From NCBI GenBank assembly GCA_949361645.1, contig OX442431.1, positions 7,774,849 through 7,838,848 of the forward strand: 64,000 bases of DNA, written 5' to 3'. The number at the start of each line of letters is the position of its first letter. Within the stretch, counting starts at the first letter, position 1. This document shows positions 1 to 64,000 of this stretch, one piece after another. The translations under genes and the position numbers were made by a program. The stretch is from Spongilla lacustris (lineage: Eukaryota; Porifera; Demospongiae; Spongillida; Spongillidae). The notes beneath the pieces are model-generated. The model saw only the letters and a list, made by a program, of their open reading frames with translations. It did no database searches and had not been told where the DNA came from.

Positions 1-378
1 GGGGGGGGGACTTCATGTACATGTGTGTGTGTGTGGGGGGGGGGGACTTCATGTACATATGTGTGTGTGTGGGGGGGGGGGACTTCATGTACATGTGTGT
101 GTGTGTGGGGGGGGGGGACTTCATGTACATGTGTGTGTGTGTGTGGGGGGGGGGACTTCATGTACATGTGTGTGTGTGTGGGGGGGGGGACTTCATGTAC
201 ATGTGTGTGTGTGTGGGGGGGGGACTTCATGTACATGTGTGTGTGTGTGTGGGGGGGGGGACTTCATGTACATGTGCATGTGTGTGTGGGGGGGGACTTC
301 ATGTACATGTGCATGTGTGTGTGGGGGGGGGACTTCATGTACATGTGTGTGTGTGTGTGGGGGGGACTTCATGTACAT
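1..378. repeat. GT-rich minisatellite, about 40-bp unit
   Basis: About nine or ten copies of a unit made of a G-run, acttcatgtacatg and a (tg)n tract. It lies in a PIG-S intron, on the gene's strand starting about 28 bp after the splice donor at 406, and runs off the window edge. Some copies carry an extra tgca step. Confidence 0.95.
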
Positions 379-406
379 GTGTGTGTGGGCACATAAGGAA
401 GCATAC

Positions 407-2994
407 CCAGTTTGGACTCCACACTGCTGATCATCACAGGCAGTTGGGTAGTGAGTACGTGAAAAGCTTTAATCTGATCACCACTTGGGGTAGCAGGACC
501 AACACCTGGGGTGGCTTTAAACTTAACATCAGTATAGAAGAATACCTGAGGATGGGGAGTGAGGGAGAATCCACTGACGGTACACACAGAACCATCTAGG
601 ACCTCCCACCTGAGAACTGATGGTGAAGTTTCCCAAGCTAGCTATGCCCGGCTGTTTTAAGAAGGGCAGAAGGATTTCTAGCAGGAGTGGGTGGGATAAG
701 GTGGGGAGGGAATGGGAGAGTGAGTAGAGAGGTGGAGGGGTGAGGAGGTGGGAGGGGTGAGTGTGGGAGGGGCATGAGGTGTGAGGAGTGAGTGTGGGAT
801 GGTTAGTGAGGTGGGAGGGGTGAGTGTGTGATGGTTAGTGAGGTGGGGAGTGGTGAGGATGAAGGAAAAGTGCCCACTTTGTGTGGCTGTTTCAATATCC
901 CAGCTTGCTTCCATCTCAGCTGGGTCAGGGTTGATGAGGGTGAAGGTGACCTGGTACCCTGGGGTAAATAACACAGGAACAGTATCTAGTGGTGCTAATG
1001 TACACCTAGGTGTGACTAGTGGTGCTAATGTACACCTAGGTGTGACTAGTGGTGCTAATGTATACCTAGGTGTGACTAGTGGTGCTAATGTACACCAAGG
1101 TGTGAAGTGGTGATACTAAGGGTGCACCTGGTGCTATAGTCTCGTACCCAGACCCAATTTTTCACAGCTGCGGATGGATTACATCACCACTACGTGAAAA
1201 GTGGGTCTGGTGAAGTCCTATACTCATTTCTGTCCACTTTCCCCAGAATGTTGGGGAGCCAATCAGATTCGAGGTATGCATTAATTGCATACCTCTGTTA
1301 TAATCATGCGATTAATTGGCAATTACCGACGCAAATGGTTAGAGCAATCGAATCCACGTGCAGACGTATGAGGTATTCAATGTAGCAGCTAAGAAGCGTA
1401 GTAGATGTATTGCTTTTGTCAGTTTTCCAACAGGATATGGCAACCGTCGGCAAGTCATTATGTTACATATACGCCGCGCCATTCTACTGTGGGTTTTTGT
1501 TGAACTATAATATTGCACTAGAAGGTTCATTGCTTCAATTGTGTAGTTGGTGTGTTTAGTTTGCCTGAACCATAGGAACATAAACTTCCAACATCTGAGC
1601 ACTCTAAGTCTGTCACCAAGATTAAAAAAAGCCCAAGTACCAGGATCTTCTTCCTGTACTATGGCGACATTATACATTCCTAGAGATGCATTATATAATA
1701 TTATATAATCACTGGACAGAATTGAGCATAGGACTTTACCAGACCCACTTTTCACGTAGCAGTTGTGAAAACTTGGGTCTGGGTACGAGACTACTGGTGC
1801 TAGTGTACACCTAAGTGTGACTATAGTGCAGGTGTGAAAAGTGGTGCTAGGGTGCACCTAAATGTAGATGTGTAGTGTATGCGTCAGGGCCTTATTGGTC
1901 ACTAGTCTGCCATTACAGCAGTCCCTTCCATCATACACAATTGCACAGGCTCCACCCCCAGGGCTCTACCTTGTGATGCTTTCATCTGCCTCATACTATC
2001 AGCATCCACCTATATAAGTAACCATAGTAACTGGAAAGTCCAGGAGGAGTACAGACACTCTCATGGACACACCCCTTACCATCTCATGGGCTTGGCCAAC
2101 ATTAGACAGGGTCCTCTGCAGAAGCTGTGTGTCACCATACACTGATTCCACTACATTTGTCACCATGGCAACAACGGATGGGTCATCTGAGAAATATACA
2201 TGTAAGTGGCAAATCGTGATTAATAAGGGCAACACACACACACACATCTGTCTGCTTGCCATAACACACCTGTTTTGCCTTCAACCAAAGCTAGCCTGTG
2301 ATGGCCGACATAGGCCGTGGGTTCCTTTTTGTCACTGTAGCCAACAAGAATGATGTAATGGCCATGCCAGGAAGGCAGTAAATTGCTAGCCAATTCCAAA
2401 AACGCTGAGAAAAAGCAAAAAAATTATGAAGGATATCACATCCATGGCACCATAACCCTCTACCATCAGTGGAACTTGACTGGTATGCCTGACTAACTGC
2501 AGTCGTGTCCTCAGGACCTTCATTGTGAGATGACATCACTTGCTTTTGTCTGTGTGTGCACATTGTACAACTCACTCAATCTGAGAACGTCAACTGCAAA
2601 CTGTATCTCTAATTGGAGTCCACCATGACTTACTGCACAGACAAGCCGTGTCAAGTCACAGAAATACTTATGGAAACAATTTACTTCGTCTCATACGGAG
2701 CTTTTGCGTAAGCTGACTCTTAATAATCGCCGCGGAATCGTCCTTCTCACCCATAACCAACAATGAGATTCTTAGTGTTATCGTAGGTGGCACCTGAGTG
2801 TGGCCTAGATGAATTGCAGAGAACATAGTCAATATAAAACCAACCTGCACTTGAGCTAAACTTCGGATTTCTTCGTAGGGTAACGGACTTCTGTACACCT
2901 CTGTTGTCTTCCACCATATCGGAAGCCCGACAAAAAGAGACACGAACAGAATGGCGAGGGACGATACATACTGCCGATAGTTATCTGGTTGCAT
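407..2994 (-). CDS. PIGS: PIG-S, GPI transamidase subunit (3' part missing)
   Basis: PIG-S is a membrane subunit of the ER GPI transamidase, which attaches GPI anchors to proteins. The first exon (start 2994) encodes a short tail, one hydrophobic helix and the family's GLPIWWKTTEVYR signature. A second exon follows with VPPTITLRISL. Further exons encode YVGHHRLALV (about 2290-2350), the segment around DDPSVVAMVTNVVESVYGD (about 2065-2215) and GYQVTFTLINPDP with WDIE (about 885-965). The last exon visible (about 407-565) ends at VESKLG with donor GTATGC at 406. Order and motifs match vertebrate PIG-S; the luminal C-terminal half and second membrane helix lie outside the window. Introns hold a MITE, a four-copy 30-bp repeat and the array at the window edge. 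Exon edges are approximate. BCAS3 lies divergently about 2.1 kb away. Confidence 0.88.
988..1110. repeat. 30-bp minisatellite, 4 copies
   Basis: Unit contains ggtgctaatgtacacctagg. It sits directly upstream (gene sense) of the PIG-S exon encoding GYQVTFTLINPDP. Its sequence resumes at 1794-1850 on the far side of an inserted MITE. Confidence 0.9.
1137..1793. mobile_element. MITE with TAGTCTCGTACCCAGACC ends (657 bp)
   Basis: Termini are inverted copies of TAGTCTCGTACCCAGACC. Inverted similarity extends further inward (about 1190-1235 against 1712-1757). It is flanked by a 9-bp direct repeat, CTGGTGCTA (1128-1136 and 1794-1802), read as the target-site duplication. No transposase coding is visible. 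A 9-bp duplication would suit Mutator-like or related superfamilies. It lies in a PIG-S intron, inside a minisatellite. Confidence 0.82.
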
Positions 2995-3544
2995 CTAAAT
3001 ACTGTACTGCGTTCCCAGACCCAAAAATTTCTTTACCCGTAATTAACAGGGGCAGCGGAAGGTAATAGAAGTTGGGAAATATAATAATGATAAATCCGGA
3101 CAGAAGGTAATGGTATTCAGATTATGACAGCGAATGGCATATGTGTATGCATTATAGTGCCATACATACTGCACAGGAATTAAATATACATATCGGGGTC
3201 TGGATCCGACGCCAACGCTGTTTAATTTCAGCATAGATTATCGAAACCTATCTTTTTTTCTTTTCTTTCAAAGAACCACTCCTACCATCAGAAGTAGAAA
3301 ACACCAGTGGTGTGAAAAATTCAAGTTCTACTTCACGAACTCTGGCTGAAGAGTCGTGACTACAATTAGCAAAACACCCGATCCCTATTCAGTGACCGTA
3401 TCAATTGTACTTTAGAGAGCGTATTTGGATAGAGCCGTCGAATACCAAAATTGCCGACGCTTACATCTAGAAAGCTGCTCAGACAACAGAGATAACGCTC
3501 ACTCGTTCCCATACTCGAACCTCATATTAAAAATAATTAAACCC

Positions 3545-3800
3545 TTGATGCCAAGTGCTCAGAGCTAGGCTGGACATGTATCCCCATAGCTGTGAAGACT
3601 TATGGGTGCTGGGGTGCAGAAGCCATGCAGTGCAGACATTATCACGCCTTGCCTCTCGCCTAGCCACCAGAGGAAATTGCTCCAAGTCACATGCTACCTG
3701 TCAATTGTATGGCAGGCTTAGCCTGACTTTGATGCGAGCCAATTCGCGGGCAATCCTGTCTCGATCAGGATCATCTATGGAAGAGATCCATAGAACTTAG
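3545..3800 (+). pseudogene. Degenerate retrotransposon C-terminal tail
   Basis: Translates in broken frames to segments resembling CSELGWTCIPIAV and SRLASRLATRG, then LYGRLSLTLMRANSRAILSR. The same signature occurs on the minus strand at 52800-53190 and in shorter form at 38530-38652. I associate this tail with 3' ends of LINE-like elements of marine invertebrates (inference). The adenine-rich stretch just downstream (3840-3900) fits a retroposed 3' end. Confidence 0.6.
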
Positions 3801-4138
3801 CCCTTTTGTTTGTAATGTATATGTGTAATGTACATTTATTATGATTTATTTAAAAATAATAAAAAATAAACCCTAACCCAAAAAAAAATATATTTTTTTT
3901 AAAATGGCGGTGTCCAATTGAGTAAGAAGTTAGTCTGGGGACCTGACTGATGGTTGTGCTGGGTCCCCAGACTAGTAAGAAGTATGGAAACTGAGCAAGG
4001 AAACTATACATTTATTATACCTACATTTAGCAATTTTATGAATTCAGGTATAGGTAGATTTGCTAAATAGGAATGATTTCCGTAATTCCTTGCTTGGAAG
4101 AAGAACCACACCTTTCTGTAATGTGTATAAGATAGTAG

Positions 4139-4473
4139 GCACAGAGACTGGGAACGAGGTACATTCTGATGGCAATTATGCGTGTTTCAAGCATTTTTTC
4201 ACTGAAAAAACACGTTGGTATTTGTTCGCCCGCTACCAAGACACTACTAAGTATGGGACAAGTAAGATTTTTAGATTATTGAGATGAAAACGAAAATGAC
4301 TCGTTTTCTAAAGAGTTATTAGCACGCCCACCCCGCAGCCTGCGCTCAAAAAAACTGAAATGTTCCTTTCAGGTACAAAATGTACGAAACACGTATAATT
4401 CCCATCTCCGGCATAGAATTTTCCCACCAGTGGGTGTGGCTTAACATTGTCATGTACCTCGTTCCCAGTCTCT
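4139..4473. repeat. Inverted repeat pair, possible MITE ends
   Basis: A 26-bp sequence (GCACAGAGACTGGGAACGAG plus GTACAT) occurs inverted at both ends of a 335-bp interval. It resembles the CTCGT/CCCAGAC ends of MITEs elsewhere in the window but in outward orientation, so it may mark the facing ends of two elements. No clean target duplication was found. Confidence 0.5.
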
Positions 4474-4856
4474 GTGCATACGTATTGTATTATGGTGTGA
4501 TAACATGAAAAAAAAAATTCCTTACTTTTTACTCAATTGGTGTCTACAAATCCTACATCACTTCATTAAATTTTTATATCTTGTATAGTATAAGAGGTGG
4601 CAACATACGTGCATCGCTATCATCGGGGCCGGGGGGGGGGGGAAGACGGCCGCTTTTATGATTTCAGCATTTTGGAAAATTAAAAAAAAACGCACATATA
4701 TATACATATGGTTCGCTGGCATGCCTATACCTGGCGCCAGCCTATACAAGGTGAAACTGTTCAAATTAGCGCATTCCACTAACTCCCCGAATCCGCGCCT
4801 GCATGCAATAACGGCCAGACAGCCGTCAACAAATTAAAAAAAAAAAGAGTAACTAC

Positions 4857-4936
4857 TAAGCTTCCACCTTCTAAGCTTCCACCTTCTAAGCTTCCACCTT
4901 CTAAGCTTCCACCTTCTAAGCTTCCACCTTCTAAGC
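4857..4936. repeat. 15-bp tandem repeat, about 5 copies
   Basis: Perfect or near-perfect copies of taagcttccaccttc, about 200 bp upstream of the BCAS3 start codon. Confidence 0.95.
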
Positions 4937-5141
4937 TGTCACCGGACCTTGGCTCTTCTAATTGATGGACTCCTAGCGGCGGATGCAGGATACAGGCGAT
5001 ACCGTATTAACACATGTAGTACTCACTCTGATGTACATAGTATCATTTAAATTTTGCGCTTGTGTTTACCACGCGATAGTCGCGTGATTGAACGGCTGGG
5101 GATGAGACAATATCACTGTGGTGAATACAATAATCATAAAC

Positions 5142-12134
<6,993 letters not shown>

Positions 12135-12475
12135 TCACAGACTCACAGCAGACCATCCGTCATAATTTCTATTTAATAACATAACACTGAAGTACATATA
12201 TGTACATGTATGTACAAAAACAGTTGGCGCACGCGGGATCCGCACACAGTCGGTACATGTACATACGCCTACCTGTATTGTTGACCGCTTAATATAAACG
12301 ACAGCATTAGAAATGTTTACATAGAGCCCCAAAGGCGCCTAAATAACAAGAAGGATCGGGGAAGAGTTACTGAGTGGCGACAAGGTAACGAAACTAGCAG
12401 TTACAGCACAAGTGCGTACGATACTATAGGTTAGTGGGACCGTACGTCTTCGTGCGCTCCATCCTAACACCCGAC
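12135..12475. other. Short intergenic region
   Basis: Between the BCAS3 stop and the next start codon. AT-rich with several tacatgtac steps; no clear poly(A) signal or promoter element seen. Confidence 0.5.
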
Positions 12476-15400
12476 ATGAGCAGGAGGGAGTCTGATGTAC
12501 AGCTGCAGTCTCCTATTCTCTTTTCGGCTGACGACCGCCTCGTAGATTCAATACCTGACAGAAGCGAGGTGTCCTTCCCGGCAAGCAACTTTCCATACAT
12601 AGGTTTTGACGGTGGGGCTCGTTCCCAAACAAACGTAGAGCCATCGGAGGTCCTATACAGTTACAGCCATTTGCTGGAAAGACCCACAAAGCTGCTTGGA
12701 CCCCACCAATCACGAGTGGGCATTATTCAGAGCTTCCAGATTAAACCTGCAAGTCCACCGGTTGCTAGACAGCTGTCACCAGTACCTGAGGCCAGCCGTA
12801 AAACCGCTCCAGATGATGTAAACGGAGCTGGCGCCAAAACAGTACGCTCTTACTCGCAGACATCACTGAACGCGCCAATGGAACAGTCCCCTTCGTCTTC
12901 CTCCACCAGCCCAACTTCTGCAGCCCAAGCTGATAAGTACGAGCATTCAAATGGGAAAGAAGGGCCGTTCCCATTGCCACAGGGGCCATCCAGGTTTGAG
13001 GACGTTGAGACCAGCTCAATTCTGTCAATGGAAGAGCTGACAGAAACCCTGAACGAGTTGCCTGCTCCAAACCTAGTGCCACATGGTAACAAAAGTACTA
13101 GTAGCAGAACAACACACACTACACCATTGCCGGCACCAGTGTCTGCTGCACATAGAGAATTAACCCCTTCCCTCCCGCATGATGCACACGATGCTAATGA
13201 CAGCTCCACACCAACGGACAACGGGAGTGTGGCCTCTCTCAACCACTCCCCTTCCTCCATCCCAGCTGTCACTCTGCTGCCCTCAATGCCTTCTCACATT
13301 CAGCCAGGAAAGGTTGTTGGAACAGATCCCTCCTCCCCAGCCTCCAGCCATGCCTGGCACAGTTTCCAATTCACTAGAAATGCATATTCTCACCCGGAAA
13401 CCCCCGGCACCCTCCTCCCTCTTCCTCCAACCAGCACATCTCCTGGGGAGGTCACTGAGGAGCAGCTTTCAGCGGCCATGAAGGCCAAGGCTCACCTGGA
13501 AGGTCAGCTGGAGAGTGTGGTGGAGGAGTGTAAGGCTCTCCTCCAGGATAGGGCGGAGCTACAGTCCAAGATGGCCAGAACAGAGGCAGCTCTGAGGGAG
13601 GCCGAGAGGAGGAGTCAGGAACAGTCGAAGACTCCCAGATCGGGGACAGTGTTGGAAGGTAGGGATGGGCCAGTGAAGGAGGAGCTGAGGCAGGTGAGTG
13701 CAGCACTGCAGAGGGAGCAGCAGCTGGCTGCAAGTGTCCAGGAGGCACTGGGGAGGGAGAAGGATGCCAAGCAGAAGTTACTGAACGAACTTACCCAGTG
13801 CAAGAGGAAGCTAGCGTCCCAGGAACCTGTTCTCAAAAGTGCCCAAGATCAGTGTGCCGCACTGCAAGCCCATTTGGAGCAGAAGAGCAAAGAGAAGGAA
13901 GGTGTTGATGGGAGGCTGGTGGCAGCAGAGGCACGCCTGAAGACCCTGGAGGAGTCCAAGCTTTGGTTGCACAACAAGCTAGACGACGCCCTCAACTTGA
14001 CCATGAAGCTGCAGAATGAGGTGAGGGACTCCAAGACTGCGGCCCTTGCGCACAGCATGAGAGCAGACCAGCTGAGGAAGGAGAATGCCAGCCTGCAGAG
14101 TCACATAGCTGAGCTGCACCAGGGCATGATGAGGGACAAGGAAGCCTTGGTGGGACAGCTGGAAGCCATAGAAGCTGATGTGCTGTCCCGAGAGGAGGCG
14201 TGTGAGCAGCTGGCTGCCAGTAGGCTCCAAATAGAAGACATGGTGCGGGGAAAGGCAGAGGAGATAGAAACACTCACCAACAAGCTGGCAGAATCCGAGA
14301 TGCAGAGGGGGGAGTTAGGGGAAGAGTTAGCGGAGGCTAGACTGGCCATCGAACAGATCACCCAAAACGGTCTGAAGGAGAAGAACTCTCTCATGGCAAA
14401 GCTGAGCGGGGTGGAGCAAGAGATGATAGCACTCGAGGCTAACACGAAGGCACTGGAGAAGCTCAATGCAGCGCTGCAGGAGAGGGTGCGGCAGTCTGAG
14501 GCCACAGCCATCAGCGGGGAGGGGGCAGCTCAGGGACTGAGGGAGACATGCAGAGCACTGCAGCGGGAGCTCGATGCATCAAAGGAAGCGTTGGATGGTG
14601 CTGAGGAGAAGCTGGAGGTAGCCGGCAGGGTGAATGAGGAAGTGGAGGCAGCGCTAAAGGTATCCCTTGAGCAGGAGAGGGTTAAGGAGGCACAGGTTAG
14701 GAGTCTGCTGGAAGGTCAAAGGTCAAGTGCTGCGGAGGTCCAAGCTCTGAGGAATGCCTTGGTGGAGAAGGAGAGGGAGGTGGCCCAACGCACTGCTGAG
14801 CTGGGTGCCATAGCAGCACAGTCCAAGGACATCACAGCCGCATTCCATTCTCTGCAGGAACACTTTCACACCATCTCTGCAGGTAGTGAGGATGTGGCAC
14901 AGAGAGACCAGACCATAGCTGCACTGAACACTCAGAAGGAGTCATTGGAACAACAGCTAGCAGGGTTGAAGGAGGAGAGGAATAAGTTGCTGGCGAAGAT
15001 GGATCAGCTGCAGCAGGATAAGGCCAGGCTGCAGGGGGAGCTAGAGGTGGCCAGGTCTTCTGATATGGAAGAGTTCCGTAAGGCTGTGCAAGGCAAGGCT
15101 GTTATCGAGTCAGAGCTGAGTATGGCCAAGCTAACTTACCAACAGGAGGTAGCCAAGGGGCAGAAGAGAGTGGGGAAACTTGAAACTGAACTGAAGTTAG
15201 TTAAGGATGGGTTTGCAGAGAGGGAGAAGGAATACCACCGGGTTATGCAGGAGAGGGAGCATGAGCTGGCCCGGGTCACAGGGGAGCACACCCGATCACA
15301 AGATGAGCTCCAGAAGATGAGAGAGCAGCTGGGGCAGGTGGAGCAGGGTAAGCAGGCAGCTGACCTTGCCCTACAGAGGGCAGAGGAGCAGATGGAAACC

Positions 15401-17057
15401 TTGCGAGGAGTCAATGACAGCCTGTCCAAGAACAATCGCGATCTTTTGGGTCAGCTTCAACAAGAGGTGGCACAGAGGTCAGAGGTGGAGAGGGCAAGTG
15501 GCCTGGTGACTCTGAAGGTGAAGCAGAATGCAGAGGAGAGGGAGAGGAGGCTGCAGGAGCAGGTGGGGGGGCTGACCCTCGAGGTGGAGAGGCTCAGAGG
15601 TAGGCTCTCTGGGATCAGCACTGCCCAGCTTTGCATGAGAGACCACGCTGGGGCACTAGAGGCAGCTCTGGCCACCAAGGAGTCATCTTTAGTGAAGCTC
15701 TCGGCGCAGACACAGAAGGCTTTGGAGGAGAAGGAGGAGGAGGAGCATGAGCGTGTGGCAGCCATCTTGCAACTCGAGCAGTCGGTGGAAGCTTTAAAGG
15801 AGGAGCTGCAGAAGACCAAAGAGAAGGCTGCAGCAGAGAGGAGGGAAGCAGCTGAGGCAGCACAGAGGTTGGAGCAGAAGGTGGCTGAGATTAGAGAACA
15901 GCATGGGGAAGAGGTGGAGAGCCTGAGGGGCAAGATGGAGCAGGTGGTGAGGGGAAGGGAGGAGCTGCAGGTGGAGGTGGGAGAGCTGAGGGTGCAGGTG
16001 GTCACAGCTAGGACGGCTGCTGACATGGCCAAGCAGGATTGGGCAAGCAAGTCCTCCCAGGTGGAGGTGCTGCAGAAGGAGCTGGAGGGGGCCAAAGCTC
16101 ACTGGAAGCAGGCCCAGGAGGAGGCACAGCGCCTTAGGGACCAGCTGAGGACCAGGGAGGAGCAGCATGTGGCTGAACTGGAGGTTGCTAGGAGACCGCT
16201 AGTTGAGAGCACTCCTCTTCGCAGGGGCCCCTCCAGCAATGACATGTCCACCACTGGTAGTACTGAGGAGACTGACACCTCTGGACTCACACCAGGTTTG
16301 TGTATTTTAAGAATTGTCTAAAAGCAAACATTCATCTCCTGACCCTCATTATCCCTCCTCTCCCTCCTCTCCCTCCTCCCCCTCCTCCCTCTCCCTCCCT
16401 CATCCTAGGAGCTCCATTGGATGCCAGTTATCTTAGTGAGGGGGACATGAGAAGGGACCGCCTTTCTGGTATCTTCTATCACAGCCATCTTAAGGAGATG
16501 GGGACCAGGCTTGAGCAGGCTCGCAAGCAGGGCCAGGAGGCAGCTGAACTTAAAAAAATGGGTGAGATCAAGGTATTGAAGAGTGAACTGGGCCAGAAGT
16601 CAAAGTAAGTGTGGGAAGCTACTAACATACCAAAAGTATCCCCTGTCTCCCTCCCCTCCCTTTCTCTCCCTTCCTCTCCATTTCTCACTCAAAGGACTGT
16701 TGGTAGTCTGCAGTCATGTTTGTACTCACTCAAGTAAGACACTTCATTACTTTATTCTGTATCCCTCTCATCCCCGTGCCTTTCCTACTTTCCCTCCACT
16801 TCCCCAGGGATGACATGGACAGGTTGCAGAAACAGATGGAGCAGCATACAGCAGCGGTGGTCGCCTCCCACCAGTCATCCAGGTCAGTCCCCAGTCCTGT
16901 GGGATGTCCAGTCCCCATTCCTATGGGATGTCCAGTCATGTCCAAACCCTTTGGCAGGCACATTGAGTCACAGATTGAGAGTCTGAAGAGAAGCTCACTA
17001 TCCCCATCCCTGCTCCCAGCGAGCAGTGTACCGTCTTCCAGGGACAAACGCCAGTGA
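12476..17057 (+). CDS. Long coiled-coil protein, unrecognised
   Basis: Three exons: 12476-16295, 16409-16604 and 16808-17057, joining in phase to about 1421 residues. The start is set at ATGAGCAGGAGG (12476); an in-frame ATG at 12434 would add 14 residues. Residues 1 to about 320 are low-complexity Ser/Pro/Thr-rich and likely disordered. From about residue 340 to 1240 it is almost unbroken coiled coil, rich in Glu, Gln, Leu, Lys and Arg with heptad leucines. The second exon encodes a short conserved-looking module (SYLSEGDMRRDRLSGIFY), then another helix and a Ser/Pro tail. This resembles golgin or centrosomal scaffolds in composition only; I cannot assign a family. The 3.8 kb first exon is atypical beside its intron-dense neighbours. 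Confidence 0.88.
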
Positions 17058-17855
17058 ACACTAATGAAAATCACAACTGAGCTATTGTTGGTGCCCCACC
17101 CACTGGTTGGCTGGTGCACACAAATTTTCATTAAACAGGATGTGTGTTGTGTGTGTGACATGACAGATTTCAGATGCATTTACATGTAGACCACAACACA
17201 GTTATGCTTGCATCATATAGTCATAACTGAGAGAACTGGTCTGTCCCTATGGGTGAGCTGGTCTGTCCCTATGGGTGAGCTGGTCTGTCCCTATGGGTGA
17301 GCTGGTCTGGTCTGTCCCTATGGGTGAGCTGGTCTGTCCCTATGGGTGAGCTGGTCTGTCCCTATGGGTGAGCTGGTCTGGTCTGTCCCTATGGGTGAGC
17401 TGGTCTGTCCCTATGGGTGAGCTGGTCTGGTCTGTCCCTATGGGTGAGCTGGTCTGTCCCTATGGGTGAGCTGGTCCGTCCCTGGGCTGTTTTGTGCACA
17501 TGCTGATAGATCTTATGACTAGCCAGCAATCTACTTACCAGTAAAAACATCTCTATTCACTAGGTGAGGACATATCCCTTTGTCTACTCATTTAAATGGC
17601 TCTTAAGAGGAGGAGCTGAAATATTCATTTTCACTGATAAGATCGGCCCTACATACAGCACCTTTTAAGGTCTGGGCACGATACACAACATTGAGGAGGC
17701 GGGGCAGCTGATTGTTTCTTTAGTTCGTTCACACGACGTCGACGACATTATAGAAGGTGCGCGTGACCCAGCTTGCGCCAGCCAAAGCGTCTTGTGATAC
17801 TGTGCAGCTTCTTATTTCGCTCAGCTTTTAGTTCTCAAGTCACTGTAGGCTTTTG
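17058..17855. other. Intergenic with 22-bp minisatellite
   Basis: Holds a minisatellite (17229-17482) and about 370 bp of unique sequence before the SRCR gene. A GC-rich patch (gaggaggcggggcagctg, about 17693) may belong to the SRCR promoter; this is a guess. Confidence 0.6.
17229..17482. repeat. 22-bp minisatellite, about 11 copies
   Basis: Unit gtccctatgggtgagctgg plus tct, with occasional 5-bp duplications (ctggt). Each unit carries a GTGAGC donor-like word. It lies just after the coiled-coil gene. Confidence 0.95.
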
Positions 17856-20800
17856 ATGCAGGGGGCACTCCTATTCGCGCTACTAGTGCAAGGTTTCCTC
17901 GTGCCCTCCCACAGTGAGTGTGCACAGATTGGCGTTATGAAACAGTTTTATTCGCCTATTTCCTTCACTTCTTCTTAGCTCAACCTTGCAGCCAAGATGG
18001 TGACACAAGACTGCTAAATTTTACATCCGACGTTTACGCCGGCTTCGTAGAGGTGTGTCTTGATGGGACATGGGGTACCATATGCGCCGACAGTCCGACA
18101 ACGCTTTGGAGCGAGAAGAATGCTCAAGTGTTCTGCATAGGTCTGGGCTACAGCGGAGCTCTCAACTCCGTAAACCAGAGCACGTAAGGAACGTACATTG
18201 CGTATGAGCGTCCATGACGTAATAGATGTAATATCTCAGATATTACGTCATGGCACGCGAGAATCAGCAGGCCAATACTTTTTAAAATAACATTTCAACG
18301 CGAAGCGCTGTCTTTTTAAATATACAGGACAAGTAACCCTAGGCTAGGTGATACAATTGTCTAACTTGGGGTTGCTAAGTTTGAGACGAACCTGTTATTA
18401 TAACAGCTGACCAAATAAATGTGTTCGATAGCCTCAAAGGTGGCATCATATTATGTAAAAGGTTATGGCAGTTGGTTACACCCCTCATTTACATGTGATT
18501 ATGCAAATTGCAAGGGGTTAAAAGTTCTCCTGAGCTGGCCAGCCGCAGTTCATAATTATTATAACTATTCATAAATTCATATTTTCACACACTACATTTT
18601 GGCCACCCATTGAACTGTGCATATTTTGTCCCACACAGACTACCGTCAGCATACCTCATCAATAATGGTTTGACCATTAACTACAGAGCTGTTCAGTGTG
18701 ATGGAACAGAAGCCACGTTGAGCCAATGTTCACACTCCACAAACACCACTGAATGTGACCACACCTATGATGCTGTTGTGGTCTGCAGACAGAGTTAGTC
18801 ATTAATGAATGTGTGTTAGTTATTAATGAATGTATGTTAGTTATTAATTGTGTTATTATTGGCTTTGTGCATACAGTACAAAATGCCATTGCTTTATGCG
18901 TGGTATTGTGTTATTTTCACCAGCTACAGAAGATGGAGACGTTCGATTGGTTGGAAGCATTGCTGATGGTCAGGGAGCAGTAGAGATATATGACCAGAAA
19001 ACATCCCAGTGGTATCACGTGTGCCCTTCTCCCTGGTTCATGTTTGTTGCACCTGTGGTGTGTAGGCAGCTGGGCTATGAATTTGGAAGCAACTACACAC
19101 TCGAGTATGTAATGGGTGTGCATTGGTACATGTGTGTATGGGTAATGGTACATGTGTGTATGGGTACTGGTGCATGTGTGTATGGGTACTGGTGCATGTG
19201 TGTATGGGTACTGGTGCATGTGTGTATGGGTACTGGTGCATGTGTGTATGGGTACTGGTGCATGTGTGTATGGGTACTGGTGCATGTGTGTATGGGTACT
19301 GGTGCATGTGTGTATGGGTACTGGTGCATGTGTGTATGGGTACTGGTGCATGTGTGTATGGGCACTGGTGCATGTGTGTATGGGTACTGGTACATGTGTG
19401 TATGGGTACTGGTGCATGTGTGTATGGGCACTGGTGCATGTGTGTATGGGTACTGGTACATGTGTGTATGGGTACTGGTACATGTGTGTATGGGTACTGG
19501 TGCATGTGTGTATGGGCACTGGTGCATGTGTGTATGGGCACTGGTGCATGTGTGTATGGGCACTGGTACATGTGTGTATGGGTACTGGTGCATGTGTGTA
19601 TGGGCACTGGTGCATGTGTGTATGGGTACTGGTACATGTGTGTATGGGTACTGGTGCATGTGTGTATGGGCACTGGTGCATGTGTGTATGGGCACTGGTG
19701 CATGTGTGTATGGGCACTGGTACATGTGTGTATGGGCACTGGTACATGTGTGTATGGGTACTGGTGCATGTGTGTATGGGCACTGGTGCATGTGTGTATG
19801 GGCACTGGTGCATGTGTGTATGGGCACTGGTACATGTGTGTATGGGTACTGGTGCATGTGTGTATGGGTACTGGTGCATGTGTGTATGGGTACTGGTACA
19901 TGTGTGTATGGGTACTGGTGCATGTGTGTATGGGCACTGGTGCATGTGTGTATGGGCACTGGTGCATGTGTGTATGGGCACTGGTACATGTGTGTATGGG
20001 TACTGGTGCATGTGTGTATGGGCACTGGTGCATGTGTGTATGGGCACTGGTACATGTGTGTATGGGCACTGGTGCATGTGTGTATGGGCACTGGTACATG
20101 TGTGTATGGGTACTGGTACATGTGTGTATGGGCACTGGTACATGTGTGTATGGGCACTGGTGCATGTGTGTATGGGCACTGGTACATGTGTGTATGGGCA
20201 CTGGTGCATGTGTGTATGGGCACTGGTGCATGTGTGTATGGGTACTGGTGCATGTGTGTATTGGTTAATACACACACTTGATCAACAGGATGAAGAATAG
20301 TTAATGATATGATTATGGTACCAATAGTTTGTGCACCAGGTACCAATAGTTTGTACACCAGGTACCAATAGTTTGTGCACCAGGTACCAATAGTTTGTGC
20401 ACCAGGTACCAATAGTTTGTGCACCAGGTACCAATAGTTTGTGCACCAGGTACCAATAGTTTGTGCACCAGGTACCAATAGTTTGTGCACCAGGTACCAA
20501 TAGTTTGTGCACCAGGTACCAATAGTTTGTGCACCAGGTACCAATAGTTTGTGCACTATAACTCAACTGACCTATAGAAGGAACTGTATATGATTTAAAT
20601 AGTTGTGCCACATCCAATAACCTTTTGAGGTCACATGACTCGTGTCCTGCTAGCAGTACCTAAGGTCACCTCTATGGTCCTTGAGGCCACCTCTACGGTC
20701 ATTGAGGTCACCTCTATGGTCCTTGAGGTCCTATGAGATGACTCGCATACATAAGAAGGTGGAGTAACAATAGACAATGTTATTTAAGGGCTAGGCCCCA

Positions 20801-21727
20801 CCCATTTGGGATACAACTCAGCACACTTCACCCTTGTACTGTTCAGCCTTAATGGAAGCAGCCTTCAACAGGTGTCAGTCACCATCTGCACCTCATCAAG
20901 GTGTTACATCACATCCGGTACATCATGCCCCGCCCCTTCACCACTCAGTGCAGCTGTGATATGCTCCAACAGCAGTAAGCTCATTGGGTGTTGGCCCCTC
21001 CCCGTTCTGTTATGTGCCCAATTCCATGCAGATGGTGATAGTACTTTTGATAAACGGCTAGGTGGTAGTAGTGTGTTTGGTGAGGGTAGATTGGAGGTCT
21101 ACTACAATGGAGTGTGGGGTACCATTTGTAACAACAATGGCTGGACATCAGCTGATGCACAAGGAGTGTGCCGTATTGTGGTTGGCGGGAATGCGTCTTC
21201 AGCTACTGTTGGACCAGCTGCAATGTGAGGGTGTAGGGTGCATGGTGTAGGGTGTGCTATGTGTGTGCATGCATGTAAGTATTGTCTCATAATAGTTCAG
21301 CAGACTCCGCTTCTCTCAAGCCAATCTGGTTAAGTGGCGTTACCTGTAACACCAATAGCAACTCATGCAACTACAAACTTCCTGTTGGATATGGACAGTC
21401 GTGCAACCATTCCAATGATGTCATGCTGTACTGCTATGGCCTCCCTACTCCTGCCCCACCCCCAGGTAGTGTGTGGTGCATGCCATGTGATGGTCAGCTG
21501 ACATTGCTACTTTCACATTTCCAGCAAGTGATGCCTTCCCCCTGCCTGTACTGGGGGTACTAGGGGTCATCCCCGTGTGTGTCCTTATTGGTCTGTTTGC
21601 TGGCTGGAGGTGGAGGAGGAGAAGAGCTGGTGGTAAGGACGTGAGCGCCAGAGAAGATACAGTTCTGTACACGAAGATCAAGAACAGGGACAATCACCAG
21701 TACAGTAGCATTGAACCCAATGTATGA
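17856..21727 (+). CDS. SRCR-domain type I membrane receptor with ITAM-like tail
   Basis: Probable cell-surface receptor. Exons by splice and phase: 17856-17913 (signal peptide MQGALLFALLVQGFLVPSHT), 17979-18183, 18639-18793, 18924 to about 19108, about 20847-20974, 21032-21224, 21296-21465, 21525-21727. Three scavenger-receptor cysteine-rich-like modules are visible: one starting DGDTRLLNF with GTWGTICAD and AVQCDGTEATLSQCSH; a divergent one with DGDVRLVGS and VVCRQLGYEFG; and one with GRLEVYYNGVWGTICNN. The last exon encodes a membrane helix (VLGVLGVIPVCVLIGLFAGW), a basic stop-transfer stretch and a short tail with YTKI, seven residues, then YSSI, which fits the ITAM pattern. The join across the long 22-bp array (19110-20265) is uncertain. 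The ligand is unknown; SRCR receptors are abundant in sponges. Confidence 0.85.
19110..20265. repeat. 22-bp minisatellite, about 52 copies
   Basis: Unit tgcatgtgtgtatgggtact plus gg, with two polymorphic sites (tact/cact and tgca/taca). It lies in an SRCR-gene intron and begins within a few tens of bp of the donor. No stop codons in any plus frame, so it creates long spurious ORFs. Confidence 0.97.
20322..20556. repeat. 22-bp minisatellite, about 11 copies
   Basis: Unit accaatagtttgtgcaccag plus gt, almost perfect, in the same SRCR-gene intron. A weaker 21-bp repeat (ccttgaggtcacctctatgg) follows at about 20660-20735. Confidence 0.96.
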
Positions 21728-22206
21728 CATCATATGATAACTAGCATTACTAACAGGTTGACATATAAACATCACAGATACCAGGGATATACTGAGGAAG
21801 GTAACATAACCAGGGATATACTGAGGAAGGTAACATAACCAGGGATATACTGAGGAAGGTAACATAACCAGGGATATACTGAGGAAGGTAACATATACTG
21901 AGGTAGGTAAAATAACCAGGGATATACTGAGGAAGGTAACATAACCAGGGATATACTGAGGAAGGTAAAATAACCAGGGATATACTGAGGAAGGTAAAAT
22001 AACCAGGGATATACTGAGGAAGGTAAAATAACCAGGGATATACTGAGGAAGGTAACATAACATAGATAGTGCAAAACAGTACAAATACCCTCCTCCCCCT
22101 CCCATCTCAGACCAGTTATTGAACAGAAAAAAATGTACTTAAATGTAACAGACAGACCAATGGGATGTATGTTTGCAAGTGTAGACACAGGCACACACAG
22201 CACACA
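21728..22206. other. Convergent intergenic region with 29-bp minisatellite
   Basis: Between the SRCR-gene stop and the SPT6 stop. Holds a 29-bp repeat (21778-22066, about ten copies, unit containing accagggatatactgaggaa). The rest is 3'-flanking sequence without clear signals. Confidence 0.8.
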
Positions 22207-24738
22207 TCACTCGTCCATAACTGGTGTCCCCGTGACAGATGTGGGCTTCCTGTGACTGTATCGACTGTGTCCGTGGGTGTGGCCAGTGGAGGGAGGTCTA
22301 GGAGACTGTGAAGGTGTGTATGCTGACCCTGGAGTCTGTGAAGGTGTCCGGGAACTGGACCCAGTCCAATTGGTCTGGGCCTGGTTCCATCCACTACTCC
22401 TCTGCTGGTACACTGTACTGCCAAACTGGTACTGTCCTCCTCCTCCCCCCGTGGCCCCTCCCCCTGCAGTAAACTGTCCTTGTTGCAAGACTAGCTGCTG
22501 AGGGTAAGCCTGCTGAGAATGGCCTGAGAACTGGGGAGTGGGTGTGGCTCCAACCCACTGGGAGGGGGTGTAAGGCGTGTCCCCTGTTCCTCTGTGTTGG
22601 TGCACTGTCTGAATGGCCGCCTGGAGATTGGACAACATTCCCGGATCAACCATGCCCATCACCGTGGAGACAGCGGGGGAGGATGGCACCGCAGGTTTTG
22701 GGATGGGCTCTTTATAATGTTCTTTGAACCACTTCACCAGTTCGTTCACAGATCTGTGTACCTTGTTACGATAATGCACTCCCTCAGGCACCAACGAAAT
22801 CATCTCAAAGTAAGGTCTGGAGCCCGGCTGATAGGCGACAATGAACTTTCCTGGGCATGGCTTGCAGGCACTGAAGAAGTAGGGAATCCTCTTCGGGTTC
22901 TTGTGCTTCTCCTCTGCCAAGATCTTCCTGAGAGTGTCCTTGTTCCCGCCATCGGCCCCCCGGTAGCACTTATTGGCCAGCAGGTCCCTGGCGTTCGCTG
23001 CCATTGGCTGGATGTAGCGAGCGAGTATTTCGTCCAAGTCTTCAAACACCTAAGAAGACACATACACACATGTGATGAAATGGCAGATAAGAGGGATTGA
23101 GCTGGGTGAACAGCACACATGGCCATGGAGCAGCACACAAGGCCATGGAGCAGCACACAAGGCCATGGAGCAGCACACAAGGCCATGGAGCAGCACACAA
23201 GGCCATGGAGCAGCACACAAGGCCATGGAGCAGCACACAAGGCCATGGAGCAGCACACAAGGCCATGGAGCAGCACACAAGGCCATGGAGCAGCACACAA
23301 GGCCATGGAGCAGCACACAAGGCCATGGAGCAGCACACATGGAGCAGCACACAAGGCCATGGAGCAGCACACAAGGCCATGGAACAGCACACAAGGCCAT
23401 GGAGCAGCACACATGGAGCAGCACACAAGGCCATGGAGCAGCACACAAGGCCTTGGAGCAGCACACAAGGCCATGGAGCAGCACACAAGGCCATGAAGCA
23501 GCACACAAGGCCATGGAGCAGCACACATGGAGCAGCACACAAGGCCATGGAGCAGCACACAAGGCCATGGAGCAGCACACAAGGCCATGGAGCAGCACAC
23601 AAGGCCATGGAGCAGCACACAAGGCCATGCAGACACACCTCGTTGCCAATTTTCAGGGTCTTTCCAATACTAAATGGAGTCGGCTTGTCTTGCTCCTTGA
23701 TGTCGACATGTTGAAGAATATCATTATCAACCTTCCATGTGACAGTCAGGTGATCTGGCCCCTGTCATTGTGTGCAGGAGTGATCAATCACACATCAAAC
23801 ACATTCTGAGGTTGTTCTAACCTTGCTACTAGGTCTAAAGATGGCCTCTCCCTGATCCATTGATGCAAGGTCCCGCTCAGCCTCAGCAAAAGTACAGTTC
23901 TTAAATGATGGATGAACGATGACTCGCTTGACATAAGCTACACACAGACCACCATTAACAAAGGAAGGGAACAGAGACCATTATTAACAAAGGGGAGGGA
24001 CACAGACCATTATTAACAAAGGGGAGGGACACACCATTATTAAACCATTATTAACAAAGGGAGGGGACAGAGGAATGGTAGAGAGAAATGTGTTAGCAGT
24101 AGGGGTGGGGAGGAGGGCTGGGGAGGAGGATCATACCCTGCTGAGGTTGCTGCTTCACAGCCTCTTCTTTCTTCTTCTCAACTTCGGCCAGAGCTGTGTC
24201 ATAGTAAGTGTCCCTAGGTGCACTGGGGAGGAGGGTATGGAGAGGGATAAGGTTAGGAGGATGGGAGAGGGTAAGGAGAGGGATAAGGGGTTAGGGGGAA
24301 GCAGGGATGGTTGGTTAAAGGGAGGGTGGGTGGGGGTGGTTGTGTTGTACCTGAACTTTCCTTCCTTATCAGCAAGGTCTGAGGACCTGCAGGTAAGGTC
24401 CACAGAGAACTTGTCCAGATTCACTCTCAAAATACGGCAATGGATAGTCATTCCAATCTGATATGGGAAGTAGGGGAGGGGCATATGGGAGGGGCATAGG
24501 GAGAGGCATATGGGAGGGGCATAGGGAGAGGCACATGGGAGGGGCACAGGGGAGGGGCATAAGGGAGGGGTGGCACAGGGGAGGGGCCTGTACCTGTATT
24601 CTTTCCTCAGGTGCATTCACATGCTTATCGCTCAGGTTCTTGGTGAGGATGAAGCCACTGAGGCCATTCTCTAGACGTGTACGTACGCCTATACCCTGAC
24701 CAGGGCAACTGCCATCATCAAAGTGTTGCCACACCTGT

Positions 24739-24796
<58 letters not shown>

Positions 24797-27700
24797 GCGT
24801 GTGTGCGTGTGTGTGTGTGTATGTATATGTACACTGTATTAACAACGGGAATATAGATAAGTGGGTGTGGTTCACTAACCAGACTGATCTCACGGAAGTC
24901 ATCCTTGAGGCAGAAGGGACATTGCCAGCATTTGGTCTGCTCATTCTTGATGGGCGTGGCCCGATCCATCACCTCCCTCTGCAGCTTGCGACGCAGTATC
25001 CCCACCACAGTGCACACCACCAGCCGCCCCTCCCTCAGGGACTCCAAGGTCTCCCCCGTGAGGAGGGTGAACTTGTCTTCTTGTGACAGTGGCGTGAAGG
25101 GCTTCCTCCTCTCCTTGTAGGGAGCAAAGAGCTCATCTCTGATGTCGTATAGGGTGGTACGCTTGTTGCCATAGTCCTGCCTCTCCAGCTCCTCGGCAAA
25201 GGCATCGAGGTCCAGGTCCTTAAGCTTCTCTGGAGCCTCCAAGATCTCCTCTATGGCTGCACTGGGGTTGGGTTCATCAGTGGTCTGTGTGGGGAGGGAG
25301 GGAGGTGGAAGGTGGGAACAGAAAAGGGGATGGGAGGGATGGAGGCAACAAGGATACAGAAGGGCATGAGGGGAGCACAGGATGTTGGGAGGGGCATAAG
25401 GAGTACAGGGTGCAGGAGGGGCATGGGAGCACAGGATGTTGGGAGGGGCATAAGGAGTACAGGGTGTAGGAGGAGCATAGAATGTGGGAGGGGCATGAGG
25501 GAGCACAGGGTGTAGGAGGAGCATGGGGTGAGGAGAGCATAGGATGTGGGAGGGGCATGAGGGGAGCACAGGATGTAGGAGGAGCATGGGGTGTGGGAGG
25601 GGCATGGGGTGAGGAGAGCACAGGATGTGGGAGGGGCACGAGGGGAGCACAGTACCTCATCATACTCCAGAGCGTCCACTGCCATCTTTCTCGCCCACTC
25701 ATAGGTCTCAGGATGTATCCGTGTGCTGTCAAGCACTTCAATGTAGTTAGTGTCGCTATAGGAACAACAGTGCACACATCACACAGCAGCTGTCCACACC
25801 TCTTCCCTGGACAACTAACGTGTCAGTAAACAGGCTAGTCTTAATCCTCAGGAACCCTGCACAGTTGATGAACACCTGGGGTCCTATCGAGCACTGGGTC
25901 ACTAGTTGTGACCTGTTCTGGAGCTGGGAGTTCTCCTGCTTCAGAATCTAACCAGGGTGGGTAACCGTGACAACAATAGTTGATGTAAACATCTCTGCAC
26001 CTTCATGAGGGCAGCAGCCTTCCTTGGCCCCAGACCACACACAAAGGAGGCGATGGGAGCCATGTGGGGATGCTCAAGACAATAGTTGATGTCAACACCC
26101 ACGTCATTGATCCTTGTCACCAGTTCCATCTCCAATGCCAACTTCAGCTGCTCTTTGTTCACAGCATCCTGTCAAGGGACATGTAGACATGAAACCACAC
26201 CCTCTCCCACCACACCCTGTCCCTCACCTGAAGGGGGTGGAGCCTTAGTGAGAATATCTCGTTGTCGTCAGACATGAACATGGCGGCAAACTCCTCCAAT
26301 GGCTCCCTTATCCTCCTCCCCAGGGAAATAGCCACCCGCAACAGGTCAGGGTAATCACGAAACTGCTCCTGGGGGGTGAAATGGGCGGGGCCTGTATTAG
26401 ATTTTCACACCCCTCAATAGCGTAATTATTTATTACTGTACAAATAGGCATATGACACCCTGCCCCCACTGAAAATAATAAAAGGACTAGCTGTTTGAAC
26501 AAGCATCTCTTAATCCAATACCACCATGACTCAATGGCACTCAGCAGTTGGTTGGTTACAGGGATGTGTGCTCGTTTAAACATAAGCCATTTTTCCCTGT
26601 ATGGGTGGGGGCGGAAGGGCTTATTGCAATGGTGCTGATTATTCACTGACTCCATGCCATGCCTGTACCAACCCGAAGGCCCTCCCATCTCCCCTTAGCT
26701 CCTCCCATCTCCCCACTTGCCCTCCCTTCTTCCCAATCTTACTTTTCCTCTTCTTGACTTGGAGAATATCCTAGCAACATTGTGGTCCATCAGCTCCGTG
26801 GGGATGGATGGAAACCCATCCTCCTCCTGCCCCAGCTCTGTCACACACACCTTCAGGTCCTCCGCAATATTTATGGCTTCCCTGTAAGTAAAGGTTGCCA
26901 TAGAAACCAGTACATACCTCAAGACCACACCCACCGTGACTCGGCAGCTATTACAATGACATCTGGCCTACGCTGATCCAGGAAGGTCTTAATAGTCTTC
27001 ATGTCCTCCTCCTGAAGTGGAGGCAGCCATCACTCACCTCTACCCTCACACCCCAAACCATCACATTCTCCACAGCAACTTACACCAGCCACCCACCTTC
27101 TGTTTCCTCTCTGCCTCGTAAGGGCTGTTCTTTCGTTTCAGGAGATGATTCAGTTTCCTGAAGTCAACAACCTCGCCAGCTTCATCCAGAAAGCAGAGGA
27201 AGGAAGGGACCGTTCTGGGCAGGCCAGTAGGGAGGTGAATAAGGAACAGTTCTGGATCAACATGGGGGGAAGCTCACAGATATATCAGGCAGGTACACAC
27301 AGACCACCACCCTAACCCTAACAGACCTATCAGGCAGGTACGCACAGACCACCACCCTAACCCTAACAGACCTATCAGGCAGGTATGCACAGACCACCAC
27401 CCTAACAGACCTATCAGGCAGGTACGCACAGACCACCACCCTAACCCTAACAGACCTATCAGGCAGGTATGCACAGACCACCACCCTAACCCTAACAGAC
27501 CTATCAGGCAGGTATGCACAGACCACCACCCTAACCCTAACAGACCTATCAGGCAGGTATGCACAGACCACCACCCTAACCCTAACAGACCTATCAGGCA
27601 GGTATGCACAGACTACCACCCTAACCCTAACAGACCTATCAGGCAGGTACGCACAGGCCACCACTCTGGCAGAGTGGCCATCTTCCCTCAGTACAGGGTA

Positions 27701-30700
27701 CGGAGCTGCATCCAACATCTGCCTGAACTTGAGTGCACAGCTCTGTTGGTGTGCACCAATTAGAGAGAAGGGGATGCAGAGATAAGTAGGAATGTAATAC
27801 ATCACCACCATCCTTACCATAACCTGTTAGCCCTCAACCCCACACCAATTGTTTAGTTTTGAGCTCCACCCTCACCTCATCCTGACCCCACCCCTTACCT
27901 CATCCTGGCCCCACCCCTCCCCTCACCCTGGCCCCACCCCCTTACCCTTAGCACATGTTCCTTGGCCTCTTGCACAAGTGTCTGTCTCAGTTCTTTCTCC
28001 ATGATGGGGAACAGCACCTTCTGTATGGCAAGGGACACAGTGAGGGCCCTTTGGGCATTCCACTTCTCCACCACAGAGCTGAACTCATCCTGTTGTGGGA
28101 ATGAACAGTTCAAGCCACACACCCTCACACTCCCCCAGTTCAAGCCACACACCCTCACACTCCCCCAGTTCAAGCCACACACCCTCACACCCCCCCAGTT
28201 CAAGCCACACACCCTCACACTCCCCAGCTTGTTCGTACCCTATAGAAGAGTGTCTTGACTTCCTCCAGATAGGTGTGTGAAGCAGAGTTCCTGAGGAAGA
28301 GCATGCTTAGAGCCTTTCAAGGCCTGGGGACCCTAGCCAGAGCCCCTGAAGGGCCTGGGGACCCTAGCCAGAGCCCCTGAAGGGCGAGGGGACCCTAGCC
28401 AGAGCCCCTAAAGGGCCTGGGGACCCTAGCCAGAGCCCCTGAAGGGCGAGGGGACCCTAGCCAGAGCCCCTGAAGGGCCTGGGGACCCTAGCCAGAGCCC
28501 CTTAAGGGCCTGGGGACCCAACTCACCTCTTTTCATTTCCATAGTCTATGTCAACTGAGACCTTGACCTCAATGAGGTGGTCGCTTTCAGCTTGCTCCAG
28601 CTTCAAGAAGTCTTCACCCCTAAGGTCACGAACAGGCTTGTTCTTCAAGTACTTGAAGCCGTAACAAGGATGGGCTTCATCGATCAGCTGATGGGGGGGA
28701 GGCATAACTTAACCCCTTCATAGCTAACATTCACCTACCTTCCTTCCCTTCTTGGTGGGCTTTATATGGAGCACAGCTCTTGTCCTGAATACTTGTCTTA
28801 GCGCTTGCCTCACCAGAGGCTCGTGAGCTATCTCCATGGCTACCATGTGGCACGCCCCCTGGAGTACTGCTCTTACGCTGCTAAAATGTCTGTAACAAGC
28901 ACAGAGGCACATACGTGTGCAAACACATGTCAAATAGAGCACACCCGGCAGCCATTCAGACTTGCCCCGTTGGTTGCTTGTACTCTTCCGCAGCCTCCTC
29001 TGGTTCGGTCTGGTGTTGGGAGGTCTCATGTCGCTGATAGTTGTCGCGCAGATTCTCCCCAAACTGCTCGGACGTGAGCCCAAACTTGGCAGCAAGCGTA
29101 CCCAGTCCATTCTCCCGACAAATGGTGTAGAAGTCTTTCCTGTGAGCCGTCTTCACCGTGTGCTTCAGCTTCTTAGCCACAGAGGTCTGGGCACCCTCCC
29201 CCTCAGGCCCCGCCTCCTCCACCAACGCCTCCATAGTCCCTGCCTGCTTGTTCTGCATGGCAACGAGGTCCTGCCCATAGTAGAAGCTGAAGTGTGCATA
29301 CACGTCAGACAGCTCTTCGTTGGTCTTCACTGCCTCCAGCCTAGCAATGTCCTGCTCCTGCAGTGTCCTGTGCTCCCCCATGACAGCTGTGTCGGGCTGG
29401 TCCCGCACCCTCTGGTACTGGAAGTCTTGCACACGCTCAAAGAGGCGCCGCATGTTCTTCTTCCTGGTGCACAGCTGCAACCACTGGTCACCAATGGTCA
29501 CCAAAGGGCAAAGTTTACAAGTGAAGAGATGATCACTCCAACAAATGGTACACCACAGCCCGTGCCGCCATGTTACAGCTATCTCACACCACCTGCCATG
29601 TTACAGTTATCTCGCACCACCTGCCATGTTACAGCTATCTCACACCACCTGCCATGTTACAGCTATCTCGCACCACCTGCCATGTTACAGCTATCTCATA
29701 CCACCTGCCATGTTACAGCTATCTCACAACACCTGCCATGTTACAGCTATCTCGCACCACCTGCCATGTTACAGCTATCTCACACCACCTGCCATGTTAC
29801 AGCTATCTCGCACCACCTGCCATGTTACAGCTATCTCATACCACCTGCCATGTTACAGCTATCTCAGGGTCATTCTATGGCAGATCACCCAAAGGACATG
29901 CCATTTTTCCACCACACCCCCTCAGATTTGAATGATAATTTGCATATTTATTTAGTATATTAGGGAAAGTATCCATACCAATTATCGCCTATGCGTCTTT
30001 ATCAGATCTGGAGAATCTTGATTTTTAAGTATTCTTTTCTTTTTTTACCCTTTCATCTTTACAAATTCATAACCCTAGAGCCATTGATCACAGAGTACAG
30101 TGCAAGGTATCATTGAGAAGCCAAGACCATGGCTAATTACACTATTGTATTATATTAATTATTTCATGGAGTTAATTAACCATGAAATTGTAACACAAGG
30201 TTTGGCAGCTCATGGTTATAAAGGGACAAGTTTTTATTAAAAAGTATTATTTTTCCAAGAAAGCCCCATCATCATGGATCATAAAAAGTTATAAATTGGA
30301 ATGGCTAATCTTATTTGTAAATAACTATAAATGTTTAAAGTAAAAGCATTTCATTTTGTGTACACCTAGGTGATGTTATTTATGGCTTCAGTCCATTGTC
30401 AAAACAATGAATTTGTTTATGCTGTTATACCTTCAAATTTGATTTCCCAGCCTAAAATGAAGTTAGGGCCCTAACCCTAACTCATCCCAATAATAAACTA
30501 CGTATGTCCAGATGCAAGGTTGCCTGAGTAGTATCCCAGTGATATCTTACAATGAAAGAGAAATTCTCAGAAAAATCACCAACAACTATACATGTACATT
30601 CAGATGATGTAATCGACTCTTTCAGGTGGTTTAAATACAATGTAGTGATGCCTTGTGAGATGAGATAGGGAGTCAAGGAAATTCTCAATACATGTACTTT

Positions 30701-30901
30701 CAGTCACTGTTAAAGAGTGCATCTGTCTATAGTCACCCACTGTTGATATTTGATTTCATCACAGAAATCCAACTCCTCTAAACCACTTACCAGATCTACC
30801 ACTCACTCCCTCTTTACTGAAACATAACTCACACTGATTCATCATGCATTTTCTGATGCCAGATCACATACAGATGCCTTCAGCTTGGGGGTTTGGTGGT
30901 G

Positions 30902-30985
<84 letters not shown>

Positions 30986-33900
30986 ACACACACACACCAC
31001 ACACACACACCACACACACACCACACACACACACACACACAACACACACACACACAATGTGTGCCAGGTGAACCAGCCAAAATGGACGACGAAGGGAAGC
31101 AAAAGTTGAAAATCCTATGTTTGCACCAGGATGTGAAGCCTTAAAAAAGCTTAGTAAACCGCTTAAAGTTAGCTAGAACAAGCCTCTTTTGCTTCCTTTC
31201 CTTCTCCCCATTTTGCCCACAAACACAAACCAATATACTTAGATCCTTCCCAAATGTACACAAGTGTAGGGGCAACCCAATACATGCAAACTAATTCATG
31301 GTCACATATAAGGCTTCATGCTTTATTGTGTTTACATTACAACCACAGCATTTCATTGCTGCCATGTAGTGCTCTGTGTTAATAATGTTTGCCATTTGAA
31401 ATACTCAATAACCAAATAATTAGCCACTCCCATTTTGATTTTAAATAATGATACAGCCTTTAAATGTATCATCTATTTCACTATGAGATTTTGTCCCTTT
31501 TTACTGGGATGCGCCCCAATAATAGAAATTCATGTTCTGGTTAAATAACTTTTAAAATTATTAATTTAGGTATTTATTCAGACTTTTTGATGCTTCAACT
31601 TCTCAAAGATAACTTGCATTAAATTAAGTGACTAATCATTACAGAGATATTAACAGTCAAAGATGTAGGGTCCTAGAAATAACGAAAACAGTTGTCACAC
31701 CAAATCTTGAAATCTGATAAAGCTAATAAGGTGATAATTGATGTAGTTACCATCCCACTCATGGTAAACACATACACCAGATTTCATGCAAATATGAGAT
31801 GGTGTGGTGTCATTGACCGGGTGATCTGTCATAGACTGACCCCTCACACCACCTGCCATGTTACAGCTATCTCATACCACCTGCCATGTTACAGCTATCT
31901 CACACCACCTGCCATGTTACAGCTATCTCACACCACTATCCCCATTGCACACTTACCTTCTCATCCAGCTGCCATATCTTCCAGAGGTCATAGACGTCCA
32001 GCTCTGGAGAGATGTACTCCTTGCGGTAGTTAGCAATGAAGGGGACTTCAAAGAAATGGTTCCTCATAAAGTTGAGGGCCTCTTTGATCTTGGGCACAGT
32101 GGACTGCTGCTTCCCCTGCATCCCATGGGACGAGGCCAGGGGCCTCTCGTTGCCATAGTGCATTTGTTTTGAGATGGGGGGCGAGCAATACATCTGCTCG
32201 TACACCCACTTAGCCTCTTCATCCAACTCCTCCCCATCCTCTGTCCTCTGGACTGGAATGTTCCTTAGCTACAAGTAACAGCAGAGGGGTACAGCCTTGA
32301 AACAGCAGAGGAGTACAGCCCCGTAACGGCGAAGGAGTACAGCCCCGTAACAGCAGAGGAGTACAGCTCCGTAACGGTAAAGGAGTACAGCCCCGTAACA
32401 GCAATGGAATACAACCCCGTAACGGCAAAGGAGTACAGCCCCGTAGGAGTACAGCCCCGTAACGGCAAAGGAGTACAGCCCAGACAGATTGAACGCCTTG
32501 AGTGCGGTGGGGTGGGGAATTTTTATTGCAGCCTACCTGAAAACGCTCTGGGATGTCTGTTACTCTGATTTCGGCGTCTTTCTCTGTCATGTGACCAGCC
32601 TCCAGTTCACTCGGCTCGTAGACGTCATATATATTCTTCTTCTTCTTCTCCTTACGCACACGTTTGGTCTTCACCTTCACGACATCCCCTTCTCCCTCAC
32701 TCTCATACTGTTCAAAGGACAAGCCGGTCAATGGAAGGCAGCAAGGAGAGCTGTTTACATCATACCTCATCCTCATCCTGTACTACAACCTCCTCCTCCT
32801 CCCCCTCCACATCATCACGATCAAACCGATCAAATTCAGCAGGGTCAAAATCTAATCCAAACACGTCTTGAGCTTCTAGAAGAGCTCTGAAATGAAGATC
32901 ACATCATCACCACACCTCACACATGGTCACATCATCACCACACCTCACACATGGTCACATCATCACCACACCTCACATGGTCACATCATCACCACACCTC
33001 ACATGGTCACATCATCACCATACCTCACACATGGTCACATCATTACCACCACACCTCACATGGTCACATCATCACACCTCACAAATGGTCACATCATCAC
33101 ACCTCACAAATGGTCACATCATCACCACACCTCACACATGGTCACAGTACCGCCACTCATCACATCCTCACATTGTCACACCACACTCACATTGTCACAT
33201 CACCACACTGTCACATGACCACGCTGTCACATCACCACACTGTCACATGACCTACGGTTCAGAGTTATAGCCATCTCCCTTCTTCTGCCGGATTGGACGC
33301 CCGTCATCCCCAACAATGAAGTCATCTACAAGCACACAACATAGCAAGTCTCTCCGTCCAAAATCACCTTACCATCCTCCTCAAAGCCATCACCTTCACC
33401 TGCTGACCTGGATGCCCCGCCCTACAGGGGGAGGGGCAGGGGAGGGGTCATGGCAGGTCTAACCACAAAGGTCTTACCGAGGCAGGTCTCCTGCTGCTGG
33501 ACTGAACGCTTGCACGGGTGTCCAAAAGTGCATCGTCGTCATCATCATCGCTTGCTGCAAACACCTGGAGAGAGAGGCCCACCTTGTGTCCAAGGTCCAC
33601 ACTACCCCTCCCAAGCTCCATACTACCCTCCCAAGGTCCACACTATCCCTCCCAAGGTCCACACTATCCCTCCCAAGGTCCACACTACCCCTCCCAAGGT
33701 CCACACTATCCCTCCCAAGGTCCACACTATCCCTCCCAAGGTCCACACTACCCCTCCCAAGGTCCACACTGTCCCTCCCAAGGTCCACACTATCCCTCCC
33801 AAGGTCCACACTACCCCTCCCAAGGTCCACACTACCCCTCCCAAGGTCCACACTACCCCTCCCAAGGTCCCCACTACCCCTCCCAAGGTCCACACTACCC

Positions 33901-36405
33901 CTCCCAAGCTCCACACTACCCCTCCCAAGGTCCACACTATCCCTCCCAAGGTCCACATTACCCCTCCCAAGCTCCATACTACCCTCCCAAGGTCCACACT
34001 ACCCCTCCCAAGGTCCACACTATCCCTCCCAAGGTCCACACTACCCCTCCCAAGGTCCACACTACCCCTCCCAAGCTCCATACTACCCTCCCAAGGTCCA
34101 CACTACCCCTCCCAAGGTCCACACTATCCCTCCCAAGGTCCACACTATCCCTCCCAAGGTCCACACTACCCCTCCCAAGGTCCACACTATCCCTCCCAAG
34201 GTCCACACTATCCCTCCCAAGGTCCACACTACCCCTCCCAAGGTCCACACTGTCCCTCCCAAGGTCCACACTATCCCTCCCAAGCTCCATACTACCCCTC
34301 CCAAGGTCCACACTACCCCTCCCAAGGTCCACACTACCCCTCCCAAGGTCCACACTACCCTTCCCAAGGTCCACACTACCCCTCCCAAGCTCCACACTAC
34401 CCCTCCCAAGGTCCACACTATCCCTCCCAAGGTCCACATTACCCCTCCCAAGGTCCCCACTACCCCTCCCAAGGTCCACACTACCCCTCCCAAGGTCCAC
34501 ACTATCCCTCCCAAGGTCCACACTACCCCTCCCAAGCTCCACACTACCCCTCCCAAGGTCCACACTATCCCTCCCAAGGTCCACATTACCCCTCCCAAGG
34601 TCCCCACTACCCCTCCCAAGGTCCACACTACCCCTCCCAAGGTCCACACTATCCCTCCCAAGGTCCACACTACCCCTCCCAAGGTCCCCCTATACTTACC
34701 TCTTCTAGTTCCTTGCTCACTCTATTGGCTATACTTCTCTTCTCAAACTCTTCTCTCTCTGTCTCTTCGTCCTGTTCCTCCTCCCCATCACTGTCCAGAG
34801 TACGCACACGCCGAAACTTTTTCTATTGTATGGCAAGAGAAAGTTAAGTGCAGGAGGGAGAAAGTTAAGTAACACTTCCATATAAAACTAGGCAAGTATA
34901 AGATGCAGAAAAAACACTCCTTATACAATTACACAAATATATGTGGGACAGCTCATGAGAAAATGGCAACGCTTTACGTTAGAATTGTTATAGCTTTGGA
35001 ATGGTTAAATCTTTCAACGTCCTATTTCCAGTACACTGTGGTATAGTCTATTTGAGGGTCTTGCACTTCCAATACCCCATGGGATCAAAACCTCCATGAC
35101 TTTCGGCAGCAGCATTGAAATTGTATCAAAATGGGTTTGTAGCTATTGATTCGTTCTGTTCTTTGATTTTTATTTTATCCGTTACGGAGATACAGTTGAG
35201 CAAACTATGTGCATCGATTTGATGATTTAGGCAAACCGCATCCCCCCACTCAAACATATGGGAGATGATAATCTCGTCCCCAGACCCTATTTTTATATTA
35301 AATTACAAGGGTGGAAAATAGGGCCTGGTGTCCATTGGCAAGGTCCTAGTGCACAAGTGCTAGCCATTACCAAGAAACTTGGTATAATCGTATACTTTCG
35401 TAATTGAAAAAACGAAAATCTACACGGACAATGTATATATGACACCCATAACGATGGCCTGGGATGAGGAAAAGCCAGCACTGAGAACGACATAGGATAT
35501 GAAAAGGTTTGTAAAAAAGTATACAATTATCAGTTTCTTGGTAATGGCTAGCGCATGCGCACTAGGGCCTTGCCAATGGACACCAGGCCCTATTTTCCAC
35601 CCCTGTAAATTGGGCCTGGGGAAGAGGCTAGAGAGGTGACTACATGCACATCTGCCCGTTGCTATTCGCGCTGATGCTACAGGCTCTTGTTCAAGGGTAT
35701 CTCCACAACAGATTACATAAAAATCAACGAACAGAACAAATCACTTCTCTGAGTACAAGCCCATTTTGATACAATTTCAATACTCCTGCATCTATAGCCA
35801 AGGCGGTTTTGATCCCATGGGAGGGGGGCTCAGAATAAGACCCCCCAGCACACACACACCCACACAGACACTAGCACACACCTTTGGCAGCTGGATACCG
35901 GTATTTTCAGCTATAAGATCAAAGTCCTCTTCCTCCAGCTGGTCCTCTTCAAGATCTGAGAACCACCAATATGTTGATGGCCAAAGCCAGAGCCAACAAC
36001 CTCAAATGTACCTCGCTTTTTCCGCTTCTTCTTTCTTCCTTCTACTGCCACTTCCTCCGGCTCCTGCTCCTCCTCTTCCACGTTATCATTGATCAGGTCC
36101 TGCAGGTCCCCTGCAAAACGTCAACACCTGACATTCCAATTCGTGCCCACCACCAAAAATAACTCGTCTGTTCCACGGGTAAGTAGCGCAAACACCATTG
36201 CACTTACAAACTAGCTCGTACGTACCCTTCCACGTATCCAATGGGTTACGCAAACGGTGTCGTGCGTGTTTTCCTTACCGTGTGACATACCCTCACCATC
36301 CTCTTCCTCCTCTTCTTCGTCATCATCACCACCAAAAAGTTGATTTTCGTCTTCAGACTGTTCAGCCTCGCTCTCCACTAAGTTCCCTGAGCCATCATCA
36401 TCCAT
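22207..36405 (-). CDS. SUPT6H: SPT6 transcription elongation factor / histone chaperone
   Basis: SPT6 travels with RNA polymerase II, keeps nucleosomes on transcribed genes and binds the phosphorylated polymerase linker through tandem SH2 domains. Start at 36405 ([20 protein letters not shown]) opens the acidic N-terminus, spread over exons down to about 32540. Conserved core exons follow: [11 protein letters not shown] and [11 protein letters not shown] (about 31960-32250), [14 protein letters not shown] (about 28970-29490), the YqgF-like fold with ACAYLPD (exon end 27636) joining to [18 protein letters not shown], helix-hairpin-helix [15 protein letters not shown] (about 26020), [20 protein letters not shown] (about 25690), [17 protein letters not shown]1 ([20 protein letters not shown], about 24400), then SH2 parts with [11 protein letters not shown] (about 23840) and [16 protein letters not shown] (about 23000). 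The C-terminal tail is Gln/Ser/Pro/Thr-rich and ends PVMDE. More than twenty introns; most longer ones hold minisatellites, one a 2 kb insertion. Confidence 0.95.
23110..23632. repeat. 20-bp minisatellite, about 26 copies
   Basis: Unit ggccatggagcagcacacaa with a few 12-bp truncated units. It fills an SPT6 intron between the two SH2-coding parts and starts within about 10 bp of the donor (exon end at about 23637). Confidence 0.97.
24470..24592. repeat. G-rich tandem repeat next to a donor
   Basis: Imperfect copies of gggaggggcatagggagagg in an SPT6 intron, starting within 20 bp of the donor of the exon ending EERIQ. Confidence 0.85.
24738..24830. repeat. (TG)n microsatellite
   Basis: About 45 TG units with rare C interruptions in an SPT6 intron, on the acceptor side. 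Confidence 0.98.
25355..25652. repeat. About 27-bp minisatellite
   Basis: Imperfect units containing gagcacaggatgtgggaggg and gcatgag, in an SPT6 intron. On the gene's strand it starts at the donor of the exon ending LEYDE. Confidence 0.9.
27283..27655. repeat. 45-bp repeat carrying an SPT6 exon end and donor, 9 copies
   Basis: Copies at 27283, 27328, 27373, 27412, 27457, 27502, 27547, 27592 and 27637; all spacings are 45 bp except one of 39. On the minus strand each unit carries GCATACCTGCCTGATAG followed by GTCTGTTAGG, the real SPT6 exon end and donor. The SPT6 frame stays open throughout. Most units include CCCTAACCCTAA. Confidence 0.93.
28115..28228. repeat. 30-bp minisatellite, 4 copies
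   Basis: Unit caagccacacaccctcacac plus tcccccagtt. On the minus strand it starts about 20 bp after the donor of the exon ending LFYR and is open into the next exon's frame ([10 protein letters not shown] repeated). Confidence 0.93.
28318..28515. repeat. About 30-bp minisatellite, 6 copies
   Basis: Unit contains ggggaccctagccagagccc and ctgaagggc. It follows directly on the SPT6 donor (GTGAGT at about 28525, minus strand). Confidence 0.93.
29565..29866. repeat. 28-bp minisatellite, left part, about 11 copies
   Basis: Unit contains ccacctgccatgttacagct and atctcaca. The same repeat resumes at 31847-31935 after a 1.98 kb insertion. Confidence 0.95.
29867..31842. mobile_element. 1.98 kb non-autonomous element splitting a minisatellite
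   Basis: Ends are inverted: GGGTCATTCTATGGCAGATC at the left and its imperfect inverse (GATCTGTCATAGACTGACCC) at the right. It is flanked by CTCA on both sides (29863-29866, 31843-31846), a possible 4-bp target duplication. The interior is AT-rich with no transposase-like ORF and contains a CA tract (30901-31062). It lies in an SPT6 intron. Confidence 0.78.
30901..31062. repeat. (CA)n microsatellite
   Basis: About 80 CA units with several ccaca interruptions, inside the element at 29867-31842. Confidence 0.98.
31847..31935. repeat. 28-bp minisatellite, right part, 3 copies
   Basis: Same unit as 29565-29866. It lies within 25 bp of the donor of the SPT6 exon ending WQLDEK. Confidence 0.92.
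32275..32485. repeat. About 22-bp minisatellite, 9 copies
   Basis: Unit gagtacagccccgtaacggc plus aaag, adjacent to the acceptor of the SPT6 exon starting LRNIPV. Confidence 0.93.
32900..33140. repeat. About 28-bp minisatellite
   Basis: Unit contains acctcacacatggtcacatc and atcacc; a related cacactgtcacat repeat continues to 33250. It spans an SPT6 intron from donor to acceptor. Confidence 0.92.
33592..34688. repeat. 22/23-bp minisatellite, about 49 copies
   Basis: Unit ctcccaaggtccacactacc plus c(c)t, with tatccc/tacccc, gtcc/ctcc and gtcccc variants. It fills an SPT6 intron and starts within about 15 bp of its donor (exon ending SKELEE). Confidence 0.97.
35077..35822. mobile_element. Nested MITE complex (outer, middle and inner inverted repeats)
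   Basis: Three layers. Outer: cccatgggatcaaaacc through about 35200 pairs imperfectly with 35690-35822. Middle: a CTCGTCCCCAGACCC-type end near 35273 faces CCTGGGGAAGAG near 35622, the window's MITE family. Inner: an almost perfect pair of about 85-bp arms (35313-35400 and 35520-35605, ggtggaaaatagggcctggt). No coding. It lies in an SPT6 intron. Confidence 0.78.
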
Positions 36406-37361
36406 TTCAAATCTTATAGTAAAGTATCAGATCGCTCGCGCTATAAAGTACTAATTACAATCTAACAATAATACTAATACTCATCAACAGTTATTAATAA
36501 CAGTTCATGCATCACGTGACTACAATCGTACCGCGCAACGTGCATGCGCTGAACACAACAGGTGGGTGGGGCTGGTGGAGTTATCACCCTCCCCTTCAAA
36601 GTGAAACACATACTGAGTTGTCACACAAGGCACGGTGACGCAGCCACAGTAAACCATACATGAAGCATACAGCTGAAGATGCAAGTGATCTGAAGTGGCT
36701 AGCCCTCTGCCGACAGAAACAGGATTTCGTGTGATCTCGGGATTACATGTAGTCCATCTTATTTTATGGACACGCACGCAGTTGGAGTGTTGCGGTCTAA
36801 GCAAATTCATTGCGTGACAGCATATATATATATATATATATGTATTGCAGAGTTATTCAAACTTTGCACATACCATTGAAGTGTCCATATACAAACGTCT
36901 GCATATATAGACACTTCAATGATATCACATGCAGAGCCTGCGTGACACTGCATGCTACATCCTTTCTCGCAGTGAAACGTCATGTATTATTTTATATGCA
37001 CGCAAGTAAGACGGTGATCTATCTGCTGTTGGGGTCTGGTGAATTTTCATATATGATTGGCGACTGGCATGACACCAATGAAACTTGAATTCAGATTGTG
37101 TTCTATCATTGCACAAAATGAGCAGAGTTGCGGAGAGTCATTACTGTACTTTTTTCCTACATGCATCAGTGTTATATAATAAATTTTAAAATAATTTAAA
37201 AATCGATTTTCCTTCTCACTGGACAACCATTGTCACACTGAATACTGCAGGTAGTGAATAGATTAGTTAAAACTCATCAATCGATAGCTTTCAATTCTTA
37301 TTGGTGATATTTGCTAGAGCAATCCGCTGGGAAATACAAAACATCCATAAAATATATTTGC
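36406..37361. other. Intergenic between SPT6 and the shugoshin-like gene
   Basis: About 950 bp holding the SPT6 5' flank and shugoshin 3' flank (both minus strand). Visible: (ta)n at 36820-36842 and a hairpin 36875-36920 (ATTGAAGTGTC facing GACACTTCAAT). Nothing coding recognised. Confidence 0.6.
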
Positions 37362-40300
37362 TCAAAAAATGGAAACTACCTTTTCAGAATAGCGTTTCCT
37401 TGACCTTGACCTTTCTTTATGATTACAAGGACTCCAGGTGGTGAAACTGGTAGTGAAAGGGTCCCCCCTCCGTAATTTGCTACAAGAACACAAGAATATT
37501 ATAATTACAAACCAAAGCTGCAGCTAACTCTCTGAGTGAAGGCTCCACCATGGATGATGACAGCGGTGCACATTTCCGTTTGGGCCTGTGTGTCACTAGC
37601 ACAGCGTGTAACTGAACAATGCTCACATTATCCCCACACCAATTTCTTACAAGTGCTTTTTGAGTTCATCCCCTCCTTCTCCCCTTCCTTCTCCCCTGTG
37701 AGGTCAAGGATCAGCTTGCTTTTCCTCTCTAATTTTGACCGCCCCTCATTTTTTTCATTGGCTGCACCAAATGACACCTCTGGAGCTGAACACATATCCA
37801 GTCCACTGGGTGAGGATGTATACACATTCTGTCCTGCAGTCTCACTGGGTGAGGATGCATGCCCATTCTGTGCTGCAGTCTCACTGGGTGGGAATGTAAG
37901 CCCATTCTGTGCTGCAGTCTCACTCAGTGAGGATGTATGCCCATTCTGTGCTGCAGTCTCACTGGGTGAGGATGTATGCCCAGGTGGTGATAAGAACTGC
38001 ACTCCATCTACTTCCACATAACACGCACAACCAGTGCTAGCAGTAGTGGTGGAACTGGCGCCCTTTACAGCAATGGGTGACAATGACATGTGAGCATTTC
38101 TAGCTAGGCTGGAAGTGAGGATAGTCTTAGCCTGAGTGATTACTTGTTCTGCTGAAGTTAATTTGTCAATTGCTGTTTGTACAGAACTGGTACTCAAATG
38201 CTGCAGGTAAAAATTGCATGTACAACCATCCATTAGTGACCAAGAACCTGCTGCATACCTCTGTACCTGTAACTGAAGCCTGAGGCTGGAATTTGTGTCG
38301 CAAAGCTCTTGTCTTTCCCGACGAAGACACAAAATTTCATCCTTCAATTTGCTGCACAGCTGCTTAGAGTCATCTGCAATACATGTAGAGCATATTTACC
38401 ATGTGATTTAATTGCGCCATTTATAGTTTCGGTTAATCTTTATATTATAATAGATAACAGTAGGCTGGAAGTTATGGAGCATGGGGGAAAGAAGACATGC
38501 AACTGTTTCCAACAATTGCCCCAAGAATTGCCACCCTGAGCAGCAAACCTAAGCCTGTCACCTTGAATGACATTTATGGCCGCCTTAACTTACAACTGGT
38601 TAGGGCAAATGCCACCTCCATCCTGGGCCAGATAATGCCCCCATCTTACTGATTTGTTGCATGTCTGGGCATAGATATTTATATTTAATAATAACGACTT
38701 ATTAATTAATTAATTTTTATTATTAAATACAATAACATGTACAATTTAAACACATCACAATGTCAAACACATACTCTAGATAGAATGGCCCTGTAATAAT
38801 GTGCTTTGTACTACCTCTTTTGGCTGTTATTGAAGTATATGTGGTCGTAGCCATGTGCATTAGCAACGCTGGCACACACAGGAAAAAGTTATAAACATCC
38901 AGCCTGGATTTTTTTAGACTGGTTTTTAACAAAATCCCATCCTAATAGCGTAAATCCATCCTGGGATTGAGCATCCAGAGTGGGAATAGTTGTGTAAAAA
39001 CCATATAGTTCTATCCTGGTGATCAGGATCTGTCGAACAAAATCCGTGTTGAAGTAATGAAATAATTATACAATTAATTCAATTTAATTGCTTCAACATC
39101 AGGATAGAACCATATGGTTTTTACACTATTCTCACTCTGGACGCTCAAATCCCAGGATGGTTTTTGCGGTAGACGCCCCATTTCATGATGGGTTTTTGTC
39201 AGCTGAAAAAACCAGGCTGGACGTTTATAAAAAAAAATTTTTCCCGATATGCAGTCGTGGGGGAGGTATATATGACGTAACTACAACAGGGCACGTGAAC
39301 GTGGAATTAAAAAAAAATGAGCTTGACACTTGGCTTGACAGAAGAACAAGTTGAAACTTTCTCGAGAGATGGATGTTTGATAGTTGAAGGCTTTCTATCG
39401 TCGGATGAGTGCGACGAAATCAAAGAACGGACGTATCAGATAGTCGCTGAAGCCGACCTTAGTGAACACCCGATGGTCATTTTTGATACGAGAGCAAACA
39501 ACCAAGCCAGAACCGACTATTTCATTACAAGCGGAGATAAAATTCGATTCTTCTTCGAAGAAGGCGCGGTAGATGAACAAGGAAAGTTGAAAGTACCCAT
39601 CGACCGAGCCTTAAATAAGATGGGACACGCTCTACATGCTTTGGATCCTGTGTTTAAAAAATACACTTGTGGCGATAAGGTACAGGGTATTGCCAAGTCT
39701 CTAAAGCTTGCAAAACCAGCAATCGCACAGAGCATGGTAATTTTCAAGCAGCCTAACATTGGGGGAGACGTTGGTCCGCACCAGGACTCTACTTTTCTAG
39801 ACACTACGCCCAAAAGCCTTATTGGCTTTTGGATAGCTCTGGAGGACGCCGACTTAGAAAATGGTTGTCTGTGGTTTATTCCTGGCAGCCAAAGTACAGA
39901 GGTCAAACTGCGAATGGTGCGCACCACAATAGACGGCGGCGCAATGGTGACCAAATTTGAAGGTACTCAACTGGAAGGGATTAAGGATGAAGATTTTATT
40001 CCTGCTCCTGTTAAAAAGGGCGCTCTTGTGCTCATACATGGGCAGGTTATACACAAAAGTGAAATGAACAAGTCTCCACGCTCTAGAAATATCTACACGT
40101 TCCATTTATATGATGCAGGTGTGTCAGAGTGGAACAAAGCCAACTGGCTGCAACCTTCTGAAGAATTACCATTTCCTTACTTATACTAGTTTGAATTGTG
40201 TGTAATTCTATTTAATGCAATAACAGACTTACCTAGTGCTGCAGCAAGTGCTCTGTTGTTAGCCTTCACAGCTGATAGCTGCGATAACTTCGGTCCTGCA

Positions 40301-40429
40301 TGCGAATGACTAATACACAGGTTGAAAACTGGCAGTACAAAGTTTACTGTATTTTTTCCCCTTTTCTGTAGACAATGTTCGCAGCTTGGATGGTTGCTGT
40401 GTCTTGCAAACGTTCCCCCTAGGCAGCAT
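37362..40429 (-). CDS. SGO1: Shugoshin-like centromeric cohesion protector
   Basis: Shugoshins recruit PP2A to centromeres and protect cohesin. Six exons join in phase to about 328 residues: 40348-40429, 40233-40295, 38267-38373, 37651-38200, 37529-37595, 37362-37479. The N-terminus (MLPRGNVCKTQQPSKLRTLS) leads into a short coiled coil across exons 2-4 (SQLSAVKANNRALAAAL, then KQLCSKLKDEILCLRRERQE), where shugoshins dimerise and bind PP2A. The middle is low-complexity with four or five 13-residue repeats (SETAAQNGHTSSP type). The C-terminal region reads KRKCAP, then PSLRDKLRRGDPFT, closely matching as I recall it the human SGO1 KLRRGDPFT box. Exon 5 uses a non-standard-looking donor GTTAGC, chosen because it alone gives the right phase. 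Intron 2 (about 1.9 kb) contains PHYHD1 and a MITE. Start is 121 bp from the divergent ACOX3 start. Confidence 0.8.
37830..37990. repeat. 39-bp in-frame coding repeat, 4-5 copies
   Basis: Imperfect tandem copies in shugoshin-like exon 4, plus-strand unit containing tcactgggtgaggatgtatg and cccattctgtgctgcag. It encodes repeated Ser-Glu-Thr-Ala-Ala-Gln-Asn-Gly peptides. Confidence 0.9.
38530..38652 (+). pseudogene. Retrotransposon tail fragment
   Basis: Plus-strand frame reads TLSSKPKPVTLNDIYGRLNL then QLVRANATSIL, sharing the YGRLNL-LVRANA signature with fragments at 3545-3800 and 52800-53190. Only the end of the tail remains. It lies in shugoshin intron 2. Confidence 0.6.
38884..39238. mobile_element. 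Foldback MITE upstream of PHYHD1
   Basis: Imperfect inverted arms of about 150 bp (left with ccatcctgggattgagcatc and aaaaaccatatagttctatc; right the inverse). No coding. It ends about 78 bp before the PHYHD1 start codon, so it could have supplied promoter sequence. No clear target duplication. Confidence 0.78.
39317..40189 (+). CDS. PHYHD1: PHYHD1-like 2-oxoglutarate dioxygenase, intronless
   Basis: Phytanoyl-CoA dioxygenase domain protein, a non-heme iron and 2-oxoglutarate dependent oxygenase. The single exon encodes 290 residues, near human PHYHD1 (about 291). The double-stranded beta-helix iron ligands are visible: HQD (His155, Asp157) and a distal His246 in IHGQVIHKSEMN, with Arg257 placed to bind 2-oxoglutarate. 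Other family blocks: TDYFITSGDKIRFFFEEG, NKMGHALHALDPVFK, SMVIFKQPN, ENGCLWFIPGS and the C-terminal NWLQPSEELPFPYLY. The start at 39317 fits the family's N-terminal length. It lies antisense inside intron 2 of the shugoshin-like gene, and its lack of introns among intron-dense genes suggests a retrocopy that kept an intact frame. The substrate is unknown. Confidence 0.95.
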   Translation: MSLTLGLTEEQVETFSRDGCLIVEGFLSSDECDEIKERTYQIVAEADLSEHPMVIFDTRANNQARTDYFITSGDKIRFFFEEGAVDEQGKLKVPIDRALNKMGHALHALDPVFKKYTCGDKVQGIAKSLKLAKPAIAQSMVIFKQPNIGGDVGPHQDSTFLDTTPKSLIGFWIALEDADLENGCLWFIPGSQSTEVKLRMVRTTIDGGAMVTKFEGTQLEGIKDEDFIPAPVKKGALVLIHGQVIHKSEMNKSPRSRNIYTFHLYDAGVSEWNKANWLQPSEELPFPYLY

Positions 40430-40550
40430 CAGGCTTTCAAGGACTTTTTCGGCTGGTTGCTGGGTGACCGGTTCCAATTATTATAATTTATTTCATTTTT
40501 ATTCCGCGTCACGTGGATTTAATTTATTCTCCCATCGGGTTGCAACATGA
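40430..40550. promoter_or_regulatory. Putative bidirectional promoter (shugoshin / ACOX3)
   Basis: Only 121 bp separate the divergent start codons of the shugoshin-like gene and ACOX3. It contains gattggcc-like and CAAT-like words (ggttccaattatt) and TATTTAT-type AT-rich sequence, and ends with gcgtcacgtgg, which includes a CACGTG E-box. Promoter function is inferred from geometry only. Confidence 0.5.
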
Positions 40551-43500
40551 ATGGCTGGCAATAACTCTCTGGATATTTATCGCAAGAGGGCTTCGTTCGA
40601 CGTAGGAAGGCTCAAGCAGCTAGTAGAAGCGAAAGAGATAATAGAATTTAGAGATTCTGTATGGGAAACGTTGGCGAAAGATCCTCTGTTCGCGGACCCA
40701 GGCGAAGTGTCGTGTGATGAATATCAAAGAATGATGATCAAAAGAAATAAGAGGCTGCTCGAGTATAACTTTGCGATCGACACACCTGCAAAGCATTATG
40801 CGTATTTAGTTGCTTTGTTTACTCACGACGTCTCTAACTTGTCTCCGCACTCGGTAAGCGTGGTCTAGCTGAGCGTCCATGTCGTGTCTAACATCCTCAC
40901 TGCGTGCTCGATACAAAAGATGTTCGTGGATCTGCTGAAAAGGGCGAACAAACCGCACTTCAAATCGTTTATAGAAGCAGCTGAGAATTATCAAGTAACA
41001 AATGCACGTTTACATGGAATGGTTAATTTGCACTCGCTTCTTACAGGTGATTGGCTGTTTTGCACTCACAGAGATTGCACACGGAAGCAACTCCAAAGGC
41101 CTCAGGACCAAAGCCACCTATGATCCAACCACACAGGCAAATTATAACGCCAGGCCCTATTAAAAGACGTGATTATCAGTTCTCCCCACCAAGTAGGGGT
41201 TCATTGTTCACACACCAGACATAGAAGCAGCCAAGTGCTGGGTGGGGAACCTAGGAAAAGTAGCCAGCTTTGCCATCTTGTTTGCCCAGCTCTGCACTCC
41301 CAATGGAGTGTGCCATGGGGTGCACCAGTTCCTGGTGCCTCTAAGGGACACACACACACTGAAGACACTGCCTGGAGTTGTGGCTGGGGACATGGGAGTG
41401 AAGCTTGGAATGAACGGCATATCAAATGGGTAAGTGTCGTGTCCATGATAGCACATAAATGGATGCACAATATCGTTCTGTTCTTGAAGATGGCTGTTAA
41501 AGGGGGGGATGAGTATGTTACATACACTAATTATAAGGAAGTAGTAGATTTCTGCAACACGGCATAAAATTAGATGTGTGCTGTCTTGATGTGGGAGAAA
41601 CAAACGCAAGTAGTAATCGGTGATTGTTAGTTCTGTGAAGTATGGTAAATCGTGCATGTACGGTACTTGAGTGACATGTAAACATAGTACATGTACATGC
41701 ACAGGGTACCATGCACAGGGTACCATGCACAGGGTACCATGCACAGGGTACCATGCACAGGGTACCATGCACAGGGTACCATGCACAGGGTACCATGCAC
41801 AGGGTACCATGCACAGGGTACCATGCACAGGGTACCATGCACAGGGTACCATGCACAGGGTACCATGATGCACAGGGTACCATGATGCACAGGGTACCAT
41901 GCACAGGGTACCATGCACAGGGTACCATGCACAGGGTACCATGCACAGGGTACCATGCACAGGGTACCATGATGCACAGGGTACCATGATGCACAGGGTA
42001 CCATGCACAGGGTACCATGATGCACAGGGTACCATGATGCACAGGGTACCATGATGCACAGGGTACCATGATGCACAGGGTACCATGATGCACAGGGTTG
42101 CACAGGGTACCATGCACAGGGTACCATGCACAGGGTACCATGATGCACAGGGTACCATGCACAGGGTACCATGATGCACAGGGTACCATGATGCACAGGG
42201 TACCATGATGCACAGGGTACCATGATGCACAGGGTACCATGATGCACAGGGTACCATGATGCACAGGGTACCATGATGCACAGGGTACCATGCACAGGGT
42301 ACCATGCACAGGGTACCATGCACAGGGTACCATGCACAGGGTACCATGCACAGGGTACCATGCACAGGGTACCATGCACAGGGTACCATGCACAGGGTAC
42401 CATGATGCACAGGGTACCATGCACAGGGTACCATGATGCACAGGGTACCATGATGCACAGGGTACCATGATGCACAGGGTACCATGATGCACAGGGTAGT
42501 ATTATTATTATACACATAAGGCGCCCAAAGATGGAGAGGGGGGGAAGGGGATAGTGGTGTGTTATTGTAACCTTTGACTAAGTAGGCATGACCAGCTATG
42601 TGACAGGTCAAACATTGAAGAAGTTGGGTTTCAATCACTGCACATAGGTTTGTAGTTTTCAACAACCACTGGATTCCTGGTGAAAACCTCATTCCAGGAG
42701 GGGGCTTTGTGACTCCTGAAGGGAACTTTGTCAGTCCCCACAAGGTTGGTACAGGGACCACAGGGGGGGTGGGTGGGGCACCAGGTACAGGGACCACAGG
42801 GGGCAGGGCACCAGGGTTACAGGGACCACAGGGGGGTGGGTGGGGCACCAGGTACAGGGACCACAGGGGGCAGGGCACCAGGGTTACAGGGACCACAGGG
42901 GGCGGGGCACCAGGTACAGGAACCACAGGGGGCGGGGCACCAGGGTTACAGGAACCACAGGGGGTGGGGCACCAGGGTTACAGGAACCACAGGGGGGTAG
43001 GGCACCAGGGTTACAAGAACCACGGGGGGGGGGCACCAGGAGGTATATAGGTACATACTTCTGCCTTTGTCCCCAGGATGTGAGCAGACAACATGCGGCC
43101 ATGTTGGCACCCCTCTCAGGTGGGAGGGTCACCATCACAGCTTTCCAGATAGGCTACCTGCGCTCAGCTATCACCATTGCCATCAGGTGGGTGGGGCATA
43201 TCCCCCGGGGGGCCCACGGCCAGCAATGGCTGCTCTACTGTTCAGGTACTCGGCATGTCGTTGCCAGTTTGGCCCCACTCCCCAGGAAGAGCTGCCAGTA
43301 CTGGAGTACCAGCTGCAGCAATGGAGGCTGTTCCCTTATGTTGCTGCTGCCTTTGTGTGGAGCCACTTTGCCCCATCTCTGTACATGGATTACACCCATG
43401 CACTGAAGGCAACAAGTGACCCAGTTAGACAAGTTTGGTGGCTTTTTATTATCTTTCATTGCCTTGTTTGATATGATTTTATTTGAAGGCATCCCTGATC

Positions 43501-46338
43501 AAGGAGATCCACGCTCTCTCGTGTGGGGCTAAGGCTCTTGGTGGGTTTATTGCCAGAGATGCTGTGCAGGAAAGCAGAGAGGCGTGTGGAGGGCATGGGT
43601 ACCTGGCAGGTAATGTGGAGGGCATGGGTACCTGGCAGGTAATGTGGGGGGCATGGGTACCTGGCAGGTAATGTGGAGGGCATGGGTACCTGGCAGGTAA
43701 TGTGGAGGGCATGGGTACCTGGCAGGTAATGTGGAGGGCCTGGGTACCTGGCAGGTAATGTGGAGGGCATGGGTACCTGGCAGGTAATGTGGAGGGCCTG
43801 GGGACCTAGCAAGTAATGTGGATGGCATGGGGACCTGGCAAGTAGGAAGATTTCACACCTCACTTGCTGACAATTGTATTTTGCAGCCAACCAGTTTGGG
43901 AACCTAAAGAACAGTGTTGACAGTTTACTAACAGCAGAGGGGGACAATAACCTGATACTCTTCCAGGCTGCAGCTTACGTCCTGGGGCAGTACGCAGGGA
44001 AGCAAGCAGGTGTGTGTGCAGTATCATGCCCCTCCCCCTTGGTGTGTACGCCCCTCCCCCTTGGTGTGTACGCCCCTCCCCCTTGCCCACCATTCTTCAG
44101 CAGCCCCGCCCTCCTTATATAGGAGGGGGCGGGCCCATCACCTCTCCACTTGGCAGTGTTGACACTCTGGATAGCAGCGATACTGTGCTTGGAAAGAAGT
44201 TCAGCTGTGAAGGGAGTGTGCTCACTTACAGAGGTATGGATAGCTATATGATTAGGTCTGGGGATGAGAACTCTTCTCTAAAAGATGCCATTGGCATGTT
44301 TGAATGGCTCCTGTGCTACCTGTGTGCTGAGAGCTTTGTGAAGCTTCAGGAGGAGCTAGGCAGTGGAAAGGTGTGTGTATATGTGTCCATGTGTATATGT
44401 GTTAGGTGTATGTGTGTTCAGTGTGTGTGTGTGTGTTAGGCGTGTATGTGTGTAGGTATGCATGTGTGTAGGTGTGTGTATGTGTTAGATGTATTTGTGT
44501 ATATTACATGTGTGTATGTGTAAGATGTGTGCATTTGTGTGTGTTGCATGTGTGTATGTGTTAGTGTATGTTAGATCTGTGCATGTCTGCAGGCATGCTT
44601 TGTGTTACAGCAATGAAGCACATGTATACCTTGAGGGTACCCAGGCCATAAAACGAATAGCTCATGTCCTTTGTTCTATGATGTGCATCATTTAGGATGG
44701 CTTTATTGCACGAGAGGACTGCCAAGTGCACCTATGTCACACGCTGGCCCAAGTGTACACAGATGTGAGTCTAATGTAAATGTACAGCTGTTAAGATTGT
44801 AACTATGGTGATTTTGTTTGCCCACAACAGTGTTATGTTCTAAGGAGGTTTGCCAAGTTGGTGCAGGATGCTCCTTCTGAAGGAGGTCTAAAAGCCATCA
44901 CTGCCACGCTATGCAGCCTGTATGGGCTGTCAAGAGCTGAGAGGCACGTCTCAACAATGTACCAGGGTAAATTGGCATGTTACTATGGGTGTGTGCAATG
45001 GGTCTATGGGGGTGTTGCTATGGGTCTATGGGAGTGTTGCTATGGGTCTATGGGGGTGTTGCTATGGGTCTATGGGGGTATTGGCTATGGGTCACTGTCA
45101 TTTTGCCCATCTACAAAAGGAGGATACTTCACACAGCCAGGACATATCAGGTTGCTAAGGACATCAGTTCTGCACTACATCCATTTGGTTAAGTGCTGTC
45201 TTGTGTTATAAGGAGGGTGTGTGTGTGTACGTGTGGTATGTGTGTGTGTGGACACACCCCATATGATGTACCTGGACACGCCCCTCCTCCTCCCCAGCTC
45301 AAGGATGAGGCAGTGGCCCTGGTTGATGTACTGGCACCTCCTGATCATGTGCTGAGAGCTCCTATTGGACTGAGCAATGGAGAGGTACTGGGGGAGGAGG
45401 GGTACAATGGCACAATGGGGTACTAGGGGGAGGGGCACAATGGGGTACTAGGGGAGGAGGGGCATAATGGGTACTAGGGGGAGGGGCACAATGGGGTACT
45501 AGGGGAGGAGGGGCATAATGGGTACTAGGGGGAGGGGCACAATGGGGTACTAGGGGAGGGGCACAATGGGGTACTAGGGGAGGGGCACAATGGGGGTAAT
45601 AGGGGGAGGGGCACAATGGGCACGTAGGGGAGGATGGGCACAATGGGGTAGTACTAGGAGAAGGGGCACAATGGGTACTGGGGGAGGGGCACAATGGGTA
45701 CTAGGGGGAGGGGCACTTAATTGATAGCTGTTTCTCTTATGACACTCCTTTTCTTCTCATGCCCCCCTGCCCCCTCACACACCCTCATGCCCCCTGCCCC
45801 CTCACACACCCTCATGCCCCCTGCCCTGTCCCCTCACACACCCTCATGCCCCCTGCCCCCTCACACACCCTCATGCCCCCTGTCCCATCACACACCCTCA
45901 TGCCCCCTGCCCCCTCACACACCCTCATGCCCCCTGTCCCATCACACACCCTCATGCCCCCTGCCCCCCTCACACACCCTCATGCCCCCTGCCCCCTCAC
46001 ACCCTCATGCCCCCTGTCCCATCACACACCCTATGCCCCCTGTCCCATCACACACCCTCATGCCCCCTGCCCCCCTCACACACCCTCATGCCCCTGCCCC
46101 CTCACACACCCTCATGCCCCCTGTCCCATCACACACCCTCATGCCCCCTGTCCCGTCACACACCCTCATGCCCCCTGCCCCCCTCACACTCCTCTGCCCC
46201 CCTCAGCCCTACAAGAACCTCTACCAGACAATGATCACTCACCCTAAGTCACTGGAGAGGCCATACTGGTGGGAGGAGGTGACAGCAAAGCCTGCCATTG
46301 GGAGCAAACATGATATGATAGTGAAAGCGAAACTATGA
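40551..46338 (+). CDS. ACOX3: Peroxisomal acyl-CoA oxidase, ACOX3 type
   Basis: Flavoenzyme for the first step of peroxisomal beta-oxidation of branched-chain acyl-CoAs, producing H2O2. Exons read: 40551-40853, 40920-40994, 41047-41136, 41197-41429, 42648-42744, then about 43077, 43246, 43489, 43887, 44150, 44697, 44831, about 45110, 45297-45383 and 46206-46338. Conserved blocks: [70 protein letters not shown] and [19 protein letters not shown] (near the catalytic Glu), [39 protein letters not shown]. It ends VKAKL, a type 1 peroxisomal targeting signal. Intron 3 is GC-AG (41137-41196). Several introns hold long minisatellites. An in-frame TAG at 40866-40868 falls in intron 1. Confidence 0.95.
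41699..42496. repeat. 14/17-bp minisatellite, about 52 copies
   Basis: Unit cacagggtaccatg, in a 14-bp and a 17-bp form (extra atg) arranged in blocks, with one ttg variant near 42100. It lies in an ACOX3 intron. Each unit includes cacag/ggtacc, resembling an acceptor next to a donor. Confidence 0.97.
42747..43035. repeat. About 30-bp G-rich minisatellite next to a donor
   Basis: Units contain tacagggaccacagggggc and gggcaccagg. It starts at the ACOX3 donor (exon end 42744). Confidence 0.92.
43586..43850. repeat. 29-bp repeat carrying an ACOX3 exon end and donor, 8-9 copies
   Basis: Unit tgtggagggcatgggtacct plus ggcaggtaa. The first copy is the coding end of the exon (CGGHGYLA) and its donor (GGCAG then GTAATG). 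Later copies become degenerate (gcaagtaat). Confidence 0.93.
44380..44600. repeat. GT-rich simple sequence
   Basis: Degenerate gtgtatgtgttag repeats in an ACOX3 intron, starting at the donor of the exon ending LGSGK. Confidence 0.85.
44985..45095. repeat. About 24-bp repeat
   Basis: Four or five copies of ggtctatgggggtgttgcta and tg, starting about 25 bp after an ACOX3 donor. Confidence 0.85.
45384..45716. repeat. G-rich about 24-bp minisatellite next to a donor
   Basis: Unit ggggtactaggggaggggca plus caat. The first unit contains the ACOX3 donor GTACTG at the end of the exon encoding IGLSNGE. Confidence 0.92.
45762..46190. repeat. C-rich about 27-bp minisatellite
   Basis: Units cacaccctcatgccccctg plus cccc(t)cac or tcccatcac, in the same ACOX3 intron, ending near the last acceptor. 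Confidence 0.93.
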
Positions 46339-46479
46339 GGTGTACTGATGTGTATCTATGAGGTGTACTGCCATGTATGTGTGTGTATAAATGTGCCAAC
46401 CTGCATATATCCTAATGCCACTCTGTAGTTGCTGTTGATATTTGTATCATGAAGCCATTTACATGTACGTGTTGGGGGA

Positions 46480-47122
46480 AATGCACTGTTCTCCTCCCCA
46501 GTCCCACTGTTCTCCTCCCCAGTCCCACTGTTCTCCTCCCCAGTCCCACTGTTCTCCTCCCCAGTCCCACTGTTCTCCTCCCCAGTCCCACTGTTCTCCT
46601 CCCCAGTCCCACTGTTCTCCTCCCCAGTCCCACTGTTCTCCTACCCAGTCCCACTGTTCTCCTCCCCAGTCCCACTGTTCTCCTACCCAGTCCCACTGTT
46701 CTCCTACCCAGTCCCACTGTTCTCCTACCCAGTCCCACTGTTCTCCTACCAAGTCCCACTGTTCTCCTACCCAGTCCCACTGTTCTCCTACCCAGTCCCA
46801 CTGTTCTCCTACCCAGTCCCACTGTTCTCCTACCCAGTCCCATTGTTCTCCTACCCAGTCCCACTGTTCTCCTACCCAGTCCCACTGTTCTCCTACCCAG
46901 TCCCACTGTTCTCCTACCCAGTCCCACTGTTCTCCTACCCAGTCCCACTGTTCTCCTACCCAGTCCCACTGTTCTCCTACCCAGTCCTACTGTTCTCCTA
47001 CCCAGTCCCACTGTTCTCCTACCCAGTCCCACTGTTCTCCTACCCAGTCCCACTGTTCTCCTACCCAGTCCCACTGTTCTCCTACTCAGTCCCACTGTTC
47101 TCCTACCCAGTCCCACTTTTCT
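46480..47122. repeat. 21-bp minisatellite, about 30 copies
   Basis: Unit cccactgttctcctacccag plus t. The first eight or so copies have cctcccc and the later ones cctaccc, showing block-wise spread of variants. Open in several frames but not a credible gene. Confidence 0.97.
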
Positions 47123-47204
47123 CCATCGTAATCTTTTGTCATCTTCTCAGGATCGCATAACTTGGGGTAGAACAGATTTACCTCTTTGAACTCTGAAGTG
47201 CATA

Positions 47205-47320
47205 TACTCAGGTGTGCATGTACATGCCTCCCATACCCAGGTGTGCATGTACATGCCTCCCATACCCAGGTGTGCATGTACATGCCTCCCATACCCAGGT
47301 GTGCACGTACATGCCTCCCA
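47205..47320. repeat. 29-bp minisatellite, 4 copies
   Basis: Unit contains gtgtgcatgtacatgcctcc and catacccag. Confidence 0.93.
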
Positions 47321-47571
47321 TAACTTGCATAGATTGTAAGCATGGCACTGAAATCTTTACGTCATGTTACAATTATTTTCGGGTATTTGCAATGCAAAAT
47401 TCGGACAGAATACCTGCATTAGAAAATACATATATACCACTGCTTCATGCGTGCTTGTAGTCTGGGGACCTGACTGATGTCTAATTATACGAGTAGTAGG
47501 GCGGTTTATTGTTACACGTACACGCGTTACGTCGGTCGTTTGCTTCATACCAGAAAGGTTAATATTATATA

Positions 47572-50500
47572 ATGACTGAAAGTGGCAAAGTAAGTGTGTC
47601 TGTGGTGTGATTTTAAATTAAGCTGTGTCTAGTAATTTTTGGTGACTTTTGGTATGCCTATAATATAGTGTTCAGCTGATCATTAATACGGAAAAAGCCG
47701 AGGTCTACATGTACGATCCTTTTACATTTCCTGATATAGTATGTGTTTGATTGTGGTCCGTGTAGTTCTTCCGAGGTCGTGACCTTACCAGAAGCTAATA
47801 TATTCGAATACAAAAAAGGAAACCAGATGAAGATATGGAATGATACACGATGGGTTTTGTATAGGCCTATTTGGTAGGCCTAGGCTATACTAAGTATATG
47901 TGGAAATCTAGATGTGTGTACATGTATCAGACGCTGTGACACGTGTATTATTAAAGCGTAGCCTCAAGATATCGCAAAGAGGTAGTCGGGCGGGCCCTAC
48001 TACCGCATTTGGTCGATCGGGTAAAATTTAAAACGACGCGGTAGTAGGGCCCGCCCGACTAGCAGGAACGGAACGGAACATTTGCGGAACGTTCCGTTCC
48101 GTTCCGCCGACTAAAATGCTGAAACGCGTATAATATGAAACTATAGTGTATTTGACTAACAACACGACACCGATGCATGTATTGAACATGAGCGCAGGAA
48201 ACGGCACGTTGATCGCTTAGTAAACTCCTCAGCTTTAGCTAAGCGGACAGAAATTTGTAAGCAGTTCCTCAGATTAAGATTAATATACACTCGTGGGCAT
48301 CTATGAATTCAAGAGTGATAGCTGGTTTTGTTGTATCATACAAGTGATCTTTTGCTCTGATGATTTCTGGATGTACTCAATTCCCCACATTAGTTACAAT
48401 AAGCCTAGGGGTTTATGAAAAATCAGAACCAATCTATGTGTCGTGTCAATTGCAAAGCTGCATCCCACATCTAGAAATCCAACCCCTTTAAATTGTTCAG
48501 ATAGGATCTGTGATGATTGGGACCTAGCCCCAGAAATTTTTAATTCTATTTGCAGGTTTCTAGGGATAATAGCTGGCCGTGTTATTCTATGTACTGCGTG
48601 ATTATTACTCAATGCTGAACAGCTATATCTATAAATTGACTGTAATCTCATTTCAGTTAAGCCACTTACACTTTAAAAGCATAAATTATACTAGTGTCCG
48701 CCTCCATTTTATTCTATCGCATAGAATAAAGCTACTATCCCCGTAATCGCACTGCCGTACAGTGGAGATCGTGATAGTTGAACGGAAAAAAAATTGACAT
48801 TAACTTTATGTTTCTTTGAATTTAAAACAATAACCACATGTGATATTGAAAATCTAACTGCACAGATACATGGGCTATACAATTGTCATCAAGTAGTAAA
48901 AAAATATGGTGTGTCATGTGACTTTCACGTTCTACCACTTTCGTTTTCAGTGACCCCAGTCTTGTCAACTGAGTTTTCCTATGTATCTTCACTCAGGGAT
49001 AGCGGATCAGGATGATTATTGGGATGTAGCTTAAGCACCAACCTCTAATTGATTTGGCCGAGCCAGATTCTGAACCCGGGAAACCGTTCGGTTATTGTCG
49101 AGCGATATGTAGCTTATAAGGACTAAAAGTGTTAAGCATTTTGTTTTTCGAAGCGCTCGATTCATGCTAGATAAAGCATTCAGTTATTCCGAAGGATGAT
49201 CATTGCATCGTTTGGGCCCCTTTTACGATGTACCAGCTTGTTTTTCCTTTAGAATTCGGGTTGCCTAACTTCTGGCTTTAAAAACAGCACCATTTTCGGA
49301 TGAATTTCATTAAAACGATGCCTTTATAAACAGTTATTCTCAGTTATGACTAAGTGGGCAGTGGTACGACAACGGTTCTTTTCAGAACCAAGCATAATCC
49401 ATCTGTGAACGACGGCGGAGAGCAAGCAAAGGGGTAGCGCGTACTTGGGCATCGCTGCAGGAGTGAAAAGTTCCGAGTGTAATCCCAGCGATGCCCAACC
49501 GCCGCCCAGGTATGCTCTACCCCTATACTTACTCTCCGCCATCGGTCACAGCTGGAAAGAACCGTTTTCAGCTTGAGTCGTACCACCGGACCGCCCACTT
49601 TATCAGCAATAACTGATTATAACAGCACGTTCTAATGAAATTCATCGGAAAATGGTGCTGTTTTTAAAGCCAGAAGTTTGGCAACCGGAATTCTAGTGGA
49701 AAAACAAGCTGGTACACTGTAAAAAGGGGCCCAAACGATGCAATAATCATCGCTCGGAACAACTACATGCTTCGATTAGCATGAATCGAGCGCTTCGAAA
49801 CACAAAATGGCAAACACGTATAGTCTTTATAAGCTACGTATCGCTCGACAATAACCGAACGGTTTCCCGGGTTCAGAATCTGGCTCGGCCAAATCATTTA
49901 GAGGTTGGTGCTTAAGCTACATCCCAATAATCATCCTGATCCGCTATCCCTGAGTGAAGATAAATAGGAAAACTCAGTTGATAAGACTGGGGTCACTGAA
50001 AACGAAAGTGGTAGAACGTGACAGTCACGTGATGCATCATATTTTTGTCTACTTGATGACAATTGTATAGCCCATGTATCTGTGCAGTTAGATTTTCAAT
50101 ATCCCATGTGGTTATTGTTTTAAATTCAAAGAAACATAAAGTTAATGTCAATTTTTTTTTCGTTCAACTATCACGATCTCCACTGTAGTTCCACTACAGC
50201 TTCCGCTCTTAACATTTGTGTTTGGGATTCTATCTGTAGTGTGATGCTGTATACAATATCTGGGCACTGGATGTCTCAACGTAACGTGGTTTTCACGATA
50301 TTTGAAATTAAAGTTTTTAATCCTATTTGCAAGTTTCTAGGGCTAGAGCCAGTTGCCAGATGTAATTACTTCCTTATCATACTGCAAAAAACATAGATCC
50401 TTCATCCACCACACATCAGCTATTGGTGACTGTGAATAAGGCTGAAGGTGCTCTGTATGCAGCAGTGCCTGAGATAATGGATATAGCTGGATTCATCAGT

Positions 50501-53500
50501 TTTTAACTTAACTTGACAGCTTGTATATTAACTACAAACACCTCTTCTTGTACTTTCACCACTGAAGATTGTTATCTTGTGAAGTACATGTAGTTTTATT
50601 TTTGCTGACCTGCTAGCTACTAGTTATAATGTGGGAGCAATAAAACTGTGAAGTAATATTGTTTGTGATATTTTCATTAGACATACATATAATGAGATGG
50701 TTCCCCGGTATGAGATGGTTCCCCGGTATGAGATGGTTCCCCGGTATGAGATGGTTCCCCGGTATGAGATGGTTCCCCGGTATTAACTGTCATACATTGC
50801 TGTGTGTGTAACATTGTGGCCAACACGAGTGTAATTGTCCAAGTACTAAATTGTAGATGCACTAGCCCCCACATATTGTAGATGCACTAGCCCCCACATA
50901 TTGTAGATGCACTAGCCCCCACATATTGTAGATGCACTAGCCCACACATATTTCCATGCTGGATCTGATAATGCGCACTTTGTTTGACATCCCTAGCCTC
51001 TGATTCATTCTTGCCGTGGTCTTATCATATATCTCATTTTTGATATCTGCATAGACATGTGTCTTAGAAAGATAGGACGTATTAGAGATGGCTATATTTG
51101 CCTAGTTTCCAATTTCCACTATGGGACATATATTTTCTATGTGCTGTTCCACCGCTTTGAATACGTTTACGTAGGAATGAACTGAGTGGTAGCAAATACA
51201 TAAGGAAAGCAATATGCCTCAGTGGGGGCGTGTTTCTGTTTGTTTTTATATGATGTGCTAATAATGTTTATTTCTTTAGAGCCAAGAAATGTTTCACTTC
51301 CAAGGATTTGTCCAGGTGCCTAAGAGTGGTGGCCGATCGTATGGTACTGCAGGCAGTCGCTCTTGGTATGGTTGTGGTGGTGGTCTAGTGAAGGTGAAGG
51401 GTGATATTGTGTGGGGGGTAGGAGGAGGAGACGTGTATGCTTTAAATGAAGTGAATAATATATGGAATGGCTCTGATGGAGGAGGCAAGTATGGTGAGTA
51501 TGGTGCCAGACTAGCGGTCTTTGAAGAGAAGCTGGTGTTTGTTGGAGGTATGCTCAAAAGTAAGAGCGTGATGGTGGAAACAGAACGTGGGAGGTGGTCC
51601 TCACTGCCTGACATGTTGGTAGGGAGCAGGCAGTCTTGTGTGGTTAGTGTTGGTGCAGGTTGTATGGTGGTGATGGGAGGGTATGGAGACTACAGTCACT
51701 ACATGAGTGATGTTCAGGTGTTTGATGGCAAGGTCTGGCACCATGGTCCACCTCTTCCTCACCCGTGTGAGGCCATGTCAGCAGTGGTCCATGAGGGTCA
51801 AGTTTATATGGCAGGAGGTTGGGGCATGGGGAAATCGGTGTGGTGTACCAACGCCAGTGAACTGGTGAGCCAATAAGCATGTGTAAAGCATCATTATGCA
51901 TGCGTGTATAACGTGCATTTACAGCATCTCTGACAATACATGTTTCTTTGCAAGCATTTCCACAATGCACACATTATGACACATGGCCGGAGACAAGTTT
52001 TGAGATTTGGGGGGGCTTAGTTCAGGGGCGGATCCAGAATTTGGGGGCGAGGTGGGGCCCGCCTATTCCCAGCTAGGGGGGTATGGGGGAGCGCTGCTCC
52101 CCCATCGCTGCTTTGCAACTTTCGCACTTTTCAAGTCTCAAAACATAGCATATAATTGCGCAGAAACATGCTAAAAACATAAATGCGAGAAAAAAAAAAT
52201 TACTTGCTTCCAGACTTTCCAGACCTACTTTCATTATTGAACGGCATGACGATCCATATACGGTATCCATACTTAAATATTCCGATCGATATATAGATCA
52301 GAATATTGAACTACATTGTGTGGTGGGACATTTACAATCCACCTGTACCTACCGCCATTGGAAAATTATTTGGCCAAGTATGCTCCACTGTACTGCTTAG
52401 TGCTCAGCTGATATTCATAGGAAGAAAAGCATTCCGCTCGTGCCACAATTAATGATTCTAATTGCATCAATATTTAAATATTAGTATTACGGGAAATATT
52501 TGGGGGGGCTTAAGCCCCCCCAAGCCCCCCCTTGTCTCCGGCCATGTGACACAGGTGTAGTGTACAGGAGGCATTGCATTCAAATAATTACATACAGTAC
52601 TGCTTTTGACAGACAAGCATGAAACACACTTCTGTCCACATACACATACACATGTACATACATGTTTTTTTTTTTTACGTAATACACTTTCATATACATA
52701 TGGAATGGTATGCTGTACAGTACATGGAATATACACATCATACGTGATTATGATACACGAATAAATAAAACACACTAACTACAAAGTCATGTTTAGGAAC
52801 TACACGTATCACCCTCCTGGATGATATATCTTAAGAGGAGAGACCGGGCATTGGCCCGCACTAGTGTTAAGTTCAGGCGGCCATACAAGTTAGAGACCAC
52901 CTTGGACTTGGGGGTGTTGGTCCTTGTGGCAAGGAGTGAAGCAAGTCTTGAGAAAGCTTGGACAGCTTCCCTGCCCCAAGCTCCATATGACTCCACCGCA
53001 AGGGGAATGCAAGTCCATCCCAGCTCAGAGCACTTAGCATCATTAGCTGAGTGCTTTCTTAGCTCTGCGGCAACTGCTGCTGACCCTGCTGTGAGACCCA
53101 CTTCATAGAGAAGGGATGGGTTTAGCAGAGAAGTCACAGAAAAGGAATAAGCCTTCGCATCTGAACGATTTAACCAATCTAAGCCTACGCCCACTTCCTA
53201 CCTTAATATTTATAATAAATGAATCTGCACAACAGTGCTAGCAATGCATCACGGGGAGGGGCCATGTATTTCACACATGTACATGTACATACATGTATTT
53301 CACACATGTACATGTACATACATGTATTTCACACATGTACATGTACATACATGTATTTCACACATGTACCTGTACATACATGTATTTCACACATGTACCT
53401 GTACATACATGTATTTCACACATGTACATGTACATACATGTATTTCACACATGTACCTGTACATACATGTATTTCACACATGTACATGTACATACATGTA

Positions 53501-56168
53501 TTTCACACATGTACATGTACATACATGTATTTCACACATGTACATGTACATACATGTATTTCACACATGTACCTGTACATACATGTATTTCACACATGTA
53601 CATGTACATACATGTATTTCACACATGTACATGTACATACATGTATTTCACACATGTACATGTACATACATGTATTTCACACATGTACATGTACATACAT
53701 GTATTTCACACATGTACATGTACATACATGTATTTCACACATGTACATGTACATACATGTATTTCACACATGTACATGTACATACATGTATTTCACACAT
53801 GTACATGTACATACATGTATTTCACACATGTACATGTACATACATGTATTTCACACATGTACCTGTACATACATGTATTTCACACACATACATGTATTTC
53901 ACACATGTACATGTACATACATGTATTTCACACATGTACCTGTACATACATGTATTTCACACATGTACATGTACATACATGTATTTCACACATGTACATG
54001 TACATACATGTATTTCACACATGTACATGTACATACATGTATTTCACACATGTACCTGTACATACATGTATTTCACACATGTACCTGTACATACATGTAT
54101 TTCACACATGTACATGTACATACATGTATTTCACACATGTACATGTACATACATGTATTTCACACATGTACCTGTACATACATGTATTTCACACATGTAC
54201 ATGTACATACATGTATTTCACACATGTACATGTACATACATGTATTTCACACATGTACATGTACATACATGTATTTCACACATGTACATGTACATACATG
54301 TATTTCACACATGTACATGTACATACATGTATTTCACACATGTACATGTACATACATGTATTTCACACATGTACATGTACATACATGTATTTCACACATG
54401 TACATGTACATACATGTATTTCACACATGTACATGTACATACATGTATTTCACACATGTACATGTACATACATGTATTTCACACATGTACCTGTACATAC
54501 ATGTATTTCACACATGTACATGTACATACATGTATTTCACACATGTACCTGTACATACATGTATTTCACACATGTACATGTACATACATGTATTTCACAC
54601 ATGTACATGTACATACATGTATTTTACACATGTACATGTACATACATGTATTTCACACATGTACATGTACATACATGTATTTCACACATGTACATGTACA
54701 TACATGTATTTCACACATGTACCTGTACATACATGTATTTCACACATGTACATGTACATACATGTATTTCACACATGTACATGTACATACATGTATTTCA
54801 CACATGTACCTGTACATACATGTATTTCACACATGTACCTGTACATACATGTATTTCACACATGTACCTGTACATACATGTATTTCACACATGTACCTGT
54901 ACATACATGTATTTCACACATGTACCTGTACATACATGTATTTCACACATGTACATGTACATACATGTATTTCACACATGTACCTGTACATACATGTATT
55001 TCACACATGTACATGTACATACATGTATTTCACACATGTACATGTACATACATGTATTTCACACATGTACATGTACATACATGTATTTCACACATGTACA
55101 TGTACATACATGGCTCTGGTCATCATATAAACTAACACTAAACAAGCATACTTTTTATATTAGACCAAGCATTTTAAAATAGACTTTTTAATATGGCTAT
55201 GTGTCACACACTCTGATAACATAGCAGGAATAAAATACAAACCTAAAAACCCAGTCTGGCCACAGGTGGGGGGGGGGAGGGTGTAACCATGTGCCCCCGT
55301 CTGGCCACAGGTGGGGGGAGGGTGTAACCATGTGCCTCTGATGATTGTTCAGTCGTTTTGCTATACCAGGAGTGGAAACATGTTCGTCCAAAGCATTGCC
55401 AAGGGTAATGCATAACTCTTGATGCATCAAGTGGCAGCTGTTGTACTGCAACCAACACTACTATTAAACAATTTGGGTTGAAAGACGTATGACCACATAC
55501 ACATGTACATTGAAAAAGGGTTGATTAGTGGTCTCAACTGTCAAAGATTGAATTTTCATTCATCTTGGCTGTCAAGGATTGAATATTCCTTCATCTTCGG
55601 TTATCTCCTAGACCTTCAGGCTAAAACCATGCTGTGGCCCATGCAGTAAATATTAAAATTTACTAATTTTAGCATTCAGTAGCCATTTTTGAACTCTCAC
55701 AAAAGTACTATTACACTGTATTCACTCACACATGTGGCATGCATACATGTACTCAAGACTGCCATAAGCACTCAAAATGAAAAACAAAGACAATCTGTCT
55801 GGAGTAAGCTACCAGATGTACCATACTACTATTCAGCTGTATCGGTGGTTGATGGTGTGCTCCTTGCCATTGGAGGAGCGGAGGATGAGCTGGGAACAAA
55901 GAAAACGTCAGCCATCTGTGCCTTGGATAATTATAGGTGGAAGCACATTGGAGATATGCCATTGAAGTGCTCATGGGTAGATACACTGGTGCTATCAGAT
56001 GAAAAGCTGGTGGTGGTCGATGGGGGAAGTCGCCATATCTGGAAAGTCACTGGGAAAGGTGTACGTCCCTATGATACGTCCTATAAAGGGTTATTTTCAT
56101 CTACAGTGTACCACACAGACGAAAGGTTTGTAAGTGTGCGGGGTGTGATGCCATTTCCATACATGTAA
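47572..56168 (+). CDS. Kelch-repeat protein
   Basis: Three exons join in phase to about 337 residues: 47572-47589 (MTESGK), 51280-51864 and 55758-56168. Exon 1 is chosen because ATG-ACT-GAA plus donor GTAAGT splices in phase into SQEMFHFQGFVQ. The protein is built of kelch-like blades: ARLAVFEEKLVFVGG with WSSLPDM, CMVVMGGYG with VQVFDGKVWHHGPPLP, MSAVVHEGQVYMAGGWG, then WSKLPDVPYYYSAVSVVDG and LLAIGGAEDE with YRWKHIGDMP, and LVLSDEKLVVVDGG, consistent with a single beta-propeller. No BTB or other domain is seen, so the role is unknown. The acceptor at 55758 is one of several possible. Introns of 3.7 and 3.9 kb carry transposons and a 1.8 kb minisatellite. A Roc-COR-Death gene follows 0.3 kb downstream. 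Confidence 0.82.
48760..50185. mobile_element. 1.43 kb foldback element, Tc1/mariner-like ends
   Basis: Almost the whole element is a palindrome: arms of roughly 650-690 bp (48760 to about 49445 and about 49495-50185) around a short spacer. Ends read CAGTGGAGATCGTGATAG and its inverse, flanked by TA on both sides (48758-48759, 50186-50187), as for Tc1/mariner-type insertion. No transposase is encoded. It lies in kelch intron 1. Confidence 0.88.
50690..50782. repeat. 18-bp minisatellite, 5 copies
   Basis: Unit gagatggttccccggtat, in kelch intron 1. Confidence 0.95.
50848..50950. repeat. 25-bp minisatellite, 4 copies
   Basis: Unit ttgtagatgcactagccccc plus acata, in kelch intron 1. Confidence 0.95.
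51983..52545. mobile_element. MITE with ATGGCCGGAGACAAG ends
   Basis: Inverted termini ATGGCCGGAGACAAG at 51983 and 52531-52545. Just inside each end is a run of G (or C) with ggcttag. A second motif typical of MITE ends, caggggcggatccag, starts at about 52023, so a second element may be nested. Flanks TATGACAC and GTGACACA are only partly duplicated. It lies in kelch intron 2. Confidence 0.7.
52793..53194 (-). pseudogene. Retrotransposon C-terminal tail (133 codons open)
   Basis: The minus-strand frame reads NAD-free low-similarity sequence, then SELGWTCIPLAVESYGAWG, RLASLLATRTNTPKS and NLYGRLNLTLVRANARSLLL, the same signature as at 3545-3800 and 38530-38652. The best-preserved copy, it starts mid-protein and ends shortly after the signature. 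No reverse transcriptase motif is in the window, so LINE-type origin is inferred. It lies antisense in kelch intron 2. Confidence 0.68.
53266..55110. repeat. 29-bp minisatellite, about 63 copies
   Basis: Unit tttcacacatgtacatgtac plus atacatgta, with an acatg/acctg variant and one short copy near 53880. The core acatgtacatgt is self-complementary. It lies in kelch intron 2 and is open in all three plus frames, giving long spurious ORFs. Confidence 0.98.
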
Positions 56169-56494
56169 TTTAGACGCATAAATAAATGCTAAGGATGGCA
56201 ATGTAAAGTTAGTCACATACATGTTGTAAAGGCTTTAATAACTTTGAATACAGTTTAGACCACAACCTGTCAGATGTAATGATGTAAATAAATATCTGGT
56301 ACTTTAATATAGGACCAAATAACCTCCTGGGTGCTTAATATAAATGTACATGTAGGGCCAAGGGGTCTATCCTGAGTACATGTACAGTATTAATAAATTA
56401 TACTATACATGTTCACCCCATTTCCAGCAGAATGGAGTGAGCTCTTAAATTACAGAATGGTGAACATAGTTTGTGTATGTACATATCTGATTTG
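56169..56494. other. Short gap between the kelch and Roc-COR-Death genes
   Basis: AATAAA occurs at 56181-56186, 13 bp after the kelch stop, and again near 56287. A candidate acceptor (ttcattcag) ends at 56508, so part of this gap may be an intron if the downstream start is wrong. Confidence 0.55.
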
Positions 56495-59212
56495 ATGCCT
56501 TCATTCAGGAGGCTCTATGAGGAGGCCATGACCAAGGGATATGTGGAAACCTCAGTGACCAAGTGTCTCATCCTTGGAGCTGCTGGCGTTGGCAAGACTC
56601 ACCTCAAACATCTCCTTCTGAAGAAGGACCCTCCAGAGCAACGTGTCAGTACAGGACTGGCTGACAACCCTGTTAGAGCCATCTCATTCTCACTGGCTGG
56701 TGTGGGTGAACAAGAGGAGGATGACTGGTTTGTGGTTGAAGATGACCAGGCACTGTTGAGTATTACTGGAGGAATCATCAAAGGTGGTGTATCCATGGCA
56801 CCATCATTGGCTGATGTGGTGAGCACTCTCCCAAAGATGGCCATAGACCCTTCCAATGTACCCAGTGATGGAGCTGTTGGTCCCACCCCTGCTGGTTTGA
56901 ACATCACCAAGGACACCACCCAGCCTGAACAGAGCAGGACTGCAGATATAGAGGATGAGCTGGTTCATCACATCAACCAATCCTCAGGTAAGAGCAGCAG
57001 GCCTTGTTATTTGCTTGTATTTAACCCTAAATCTCCCTCTATAGACAACAGGAAGTTGTTTGGTGTGAAGTGGGTCCAGTTCATTGACAGTGGTGGTCAG
57101 CTGCAATACCATGACATCCTTCCATTGTTCATTCAAGATCCCATGGTAACAATATTTGTACTGAAGCTGTCAGAAGAGCTATCACATCACCCCACCATTG
57201 AGTACTATGGAGCAGATGGCAACCCTGTTGGTAAATCGTATCGATCATCTCTCTCTCATAAACAGATCCTTCAACACTGTTTTGGAGCAATTCACTCACA
57301 GGATGCTCATCCTCTGATCATCATTGTGGGAACATATCGAGATGCCAAAGATAGCTGTGCAGAAACCATGGAACAGAAGAACCAACAACTCAAGGCATTA
57401 CAGGTACTGGATCCTGACAAGTTTGATGTGCTTTACTCTGGAGATGAGCTAATATTTGCTGTGAATGGCCTTTCCCCTGAAGATGTGGACAGACATGTTG
57501 CCCAGGTACTTAAGAAGCAAATCGTATCCGAGTCACCCCAGCAGTTAATAAAAATGCCAATAGCATGGTTTTGGCTGGAGGTTGATCTCCAAAGGTCTTC
57601 CCATGATGGTGTCTTGAGTCTTGTAGAATGTCAGGTGTCTGCTAAAAGGTTTTACATTGAAGGAGATGCATTCTCTGCTGCCTTGCACCATCTTGTCAAT
57701 CACAATATGTTCTTGTATTACCCAGAGGTTCTTCCCCAGACAGTGTTCAGTGACCCCCAGGTAGTCCTCACCAAGGTGACTGAACTAGTGCAGTACCAGC
57801 ACAAGCTGAGGGATGTGGGTGTGGCAGTTAGAAGTAACCAGATCATGTTCAGGGACCTAGGCCTGTTGTCAGTGGAACTACTGAGGAAGTTTCCAAAGCA
57901 CTACAAAGAGGGTCTGTTCACTCCACAAGATCTAGTGAAGTTGCTGGTGAGTCGTGGTGCCATAGCTATGATCAGAGATGGTGAGTACTTGATGCCCGCT
58001 CTGCTGCCCCACCTGGACTCCACCCAAGTGTCCAAGTACCTTGAAAGAGGTGCCTCCCTGATGATTAGGTTCACCCATGGCTATATTCCTAGTGGTCTGT
58101 TTTGCTGTCTTGTGGCCCTTCTACTTTCATCTTCTTGGAAGGTGTGCTTGAATAGGGGAAAGCCGTTGTGTCTGTATCGCAACTGCATCAGATTAGTACA
58201 TAAGGATGCCTCAGAAATTGTGACCCTTGTTGACATGTTCTCCTATATAGAAGTGCATGTTGATGATGCTTCAAGTGAGGTGTGTAGGGAGATAAGAGGT
58301 CTTGTCCACAGTGGTATCAAGAGTGCCTGTAGTGTGCTCAAGTACCATAATGTCCAGTTAGAAGATGCCTTCATGTGTGCAGGAGCCCGTTGTACCTCAG
58401 ACCCTCCTCATGTAGCTGTAGTGGTGTGTTCAAGGTCAGCATACAAGTGGAAGTGTACCATTTTAGAAGACCAGAATGGAGACCTGAGTGAGGACCAGTT
58501 GATGTGGTTAGTTACCACAAAACGGAAACGTGAATCTGTACAAACAGGTTTGGAGGACCAAAAGCCCAGTACAACAGGTGGGTGATGTGTGTGGTAGTAC
58601 CATTTGATTACCATCTGTTCCATCTCTGTACAGCTCCTATGTCCCTGGACAGTGAACCATCATTACCACACCTCATGGACAGGGAAGCAGCTGTGATTTG
58701 CCCCTCACCAACAAGACTAGATGGTAAGATGGTTCCTTTCTTCCCTTGTCTCATTCCTATAGTGTGTCCAATACCCAATGTGCATTAGTGTGTTACTGCA
58801 TGAGGTTGTGTTGTATAGAGTAGCATTGTTATATACCTGCTCAGGGTACATGGTTCTGTGTATAAACTTTATGTTTCAAATCTTTAATTCTTCATCCTTC
58901 CCTCCATCAGCCACACCTTCCATCAGGGAGCTGTTGTCCATATCTGTTGGTCACCTGAACATGATCCAAAGTGTTGGTACCAGGTACCCCACCCTGGGGA
59001 TATTCCTGCTGGAGGATGATAATGGAGATTTGGTGGATGCACTCACATTGGAGCACCAGCGTAATGCTGAAGAGATCACACGTGCCATCTTCCAGAGGTG
59101 GATTCGTGGTACTGGAAGGAAACCCACAACATGGAGGACACTAGTTGGTGTTCTTAGACAGAGCCAGTTGGCTACACAGGCTGATGCAATTGAAACCTAC
59201 TTCAGTAGGTAG
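56495..59212 (+). CDS. Roc-COR-like GTPase with C-terminal Death domain
   Basis: Likely a signalling ATPase/GTPase of the Roco type. Exons: 56495-58577, 58634-58723, 58911-59212, about 824 residues. The N-terminus has a P-loop (LILGAAGVGKTHLKHLLL). A long Ser/Pro insert separates it from a switch-like motif (FIDSGGQLQYHDILP) and a guanine-specificity-like VGTYRDAKD. The central part (WFWLEVDLQ, FYIEGDAFSAALHHLVNHNM and FLYYPEVL, then VTELVQYQHKL) matches the COR domain pattern. The last exon encodes a Death-fold module (SISVGHLNMIQSVGTRYPTL, then AEEITRAIFQRWIRGTG and TWRTLVGVLRQSQL). The start is uncertain: Met56495 or 56471 is in frame, or a spliced exon begins at 56509. No kinase or leucine-rich repeats are seen. 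Adjacent to a kelch gene. Confidence 0.83.
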
Positions 59213-59471
59213 CTGTGTAAGTGTTTTGTGTGTGCATTTATTTGTACATGTGTTCTGTTTGATGGAGGTTTGGTTATGGCATCCAACTGTGTGGTACATT
59301 TAGACAATGAAGCCAGTGGGTGTGGTGGTCTTCCCAAGAACCAGGCATGGCAGATCTAAATTGTAGAGGACAGTAGTGATGCCTTTTAGCTAGCTTGTGT
59401 CTCAGCAACATTCCACCTCAGACCATAGATGTGGCTTATTTCTTCACCTTAAGCTTTTACTTACATGTGTG

Positions 59472-59748
59472 CTTATGTGTGTGGTAGTACCATTTGACCA
59501 CCATCTGTCCCATCTCTGTACAGTTCCTATGTCCCTGGACAGTGAACCATCATTACCACACCTTCAGCTTACCTCACACTAGCTGAGCTTACCTCCACTT
59601 CACCCAAGCCTGGGACCACAGAGCATACGTTGAGATGTTTGGTGTGTGGAGGAGACGTGGGTCACCTCCTTACACCTGGAGTACAATCATTGGTGTGTTG
59701 AGGTGTGCTAGTGTTGGTGAAGTCTTGTTATCTGACAGCTGCATGTGA
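59472..59748 (+). pseudogene. Decayed duplicate of the Roc-COR-Death 3' end
   Basis: 59472-59571 is about 95% identical by eye to 58585-58672: the same intron end, acceptor and PMSLDSEPSLPHL codons. It is followed by frame-broken sequence reading LTLAELTS and, in another frame, AYVEMFGVWRRRGSPPYTWS then TIIGVLRCASVGEVL, equivalent to the last Death-domain helices (TWRTLVGVLRQSQL). A stop and a frameshift make it a remnant rather than a working exon, although use as an alternative 3' end cannot be excluded. Confidence 0.7.
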
Positions 59749-60126
59749 ACAATCATTGTGTGAACAGTTTTTTTTTGTTACTATGGTATCTGATATGTGC
59801 CATGATCACTTAGCCATGTACTTGTGGGCGTTAATTAGAGACTGTTGTATCCTGTGTACCTGAGAAGTGGTGGCCATCACCTGTACAGGACAACAGGGTG
59901 AGGACAGTTGATAGTCTCCAGCTCAAGAAAGAAGAATGTAGCTAGGGAAGGTACATTGACCAAGAGGTTATGCAGATAAGCACTTCACTGCATTTAAAAT
60001 CAGTTTGCTATCCAAAGTTGGACAAAAGCGTGCTCACTTGGTACCTACTTGATTGCAGTTTGGTGCATATCACCAGTGCAACATGCTATATTCATTGCAC
60101 AGCATTGCAAACTGATCTGATCAACT

Positions 60127-60223
60127 AGTCTTGTCCCCAGACCCACATGATGTAACGTCGATTATCGCTGTACAGCATAATCTAGTGATAATTATTGCGT
60201 CATGTGAGTCTGGGGACGAGACT
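60127..60223. mobile_element. Short MITE of the TCTCGTCCCCAGAC family (97 bp)
   Basis: Arms AGTCTTGTCCCCAGACCCAC and the inverse (GTGAGTCTGGGGACGAGACT) form a near-complete hairpin. No clean 9-bp flank duplication seen. Ends resemble the elements at 1137 and 10910. Confidence 0.75.
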
Positions 60224-60352
60224 GTCTGATCGTGTCTTTATGCATGTATTTCATCGTGCCAATTTGCACGCCCTTGTTACAACACTTCCCCTCCCCTCTT
60301 AACACTGATTTGGTCTAGCGACACCTGCAAACTGCACATGCCATATATACAT

Positions 60353-60392
60353 GCACACACACACACACGCACACACACACACGCACACACAC

Positions 60393-60435
<43 letters not shown>
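60353..60435. repeat. (CA)n microsatellite with CG interruptions
   Basis: (ca)n broken at regular intervals by acgc steps, about 225 bp upstream of the NDH2 start. Confidence 0.97.
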
Positions 60436-60436
<1 letters not shown>

Positions 60437-60660
60437 CCACATAGAGACGCAAATAACTGGCCAAGGTTTTAAATGGCTTATGATTAGCCTGTCGCGTAGG
60501 ACGCAAATTGAGAAACCGCATAATTGCATTGTGGTATGTGACGAATGACCACATCGCCCCCATGCTTGCATGTCAAAGCATGATGTACGTATTAACGAAA
60601 CATGCAGGTGCTCAATTATTAGTGATAACCGGATGTAAATTATGACCAATCGCCGCAAAG

Positions 60661-63264
60661 ATGTCAGTGAGACGGCTCGGCACGCTACAAGAAGGGAGGC
60701 GCCTAGTGATTCTGGGGACTGGATGGGGCAGCTACAGTCTCTTGAGACACGTGGACAAGAAGCGATTTGATGTAGTGGTCATAAGTCCTCGCAACCATTT
60801 CCTCTTCACGCCTCTCATGGCCAGCACCACAGTGGGCACTCTGGAGTTCCGCAGTATCGTGGAGCCTGTCAGAAATACAGGTCTGAAGGACGAGCACCAT
60901 TACCACCAATCCCTGGCTACGAGCCTCGATACCAAGCAACGGGTGGTCGAGTGTGCGAGCGTGTTGGACCGAAACAAGCGATACAGCGTGCCGTATGACA
61001 CGTTGGTGATAGGTGTGGGGGCTTCCCCCAATCATTTCAACATACCTGGAGTTCAGGAGCACGCCTTCTTTTTAAAGGTTGATTGAAGGAGGGATGAATG
61101 GGAGAGGGGAGCATGCAATATACCTTGAACCTTTCTCCGTGTACCATTTTCAAGGAAATTACTGATGCTCGCAGAATCAGGAACCGGATATTGGAGAACT
61201 TGGAACTGGCCACACAACCCAACACCAGTGAAGAGGAGCGTAAGAGGCTGCTCCATTTTGTGGTAGTGGGAGGTGGCCCTACAGGGGTGGAGTTTGGAGC
61301 AGAGTTCTATGACTTCCTCAATCAGGTACATCCATGTATGGTCACGTCCATGTATGGTCATATCCATGTATGGTCACATCCATGTATGGTCATATCCATG
61401 TATGGTCACATCGTTACCAGGACATAAAGCGGCTGTACCCCGAGGAGCATGAGTTGGCCCAGCTCACCATCATTGAGGCTAAGGAGATACTGTCCAGCTT
61501 TGACACCAAGCTCAGAGCATACACTGAGAGGCTGATAAAGAAGCGCAGAAGCATGAAGATTGTCAAGGCATCAGTGACAGGTTGGCAGCAGAGAGAGTAG
61601 GTGGGTGGAGGGATTTCACTTGTGTACCTCACAAGGTGTTGGACCTACTGGAGTCACACTGGACAACGGGGCACAGCTGCGATGTGGGATGGTGGTGTGG
61701 TCAACAGGCCTTGCTGCAAGGTTTGAACTAATTTTATAACATGAATTCTTATTGCAAAAACAACTACCACACCCATTGCACACCCCTTTGACGTACCTAC
61801 CACACCACTTTGACATACCTACCACACCCATTGCACACCCCTTTGACGTACCTACCACATCACCACCAACGCATGGGAATATGCATGCAACACGGTTTCA
61901 ATCAGCCCACTGTTTAATTTTTCATCATCCCTCCTCCTCCTCCTCCTCCACCTCCTCTTTCTCCTCCTTCTCCTCCTCCTCCTCCACCTCCTCCTCCTCC
62001 TCCTCCTCTTTCTCCTTCCCCTCCTCCTCCTCCTCCTCCTCCTCCTCCTTCTCCTCCTCCTCCTCCTCCTCCACCTCCTCCTCCTCCTCCTCCTCCTCCT
62101 CCTCCTCCTCCTCCTCCTCCTCCTCCTCCTCCTCCTCCTCCTCCTCCTCCTCCTCCTCCTCCTCCTCCTCCTCCTCCTCCTCCTCCTCCTCCTCCTCCTC
62201 CTCCTCCTCCTCCTCCTCCTCCTCCTCCTCCTCCTCCTCCTCCTCCTCCTCCTCCTCCTCCTCCTCCTCCTCCTCCTCCTCCTCCTCCTCCTCCTCCTCC
62301 TCCTCCTCCTCCTCCTCCTCCTCCTCCTCCTCCTCCTCCTCCTCCTCCTCCTCCTCCTCCTCCTCCTCCTCCTCCTCCTCCTCCTCCTCCTCCTCCTCCT
62401 CCTCCTCCTCCTCCTCCTCCTCCTCCTCCTCCTCCTCCTCCTCCTCCTCCTCCTCCTCCTCCTCCTCATACATACACGCCATCAAAGACCAGTCATTGTA
62501 GATTATTACACTATTTTTGACCACCTGTTTTTTCAAACTGCAATTAATTTTCTCTGTTGTACTCATACCTCCATTCTTTAAAAAAAAAAAAAAGTGTATG
62601 GGGAGCGAGATGGGGAGAAAAGTTTCAGTTTGCAAGGAAATCCTCATAAAACTTAGCATGTCAACACATTTTCATTTTCTGTGTTCACAATTTGAGACAT
62701 TGTTAAATACAGGGAGTTCACCAAGAACATAGCACTGGAGAAGAACAGCCATGGTCAGGTGGGTGTGGCCATCTGCTATCCCTATAGCTGATATTTATAG
62801 CTTACCTCATCTGTATTTAGATAATCATTGACGAGCACCTCAGGGCTGTTGGTGACCCCAGTGGAAATGTCTACGCACTTGGGGACTGCGCATCCAACCT
62901 TGCTCACCCCCTTCCCTGCACTGCCCAGGTGGCTGAGAGGGAGGGGCGCTACCTGGCACGTGCACTGACCGAATCTGATCCAAAGCCCTTTGTTTTCAAG
63001 TCCTCCGGCATGTTGGCATATGTTGGAGGGTACAAGGCCCTGCACGACACACCTGTGTCCAAGTCACAAGGTTTGTCCCTAAATGAAAATATTTATTTAA
63101 TTAACCAATTGATGGTACTGCATCGTCTGATTGCAGGGTTTCACTCCTGGGTGCTGTGGCGATCTGCCTACACCACACAGCTGGGCAGCTGGAGGCTAAG
63201 AATGCAGGTCCCTATTGATTGGATGAAAACGTTTTTCTTTGGACGCGATGTATCAAGATTCTAG
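60661..63264 (+). CDS. Type II (alternative) NADH dehydrogenase
   Basis: NDH-2 oxidises NADH and reduces quinone without pumping protons, bypassing complex I, at the inner mitochondrial membrane. Seven exons join in phase to 418 residues: 60661-61077, 61155-61325, 61421-61580, 61636-61720, 62713-62758, 62821-63070, 63137-63264. The FAD-binding dinucleotide fold begins at about residue 14 (RLVILGTGWGSYSLLRHVD), followed by SPRNHFLFTPL. A second fold binds NAD(P)H (FVVVGGGPTGVEFGAEFYDF). Later blocks: MVVWSTGLA, GNVYALGDCASN (FAD), TAQVAEREGRYLA, and the C-terminal amphipathic membrane anchor ending MKTFFFGRDVSRF. No EF-hand insert, so not the calcium-regulated form. The N-terminus is short but Arg-containing; mitochondrial targeting is unproven. 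Exon 3 is preceded by a small tandem repeat and intron 4 holds a 540-bp CTC tract. Confidence 0.93.
61326..61412. repeat. About 17-bp repeat next to a donor
   Basis: Five copies of catccatgtatggtca(c/t), starting at the NDH2 donor GTACATCC (exon end 61325) and filling most of the 95-bp intron. Confidence 0.93.
61775..61862. repeat. Short tandem repeat in NDH2 intron 4
   Basis: Three or four imperfect copies of cacccctttgacgtacctac and cacaccac. Confidence 0.85.
61928..62467. repeat. (CTC)n trinucleotide tract, about 540 bp
   Basis: Pure CTC/CCT repeat for the last about 375 bp, with scattered ttt, acc and ttc interruptions at the left. A polypyrimidine/polypurine tract in NDH2 intron 4. It generates artefactual poly-Ser, poly-Glu and poly-Arg frames. 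Confidence 0.98.
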
Positions 63265-63283
63265 TTGAATGGTGCCCAGTCCT

Positions 63284-63289
63284 AATAAA
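63284..63289 (+). other. Poly(A) signal AATAAA of NDH2
   Basis: AATAAA 20 bp after the NDH2 stop codon, consistent with the very short 3' untranslated regions expected in a compact genome. Confidence 0.6.
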
Positions 63290-64000
63290 AACCCAGCACA
63301 TCATGTTTAACTCTAACCCTGTGATATCCTGTGATATCCTGTGATATCCTGTGATATCCTGACTACCATGTCCTGCCATGTACACCCTATGTGCTCACCA
63401 TCAAGCCAGCCATCACAAATAGCTGCGTTGTACATAGGAGGTGTCTTTAATCACGGGAGGTCTAATCAATGGCAACCTTCGTCACCAGTCCAGTTGTTAC
63501 CAACACAACTTGATATAAATAAATAAATAAATAACTCATCAAATCAATTCTTTGATTACTAATTGATTTATCACTTCAAGATGTTTTAACATTTTGTACT
63601 GGTATGTAAACATATTCTAAGGGATACATGTAAATCTAGCGTTTTGTTGCAGTGGTTACTGATATGATCAAATCATTATCAATACGACTTTACTGGTCTT
63701 AGCAATGGCTACTCAAAATACTAGTAATATCCTGTGAGTCAGTAATAAAGAGCTCTTCAGTGAAGACAGAGGCAGCAATTTGTACCGTAAATCTCAAGTT
63801 ACATGTATATTTTAAAATAAATAAATATAATCACAAAATGGTTCCTAAGGGTGACGACATCGTTTCAAAAATATTTTGAGGTTACCCGGCAAAAAAAAAA
63901 AAGATGCACAAAAAATAATAATAATACCCTGGTGCAACGTGTAGCTGCGATCCATGGCTAGTGCGGGGCGCATTCACCAGCTGATTAAACAGGCTAGAAT
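63290..64000. other. 3' flank without recognised genes
   Basis: Contains a four-copy 10-bp repeat (tgatatcctg, 63321-63361), an (aaat)n run near 63517, and AT-rich sequence. Nothing coding was recognised. Confidence 0.6.

Follow-up and report, generated by a model that had tools for sequence, protein, structure and literature searches.

The window, that is, the whole 64,000-nucleotide stretch of Spongilla lacustris DNA analysed here, encodes a scavenger-type, single-pass receptor with three SRCR domains. Its short cytoplasmic tail is best read as a tyrosine docking segment for SH2 proteins and/or a YxxPhi signal for uptake, a reading to which we give about an even chance. The tail also fits the ITAM pattern exactly; its ITAM spacing, seen in the window gene only, could in principle let Syk bind with its tandem SH2 domains. 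What is shared with the one close relative, P0001, is a two-tyrosine core, EDTxLYTK...YxSI.

A single gene model for ectodomain, helix and tail

The receptor gene model consists of eight plus-strand exons, separated by GT-AG introns of compatible phases, that join into a single open reading frame of 430 amino acids. From its N-terminus, the protein has a signal peptide followed by three SRCR domains, then a single membrane helix, the basic stretch RWRRRR and a 40-residue tail. Exon 1 (17856..17913, with an alternative donor after 17919) provides the start codon and the signal peptide, which was called by eye from the hydrophobic N-terminus MQGALLFALLVQGFLVPSH. Each SRCR domain is divided between two exons. 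The halves of the first lie on exons 2 (17979..18183) and 3 (18639..18793), both placed by the splice model and Pfam. Those of the second lie on exon 4 (18924..19104; donor GTATGT), placed by the splice model, Pfam and the alignment with P0001, and on exon 5 (20847..20974), placed by the splice model and the same alignment. The third begins on exon 6 (21032..21224; splice model and Pfam) and ends on exon 7 (21296..21465; splice model and P0001 alignment), which continues into a Pro-rich stalk. By eye, the acceptor of exon 7, TCTCATAATAG, is the weakest of the model; the P0001 alignment crosses it gap-free. Pfam recognizes three SRCR stretches (PF00530) that total 146 bits, where the cut-off is 26.1, which places the protein in the SRCR superfamily.

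Exon 8 (21525..21727) holds the juxtamembrane residues, the helix, the RWRRRR stop-transfer, the cytoplasmic tail and a TGA stop. Hydropathy averaged over 19 residues exceeds 1.6 solely at residues 364-393, with the best window at 370-388; the helix was accordingly placed at about residues 368-390 (21536..21604, plus strand), and the corresponding part of P0001 has a similar score. The initial annotation had read in this exon a membrane helix, a basic stop-transfer and a short tail, and all three are found there; its coordinates coincide exactly with this exon, stop codon included.

A full-protein search scored 7,983 candidates, of which 851 reached E<=0.001; among the best 120 of these, which were used, P0001 is the best relative, with 62% identity across 96% of the window protein. 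It is a protein of 415 residues (source tag lgn) from a 1,626-base contig, and aligned globally it agrees with the window protein at 267 of 413 aligned residues (65%). Since its reading frame joins three SRCR domains to the FPLPVLGVLGVIPV membrane segment seen here and to a tail of related sequence, P0001 supports the gene model. The splice phases fit as well, so that the last exon is predicted to join the SRCR exons, as the initial annotation had supposed. An origin of exon 8 from a different gene was considered and ruled out, given that its acceptor and phase match exon 7 and that the P0001 reading frame unites the same parts. A search of the genome for a second copy of exon 8 returned none at E<=10. 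The continuous spliced frame, from signal peptide through three SRCR domains and helix to tail, is one line of support for the docking-segment reading.

Intron 7 (21466-21524) is just 59 bases long. Were it retained, the frame would change and translation would stop at 21563, giving a protein with no membrane helix, possibly a soluble isoform. The introns and flanks of the gene contain minisatellites (17236-17483, 19124-20265, 20317-20556, 21780-22061 and 23111-23629) that differ from one another; their period is mostly 20-22 bases, with 29 at 21780-22061, and the array in intron 4 has some 52 copies. Downstream, a convergent neighbour on the minus strand (22207-23049) matches PF14633 (SH2_2) and is likely to belong to an SPT6-like elongation factor, as its C-terminal exon. 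Upstream, a long plus-strand reading frame (12398-16321) looks coiled-coil-like by eye; Pfam gave no match at E<=0.01 for 12398-16300.

The tail motif and its chance expectation

The 40 residues after the helix, WRWRRRRAGGKDVSAREDTVLYTKIKNRDNHQYSSIEPNV, are expected to be disordered. They contain YTKI (Y412; 21668..21679, plus strand) and YSSI (Y423; 21701..21712, plus strand), the only two Yxx[IL] motifs in the whole protein, and acidic residues stand N-terminal to the first tyrosine. Exactly seven residues separate the two motifs, and thus the strict pattern Yxx[IL]-x6-8-Yxx[IL] is matched; the ITAM-like motif first noticed in this sequence is confirmed in spacing and in its location C-terminal to the membrane helix. 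YSSI additionally fits YxxPhi. The ITIM consensus is (I/V/L/S)xYxx(I/L/V), and VLYTKI matches it too, in agreement with the earlier remark.

How surprising is the ITAM match? The strict pattern arose in 94 of 200,000 shuffles of the receptor tail (0.05%) and in 167 of 100,000 random 40-mers of average amino-acid composition (0.17%). More than 600 SRCRs are reported from the transcriptome of Halichondria panicea (PMC8242945). At 0.05-0.17% per tail, a family of that size would yield roughly 0.3-1 chance matches, were every SRCR so tailed, or about one per several hundred SRCR genes. Thus, the strict match is rare for one chosen tail and not rare across a large family. On a rough estimate, a scan of the whole genome for ITAM codons would yield tens of thousands of chance matches. 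The figures for tails favour the view that the ITAM match is a coincidence and that neither tyrosine has a particular function, as does P0126, a DMBT1-like SRCR protein of the fish Channa argus, whose predicted tail contains an isolated strict match, YEMLDTKNNYTVYGDL. We nevertheless consider this view rather unlikely, since P0001 keeps both tyrosines together with their neighbours despite 35% divergence and an indel between them.

Comparison with the nearest relative

The comparison of the two tails, KEDTFLYTKNDSKYQSI in P0001 and REDTVLYTKIKNRDNHQYSSIEPNV in the window protein, shows what is shared and what differs. Fifteen of 29 aligned residues are identical (52%), below the 65% of the whole protein; among those kept are both tyrosines, EDT, LYTK and YxSI. 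In the first motif, Y412, T413 and K414 are the same, and the fourth position is N in P0001, giving YTKN. In the second, YSSI of the window gene corresponds to YQSI. The spacer between the motifs is three residues in P0001 as opposed to seven in the window gene. P0001 is therefore not an ITAM protein, on account of both YTKN and the short spacer; its C-terminal residues are perhaps cut by the contig end, which leaves the spacer unaffected. P0001 is an orthologue or, if not, a close paralogue.

Conservation of the ITAM among orthologues, which the initial annotation had set as a check, is accordingly not borne out: the motif is absent from P0001, an outcome named there as refuting, and from three Ephydatia relatives, with few relatives to compare. 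The same check of the tails in relatives came out in two parts, in that both tyrosines are kept in the one close relative, but the Yxx(I/L) pair and its spacing are not. That P0001 has both tyrosines in the same setting makes it likely that the tail works through them, even should the ITAM prove not to be widespread. The full ITAM match could be peculiar to this lineage or a product of chance.

Two further readings are affected by this comparison. According to the first, the tail serves mainly for endocytosis, with YSSI, and possibly YTKI, binding the mu subunit of AP-2 in unphosphorylated form and no ITAM signalling at all. Of the two motifs, only YxSI retains the full YxxPhi form in P0001 (YSSI/YQSI), and an SRCR receptor, CD163, is reported to use YREM for internalization (PMC12273918). 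Since YxxPhi-type motifs are common, appearing in 53,313 of 200,000 shuffles of the receptor tail (27%), this conservation is weak evidence. Moreover, the residues EDTxLYTK around Y412 are conserved although P0001 has no YxxPhi there, which AP-2 binding does not explain. We hold this reading to be tentative and somewhat less likely than not. According to the second, the receptor is inhibitory and Y412, within VLYTKI, is an ITIM for an SHP-2-like phosphatase. An exon for an SHP-2-like C-SH2 domain is indeed present in the genome, and the second motif of P0001, SKYQSI, fits the ITIM consensus as well. The fitting site, however, differs between the two proteins: VLYTKI fits and HQYSSI does not in the window protein, whereas FLYTKN does not and SKYQSI does in P0001. 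An inhibitory role thus seems very unlikely.

Tails across the subfamily

A second search, in which the window protein aligned with P0001 served as query, gave 537 of 7,984 candidates at E<=1e-10, of which 120 were used; pooling both searches yielded 178 retrieved proteins. Eleven of these carry the signature W-x-[EH]-KNA, ten as EKNA and P0040 as HKNA. The carriers are P0004 from Ephydatia muelleri, P0040 from Geodia barretti, five others with Em names, and P0001, P0018, P0043 and P0049; the species name Ephydatia muelleri is attached to P0004 only, and the Em prefix of the others was read as the same species. Among the retrieved proteins, all named members of the subfamily are from sponges. 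P0004 (EMCRGX_G015111), P0002 (Em0005g808a) and P0003 (Em0005g769a) are 47-52% identical to the window protein.

The C-terminus is readable in seven of the eleven carriers (P0001, P0002-P0004, P0049, P0018 and P0043); P0005, P0010, P0037 and P0040 were excluded, with C-termini that look partial or chimeric. None of the seven has the strict ITAM. P0002 fits no more than a relaxed pattern, in which the spacer is 12 residues long and the final position is V. PPxY tails are found in P0002-P0004 and P0049, and P0018 and P0043 have almost no tail. Judged from these sequences, the subfamily conserves its ectodomain and differs in its tail, which, given members with PPxY tails or almost none, appears to be replaceable. 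Similar W-x-EKNA ectodomains can thus be seen to bear a tyrosine pair, PPxY or almost no tail (P0001-P0004, P0018, P0043, P0049). It is possible that the last exon has been exchanged repeatedly in this subfamily; with the whole helix and tail of the window gene in one last exon, such an exchange would be easy.

More broadly, a simple hydropathy rule finds in 30 of the 178 proteins a membrane segment with 15 or more residues after it, although in some of them this stretch is no real tail, since SRCR sequence follows. A YxxPhi motif (Yxx[LIMFV]) occurs in 17 of the 30, PPxY in 13 and the strict ITAM in one, the fish protein P0126. A search with the tail region only (residues 361-430) considered 286 candidates and returned none at E<=10; this says little, since P0001, with its related tail, was also missed. 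Within the same genome, the 3' ends of ten SRCR loci were surveyed, one of which is mostly N, leaving nine readable. Likely membrane exons were seen in L043, L044 and L049, and possibly in L047, with their tails in further exons. A loose-pattern match in L043 was not counted, as it continues from the membrane segment into T/C-rich, intron-like sequence.

Signalling proteins of the same genome

A search of the genome for SH2 domains gave 68 matches; 23 of 30 SH2 loci were translated, with the plus-strand loci properly read, and further Syk-like genes may lie on the minus strand. A tandem SH2 locus lies at C24:2993650-2995782, with domains at 2993650 and 2995552 on one strand and FLVR in both. 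Against the PDB, its first eleven matches are all tandem SH2 chains of SYK or ZAP-70, the best at E 9.3e-41. Kinase exons follow downstream (locus L040) with HRDLAARN, DFG and GRWPLKWYAPE, and, when joined, match ZAP-70 and SYK best, behind only an EGFR entry that is scored over two copies summed in one chain. The species thus has a kinase of the Syk/ZAP-70 tandem-SH2 type. The same locus includes a repeat array with repetitive frames at about 850-2600. A Src-family SH2-kinase is also encoded in the genome, and the Syk-type, Src-type and SHP-2-like genes together would equip the species to recognize an ITAM once phosphorylated.

This brings the strongest form of the ITAM hypothesis into view, namely that YTKI-x7-YSSI, once phosphorylated on both tyrosines, would engage the two SH2 domains of Syk and activate it from a single chain. 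The exact consensus with its preceding acidic residues, the Syk-type tandem SH2 and kinase exons, and a Syk-family kinase recorded in Amphimedon (PMC9601881) all argue for it. The absence of the pattern from P0001, from three Ephydatia relatives and from every readable subfamily member argues against it. So does a survey in which only those invertebrates with CARD-CC and Bcl10 are reported to have vertebrate-like Syk homologues (PMC5978004); porifera are listed in the same survey among the animals with type 2 paracaspases. On balance, we regard a true one-chain ITAM as unlikely. The initial proposal of a one-chain activating receptor therefore stands as regards the exact motif and the presence of a Syk-type kinase, and fails as regards ITAM conservation, while its signalling would be a prediction from sequence.

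Discussion

We propose that the window gene encodes a surface receptor whose tail would serve as a docking and/or uptake segment. Clustering by ligand would bring a Src-type kinase to Y412 and Y423, and one or both phosphotyrosines would recruit SH2 proteins; when unphosphorylated, YxSI would act as the YxxPhi signal for uptake by AP-2. The outcome might be binding followed by internalization and a modest signal. Beyond the continuous reading frame, this proposal draws on the shared tyrosine core in P0001, on the frequency of YxxPhi motifs in the tails retrieved, on the Src-type and Syk-type kinases of the genome, and on the vertebrate precedents of CD163, through YREM, and WC1, where YEEL is reported to act in T-cell co-receptor signalling (PMC2906472). 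Against it, the conservation rests on one relative, the tail is less conserved than the protein as a whole, a YxxPhi-type motif arises readily by chance, and the tail is replaceable in the subfamily. Our confidence in this proposal overlaps with that in the alternatives, because it leaves open which use of the tyrosines is dominant.

An ancient ITAM receptor is possible. A more specific scenario, which we think improbable, is that in this sponge lineage an SRCR receptor gained a complete one-chain ITAM on a pre-existing two-tyrosine tail and signals through sponge Syk. The change proposed for that gain is small, comprising a few residues in the spacer and, in the first motif, a difference between N and I at position four. 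If the tail does bind sponge Syk, an early-branching animal would link what an SRCR receptor recognizes to Syk within a single chain, and the base of the animal tree would have a self-contained SRCR-ITAM-Syk axis. The window gene and P0001 would then show how altering the spacer makes or abolishes an ITAM, and would leave visible the step that separates a tail with two tyrosines from an ITAM. If it does not, the gene provides a clean example in which a consensus match in a single genome is not evidence of ITAM signalling, its nearest relative having no ITAM.

An ITAM-tailed SRCR receptor from a sponge was not found among the titles and abstract openings of open-licence PMC articles, and, by term counts, the words ITAM and tyrosine are missing from the main text of a genome-wide study of invertebrate SRCRs (PMC10855680).

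Several known systems resemble the window gene in part. Among sponges, Ephydatia P0002-P0004 share the three-SRCR ectodomain with the signature LWSEKNA, and differ in their long Pro-rich PPxY tails, with no strict ITAM. Among vertebrates, CD5, which has three SRCR domains, CD6 and CD163 are group B SRCR proteins, characterized by eight cysteines and one exon per SRCR domain. The window gene, in contrast, uses two exons per SRCR domain and falls outside group B as so defined; its first SRCR domain also has no fourth cysteine, with LGY where group B has LGC. For these reasons, CD5 and CD163 are treated here as analogues, even though CD163 is the best PDB match of the window protein by sequence (E 2.8e-57). 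CD5 is alike in being a lymphocyte SRCR surface receptor for which an ITAM-like cytoplasmic motif is described (PMC8158487). CD163, WC1 and CD163c-alpha likewise combine an SRCR ectodomain with Yxx(I/L/M) motifs in the tail; unlike the window gene, they are vertebrate and of group B, and the motifs described for them are single tyrosine motifs as opposed to the spaced pair here.

Among invertebrates, the alr receptors of Hydractinia (ITAM/ITIM) and the proteins of the Botryllus fuhc locus (hemITAM/ITIM) are surface receptors in genomes reported to contain Syk-family and other pathway genes, with different ectodomains and a role in allorecognition; fester and uncle fester of Botryllus are themselves described as having no known signalling domain (PMC12065747). 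The oyster CgIgIT2 is a one-chain pattern-recognition receptor with a classic ITAM, as the window gene would be, but is built from five Ig domains with no SRCR (PMC11999971). SRCR receptors with tyrosine motifs, and ITAM receptors of invertebrates, are therefore each already known.
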